A stretch of DNA of 22,022 nt from a virus, in the IMG/VR virus record IMGVR_UViG_3300027522_001902, positions 1-22,022 of that record; one strand, written 5' to 3'. The translations under genes were made by a program, and so were the position numbers. Numbering within the stretch: the first letter of the stretch is position 1; every line of letters starts with the position of its first letter. Below the pieces are notes generated by a model. The model was not told the origin of the DNA, did not search any database, and saw nothing but the letters and a program-made list of their open reading frames with translations. Shown here one piece after another: positions 1-22,022 of the stretch.

Positions 1-409
1 GGTGTTTTACGGGAGAAACTGTAACAGTATTTGTAGGTTTAGATTTGAATTTTGTAAGTATTTCATTATAAGTTTCGAATGAAATTAATGGGGAAGTTAC
101 CGGTGAATACATTATCCATTTATTGTTACCAACATCACATGCTAGATTTTCAAAAAATTCTGAATTAGATGCTTTGGAAGATGCAAAATGGGGATCCCTA
201 ACATGAGTACTAACTCCTAAATTGCGAGCTATTTGTAACATGTCATCATCATCAGATGATACTATTACTTCTTCTACTTTACCCCATTTCTTTAATTTTA
301 ATAATTGTTTTATTTTAATTTCTAATAAAGAAGAATTAGCAAAAGGTTTCTTATTTTTGTTTTTAACTCTTTGGGATCCTTTTCTTACTGGAATTATAGC
401 TGTAATCAT
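1..409 (-). CDS. CMP-sugar cytidylyltransferase (NeuA/PseF-like), 3' end outside window
   Basis: The reading frame is open from an ATG at 409 to the window edge, giving 136 visible residues. It begins MITAIIPVRKGSQRVKNKN, which matches the nucleotide-binding start of the CTP_transf_3 family (usual form IIPARxGSKRxxxKN). Further on it has VSSDDDDM and a segment around residues 75-105 with an ASSK element and SPVTSPL, as in CMP-sialic, CMP-pseudaminic and CMP-Kdo synthetases. The family transfers CMP from CTP to an acidic nine- or eight-carbon sugar, giving the donor for a glycosyltransferase. Its ATG overlaps the stop of the upstream isomerase/phosphatase gene (ATGA), so the two are probably translated together. 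The exact sugar cannot be told from this fragment; the C-terminal half is missing. Confidence 0.8.
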   Translation of the reverse strand, partial: MITAIIPVRKGSQRVKNKNKKPFANSSLLEIKIKQLLKLKKWGKVEEVIVSSDDDDMLQIARNLGVSTHVRDPHFASSKASNSEFFENLACDVGNNKWIMYSPVTSPLISFETYNEILTKFKSKPTNTVTVSPVKH

Positions 410-1386
410 GATATCTGTTTTAGTATTTCGTTCCAATTATTGGTAAAGGTAATGCCCTTATCATCTATATAATATTCCGCTCTAGGTTTAGAATAAGTTA
501 CATCATCAATAAATTCCATAAGATTATACTTTTCTAACCATTCTATAACTAGTTGTTTGCCTGTTTTTCCATTTACTAAAGGTCTATCAGGTAATGCTTT
601 GCCAGTAAAAATTATAAGATTGTACTTTTTAGATAATTTCTTAATAGCTTCTATACTGCCTTCTATAGGGTCTCCATAACATGTTCCATCAAACCAGCCT
701 TTATTAAAATTATGGATTACACCATCAAAGTCTATGGCTAAGTTATTTCTTTCATCTTCTAATCCCGGAGGTACTGTGTTGTAGGAGATTTCATTATTAA
801 TATCTAATTGATCAAAACGTCTGCTGCGAGCTTTTTTAGATATAGTTGGGCATTGAAATCCTGCTGCATGTATTAATTGATATGTTAAAGCTAAAGATAA
901 CACCTCAGAAGTGTGGTAATAAATAGTATCTTGATTTACAAATGTTATTTTTGGGTTGATATCATCCTTAGGGACAGCTGCTATAAGAACAGCAGGAACC
1001 CCTTGTTCTACAGCATATTCTAATGCATTCATTATAGATTTAGAACTATCACTATTAGTTGAGCACGAAAATGCTATTACTAAAGAATCATCTAGGTCTG
1101 TAGTTCTAAAACGTTGTTCTAACCAGACTTTAAACCAGGAATCAAATGAGTTGTCACCTATAATAGAAGTAGCAGTGATACCACTACCAGGACATAATAC
1201 ATTTTTATCAGTTAATCTACTCATATCAACAGCGGCATGGTCAGTTATTCCCATATTTCCCCCATTACCTAACATGAATATTGTTTTTTTAGATTTGTAT
1301 AGATCTTCTACAACTTCCCATTCTTTACTTTGTACTATACTTTCAAATTTATGGTTAAAATTTTCAAATTCTACTATATCTTTCAT
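406..1386 (-). CDS. SIS-domain sugar isomerase fused to HAD-type phosphatase
   Basis: This is a 326-residue protein with two domains. Residues about 30-190 form a SIS (sugar isomerase) domain of the GmhA type: LGNGGNMGITDHAAVD at 39-54, a serine/threonine-rich phosphosugar loop near 107-115 (SCSTNSDSS), and HTSEVLSLALTYQLIH at 158-173, where GmhA enzymes carry catalytic residues. Residues about 216-326 form a HAD phosphatase-like domain: IDFDG with D219 and D221, T261 (motif II), K300 (motif III) and DD at 308-309 (motif IV). GmhA makes heptose 7-phosphate and a separate HAD enzyme (GmhB) removes the 7-phosphate in the heptose pathway, so the fusion suggests two steps of one sugar route. The substrate is inferred, not shown. 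It lies between a glycosyltransferase and a cytidylyltransferase. Confidence 0.8.
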   Translation of the reverse strand: MKDIVEFENFNHKFESIVQSKEWEVVEDLYKSKKTIFMLGNGGNMGITDHAAVDMSRLTDKNVLCPGSGITATSIIGDNSFDSWFKVWLEQRFRTTDLDDSLVIAFSCSTNSDSSKSIMNALEYAVEQGVPAVLIAAVPKDDINPKITFVNQDTIYYHTSEVLSLALTYQLIHAAGFQCPTISKKARSRRFDQLDINNEISYNTVPPGLEDERNNLAIDFDGVIHNFNKGWFDGTCYGDPIEGSIEAIKKLSKKYNLIIFTGKALPDRPLVNGKTGKQLVIEWLEKYNLMEFIDDVTYSKPRAEYYIDDKGITFTNNWNEILKQIS

Positions 1387-1408
1387 TTGTTTATTTGTTT
1401 ATTTGTTT
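1385..1408. repeat. Three tandem 8-mers between two sugar genes
   Basis: ATTTGTTT (plus strand) occurs three times without a mismatch. The block covers the ATG of the isomerase/phosphatase gene, its whole leader and the end of the stop codon of the glycosyltransferase gene before it. On the coding strand it gives an A-rich leader, AAACAAAT repeated, with no Shine-Dalgarno sequence. Copy-number change by slippage would alter the distance between stop and start in steps of eight bases. Confidence 0.85.
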
Positions 1409-2420
1409 ATTGTTCAATTCCGTTAAATGATGAAATCATATCATACCAATATAATAACAGATTGTTGGTAGTGTACGAACTTTTCATTACAGATCTAGCA
1501 TTTTCTGTAATTTCTTTACATTGTTTTGGGTTATTTTTTACCCATTCAATTTTTTCAATTAAATCAGACCAATCTAAAGCACATGGGATATATGTTTCAT
1601 AAGGGATATAGATATTAGGGTGTGTAATAACTTTACTCATATCAGGTTTTATCATTACACTCCCAAATTGGATTATTTCAAAGTCTCTAAAACACATTTC
1701 TCCCATACCAAATGGGGATAAAGTACATTTACTTTTACGCATTATATCTGCAAATTCTGGAAATGGTCTTTTATCCTTTTCATATGAAATTCTATTAGAC
1801 GATTTTAATATATCCCAAGCTTTAGTTCTATGATTTGTATACATTAAATCATTACGAGTCCCATGATCACCATTTTCTTTATGAAACCCCTGATATATAG
1901 CACATACATCTATCGTGCGCTCTAAATTAGAATTATCAAAATTTAAATATCCTGGGTTGTAATACCCAAAATTCCACCCCGTTAGTTTTATTCTATTATA
2001 TTCTTCAGGGGTCATTTTATACGCTAAATCTAAATCACTACCATTCCCAAAGAACCACTTATTAAAGGCCGTTGGGGTTGAGTATTGTTCTATAGTTGAT
2101 TTAGCAGATTTAAATAAATATTGGGCTTTTGATTTTTGAAATACCTCAAAAGAGGCCATCAATGAGGTAGAATCAGAACCATCGAATAAAAAATAATCCC
2201 CTGATTTATTTTCTAAAAAATCTAATCCCCTATCTATGCTTTCTTTTAGTGGTATTTTTTTATTTAAAATATCTTCAGTACCTATAAATTCATAATCATA
2301 ACTACCACCATCAACAAATTGTACTCCTATTTGATTAAATTGTTGGGAGTGTATTAATAGTGGTCTAAATGTAGGTTCGTTTCTACCTTTATTATAGTTA
2401 GTGAGTTTAATCTTAATCAC
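1407..2420 (-). CDS. Glycosyltransferase, exostosin/GT-B-like
   Basis: The protein has 337 residues. The C-terminal half has the pattern SPFGMGEMCFRDFE followed by FGSVMIKPDM and then YIPYETYIPCALDWSDL. This resembles the sugar-nucleotide binding half of exostosin-type and related GT-B glycosyltransferases (common form PFGxGExxxRDFExxxxGxxxIKPDM). The N-terminal half (HSQQF, then a FDGSDS stretch) is not diagnostic. No signal peptide or membrane segment is visible, so it is probably cytoplasmic. It overlaps the preceding GT2 gene by four bases. Acceptor and donor are unknown; the neighbouring cytidylyltransferase and isomerase suggest a sugar made by this cluster. Confidence 0.7.
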   Translation of the reverse strand: MIKIKLTNYNKGRNEPTFRPLLIHSQQFNQIGVQFVDGGSYDYEFIGTEDILNKKIPLKESIDRGLDFLENKSGDYFLFDGSDSTSLMASFEVFQKSKAQYLFKSAKSTIEQYSTPTAFNKWFFGNGSDLDLAYKMTPEEYNRIKLTGWNFGYYNPGYLNFDNSNLERTIDVCAIYQGFHKENGDHGTRNDLMYTNHRTKAWDILKSSNRISYEKDKRPFPEFADIMRKSKCTLSPFGMGEMCFRDFEIIQFGSVMIKPDMSKVITHPNIYIPYETYIPCALDWSDLIEKIEWVKNNPKQCKEITENARSVMKSSYTTNNLLLYWYDMISSFNGIEQ

Positions 2421-3046
2421 AGTGTATTATAAAATTCGTTTTGAGATTCCTGGCGCTTTATATCTTTTAAATGGTGGATACAAAATTCTGAGTTTGCCGG
2501 TAAATGTGATTCAGTTTTATAACCTGTTAGTACTTCATGGACTTTATTTTTCCATTTTATATCCTGTATGTTTTTAAGGATACGGCATTGATAATCGGGG
2601 AAATTTACTCTTCCCTTAGGGTCAACTTTCCACCCCCACTTTTCTATATGTTCTTGGGTTAAACCATTTACTTTATTAATTCTAGGAACCCAAAATATAT
2701 CAGTATCTGGGTTGTTTTCAATAAACCATCCTATAGTGTCCATAAGGTATTCTTCAGGGTATTCATCAGCATCAATTTGGAAAATATAATCTCCAGAGCA
2801 GTTATCTTTTAAATTATTTTTAAATGCCGAAAAATTTTCATTAAGAGGGAATTCAATTAACTTGTAAGATATATTACTATCTTCTGTAAGTTCTTGAAGA
2901 ACTCGATAGACATCAGGTGAAGTATTGCCTTGGTCACACTGAATAACTATTTCGTCTTCTTTGCGTTTATATTTCGTTAAGTATTTTAGAAGATATTCTA
3001 TTTCTTTATACTCATTACAAACTGGTATCGCGTAACTTATTTTCAT
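2417..3046 (-). CDS. Glycosyltransferase family 2
   Basis: The protein has 209 residues. It opens with MKISYAIPVCNEYKEIE, the usual GT2 start in which the P(V)xNE element binds the nucleotide. Residues 89-95 (FQIDADE) give the DxD-like metal and sugar-nucleotide site. A later WKNKVHE element near residue 164 matches the WxxxVHE pattern common in small GT2 proteins related to LPS sugar transferases. There is no membrane helix, so it is a soluble inverting transferase. It is a little shorter than typical GT2 proteins (about 230-300 residues), lacking C-terminal extensions. The start overlaps the upstream small gene by about 30 bases, and its stop overlaps the next glycosyltransferase. Confidence 0.85.
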   Translation of the reverse strand: MKISYAIPVCNEYKEIEYLLKYLTKYKRKEDEIVIQCDQGNTSPDVYRVLQELTEDSNISYKLIEFPLNENFSAFKNNLKDNCSGDYIFQIDADEYPEEYLMDTIGWFIENNPDTDIFWVPRINKVNGLTQEHIEKWGWKVDPKGRVNFPDYQCRILKNIQDIKWKNKVHEVLTGYKTESHLPANSEFCIHHLKDIKRQESQNEFYNTL

Positions 3047-3239
3047 CTTTTTTTATATCTTCAAATTCTATGCAAGGTACCTCATTACAAAAGTAAAATA
3101 TTCCATCTTTCTTTAAAACCGTATTACAACGAAAGTAATTTTTAAGGATTTCAGTATTTTCTGATATTTTTGGGGTTTCCTTTATTTTACGGTATAAAAC
3201 AAATAACCGATCTCCAAACTGGATGGTGTCATTCCTCAT
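3015..3239 (-). CDS. Small phage protein of unknown function (74 aa)
   Basis: I chose the ATG at 3239 rather than the TTG one codon upstream, because AGGA lies seven bases before it. The protein begins MRNDTIQFGDRLFVLYRKIK and contains FRCNTVLKKDGIFYFC, which looks like a compact beta-rich fold with paired cysteines (C39 and C52 approximately). It overlaps the zinc-ribbon gene by 11 bases and the GT2 gene by 32 bases. Such long overlap leaves some doubt, but the protein-like composition and the ribosome site support it. I do not recognise a family. Confidence 0.55.
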   Translation of the reverse strand: MRNDTIQFGDRLFVLYRKIKETPKISENTEILKNYFRCNTVLKKDGIFYFCNEVPCIEFEDIKKDENKLRDTSL

Positions 3240-3690
3240 CAAATATTCCTATTTTTTCAGCAGCATCCATAAATTCTAATTTATTAAACCTTTTAATATT
3301 TTTCATATCCATTCTAAACTTATAGTATTCTCCTGGGTTAGCAGGATCCGGGAATTTTTCTTTTTCTTCTTTAGGGACTAGTATTGCTTTAACTGCGGCC
3401 CAGTACCAATCTTTAGATCTTTTATTCCACTCAGGGAATACCATTCCCATTTCTTGTAAATTTATAACTTTAGGGTACCATGCAAAACCATCATACACTT
3501 GTTTTAGATCTTTTATTATTTCAGCAGTGTGTTCATAATTTTCTTTCTCAAAATCACTACCATCTATCATTTGATCGTTTGTAGTAAAACCACAGGTCCA
3601 ACAAAGATATATATTAAGAGAGGGGGTAATTAGGTTTTTTGAACATGCATCTGACCCACAGCAGGGACACTCTATTAATCCTTCTTTCAT
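3229..3690 (-). CDS. Zinc-ribbon phage protein of unknown function
   Basis: The protein has 153 residues. The N-terminus carries CPCCGSDAC (residues 9-16) and CWTCG (about 30-34), a treble-clef or ribbon arrangement that should bind one zinc. The rest is mixed charged and aromatic sequence (DWYWAAVKAILVP near residue 92) without a motif I can name. Its length and composition suggest a soluble cytoplasmic protein. It lies two bases downstream of the large GT4 gene. Zinc ribbons of this size in phages are often nucleic-acid or protein-binding adaptors, but nothing here decides that. Confidence 0.65.
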   Translation of the reverse strand: MKEGLIECPCCGSDACSKNLITPSLNIYLCWTCGFTTNDQMIDGSDFEKENYEHTAEIIKDLKQVYDGFAWYPKVINLQEMGMVFPEWNKRSKDWYWAAVKAILVPKEEKEKFPDPANPGEYYKFRMDMKNIKRFNKLEFMDAAEKIGIFDEE

Positions 3691-3692
3691 GT

Positions 3693-4997
3693 TTATACTT
3701 TTTTAAGTTTAGGTAATTTAAGTTTAGGTAATTTTTGTTGTGGATTTTCCCCCATTTTTTTAAGTTTAGGGAGTTGGAGGGGAACATTAATTGTTACATT
3801 AATTTTGTCCATATGTTCTTTAAGTATTTCTGTCATTTTATTTTGACTAAAATTTTCTTTAAGAAACTGTGTTTGTTTGCGACTGTTTTCGATATATTTT
3901 TTATACTTTTTATAAACATCTTTTAGTGCTTTTGATGCAACTTCAGTATTAACATTAAACCACTTGGCTTGTTCTATTAGCCATTGATTAGCGGCAGATT
4001 TATGTATGTTTTTTAATTCTCCACCTAAAAGTACATTATATTCTGGGCGAATAAAATCAACATGTCCACTCCAGTTAGTTGTAATTACAGGTTTACCAGT
4101 GATAGCTTGTTCAAGTAATGGGCGGCCAAATCCTTCTCCTTTAGTAAAGGAAACAAAGGCTTTTATTTTAGAATCATTATTAATTTTATTAAGTTCTTCG
4201 TTTGTAAATTCACCATGTAAAATATAAATATTTGGTAGATTTTCTTTATTCTTAAATTTATTTCTTATATCTCTAATATGTTCAAGAATCTCTTCTTTAT
4301 CTAATAAACTATAATCTACTTTATTAGTCTTTAAAAGTAATGCTGGTTTAATTCCATTACCTTTAAATGTTTTAAGGAATGTTTCGATCATAGTAGCAAC
4401 ATTTTTTCTATCCTCACCAAAATTACCAGGCAACCAATGGCCAGTAAATAGGAAACAAAAACTTTCATCAATATTATCAAGTAAACCCGATTTGTTTGGT
4501 TCTTTAAAATATACTCCCGTATCTAGGCCTTCTAAAAGTACTTCTATAGGTCGTTTTAATTCAATAACTTTTTGGGGTTTTCCTTCTTTATCATTTTGGG
4601 TTATTTTAATTTTAGAAAATACATCTTTTGTAAAATGAGATGATACTAAATTTAAATCCATTCTATTCATCCCTTCTATAAAATCCGGTGGGGGGCAAGT
4701 AGATTCTATACCCGCAGTAACTCCTATACTAAATTTTCCTACCTTTTGAAATTCATTAGGAATAGAAATTTGTATCCAAATATCAGGTTGTTGGGTTAAT
4801 TGGGGGATAAATCTAGATTTTAAAGAATCATTATCATCTAAAAATCCCCAAGGAGTATTACCCCATACTTGGGGCATAATTTTTATATCCCAATCCTTAC
4901 CTTTTGCTTCTATAAGTGAGCGAACAAAATCGCGAGAGCGGTGTCCATATCCGCTGAATGTATCTATTGGACAACTAACTACACAAATTGGTTTCAT
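3693..4997 (-). CDS. Glycosyltransferase family 4 with PKLK-repeat tail
   Basis: The protein has 434 residues. It has a GT-B fold pattern: an N-terminal glycine-rich loop (FSGYGHRSRDF, 14-24) and a C-terminal donor site SFTKGEGFGRPLLEQAITG (283-301) followed by KPVITTNWSGH, the EX7E-like region of GT4 retaining transferases. The last 30 residues are different in kind: LPKLKK, then KLPKLKLPKLKK, a proline- and lysine-rich repeat that is probably disordered and basic. It may bind a polyanion or a membrane surface, but this is a guess. The gene overlaps the following GT4 gene at ATGA, and the two may work in sequence on one glycan. Confidence 0.85.
   Translation of the reverse strand: MKPICVVSCPIDTFSGYGHRSRDFVRSLIEAKGKDWDIKIMPQVWGNTPWGFLDDNDSLKSRFIPQLTQQPDIWIQISIPNEFQKVGKFSIGVTAGIESTCPPPDFIEGMNRMDLNLVSSHFTKDVFSKIKITQNDKEGKPQKVIELKRPIEVLLEGLDTGVYFKEPNKSGLLDNIDESFCFLFTGHWLPGNFGEDRKNVATMIETFLKTFKGNGIKPALLLKTNKVDYSLLDKEEILEHIRDIRNKFKNKENLPNIYILHGEFTNEELNKINNDSKIKAFVSFTKGEGFGRPLLEQAITGKPVITTNWSGHVDFIRPEYNVLLGGELKNIHKSAANQWLIEQAKWFNVNTEVASKALKDVYKKYKKYIENSRKQTQFLKENFSQNKMTEILKEHMDKINVTINVPLQLPKLKKMGENPQQKLPKLKLPKLKKV
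3705..3776. repeat. 15-base repeats coding the PKLK tail
   Basis: Two perfect tandem copies of AAGTTTAGGTAATTT (plus strand) run from 3705 to 3734. A third, diverged copy lies at 3762-3776. They code the LPKLK units at the C-terminus of the glycosyltransferase. The unit length is a multiple of three, so gain or loss of a copy keeps the frame. Confidence 0.85.
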
Positions 4998-6463
4998 GAT
5001 AAGACTTCTTTTACTTTTTGTTTAAATTCTGGGGTGTATTGGACTGAGTTTGGGTTGTATGTAGTATGCCCATCACTAACTTTTTCAATTGTAAATTTAT
5101 TAATAGGTTTCCATCTTTCAAATAATTTAGTTATATTTTCTATAAAGTTTTGGCCCATACCTGAAGATGTCATTCTTGATTCTTCTGATTGTAACCATTC
5201 TCTACCTTTAAGCCCTCTACGTTGGATTTCTTTTATTCCAAGTTTATAACAAGAAAGTAAAGCTAATCCGGCGTCTTCAATATCTACTTGAGTAGCATAT
5301 ATGTAAGGGGTACTGGGTGAACCTTTTAATGAACGTGTTTTAGGCCACATTGGGATTGCCCATTCACCATGTTTTTTATAACGACCATTACTATTTGTAG
5401 GGTGTTCAGAAGAAAAATTAATCCAATCACCATTTTCATCTTCAAAACGCATTTGGTCTTGCATACCTCCTTGAACCGGGGCTATAATCATATTTCCTGC
5501 CATAAGACCTTCAGTAAGTGATAATCCCCAACCTTCGTTATCGGTCATCATAAATTGTGCGTCTGCTAAATTATAGTAATAATTTAGTTGCTTTTCATCA
5601 CACTTACCATTAGTAAATTTAATTTTATTTACTTTAGGGTCACATATAGTTTCTATTACTGCTGGAATATCAGTTCCATTCCCATCTACTTTATCAGTAT
5701 GGAGAATTAATAAACAGCGTTCTGCCTTTTCTTTAGGAAGTTGATCTGTAAATATTTTCCAAGCAGTAACTACATCTCCTGGGTTTTTACGGCGAATATT
5801 CCTATTATTCCAAAAAACAACAAAATCATATTCTTTATCTTCAAAGAATTTATCTTTAAATACTTCAAATTCTAAGTCGTTTGCTATAGGGAAGAATTTT
5901 TTCTCATCTATACCATGAGGGACATATTGAGTTTGCCAATCTTTTTTCGGAAAATCTTTAAGTACATTATTAACTAAATTTTTAGTTTGTTTTGAAATAC
6001 AAAGAAGCATATCATCTGAGCGATAAAAATCACGGTTATACATTGGGTAAGGTAAATCATCCCAAATAGTATAAAAAATCATTGGGATTTTTGTACGGAT
6101 TTCTTTTTCCATTCGATATAGCCAAGTCCAATATCTAGGATCAGTAAAGTGGAGGATCGCATCAGGTTTTTCTTGGGTAATTAATTGGCGTATAACTTGG
6201 TCATTTCCATATCCATCCCATGGGATCACTTTTACATTTGAATCTGTAATTCCTGCTATTTCGTTTATTTGTTGGCTTAAATCAAATGATTTGCCCTGTT
6301 CCGGATGTTTAATTGCTGCACCTAAATTAACCCAATTGAAATGATGCGCAGTATTTATGACTATTTCTTTTGCCATAGTTCCTATCCCACTATGTAACCT
6401 AATATCATCACAAAGAAATAGGATTTTTTTTCTTTGGTCTTTGGGTATATAACCTTTTTTCAT
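4994..6463 (-). CDS. Glycosyltransferase family 4 (GT-B)
   Basis: The protein has 489 residues. After a short basic start it has KILFLCDDIRLHSGIGTMA (13-31), the N-terminal nucleotide-sugar fold of GT4 with the usual GIG loop. FWNNRNIRRKNP (217-228) matches the basic segment that contacts donor phosphates. TDNEGWGLSLTEGLMAGN (307-324) is the EX7E region of retaining GT4 enzymes. A long C-terminal part (340-489) holds many aromatic residues and no known domain. No transmembrane segment is present. The ATG is preceded by an A-rich leader with no Shine-Dalgarno sequence. The product is probably a cytoplasmic transferase acting together with the next GT4. Confidence 0.87.
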   Translation of the reverse strand: MKKGYIPKDQRKKILFLCDDIRLHSGIGTMAKEIVINTAHHFNWVNLGAAIKHPEQGKSFDLSQQINEIAGITDSNVKVIPWDGYGNDQVIRQLITQEKPDAILHFTDPRYWTWLYRMEKEIRTKIPMIFYTIWDDLPYPMYNRDFYRSDDMLLCISKQTKNLVNNVLKDFPKKDWQTQYVPHGIDEKKFFPIANDLEFEVFKDKFFEDKEYDFVVFWNNRNIRRKNPGDVVTAWKIFTDQLPKEKAERCLLILHTDKVDGNGTDIPAVIETICDPKVNKIKFTNGKCDEKQLNYYYNLADAQFMMTDNEGWGLSLTEGLMAGNMIIAPVQGGMQDQMRFEDENGDWINFSSEHPTNSNGRYKKHGEWAIPMWPKTRSLKGSPSTPYIYATQVDIEDAGLALLSCYKLGIKEIQRRGLKGREWLQSEESRMTSSGMGQNFIENITKLFERWKPINKFTIEKVSDGHTTYNPNSVQYTPEFKQKVKEVLS

Positions 6464-6493
6464 GAATTAAAACTTTATTTTTATTTTTACTTT

Positions 6494-6685
6494 TTATAAA
6501 CCACTACCACTAATGGTTAGGTCTGTATGTGTATGAAGGGATTTTTGGAATTCCTCATCAGTTAGATAGAGATGTATACTTCTGTTTACTAGTTTTTGAA
6601 GGTTAAATTTTTTTCTAATTGAAGCTACTTTAAAGTCTTCAAATAATTTTTCTTCTAATTTTACGGATGTTAGCTTAAGTGCCAT
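6494..6685 (-). CDS. Ribbon-helix-helix (Arc/CopG-like) DNA-binding protein
   Basis: The protein has 63 residues. It begins MALKLTSVKLEEKLFEDFKV: an N-terminal beta-strand with alternating side chains (LTSVKL), then helix A (EEKLFEDFKVASIRKK) and helix B (NLQKLVNRSIHLYL), the layout of Arc/MetJ/CopG dimers. The C-terminal tail is polar. Such proteins bind palindromic operators and often repress their own gene. A palindrome with 8-base arms lies just upstream of the start (6688-6713). It sits at the head of the sugar-gene block, whose expression it may control. No toxin gene is seen beside it, so an antitoxin role is unlikely. Confidence 0.7.
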   Translation of the reverse strand: MALKLTSVKLEEKLFEDFKVASIRKKFNLQKLVNRSIHLYLTDEEFQKSLHTHTDLTISGSGL

Positions 6686-6687
6686 GT

Positions 6688-6713
6688 TGTATATGTTTAA
6701 ATGCGCATATACA
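6688..6713. promoter_or_regulatory. Palindrome before the RHH gene, candidate operator
   Basis: TGTATATG (6688-6695) and CATATACA (6706-6713) are exact inverted copies separated by 10 bases. A further perfect palindrome, ATGCGCAT, lies at 6701-6708. The whole element is within 30 bases upstream of the RHH start codon, in one of the few intergenic gaps here. This is where an autorepressor of that family would bind. Binding is inferred. Confidence 0.5.
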
Positions 6714-6722
6714 TATATTATT

Positions 6723-7784
6723 TTAATTAAAAAATTGAGAAATATTAAAATTAATTTCTTCTCCTTGTCTCCTAGCGTGTTTTACTGCCTCATCTAAGGG
6801 TCCTCTAAGACTATTTGGTAATTTTATGGGTACTTCTTTTAGAACTTCAACAGGAACTTCTACTATTTTTTCTACTATTTTAATTTCTGGTTTAGCATCC
6901 CCTTCTTTTATAGGTTCCTCTTTAGGTACTTGCTCACCATAAACGTTTTTTTTTGTTTTAATTCTAAGTTGTTCAAATGCAAAATTTGCAGCAATTACAA
7001 GGGCGATTGCTAGGGGATCAAATACAAATATAATAGTAAGGAGTAGGTAGTTTATAATTTTATCCATAGATAATCCTGTTAATCCTGATAGATATTTAAG
7101 GGGACCTAATTCACCTGCTATATTATTATTATTTGTTACCTCAACTATTTCGGTTTCATAGTTAAATAGTTGTTCATTTAAGTTGTCTACTCTAATGTTA
7201 ATTTCTGTTTGTCTATCTACCGCCTGATCTAGTTGTTTTTCTAAAGCCCTACGAGTTGATGAGGATGTGGTTGTTAACACATTACCTAATGTGTCAGTAT
7301 ACTGTATTACATTGTTAGATAAGCCAGACCTCAGGTTGCTCACGGCCTCATTAATGGTTAATTTTTCATCGCTGTATACCGCAAGTTGTTCGCGGATGTT
7401 GTCTCTTTTAGTTTCGATAAGGCCTATTTGAGAATCTATATTTCCTGCTTTAGCTGCTGTTTCCTGGTAAGCAGCTGAAAGAAACCCATAAATTCCCATC
7501 GACGTAATAAGGATTAAGACCAAACACGATAGTGAAAGATAATATTTTAAAATTCGGGGGATTGTTTTTCTATACTGGTAAAGTAAAGATGCTATTACTA
7601 TTTTAGCTACTTCAAGGGAAGCAGCCATTATAATAACAGCAAATGTTGCTCCAGCAAACAGCTTGCTTAATCCACTTACGGAGTAAAAAGCAGCTGATGC
7701 TGAAACAGAAAGTGCTGATAGAGCTATAAGTGTAGGAAATGCCCTAACTTGTAGATTTTTTATCGCAGAGTTCAGGTTTATCAT
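6723..7784 (-). CDS. Four-span membrane protein with coiled-coil domain
   Basis: I chose the ATG at 7784 (353 residues, MINLNSAIKNLQ); longer frames run backward into the nuclease gene and look unlike protein. Hydrophobic spans lie at about 16-38, 41-68, 82-103 and 242-270. Between spans 3 and 4 is a 135-residue coiled-coil-rich loop (residues 115-215, for example IETKRDNIREQL and LEKQLDQAVDRQ). The C-terminus has a VEKIVEVPVEVLKEVPIKL segment and ends in NISQFFN. The even number of spans places N- and C-termini on the same side. Similar proteins are, from memory, common in marine T4-like phages without a known role. The start lies 41 bases inside the nuclease gene. Confidence 0.75.
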   Translation of the reverse strand: MINLNSAIKNLQVRAFPTLIALSALSVSASAAFYSVSGLSKLFAGATFAVIIMAASLEVAKIVIASLLYQYRKTIPRILKYYLSLSCLVLILITSMGIYGFLSAAYQETAAKAGNIDSQIGLIETKRDNIREQLAVYSDEKLTINEAVSNLRSGLSNNVIQYTDTLGNVLTTTSSSTRRALEKQLDQAVDRQTEINIRVDNLNEQLFNYETEIVEVTNNNNIAGELGPLKYLSGLTGLSMDKIINYLLLTIIFVFDPLAIALVIAANFAFEQLRIKTKKNVYGEQVPKEEPIKEGDAKPEIKIVEKIVEVPVEVLKEVPIKLPNSLRGPLDEAVKHARRQGEEINFNISQFFN

Positions 7785-8676
7785 TAAATGGACACCATCT
7801 ACAGGATTTATCGTTTGGAGTCTTAGTATACTCCTTCGATTGATACATATCATCCTTAAAACAATCCTCAATAAATGCATGAAGATCCTGAGTTACCCTA
7901 TTAAGAGTTGTTTTGCCTGAAGATGGAACATAATATTGGATGCGACTAGCCGACGCAGGATATCTAGGCTTTTTAGGTATTTTGCGCTTTACTATAAAAT
8001 ATTTACAATCGATTTCTTCTACTGGTATATTATATTGTTCTGCAAAATATTTTTTATATAATACCATCTGGGACATTTTAATTTTATCCTCTTTATCCCA
8101 CTTCCCCCAACCTCTAGTAGAAGTTTTAATATCCCAAATACTTACTTTTTTAAGATCCTCATCATAAAAAACTAAATCAAGTTTACCATATAACATAATA
8201 TTAGGATGGTCTTTATGGGGGGGTGTTAAGATAGGCATTTCTATCCCTAAAAGTCTAGTTCCCCTTTTTGTAAAGTGCATTTGCCGTCTTTCAAGGAAAA
8301 AATCAATAATATTTAACCCATCATTAACAAATTCAGCAATTTCCTTTGGGGTAGAAAAATTACTACCAATTTGTTCTTTATAATCGTTATACATTTTTAA
8401 AAAACGTTGTTGGAAATCCTTATGAATAGGAAATTCATCCGCGGCTTTAATAGATGTATTGTACATTAAACCTAAATACTCTTGTAGTGTTTCATGCATT
8501 GCTGATCCAAACGCCAAGTGGATATTTGGTGGTTGCTTCAATTTATCAATATACATTAACTTCCATTTATGGGGGCATGATAACCATAATGAAAGTTGTG
8601 AATAGGAAACATGTTTACCTTTTTTAAAGTCAATTTCCGGAACTACTGTATTTTGTATATTTTCTAATATGCTCAT
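7744..8676 (-). CDS. PD-(D/E)XK nuclease with Fe-S cluster (Cas4/RecB-like)
   Basis: The protein has 310 residues. SYSQLSLWLSCPHKWKL (24-40) is the usual N-terminal motif of RecB/AddB/Cas4-type nucleases, with C34 as the first cluster cysteine. HETLQEYL follows. The catalytic core is GKLDLVFYD (the Asp) and WDIKTS (E/DxK) in the middle of the protein, then a QMVLYKKYF motif (Q..Y). The C-terminus has CRWC and a last Cys at 292, 295 and 304, giving with C34 a four-cysteine 4Fe-4S site. The family degrades or trims DNA ends, 5'-3' in Cas4. Downstream of the clamp loader and Nmad1 genes, it probably takes part in phage replication or recombination. There is no helicase domain and no CRISPR array in this window. 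Confidence 0.85.
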   Translation of the reverse strand: MSILENIQNTVVPEIDFKKGKHVSYSQLSLWLSCPHKWKLMYIDKLKQPPNIHLAFGSAMHETLQEYLGLMYNTSIKAADEFPIHKDFQQRFLKMYNDYKEQIGSNFSTPKEIAEFVNDGLNIIDFFLERRQMHFTKRGTRLLGIEMPILTPPHKDHPNIMLYGKLDLVFYDEDLKKVSIWDIKTSTRGWGKWDKEDKIKMSQMVLYKKYFAEQYNIPVEEIDCKYFIVKRKIPKKPRYPASASRIQYYVPSSGKTTLNRVTQDLHAFIEDCFKDDMYQSKEYTKTPNDKSCRWCPFNDKPELCDKKSTS

Positions 8677-8692
8677 ATCGTGAATATACGAA
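8676..8692 (-). promoter_or_regulatory. Shared motif before nuclease gene (copy A)
   Basis: On the coding strand TTCGTATATTCACGATA runs directly into the nuclease start codon. A near copy (15 of 17 bases) lies at 16991-17007, before another gene. The core CGTn4ACG is nearly palindromic. It may be a promoter element or operator. Two copies are weak evidence. Confidence 0.35.
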
Positions 8693-8697
8693 GAAAG

Positions 8698-8713
8698 ATT
8701 TGGTTTTCCAAAT
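8698..8713 (-). other. Short stem-loop after the DUF1599 gene
   Basis: ATTTGG and CCAAAT form a 6-base-pair stem with a four-base loop directly after the stop codon of the DUF1599 gene. On the coding strand it is followed by CTTTCTT, not a real U-tract. It could be a weak terminator or RNA-end protector; I would not call it a terminator. Confidence 0.3.
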
Positions 8714-9070
8714 TTATTTGAATTTACCTTGCTGTACTATTTGGCTTATAATTCCATATACACTAAGATCTTTAAGTGTATCTTCTACAGATTCTCCTAC
8801 TGTGTCAGGTTCTCCTAATACAACTAAATTTTTTAGTCGTTGGATTTTATCATTCATTCGAAACCATAATCCTGTAAGAGATAATTTAATATCTCCTTCT
8901 GTTTCTAAATTTGTTCCTACATTAATATTAGAGGACCCATAATTACGATGTTTTTTACAGAATAAAATATATTGTTCCATCATAATCTTTTTATATTCCG
9001 CGGTAAGTTCGGGGTATTTTTCTTCACACCACTTTACAGCGGCGTCGTCTTCGGGGGTAAAGTCTATCAT
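8714..9070 (-). CDS. DUF1599 / nucleotide modification-associated domain 1 protein
   Basis: The protein has 118 residues and matches the pattern of DUF1599 (Nmad1) along its length: CKKHRNYGSSN (38-48), LWFRMNDKIQRLKNLV (69-84), then GESVEDTLKDLSVYGII (92-108). The conserved KHRxYG, RMxDKxxRLKN and VEDTLxDLxxY elements are all present. The family was defined by its occurrence next to nucleotide-modifying genes in phages. Its chemical role is not established as far as I know; the all-helical layout resembles MazG-type NTP pyrophosphohydrolases. It overlaps the clamp loader small subunit gene at ATGA. Presence in a phage with FolE, QueE and QueC fits a modified-DNA lifestyle. Confidence 0.8.
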   Translation of the reverse strand: MIDFTPEDDAAVKWCEEKYPELTAEYKKIMMEQYILFCKKHRNYGSSNINVGTNLETEGDIKLSLTGLWFRMNDKIQRLKNLVVLGEPDTVGESVEDTLKDLSVYGIISQIVQQGKFK

Positions 9071-9489
9071 TTTTTTATTAATTTTTTTATTTCACTTTCT
9101 TGTATTCCTAAACGATTAAGAAGTAATTTTAAATCTTTTTTGTCTAAAATATTTAGATAATCATCTACTTGTTGGTGGGAACATTCAAAATGTCTACTTA
9201 ATATTACTAGTAGTTGAGGGTTGAATTTTTTGTCTTTTTTCCCCTTAATCCATTTTTTAAATCTAAAATTATTTGGTAGCATATTTTGATAATACTTAAA
9301 TATTTCAGCCGGGGTTAATTGTCCCCCTGTGTGGGGTTGAAGGTTATTAACTATGTCTAAATAATCAGATGTGAAGCTAAGGGCACGGTTTATTATAAAT
9401 GTGTTCCAGCTTTTTTGTTCTTCATCATTTAAATCTTCCCATTTAACTTCCTTATTATGGACTAATTTTAAATAATCAAATGGCGTCAT
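9067..9489 (-). CDS. Clamp loader small subunit (T4 gp62-like)
   Basis: The preferred start is the ATG at 9489 (140 residues, MTPFDYLKLVHNKEVKW); an in-frame ATG at 9516 and a TTG at 9537 also exist. T4 gp62 is about 187 residues, and I see a weak but ordered match: NTFIINRALSFTSDYLDIVN corresponds to the KFMVENALSQFP region of gp62, and FKYYQNMLPNNFRFKKWIK to FNYLMAAVPRGKRYGKWAK. gp62 joins four gp44 ATPases to load the sliding clamp on primer ends. The gp44-like gene is two short genes upstream and the clamp gene is in the same cluster, which supports this strongly. The N-terminal and C-terminal regions are shorter than in T4. Start choice is uncertain. Confidence 0.72.
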   Translation of the reverse strand: MTPFDYLKLVHNKEVKWEDLNDEEQKSWNTFIINRALSFTSDYLDIVNNLQPHTGGQLTPAEIFKYYQNMLPNNFRFKKWIKGKKDKKFNPQLLVILSRHFECSHQQVDDYLNILDKKDLKLLLNRLGIQESEIKKLIKK

Positions 9490-9694
9490 CCTTTGGGAGA
9501 AATTCTTTATTAACATGACTACATTTAGAACAAGCAAATACAGGAATAGGAATTAATGCTGGTTGTCCAGTAGGAGAGAGCATAGGTGATAGTTTACGCA
9601 TCATATTTACTTGGGTAAAGTGTTCATTTCCACACTCATCACAAACTACCGGGGTTGTTTGGGTAATATCTACATTAAAATTTTGTTGTTGCAT
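9476..9694 (-). CDS. Small zinc-ribbon protein
   Basis: The protein has 72 residues. Two CxxC knuckles, CDECG at about 18-22 and CSKC near 55-58, make a rubredoxin-like zinc site; between them is the loop MMRKLSPMLSPTGQPALIPI. It lies between the clamp loader subunits with 1-base (TGATG) and 14-base overlaps to its neighbours. The position suggests a job in replication or late transcription, but the sequence does not show which. Similar small CxxC proteins occur beside replication genes of marine T4-like phages as I recall. Confidence 0.7.
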   Translation of the reverse strand: MQQQNFNVDITQTTPVVCDECGNEHFTQVNMMRKLSPMLSPTGQPALIPIPVFACSKCSHVNKEFLPKDDAI

Positions 9695-9822
9695 CAGTTG
9701 TTATGTTTATTGGGGTTATTTAATCTAGCAGCTATTTTACTAGATCTATTATATTTTTTATTAAACCACACATACCATTCACTTAGTTGTTTTAGGTTTT
9801 GTTTGGGGGAATTTACACTCAT
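9694..9822 (-). CDS. 42-residue protein between clamp loader genes
   Basis: A complete short frame, beginning MSVNSPKQNLKQLSEWYVWF and ending in NNPNKHNN, starts at an ATGA overlap with the gp44-like stop. It ends in a TGATG overlap with the zinc-ribbon start. Both junctions are the same kind seen between certain genes here, so translation by coupling is likely. It is basic and contains one probable amphipathic helix (residues 9-30). I do not recognise a family. It fills what would otherwise be a 124-base gap. Confidence 0.65.
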   Translation of the reverse strand: MSVNSPKQNLKQLSEWYVWFNKKYNRSSKIAARLNNPNKHNN

Positions 9823-10708
9823 AATTTTATTAATTTATTTAGCATAGCAGCAACACATATTTCTTTATCTATAACAAAACTGTATTCATATTGATATTGG
9901 GAAATAATTATTATTGCTTCACCAATATCCTTAGTATATTCTTCTACATTATCATATAAACATCTAAATAATGACTCAAATTGTTGTGCACCACTATCGG
10001 CAATTATCTGTCTGATATCATTTAGTTTAGCTTTGTTTTTTAAGGCAGCTACTACCTTATTTTCAAAATCCGTATTAATTAGTGATTTTGAATCAAGGAT
10101 TAATTTGCCCCCTTTTACACTACCTTGTACTGTGTTAAGGATTTTACGAATATCAGGGTAATGGGTTATAATTATTTTTCCTAAATCTTCTTTAGTAAAT
10201 TTTATTTCTTCCTGTTCACATATTTGTAATATGTGTTGTCCCACTTCCTTTTTAGAAGGTGGTATAATACCGAAGGCGACACAACGGGATTGTAAAGGGT
10301 TAATGATACGGTCCAGATAATTACATGTAAAAATAAACCTACAAGAGTTACTAAAAGTTTCAATAACATTCCTGAGGGTTGCTTGTGCTTGGGGGGTAAG
10401 ATAATCCGCTTCATCTAATATTACTATTTTTAATCCATTAAATCCTATACTTGAAGCAAATGGAATTATTTTATCCCTAATAGTATCAATACCCCTTTCA
10501 TCAGAGGCATTAATGTAAAGGTGATCTGCCTCTAGTTGTTTAACTATTAGTTTAGCCAGCGAGGTTTTTCCTGTCCCCGCTGGACCAAACAATAGTAGAT
10601 TTTGTAGAGTACCCTCTGTTATATATTCTTGGACTTTATCTCTAACAGTACTGTCACCAATAAAGTTATCAAGATCATGAGGTCTATATTTTTCTACAAA
10701 TAAATCCA

Positions 10709-10709
<1 letters not shown>
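9819..10709 (-). CDS. Clamp loader large subunit, AAA+ ATPase (T4 gp44-like)
   Basis: The protein has 296 residues. It shows the RFC-type start LFVEKYRPHDLDNFIG (3-18), Walker A GPAGTGKT (42-49), Walker B ILDEAD (97-102), sensor 1 (FTCN, 127-130) and the SRC arginine-finger motif (141-143). The C-terminal 100 residues form the helical collar. T4 gp44 is 319 residues with the same order. It works as a homotetramer with gp62 to open and load the clamp, using ATP. The ATG overlaps the GroEL stop by one base (TAATG). The clamp, both polymerase genes and the small loader subunit lie within 7 kb on the same strand, so the whole replisome is probably co-expressed. Confidence 0.95.
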
Positions 10710-12627
<1,918 letters not shown>

Positions 12628-12640
12628 TTTTTATATAATT

Positions 12641-13369
12641 TTATTGGTTTTGATTACGTACAAGGTAATAATTAGTTTCTAGGTCTCCAAATTTAAATGC
12701 AAAAGTCATTAATCCTTTTGGGTTTATTTGGACAAATCCTAATTCAAATCCTTTATTGTGCTTAAATATTTCTTTTACTAAGTCAGCATTGAATGGGATA
12801 TTATCTAAATTAACATCTAGACCCCCCTCTTCTACATTTATTGCAAAAGAAACAGAATTTGTTGAAGTTGTTCCAATAGTAAACATTACTTCTTTTGAAG
12901 TAAATCCATCCCTAGTGGAGATGTAAAATACTTCTTCACCTACAGCATCTTTTGCCTTGATAAATTTAGTAGTAAATTCTTCATTTAATTCTATTTCAAC
13001 ATTTCCCTCCATTTTATTAATTGTAGGGACAGTTGGTATTACTTGGGGATCTGCTAGATTAAAGGAAATATCCATACTAGTATCAGCTAGTATAAATTTA
13101 GATGGAGTACCACCCTCTTTATTAATATCAAACATTACTTCGTTTTCAAGTATTCCTAATAGTTTACTTAATGTTGAGGTACTATATATACCAAATTCAC
13201 CTACGGGGAATTTGAAGTTTTTGCTAATTACTTTTCCCACTAAACTTTGTGAGTCATTAATAAATTTAGCACTTAAGGATTCACTATCTGAAACCCATTT
13301 AACGCGTTCTATATTACCACCTAAGTGGTATTTTGATATAAAACGGTCTATTATTCTTTTATCTGTCAT
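12641..13369 (-). CDS. DNA sliding clamp (T4 gp45-like)
   Basis: The protein has 242 residues, close to the 228 of T4 gp45. It matches gp45 in order: FGIYSTSTLSKLLGIL (58-73) aligns with the VAIYDLNGFLGILSLV strand-helix, and the FILADTSMDISFNLADP region aligns with KIADARSTIFWPAADP. Two clamp domains are implied, so it should form a trimer round DNA. It tethers the polymerase and, in T4, also activates late transcription. The ATG overlaps the stop of the C-terminal polymerase gene (TAATG). The charged N-terminal helix (RIIDRFISKYHLGG) is normal for the family. Confidence 0.85.
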   Translation of the reverse strand: MTDKRIIDRFISKYHLGGNIERVKWVSDSESLSAKFINDSQSLVGKVISKNFKFPVGEFGIYSTSTLSKLLGILENEVMFDINKEGGTPSKFILADTSMDISFNLADPQVIPTVPTINKMEGNVEIELNEEFTTKFIKAKDAVGEEVFYISTRDGFTSKEVMFTIGTTSTNSVSFAINVEEGGLDVNLDNIPFNADLVKEIFKHNKGFELGFVQINPKGLMTFAFKFGDLETNYYLVRNQNQ

Positions 13370-14295
13370 TAGAATGAGAAAAAATTATTTACGTGTGTAT
13401 TGAGTGTTAAACTACCCCAACTTAAGTCTTGGTAGAAAGTTTCTAATTTGTTTTTTAAAATTGAGTCAAATGCTTTGTCTCTATCTATATATGTTTCCAC
13501 GAATGTACGAACTTCCTCTGGAAAATCAAAATCTAAGAAACCCATTGTGTCAATTTTATAAGGATTGTCTTTTAGATAAACCCATTTAATTTTATCCCCC
13601 TGTACTATTTGGGAGTGTTTTCTGTCTAATCCTTTAAATTTAAGGAAATCATTATAACGAACCGCTGCTTTAACGTTTACAGGGGTTCCTGTTTTTAGTA
13701 CTGTAAATATATTTCCGGCCCCCGGGGGACGTTCAACATATTTTTTAATGTCCTTTACACCTGTGGGTTTGCCCAATTGTTCCAGTGGTAAATCATTTAG
13801 GCTGTTTTTAAATTCTAGAATTTCTAAATCTATTTTGTCCCTTGTAGCTCCAAATAGGATTTTATTTAGAATGCTATTAAAGAACTTTTTAAATAGAGGT
13901 GGGAAGTTTGATTTCATAAAATCAAGACCCTTAACATCAATATCTTTTACTTTCATACCATCCTTTTTAGTAATGTACTGGGCATATCTACGTTTACCTG
14001 AGAAAAAACCTGAGCGAATAGTGCATTCGGTTTTCATCTCTAGACGATGGGATTTAATATTAAAAGCTTCTATAGCAAGAGTATCATAATACTCTGTGAT
14101 TAGGTCCTGGTATTTAAGAGCTATTTTTTCTAAAAGGTTATCTTGTTCTTCTTCTGGTAATTCAGAAAAATTAGGATATAAATGCTTTAAAAGTGGTTCA
14201 GCATGAAAGTAATTAGAATCTGTGTCTACATATGTGCAAAGATTTTTATCGCCTTCTTTACAAATCCACCAGGGTATTTCTTCTTGGTTAGTCAT
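13369..14295 (-). CDS. DNA polymerase B, C-terminal part (motif C, palm and thumb)
   Basis: The protein has 308 residues and carries the part of a T4-like polymerase that the upstream gene lacks. YVDTDS at 22-27 is motif C, with catalytic D24 and D26. GKRRYAQYITKKDG (near 100) corresponds to the KKRYALN element of T4 gp43, and DIDVKGLDFMKSNFPP to its MGMETQQSSTPK region. The thumb follows. The last residues, NTHVNNFFSF, resemble a clamp-binding peptide (small residue-xx-hydrophobic-xx-FF). With the 571-residue partner the total is 879, near the 898 of T4 gp43. The first 15 residues (MTNQEEIPWWICKEG) are extra to the fold and could be the contact with the other half. See the findings for the split. 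Confidence 0.92.
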   Translation of the reverse strand: MTNQEEIPWWICKEGDKNLCTYVDTDSNYFHAEPLLKHLYPNFSELPEEEQDNLLEKIALKYQDLITEYYDTLAIEAFNIKSHRLEMKTECTIRSGFFSGKRRYAQYITKKDGMKVKDIDVKGLDFMKSNFPPLFKKFFNSILNKILFGATRDKIDLEILEFKNSLNDLPLEQLGKPTGVKDIKKYVERPPGAGNIFTVLKTGTPVNVKAAVRYNDFLKFKGLDRKHSQIVQGDKIKWVYLKDNPYKIDTMGFLDFDFPEEVRTFVETYIDRDKAFDSILKNKLETFYQDLSWGSLTLNTHVNNFFSF

Positions 14296-14298
14296 ATA

Positions 14299-14562
14299 TT
14301 AAAATCTATCGTCTATTCCAGGTGATTTGATAATTCCCCCATCTTTCTCTCCTCTAGATGTTAATATAGTTTCTTGAATTCTTATTTCAAAAAGATTTCC
14401 TAGTATTCGTAATTTTCCCCCTTGTTGGGTCATTTTTCTAAAAAAAGTAATCTGTCTGTCGTTCCAGTCTTTTGAAAGTTCAATTATTTTTTCTTTTCTA
14501 ACATATTCACCATTTAATTTGATGATAACATTACTTCTTATTGATTGAGGGGTAAGTGCCAT
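14299..14562 (-). CDS. 87-residue protein inside the split polymerase locus
   Basis: The protein begins MALTPQSIRSNVIIKLNGEY and ends KSPGIDDRF. It is rich in Lys, Arg, Ile and Gly; the middle (ELSKDWNDRQITFFRKMTQQ) looks helical and the following GGKLRILGNLFEIRIQE looks like beta hairpin. I see no HNH, GIY-YIG or LAGLIDADG motif, no intein splice motif and no zinc site. Its start overlaps the stop of the N-terminal polymerase gene (TAATG), and its stop lies three bases from the C-terminal polymerase start. It is thus made together with both halves. It could be a bridging subunit, a remnant of the insertion that caused the split, or an unrelated passenger. Confidence 0.75.
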   Translation of the reverse strand: MALTPQSIRSNVIIKLNGEYVRKEKIIELSKDWNDRQITFFRKMTQQGGKLRILGNLFEIRIQETILTSRGEKDGGIIKSPGIDDRF

Positions 14563-16277
14563 TATAGTTCTAATTTTAATTCGTTTCTTAATACTTTATT
14601 CATATGTGTATTTGCAAACAAAGCAGATTCTTGAATAATTCTTTGACCACTTAAAGTTATAGCTTCACTAAGGATAACACTACCATACCTAAAACTAGGT
14701 AATGCTGTAGCTCCATAAAGTGAGTTTAATAAAATTTTCATAGTGTATTGTTTAAGGTGGTTTTGTTCACCATCTTTTTTATTTCCGTTTTGGTATGCTA
14801 ATTTCATAGCTTTTTTATACCTAACTCGTTCATCAAACCATTTAGATAGGATAACTGAAAGTACAGATTTTTTATCTGTTCTAAACATAACACCATTTGC
14901 AGTAACAGTTAGATTATGTTGTTTAATTTTATCTATTATATCAATTACGCGCGTATTCTGCGTTTTACGCGCGATATTTTCAAGGGGAAGTGTAATTTCA
15001 TGGTCTGTGGCGACCATAGATTCTAAATCGTTTAAACCCAGTCTATTATTTCTATCATTATAGACATCTAAAATCCTACCAATGTATGTTTCCTTTCCTA
15101 TATTAAGAGACATAATAATTGATGGGTATAGTGATGTAAGATCTTCATCAAACATGTAGTTATAAATACCTGTTTTTGGGCAGAATAAATAACCACCTGC
15201 GTAATTTTTCTTTGTTATAGGATTAAGTTCTTTATTTGGGGGTATCGTATTTTGAGCAATAAGCCAACTAGAAATAGCCCCATCATGGATGCGAGATGAT
15301 TGATAAACTTCCTCATATAATATTTTACCTTTATGAGCAAGGTTTTTTGTTAGCTCTATGTATTTAAATTTTTCATCTAATTTTTTTAAAATTAAAACAT
15401 CAACGAAGTTATACTCAATAAATTTTTCTTTATCCTCTGTAAACAACCTATCAAGTGATCCCTCATATTCGATTTTCTTTTGATCTACATATTTCTCTCC
15501 TAGGGAATCAAGTTTGTATGATGGTTCATCTTTAAAACTATATTTTTTGTGTAAACGTATATAATCTAAAGAAGCAACTCCAGCAATGCGGATAGGAGCA
15601 TCTTCACTCCAATGACGTTCCTCTATGATATTAATAGGGGACATTCTACTTGCAGTACGTTTACCCATAGTATTTTTAATTCTGTAATATAGGTAAGGGA
15701 TGTCAAAGTAATCACTATTGTATCCAACTAGGATATCTGGTTGGACTTCTTCCATCATTGAAAGAAATTTATCAAGTAAATCGGTTTCCCTAGATACTGG
15801 GATTACTTCCCTCCCTTGACTATCAAAAGTATTTTCAAGTTTTCCTTCTTTATCAACAATAACAATTTTCCATTCATCTACTTGACGATCCCACCATGCT
15901 ATTGAAGTAACGGGTTTTGGGGCGGATTTAATATATTCAGGAGTTAAAGCACCCCCCATTTCAATCTCAATATCAAAAAATAATTCTCGGTGAGTCACTG
16001 AAGGGGTATCATTATCACCATATTTATCAATAAGAAACTTAGTATGAATATTTCCTTTAGTATGATCTGAGTAATGCATTCTAGGATCTTCTCTATTCCA
16101 ATTAGATACTTTTTTTAAAGCTTCCCCCTTTAAACCTTGGTGGGTTGATTGGTTAGGTTGACATTCTATATAGCCATAATTTTGAAATTCTTCTTCAAAA
16201 TATCCTTCATCAGTCCATAGATGCATTCTATAATGATTCCATTCATCACCCCTTTGAACATAACAATTTTTATACAT
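14562..16277 (-). CDS. DNA polymerase B, N-terminal part (exonuclease, motifs A and B)
   Basis: The protein has 571 residues. The 3'-5' exonuclease is complete: Exo I LFFDIEIE (99-106, D102/E104), Exo II GYNSDYFD (185-192, D192) and Exo III YNFVD (289-293, D293). Polymerase motif A is DEDLTSLYPSI (377-387, D379 catalytic) and motif B is KILLNSLYGATA (514-525). The chain then runs through the helix aligned with T4 FGQVGIQWIARKI and stops at NELKLEL, just before where motif C (DTDS) should be. It therefore has only one of the two catalytic metal-binding aspartate sets and must need the partner gene at 13369-14295 to polymerise. The exonuclease alone should work. It overlaps the thioredoxin stop by one base. 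Confidence 0.95.
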   Translation of the reverse strand: MYKNCYVQRGDEWNHYRMHLWTDEGYFEEEFQNYGYIECQPNQSTHQGLKGEALKKVSNWNREDPRMHYSDHTKGNIHTKFLIDKYGDNDTPSVTHRELFFDIEIEMGGALTPEYIKSAPKPVTSIAWWDRQVDEWKIVIVDKEGKLENTFDSQGREVIPVSRETDLLDKFLSMMEEVQPDILVGYNSDYFDIPYLYYRIKNTMGKRTASRMSPINIIEERHWSEDAPIRIAGVASLDYIRLHKKYSFKDEPSYKLDSLGEKYVDQKKIEYEGSLDRLFTEDKEKFIEYNFVDVLILKKLDEKFKYIELTKNLAHKGKILYEEVYQSSRIHDGAISSWLIAQNTIPPNKELNPITKKNYAGGYLFCPKTGIYNYMFDEDLTSLYPSIIMSLNIGKETYIGRILDVYNDRNNRLGLNDLESMVATDHEITLPLENIARKTQNTRVIDIIDKIKQHNLTVTANGVMFRTDKKSVLSVILSKWFDERVRYKKAMKLAYQNGNKKDGEQNHLKQYTMKILLNSLYGATALPSFRYGSVILSEAITLSGQRIIQESALFANTHMNKVLRNELKLEL

Positions 16278-16528
16278 TAATCTTGATTATATAGCTTAAT
16301 ATACATACTTTTTTTGTTAAGACCAACTTTCCTCCCCGAGTCAACTCCATCTATAGTTAAAACTACTGTAGGGATATTTCTGATATTAAAACCATCAGCA
16401 GCATCCTGGTTAGTGTCTATGTTAATCTTTTGAACATTCATTCCCTCTTGGGAAAGTTCTTCCATAAGGGGGCCTAATTGTTTACAGGGTTCACACCAAT
16501 CAGCACTAAAATACAATAACTTTTTCAT
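16277..16528 (-). CDS. Thioredoxin-like protein
   Basis: The protein has 83 residues. The redox centre is WCEPCK (residues 11-16, C12 and C15) after the strand LLYFSA, and the cis-proline is in NIPTVV (about 52-57). It is shorter than bacterial thioredoxin (about 105), beginning directly at the central strand. It probably supplies electrons to a phage or host reductase such as ribonucleotide reductase, or acts as a disulfide reductant. Its stop overlaps the start of the polymerase gene. In T7, host thioredoxin is a polymerase processivity factor, but that concerns a family A enzyme, and this phage has its own clamp, so I do not propose it here. Confidence 0.88.
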   Translation of the reverse strand: MKKLLYFSADWCEPCKQLGPLMEELSQEGMNVQKINIDTNQDAADGFNIRNIPTVVLTIDGVDSGRKVGLNKKSMYIKLYNQD

Positions 16529-16692
16529 ACTAATTCTTCTAAAATTCCTACAAATTCACTAACAAGAAGTAAAATTGTAGCTGCAAGTAGGTTAAAGGGG
16601 ATAAAGATATATCCTATCATCCTAATTGCTGATTTAATAAAACTTATAATTTGATGATTTCTAGCATCTGGTAGTTGTTGTTTATCCTTCAT
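16525..16692 (-). CDS. Small single-span membrane protein (55 aa)
   Basis: A short complete frame runs from an ATG at 16692 to a TGA overlapping the thioredoxin start (ATGA). The protein begins MKDKQQLPDARNHQIISFIK, then has a hydrophobic span at about residues 26-45 (with FIPFNLLAATILLL), and ends FVGILEELV. The positive N-terminus suggests that it faces the cytoplasm. Proteins of this pattern with the same EE(L/M)V ending occur, to my recollection, in marine T4-like phages, but I cannot name a role. It fills the gap upstream of thioredoxin. Confidence 0.65.
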   Translation of the reverse strand: MKDKQQLPDARNHQIISFIKSAIRMIGYIFIPFNLLAATILLLVSEFVGILEELV

Positions 16693-16695
16693 AAT

Positions 16696-16971
16696 TTAGG
16701 TATTTTTAAAATTACTTAAAAGTTGGTTTCTTGTTTGATTATAACTTTCCATAAATTCGGAAAGGTTATATTTTTCTCTTTTATTAGCTAGTAACATCCT
16801 AGATATTTTTCTAATTATTGAATCTATTGAGGTAAAATATCCCTGGGGGATATCTTTACCGTCTACTAAAACATATTGATCCTCTTCTACTAATATAGTG
16901 TAAGGGGCTATTGAAGGATCATTAATTATACTTTTTGCCTTAGTTTGACCTTTTTGTCTTCCTTTTCTCAT
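16696..16971 (-). CDS. Small basic phage protein of unknown function (91 aa)
   Basis: I chose the ATG at 16971 (MRKGRQKGQTKAKS) because an upstream frame start at 17010 would include the promoter-like gap. The N-terminal 20 residues are strongly basic. Then comes DPSIAPYTILVEEDQYVLVDG and GYFTSIDSIIRKISRMLL, a short alpha-beta fold. The pattern of DPxIxPYxIxVEEx and GYFTSIxxx is one I recall from T4-like phages of marine bacteria, with no function assigned. Its leader is A-rich and follows TATAAT. Confidence 0.6.
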   Translation of the reverse strand: MRKGRQKGQTKAKSIINDPSIAPYTILVEEDQYVLVDGKDIPQGYFTSIDSIIRKISRMLLANKREKYNLSEFMESYNQTRNQLLSNFKNT

Positions 16972-16990
16972 AACTTTTAATTTTTTATTA

Positions 16991-17007
16991 TACCGTAAAT
17001 ATACGAA
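16991..17007 (-). promoter_or_regulatory. Shared motif before the 91-aa gene (copy B), with TATAAT
   Basis: On the coding strand TTCGTATATTTACGGTA is 15 of 17 identical to the copy ending at the nuclease start codon (8676-8692). In this copy the last two bases start TATAAT at 16987-16992, 16 bases before the ATG of the gene at 16971. This gap between the MazG-like gene and the 91-aa gene is one of the larger ones here. A promoter is plausible, but no good -35 sequence is visible at standard spacing. Confidence 0.4.
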
Positions 17008-17029
17008 CAAATTTTTAGGTTACACGGGT

Positions 17030-17563
17030 CTAAACCAATATAACTTCTAAGTAATCTTTTGATAATTCCTTTTCTGTAAAAAACTGCTTTAGATCTGGTC
17101 TAAAATAGTTAATATTTTTCATTACCTTTCTATCTCTCGAGCGGTAAACAACGTACGTATCACCAACTTTTTCATAGTGACAAGCTTCACCTTGCTCTTT
17201 ACTCCTCTTTTCAACCGTTGTTTGTGCTTCCTCTTCATTTGAGCAAGCTTTAGATAGATTCGATGCTTGTACTTCTTGATAGGCTGGCCAAATTTTATTT
17301 TTAAGGCCGTGTAACATAGTACCGTTCCCAAGGGAAACATAAGTAATATCACACAAAGCATCCAAAACTTCCACGATGTCGCCTCGTTCACATGCTTCTC
17401 TATATTCCTCAAGCTCTTCCAGGATGAAGTTGTATACGAATTCCCATTCTTTTTTTTCAGGTATTGTAGGTTCATAATTATTGGGTTTATTAAATAAACT
17501 ATTAAATTCTTCAACTTCATCTACAAAGGGAATATCCTTAAATAAAACTAATTGCTTTCCCAT
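17030..17563 (-). CDS. MazG-like nucleoside triphosphate pyrophosphohydrolase
   Basis: The protein has 177 residues. The metal-binding signature of the all-alpha NTP pyrophosphohydrolases is present: EELEE (49-53) and EVLDALCD (65-72), an ExxE...ExxD arrangement. The helix IWPAYQEVQASNLSK follows, as in phage MazG-like and HisE-like proteins with a V..SN.SK element. A C-terminal 60-residue part (about 115-177) has no known domain. Such enzymes remove (d)NTPs or the alarmone ppGpp; in phages they are thought to control the nucleotide pool or the host starvation response. It overlaps the next upstream gene by one base. An alternative frame within it is a shadow. Confidence 0.8.
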   Translation of the reverse strand: MGKQLVLFKDIPFVDEVEEFNSLFNKPNNYEPTIPEKKEWEFVYNFILEELEEYREACERGDIVEVLDALCDITYVSLGNGTMLHGLKNKIWPAYQEVQASNLSKACSNEEEAQTTVEKRSKEQGEACHYEKVGDTYVVYRSRDRKVMKNINYFRPDLKQFFTEKELSKDYLEVILV

Positions 17564-17763
17564 TATTCAATAACTTTTACTAATTTAATTTGCTTAAGTT
17601 GAGAAACGTGCCATTCCATGTTATACGTAGAATACTCTTGAGTTAATTTAACTTCAGCGTCTGTTGCATTTTCTGCATTTACTAGGAATTGTTCGCTTGT
17701 CCACCTAACGGTGCCACGAGAGGTTTCCTCTTCAACCTTTACTTTTGCTAACCAATATGCCAT
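17563..17763 (-). CDS. DUF4494-like small protein
   Basis: The protein has 66 residues: MAYWLAKVKVEEETSRGTVR, then TSEQFLVNAENATDAEVKLT and a C-terminal LKQIKLVKVIE strand. The pattern (an AKVK strand, a V/TEQ(Y/F)LVxA strand, then A(E/T)xTxAEx) agrees with DUF4494, known mainly from Bacteroidota genomes and their phages. The function is unknown. It supports a Bacteroidota host. The leader is A-rich with no Shine-Dalgarno sequence. Confidence 0.6.
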   Translation of the reverse strand: MAYWLAKVKVEEETSRGTVRWTSEQFLVNAENATDAEVKLTQEYSTYNMEWHVSQLKQIKLVKVIE

Positions 17764-17812
17764 AACTTTTTATTTTTTAGTGTTTTTATAATTTTAATTT
17801 ATATAAAAATAA

Positions 17813-18135
17813 TAGACTCCCATCCGATTATTTATTTTACTTTTTTAACTTATTTTCTAATTTATCAAATCGCGAATCCATCTGTCTATAGATTTCATCG
17901 ATTCGATTGCTTATATTTTCTTGTTCTCTTTCATGTTCCCTTGAAATTATACTATGCTTCTCATCTACGGTTCTGTACAAATCCTGGGTGGATGAGAATA
18001 TATCACTTACTTGGTTTTTAACCTTAAACATTCCTACTGAAGTGTACCCTAACAAGAATACACCTACGGTTGATAGGATACCTAAAACGAAATTTAAATT
18101 TTCCATATTTTTTGATTTTTATAGACGGGAGTCTA
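17813..18135. repeat. 12-base inverted repeat flanking a gene
   Basis: TAGACTCCCATC (17813-17824) and GACGGGAGTCTA (18124-18135) are inverted copies with 11 of 12 matches. They lie just outside the two ends of the coiled-coil membrane protein gene. In a transcript all 12 positions could pair (one G-U). The upstream copy can also fold alone as TAGAC-TCCC-GTCTA, giving two competing structures 16 bases before the start codon. Whether it is an RNA element or the end of a moved cassette is open. Confidence 0.65.
17837..18106 (-). CDS. Single-span membrane protein with coiled coil (89 aa)
   Basis: The protein begins MENLNFVLGILSTVGVFLLG with a transmembrane helix at about 5-26. Residues 30-89 form a long charged helix with heptad spacing (VSDIFSSTQDLYRTV, then RIDEIYRQMDSRFDKLENKL), a clear coiled coil. 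The N-terminus is short and the rest probably lies in the cytoplasm. This layout could suit a membrane tether or part of a lysis protein complex, but no lysis gene is nearby. The gene is bracketed by a 12-base inverted repeat. Confidence 0.7.
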   Translation of the reverse strand: MENLNFVLGILSTVGVFLLGYTSVGMFKVKNQVSDIFSSTQDLYRTVDEKHSIISREHEREQENISNRIDEIYRQMDSRFDKLENKLKK

Positions 18136-18153
18136 CCAATTTTTGTTTTTAAT

Positions 18154-18375
18154 TTATCCTTTTAATAATTGTTTTCCTTGAGATCCTTCAGTTAATCCAC
18201 CCCCAAAAAATTCATCTAAAAATGATTTTGGGTATAGCAAAATTTCTCCTGTGTAAGATTTAGTTTCTACCTGACGTGATCCAAAAGATATTTTTTTTGC
18301 TGCGGCTGCTGATGCTACTCTTTTTCCTAATTCAGGGCCTGCTGCTCTACCTAAATAGTCATATAAACTTATCAT
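18154..18375 (-). CDS. Small phage protein of unknown function (73 aa)
   Basis: The protein begins MISLYDYLGRAAGPELGKRV, followed by an Ala-rich helix (ASAAAAKKISFG) and a TGEILLYPKSFLDEFFGGG segment. The LYDYLG(R/K)xAG start looks like a short conserved phage motif, but I cannot attach a function. It lies four bases after the Hc1-like gene and ends before the structured gap at 18107-18153. Confidence 0.6.
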   Translation of the reverse strand: MISLYDYLGRAAGPELGKRVASAAAAKKISFGSRQVETKSYTGEILLYPKSFLDEFFGGGLTEGSQGKQLLKG

Positions 18376-18379
18376 AATT

Positions 18380-18538
18380 TTATTTATGAGTTCGTTTAAA
18401 ATCAGCTGATAGGTTTTTAATTTTATTAGCAGCTGATCTGCATCTTCCTTTAGCCGCGGCTGTTGGTTTGTTTATTTCTGTTTCAATCAATATTACTTGT
18501 TCTTTGATTGCATCTACTAATTTTTGTGTATTTTCCAT
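18380..18538 (-). CDS. Small basic protein resembling Hc1-type bacterial histones (52 aa)
   Basis: A complete short frame begins MENTQKLVDAIKEQVILIET and ends LSADFKRTHK. Around residues 24-45 is KPTAAAKGRCRSAANKIKNL, close to the GNKAAGTRARKALxxIKxL core of the short Hc1 histone-like proteins of Bacteroidota (PF07432). The N-terminal acidic helix and basic C-terminal half are also as in that family. It would bind DNA and might act on host or phage chromatin. The match is by eye and short, so alternatives remain. The leader is A-rich, and TATAAATA precedes it. Confidence 0.55.
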   Translation of the reverse strand: MENTQKLVDAIKEQVILIETEINKPTAAAKGRCRSAANKIKNLSADFKRTHK

Positions 18539-18553
18539 AATTATTTATTTTTA

Positions 18554-18561
18554 TATTTATA
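18554..18561 (-). promoter_or_regulatory. TATAAATA, possible T4-type late promoter
   Basis: The exact T4 late -10 sequence TATAAATA lies 15 bases before the start of the Hc1-like gene, in a gap of 25 bases. The phage has a gp45-like clamp, the T4 late activator. Such AT-rich words are common here by chance, and the resulting leader would be very short. Confidence 0.25.
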
Positions 18562-18563
18562 TT

Positions 18564-19259
18564 TTAAATGTTGTGTCCTCCGTTATTAATTTTTAAACTA
18601 TCAAAAAATTCTTTTCTTGATAAATTATTGTTATCTCTAAATACTCCTGATGCTTTGGTAGTAACCATAGCTGCTCCTTCATGTTTAACACCTCTACAGC
18701 TTACACAGTTGTGTGTTCCTACTATAGTAACAATAACTCCTCTATTACCCTCAGTAATTTTACCTACAGCATTATGAATAGCTGATGTTAATTGTTCTTG
18801 AATAGCACCTCTACGGCCAAATAACTCTACAATTCTGTTAAGTTTAGATAGCCCGATTACTTGGCCACTTTCCCCTGCTATATAACCAATGTGAACTACT
18901 CCCCCAATTGTTTGGTGGTGGTGAGAACACATTGAAGTTAATGGGATATTTCTTTCAATAATAATACCATCATAGCCATCACTTGGAAAGGAAGTAATAG
19001 GAGACATTGCTGTGTATCTACCTTCCCATAAATCATTTACATATGATTTTGCTACTCGTTTTGGGGTTTCCATTGAATTTGGGTCATTTCTCCAATCACA
19101 TCTTAATGCATCTAAAAATTGACCAAAGGCATGGGTAGCATTTTCAATCATATCTAATTTTTCTTGGTTTGATAAAGGAAATCCTTTTGCAACACCATTT
19201 GCAAAACCCTCTTGTACTACTTCTAACTCTTCGTGAATTTTTCTTCTTTTATTTTCCAT
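18564..19259 (-). CDS. folE: GTP cyclohydrolase I
   Basis: The protein has 231 residues. METPKRVAKSYVNDLWEG (63-80) is the family substrate-side helix. The zinc ligands are C111 and H114 in MCSHHHQ (usual CEHH) and C185 in THNCVSCRG (usual HYCVxxRG). GLSKLNRIVELFGRRGAIQEQLT (136-158) is the conserved SKLxRIVxxFxxRxxxQExLT block. The enzyme turns GTP into dihydroneopterin triphosphate, the first step to tetrahydrofolate and to 7-deazaguanines. QueE and QueC upstream in the same run show that the deazaguanine branch is intended. The Glu of the CEHH motif is Ser here. Its start overlaps the HPRT stop. Confidence 0.95.
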   Translation of the reverse strand: MENKRRKIHEELEVVQEGFANGVAKGFPLSNQEKLDMIENATHAFGQFLDALRCDWRNDPNSMETPKRVAKSYVNDLWEGRYTAMSPITSFPSDGYDGIIIERNIPLTSMCSHHHQTIGGVVHIGYIAGESGQVIGLSKLNRIVELFGRRGAIQEQLTSAIHNAVGKITEGNRGVIVTIVGTHNCVSCRGVKHEGAAMVTTKASGVFRDNNNLSRKEFFDSLKINNGGHNI

Positions 19260-19771
19260 TAAACTGTGTAAATTGTCTTTAAATTCCTGTTATATCCATT
19301 TTCATCATCCATACCATACCCTATATAAAATGGGTCAAATATAGAATCTGATTCTTGCTTTAATATATAAAAGGCATCTGGAAAATCCAAATTTTCTTTT
19401 AAAATAGTTGTAACTGCTGTTATGCTTTTGGGGTGTTTTACTTTTAAAAAGCTTTTAACTGCTATCATAGTATTACCTGAATCAATAATATCATCTACTA
19501 AATAAACATGCTTTCCTTTAATTTTAGTTTCTAAATCTTTAGTAATAGATAAGTCTCCTTGTTTTTTCCCAAAATAAGATTTACATCTAATAAAATCAAT
19601 TTCAATTGGGGTTGTAATTTGTTTAACTAAATCACTAAAAAACATAAAGCCCCCATTTAATATGCAAACCATTACTATAGGGGTTGCATCTCCCCTGTGT
19701 TTGTCGCTAATGCGTTTTGCTAAAATTTTAACTTGAATATCAAGCTCTTTTTCACTTATTACTGGTTCCAT
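19259..19771 (-). CDS. Hypoxanthine/guanine phosphoribosyltransferase
   Basis: The protein has 170 residues, typical for bacterial HPRT (about 175-180). The PRPP loop is YLVDDIIDSGNTM (90-102). VCILNGGFMFFSDL (35-48) is the first phosphate-binding loop, and DFIRCKSYFG (59-68) the flexible loop with the usual Ser-Tyr. Downstream DPFYIGYGMDDENGYNRNL is the hood and dimer region. It makes IMP or GMP from a base and PRPP. In this gene order it would recycle guanine released from degraded host DNA, or exchanged out of phage DNA by a transglycosylase, into GMP and then GTP for FolE. This link is inference. It overlaps FolE by one base. Confidence 0.93.
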   Translation of the reverse strand: MEPVISEKELDIQVKILAKRISDKHRGDATPIVMVCILNGGFMFFSDLVKQITTPIEIDFIRCKSYFGKKQGDLSITKDLETKIKGKHVYLVDDIIDSGNTMIAVKSFLKVKHPKSITAVTTILKENLDFPDAFYILKQESDSIFDPFYIGYGMDDENGYNRNLKTIYTV

Positions 19772-19899
19772 TCGTTTTCTATCATAACTTTTAATTTATC
19801 TATTAAACCTTCTACGTTATCAGGGTCCATAGTAACCGCACAACAAGTAATTACGTGTTGTCTTATTTGTTCTAGGAGGAGGAGTGCTTCTTTATTCAT
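19759..19899 (-). CDS. 46-residue protein between QueE and HPRT
   Basis: A short complete frame starts at a TAATG overlap with the QueE stop and ends 13 bases inside the HPRT gene. It begins MNKEALLLLEQIRQHVITCC and ends KVMIENEWNQ. It appears helical with two adjacent cysteines (C19, C20). Both junctions agree with the coupled style of the operon. No family is recognised. Confidence 0.6.
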   Translation of the reverse strand: MNKEALLLLEQIRQHVITCCAVTMDPDNVEGLIDKLKVMIENEWNQ

Positions 19900-20672
19900 T
19901 ATACTCCTATTTGGGTGTTGTATGCTATAATATGGTCTCTACCAGTCATATTATAACCGTGTTCTGCTACCATTTCAAATACTTTAGGGTACATTTCTAC
20001 TAGAGTTTCTCGTGTATCTCCAGCAGGCATTACAAATGTTTTATCCTTAGGGATATTCATTTTAACCCTAAATTCTTCAATTTCTTTTAAACCTTCATCT
20101 GTACCATCCCAAACAGGTTTATAGTGGTAATCACTATGGTATTCTAATGTTTTTTTAATATTTTCATAATGTAATCGAAACTTGTTATGCTGCTTGACAA
20201 ACCTTTCATCAACAACTTTACCACCGGGAGTAGTAATACCCACCCTAGGAATAGAATTAGAAAACTTAGGACTAAGAGATATGAGATCAATTGGGTAATC
20301 AGTCTCAACAAAATGGGATCCTTCTGTTTCAATTGTAATGATAATTTTTCTTTCATTGGCAAAGTGTGTAAGTTCATTTACTAATGCGGCATGCATTGTA
20401 GGAGAACCCCCAGTGAGCATCATTTCTTTTACTTGTGGGTTCTCGTCATAAATAGCGATTATATCATTAAAATTAAAAATACCTTTTTGGGGGTGTATAG
20501 AAGTATACCAACTATCACACCACCCGCCATCTCCAAACCAACATCTGTGAGTACAACCTGTGGTTCTTACAGCTATAGTAGGCCTTCCAAATCTTGAGCC
20601 TTCACTTTGTACACAACGATATACTTCTAATACGGGTAATACTTTGTTGTAATCCTCTATTCTTTTATTCAT
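19899..20672 (-). CDS. queE: 7-carboxy-7-deazaguanine synthase, radical SAM
   Basis: The protein has 257 residues. The N-terminus LPVLEVYRCVQSEGSRFGRP is the usual QueE start (xxxExFxSxQGEGxxxGxP). The cluster cysteines follow as TTGCTHRCWFGDGGWCDSWY: C40, C44 and C52, giving CX3CX7C instead of the usual radical SAM CX3CX2C. MMLTGGSPTMH (near 89-99) is the SAM-binding GGE/GGSP motif, and IETEGS (near 123) the substrate strand. It converts 6-carboxy-tetrahydropterin into 7-carboxy-7-deazaguanine. QueD, which makes its substrate, is not in this window. It lies three bases overlapping QueC and before the 46-aa gene. The extra five residues in the cluster loop are the odd point. Confidence 0.92.
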   Translation of the reverse strand: MNKRIEDYNKVLPVLEVYRCVQSEGSRFGRPTIAVRTTGCTHRCWFGDGGWCDSWYTSIHPQKGIFNFNDIIAIYDENPQVKEMMLTGGSPTMHAALVNELTHFANERKIIITIETEGSHFVETDYPIDLISLSPKFSNSIPRVGITTPGGKVVDERFVKQHNKFRLHYENIKKTLEYHSDYHYKPVWDGTDEGLKEIEEFRVKMNIPKDKTFVMPAGDTRETLVEMYPKVFEMVAEHGYNMTGRDHIIAYNTQIGV

Positions 20673-21514
20673 GCTGCTTCTAATACTTTTTTTACTTCGG
20701 TCTTAACAAAATCCCATGAGACTTCCCCTTGTTCGTTAGCGTAGGGGGCAGGATCAGGTCGGCCTAATTTAATAAATGCTTCAACCCTTTCAACCGAAGA
20801 TGCCGATTTATAATCACTATACCACTTACCATTAATATTAATGGGCTTATAGCTAGTATTTGTATTTCGATACACTGTATCAAAGTCAAGTCCGAGCTGA
20901 TCGCAGCATTTGGCTCCATCTTTAAGTATATCAAACTTATCCCCATTAAGATAAGGGGTGACATAGCTAACGCGTTCAGCATCCCAATTACCTTCGGTAA
21001 AGGCATGATGGTCTGCGTCCCTAAATTCTTGTCTACAATCAGGGTAGATTGCGTGATCACCTGCATGAATACCCATTGCAATATGTACTTCTGTGTTTTT
21101 TTCATTTGCTTTTGATAATGCTACTGCTTGAATTATAGATGAAAATATTTTATTACGATTAGGAACAACAGTTTCTTTCATATTTTCCTGTTTGTAGTGT
21201 CCCTCAGGTACTTCATTTCCCCCTTCTACAAGAGCACTATTAAGCATAGGAGCTAAACCACCAAGTTTAATTACTCCATATTTGACCTTATTATATTGTT
21301 TTTGAAAATCATTAGTTGGAAGAATTTGAAGATGATTTCTATTAATATAATTAACTAGTGATTGTGCTCTTTTAAGCTCTACTTTATGTTTTTGCCCATA
21401 ATCAAAGCTTAAAGCTGTAACTTCGTAACCGTCTGCTAATAGACGTAATAAAACAGTTGAACTGTCCATTCCTCCACTTAATGATAGTACTGCTTGTTTA
21501 TTGGTATTCTCCAT
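20669..21514 (-). CDS. queC: QueC-like 7-cyano-7-deazaguanine synthase without zinc cysteines
   Basis: I chose the ATG at 21514 (281 residues, MENTNKQAVLSLSGGMDS). The PP-loop SGGMDSS (13-19), SFDYGQKHKVELKRA, VVPNRNKIFSS and YPDCRQEFRDAD are all as in QueC, which turns 7-carboxy-7-deazaguanine, ammonia and ATP into preQ0. However, the C-terminal zinc site (four cysteines, last three as CxxCxxC in B. subtilis QueC) is replaced by S221, D234, S237 and S240 in TNTSYKP and SDYKSASS. The surrounding residues still align, so this is loss of ligands and not a shifted frame. The protein may be stable without zinc or may make a different product. Overlap with the 87-aa gene upstream is 17 bases. Confidence 0.9.
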   Translation of the reverse strand: MENTNKQAVLSLSGGMDSSTVLLRLLADGYEVTALSFDYGQKHKVELKRAQSLVNYINRNHLQILPTNDFQKQYNKVKYGVIKLGGLAPMLNSALVEGGNEVPEGHYKQENMKETVVPNRNKIFSSIIQAVALSKANEKNTEVHIAMGIHAGDHAIYPDCRQEFRDADHHAFTEGNWDAERVSYVTPYLNGDKFDILKDGAKCCDQLGLDFDTVYRNTNTSYKPININGKWYSDYKSASSVERVEAFIKLGRPDPAPYANEQGEVSWDFVKTEVKKVLEAA

Positions 21515-21761
21515 ATAAATTATAAGTTTTAGGTTGTGGTGGTTCAGGTTCTGGTATTTCTTCTTCACTATAAATGTATACTTTACCTTCGGCTGCTTTT
21601 ATTACATAATCTGTAGGTTTTTCTTTACTATTTTGAAATGCCCATTCAATCCCTTCGGTTAAAGAAGAAAGTATTGGTTGGTCACTATCAATAGGGGTCC
21701 ATCTATCACCTGGAGGGAGCCTTTTTAATATTGGTTTTAATATAATATCTTTTTCAGCCAT
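21498..21761 (-). CDS. Small protein of unknown function with Pro/Glu-rich tail (87 aa)
   Basis: The protein begins MAEKDIILKPILKRLPPGDR and has LTEGIEWAFQNSKEKPTDYV, then GKVYIYSEEE, then a tail of EPEPPQPK. It is acidic at the C-terminus. No family is recognised. Its start follows the endonuclease stop by one base, and its end overlaps QueC by 17 bases, so the gene belongs to the same operon. Confidence 0.6.
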   Translation of the reverse strand: MAEKDIILKPILKRLPPGDRWTPIDSDQPILSSLTEGIEWAFQNSKEKPTDYVIKAAEGKVYIYSEEEIPEPEPPQPKTYNLYGEYQ

Positions 21762-21762
21762 T

Positions 21763-22022
21763 TTATTTGTCGTTTAAATGTTCAGTTTTTGATTCATGCT
21801 CCCAAATACCATCTACATTATATTCATGCCAATGGACTTTACCATCTAAAATAGCTTTTTTAATATTTTTCTGTCTATTATTTAGGTTAGATTGTCCACT
21901 TTTTACTTCTATAAAGTGGATAGCACATTTACTTTTAGAACCCATATCGGTAAAAGCAATATAATCAATTGGGTTACCAAAAAATCTTACATCCCTTGGG
22001 TTAATAGGAAAATCATCCATAA
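21763..22022 (-). CDS. Holliday-junction-resolvase-like endonuclease (COG4741 type), 5' part possibly outside window
   Basis: 85 residues are visible from an ATG at 22020, but family members usually carry an N-terminal helical segment, so the gene may start beyond the window. FPINPRDVRFFGNPIDYIAF (4-23) is the conserved start of the nuclease core (usual FxYNPKDxRFIGxPIDFIVF), with the Asp of IDY as a likely metal ligand. IHFIEVKSGQSNLN (34-47) is the ExK catalytic strand. NRQKNIKKAILDGKVHWHEY (48-67) is the typical Q/R-rich helix and end. The family (PF10107) is distantly related to archaeal Hjc and is predicted to cut branched DNA. Phage DNA recombination intermediates are a plausible substrate. 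Confidence 0.82.
   Translation of the reverse strand, partial: MDDFPINPRDVRFFGNPIDYIAFTDMGSKSKCAIHFIEVKSGQSNLNNRQKNIKKAILDGKVHWHEYNVDGIWEHESKTEHLNDK

Follow-up and report, generated by a model that had tools for sequence, protein, structure and literature searches.

The window, the complete 22,022-nucleotide stretch of viral DNA that was analyzed, encodes on its minus strand a zinc-free homologue of QueC, a 7-cyano-7-deazaguanine synthase-like protein of 281 aa (20669..21514; ATG ending at 21514, stop at 20669-20671). The assignment rests on Pfam PF06508 (126.6 bits, E 1.3e-36) and PHROG 1550 (QueC-like, 144.9 bits) profile searches together with alignments. The stop codon of queC overlaps by 4 bases the ATG of queE, which encodes a QueE-like radical SAM enzyme of 257 aa (19899..20672, minus; PHROG 2076, 162.3 bits). 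The cluster cysteines of this QueE (20517-20555, minus) are arranged as C-x3-C-x7-C, as against the usual radical SAM C-x3-C-x2-C; 62 matches to the x7 motif were found in viral loci, and other surveyed phages mostly have x2. A phosphoribosyltransferase gene (19259..19771, minus; PF00156, 83.7 bits), which recurs in the neighbourhood of QueC on many related viral contigs, sits between queE and the gene for FolE, GTP cyclohydrolase I (18564..19259, minus; PF01227, 140.4 bits). A MazG/PRA-PH-like pyrophosphohydrolase (17030..17563, minus; PF01503, 39.7 bits) adjoins this 7-deazaguanine group and is conserved beside it, with 58-84% identity to the homologue of Flavobacterium phage vB_FspM_immuto_2-6A (immuto) across loci. 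Directly upstream of queC lies an 87-aa ORF (21498..21761, minus). Elsewhere on the minus strand, a family B DNA polymerase is divided between two genes (571 + 308 aa; 13369-16277) that flank another 87-aa ORF without a Pfam match, and a phage-encoded GroEL (Cpn60, 235 bits) is accompanied by a GroES-like gene (10709-12627).

In the closest relative, contig L003, whose QueC is 84% identical to that of the window, the gene order is queD, dpdA, a nuclease-like gene, the 87-aa ORF, queC, queE, the phosphoribosyltransferase gene and folE. DpdA and QueD are not encoded in the window, which ends within the nuclease-like gene; given the order in L003, queD and dpdA of the window phage probably lie directly beyond the contig end.

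Outside the zinc site the protein carries the motifs of QueC, as an earlier note on this DNA had read from the letters: SGGMDSS, FDYGQKH, VPNRNKIF and YPDCRQEF were all found. On the minus strand these correspond to the SGGMDS ATP pyrophosphatase loop (residues 13-18; 21461..21478), FDYGQKHKVE as the YxQxHxxE motif (Y39/Q41/E46; 21377..21406), VVPNRN as the VPxRN motif (V117-N121; 21152..21169) and YPDC (Y157-C160; 21035..21046). The YxQxHxxE and VPxRN motifs follow PMC13329287, and the role of Y157 and D159 of YPDC in recognition of 7-carboxy-7-deazaguanine (CDG) follows PMC13279940. The SGGxDS loop (S13-S18) is retained by nearly all members of the zinc-free family.

The latest survey of the family describes QueC as a zinc-binding enzyme with a C-x8-CxxCxxC hallmark and calls zinc necessary for its function (PMC13329287, citing earlier papers). 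When the window protein was aligned with E. coli QueC and with the canonical QueC of phages, planctomycetes and archaea, this site was absent. The zinc cysteines C188/C197/C200/C203 of E. coli fell on S221/D234/S237/S240, in agreement with the earlier reading that all four had been replaced, by Ser, Asp, Ser and Ser. The former site, aligned on E. coli C188/Y189/C197/C200/C203, occupies 20795..20854 (minus); coordinates counted back from the start codon (ATG at 21514) place S221 at 20852-20854, Y222 at 20849-20851, D234 at 20813-20815, S237 at 20804-20806 and S240 at 20795-20797. The spacing, which had been thought unchanged, is kept within CxxCxxC but not before it, the gap from the first to the second position being 12 residues vs 8 in canonical QueC and longer in several relatives as well. 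The essential Tyr that follows the first Cys (E. coli Y189) corresponds to Y222 and is retained in 57/57 members of the zinc-free family. The protein scored below the TIGR00364 QueC equivalog cut-off (118.6 vs 150.3 bits), as did two Cys4-bearing proteins, the QueC of Campylobacter phage CP220 (139.5 bits) and L109, the QueC of a Pseudomonadota MAG (CSMAG_131; 148.3 bits). Since it has neither the zinc motif nor a score above this cut-off, the protein is classed by its sequence as a zinc-free variant, set apart from canonical QueC.

Canonical QueC (E. coli P0AG67; B. subtilis 3BL5; PF06508 cluster 1, Libby et al. 2026) served as the reference for comparison. The window protein has in common with it SGGxDS, YxQxHxxE, VPxRN, YPDC, the Tyr of the C-terminal loop, the fold and the gene neighbours, but it lacks C-x8-CxxCxxC, is about 30% identical or less, and its loops are longer both ahead of the former site and within it. 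Linkage to folE, queD and queE was found across the two contigs, with queE and folE in the window and queD and dpdA in L003. The best-scoring Cys4 phage relatives, the QueC of Rosebush-type mycobacteriophage and of Arthrobacter phage Sonali (33-35% identity), have VPxGHY-xx-NM, VPNRN and H[AV]GDHAxYPDCR in common with the window protein but, unlike it, retain all four zinc cysteines; Rosebush DNA carries dPreQ0 (PMC6884629). The QueC of the immuto phage, annotated simply as QueC, is 63.5% identical and has the same S/D/S/S site. Its genome encodes folE, queD, queE, queF and dpdA; QueF and a formyltransferase-like gene adjoin dpdA, and the latter is found beside dpdA in some contigs as well. 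A 2023 NAR paper on further phage 7-deazaguanines reportedly covers immuto phage DNA. The window protein differs from LarE in retaining all QueC motifs, and immuto QueC scored 20.6 for LarE vs a cut-off of 150.

An AlphaFold2 model of the window protein (pLDDT 87.8; 86-88 in the former zinc loop) supports the earlier suggestion that the fold remains; its nearest solved folds were Cap9 (Z 18.4), B. subtilis QueC (18.3), QatC (18.1) and Erwinia QueC (17.5). E. coli QueC is inactivated by Ala at Y35, R99, Y131 or Y189 (PMC13329287), and the corresponding Y39, R120, Y157 and Y222 are invariant in 57/57 zinc-free members. CDG is bound in Cap9 by a Tyr and an Asp (PMC13279940), which correspond to Y157 and D159 of YPDC, also invariant in the family. 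Thus, the same acid, CDG, is probably the substrate, as the earlier note had proposed.

The match to Cap9, as close structurally as that to QueC (Z 18.4 vs 18.3), would fit a changed function, in which the enzyme makes another 7-substituted base or joins CDG to protein in a Cap9-like manner. Cap9 acts on protein and QatC is proposed to do so (PMC13279940, PMC13329287). These anti-phage QueC relatives have a fold like that of the window protein (Z about 18), and Cap9 has YxDC, but both retain the zinc cysteines that the window protein lacks (PMC13329287). The gene is moreover grouped with folE, queD, queE and dpdA, the zinc-free form replaces canonical QueC in cells, and no CD-NTase or qatABD was annotated around immuto QueC or among the scanned window proteins, which represent part of the ORFs. 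A changed function is therefore considered highly improbable.

Loss of the hallmark site could also be the mark of a gene decaying in one phage. This explanation was refuted by the open reading frame, by conservation over the full length and by the site itself, which read S/D/S/S in 98/98 viral-type loci with a readable site, a set that includes a few contigs of bacterial bins and genomes. These loci represent 76 distinct DNA sequences, all invariant at the D, S and S positions and with synonymous drift of the codons; the Ser codons differ, and the last position has both TCN and AGT. Because S/D/S/S is fixed while its codons drift, the new site is under purifying selection rather than in decay, and virtually no weight is left for decay. 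The alignment survey that the earlier note had called for thus revealed a loss that is family-wide and extends to cells.

Zinc might still be held by other ligands, namely Asp, His, C160, C203/C204 or a partner protein. Cys is found at C204 in 38/57 family members, among them each of the 23 viral rows, and the zinc-free family also has (nearly) invariant C160, H150 and H154. However, C204 is missing from the majority of members in planctomycetes and archaea, and C203 is Cys in 18/57 members, all of them viral, so that C203 and C204 were ruled out as replacement ligands, and with them the C-C pair near residue 203 that had been named as a possible rescue. The sole (nearly) universal Cys across the family is C160 of YPDC. 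Together with H150 and H154 it is already present in the Cys4-bearing L109, and these residues were therefore not acquired as substitutes for the zinc cysteines. Alignment revealed no conserved replacement zinc ligand across the 57 zinc-free members. Zinc binding by other ligands is accordingly held to be very unlikely, and the loss of the site favors the earlier suggestion that zinc was given up.

Prokaryotes were scanned with one genome for each species, and Poseidoniales/MGII archaea, marine planctomycetes and Cysteiniphilum/Facilibium-type (Fastidiosibacteraceae-type) bacteria yielded relatives at 44-58% identity; identities of 44-61% were seen among the relatives in these groups that likewise lack the zinc cysteines. 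The bacteria near the phages have S/D/S/S at the zinc positions, and the archaea and planctomycetes of the family have S/S/S/D or S/(H,D,N,A)/T/D. L109 (49% identity) has all four cysteines and matches the family at the scored family-specific positions apart from the cysteine position, suggesting that the enzyme gave up zinc and otherwise changed little. In a 96-protein tree with the site columns included, the 57 zinc-free members formed one clade (97/88) with L109 as its sister (100/99). When the site columns were removed, the zinc-free group required two changes and L109 apparently fell between subclades; one or two losses are thus possible inside the main family. In Poseidoniales loci, including L047 (5001-6060), QueC is fused in frame, at its C-terminus, to a methionine sulfoxide reductase domain (SelR/MsrB). 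Viral-type QueC is also carried by short contigs assigned to MAGs of Pelagibacter, Flavobacteriaceae or Woesearchaeota (L037-L039, L043, L046); they are probably phage contigs inside MAGs and were left out of the cellular counts.

In other parts of the tree, outside the main family, Pseudanabaena phage Pan1, Dinoroseobacter phage R5C and Rhizobium phage RHEph04 (L028, L029 and L034) have A/T/D/T or A/T/D/S at the zinc positions, a loss independent of the main family. The planctomycete QueC L321 has D/Q/N/S, in a genome (G068) with TGT and QueA, and apparently represents a third independent loss. Both are separate from the main family whether it had one loss or two.

Canonical and zinc-free QueC exclude each other in cellular genomes. 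Each of 30 genomes (29 zinc-free and that of L109) had exactly one full-length QueC, a count that includes many incomplete MAGs, and their other PF06508 matches were weak superfamily ones that did not exceed 27 bits. Within the order that contains Cysteiniphilum, the zinc-free form alone was present in 13 genomes and the Cys4 form alone in 2. The zinc-free and canonical classes (about 14 vs about 57), assigned by score and checked by sequence for those retrieved, never occurred together in 77 Thermoplasmatota genomes. Nearly all of 79 planctomycetes had the canonical score class, and the zinc-free family was found only in G013.

The genomes with the zinc-free gene also encode the partners of QueC. 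QueD was detected in 39/39, TGT in 28/30 and 21/21, QueF in 24/24 bacterial genomes and QueA in 24/25 (bacterial) genomes; queD adjoins queC in 15/15 Poseidoniales and 11/13 Fastidiosibacteraceae-type genomes. The final steps of queuosine and archaeosine synthesis require preQ0 (PMC13329287, PMC6884629). With the zinc-free enzyme as sole QueC ahead of these steps, the cellular form most likely makes preQ0; salvaged preQ0 could, in principle, supply TGT in these genomes. The proposal in the earlier note of a different 7-substituted base is unsupported, since TGT, QueF and QueA need preQ0 and genomes encoding them have this enzyme type as their sole QueC; this type is also found in QueF-carrying phage genomes.

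The viral zinc-free copies are neighboured by homologues of DpdA, QueD, QueE and FolE. Profile searches detected QueF in 10/32 viral records, and the S/D/S/S site is present in records both with and without it; zinc loss is thus not tied to one final base, and a link to the type of final modification was rejected. QueF was undetected in all ten window-type contigs searched, which are fragments of up to 110 kb, consistent with dPreQ0 as the end product of these phages. A pathway-wide saving of zinc was rejected as well. Type-I FolE (PF01227) is zinc-dependent, and the window FolE belongs to this family, with Cys and His at the usual places in its sequence.

The detection of no QueF in these ten contigs, and hence of no demand for preQ0 in the phage genome, would also suit an enzyme that without zinc stops at the amide (ADG), a normal QueC intermediate (PMC13329287), which DpdA would insert as dADG. 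However, the same site type is found in the sole QueC of genomes with TGT, QueF and QueA, where the nitrile is needed, and in phages with QueF, which itself needs the nitrile. Further, CP220, reported with 100% dADG (PMC8306585), has a QueC that aligned with all four zinc cysteines in place, and a link between zinc loss and dADG was rejected. An enzyme stopping at the amide is thus judged very unlikely. It is considered distinctly unlikely that in the QueF-less viral branch the enzyme gives an amide or other 7-substituted base to DpdA, so that the DNA would not carry preQ0.

Collectively, these data suggest that the window protein is very probably a working, zinc-independent QueC, a preQ0 synthase that feeds DpdA; catalysis, product and the absence of metal are inferred. 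In the proposed model, the enzyme would activate CDG with ATP, as zinc QueC does, ammonia would be added to the activated acid to give ADG, and ADG would be activated in turn to release the nitrile preQ0. The Cys4 zinc knot, which normally pins the C-terminal loop next to the active site, would have given way to a loop lined with Ser and Asp that can fold unaided and still positions the essential Y222 (E. coli Y189). Zinc in QueC would then be a structural pin for the Y222-bearing loop, for which the zinc-free family uses other contacts. In the phage, FolE, QueD, QueE and the zinc-free QueC would supply preQ0, and DpdA would insert it into phage DNA in exchange for guanine. Relatives that carry QueF could continue to preQ1-type bases.

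QueC itself is a known enzyme, and the zinc-free form is new as a variant. Genuine QueC genes will be overlooked or misnamed where annotation relies on the cysteine motif. The zinc site appears to have been lost separately at least three times, and the QueC pathway appears to operate without zinc in whole lineages, including Poseidoniales archaea and many marine phages. The part played by zinc in QueC, the holding of a loop, would thereby be separated from catalysis, and its role becomes directly testable in natural pairs such as L109 and its zinc-free sisters.
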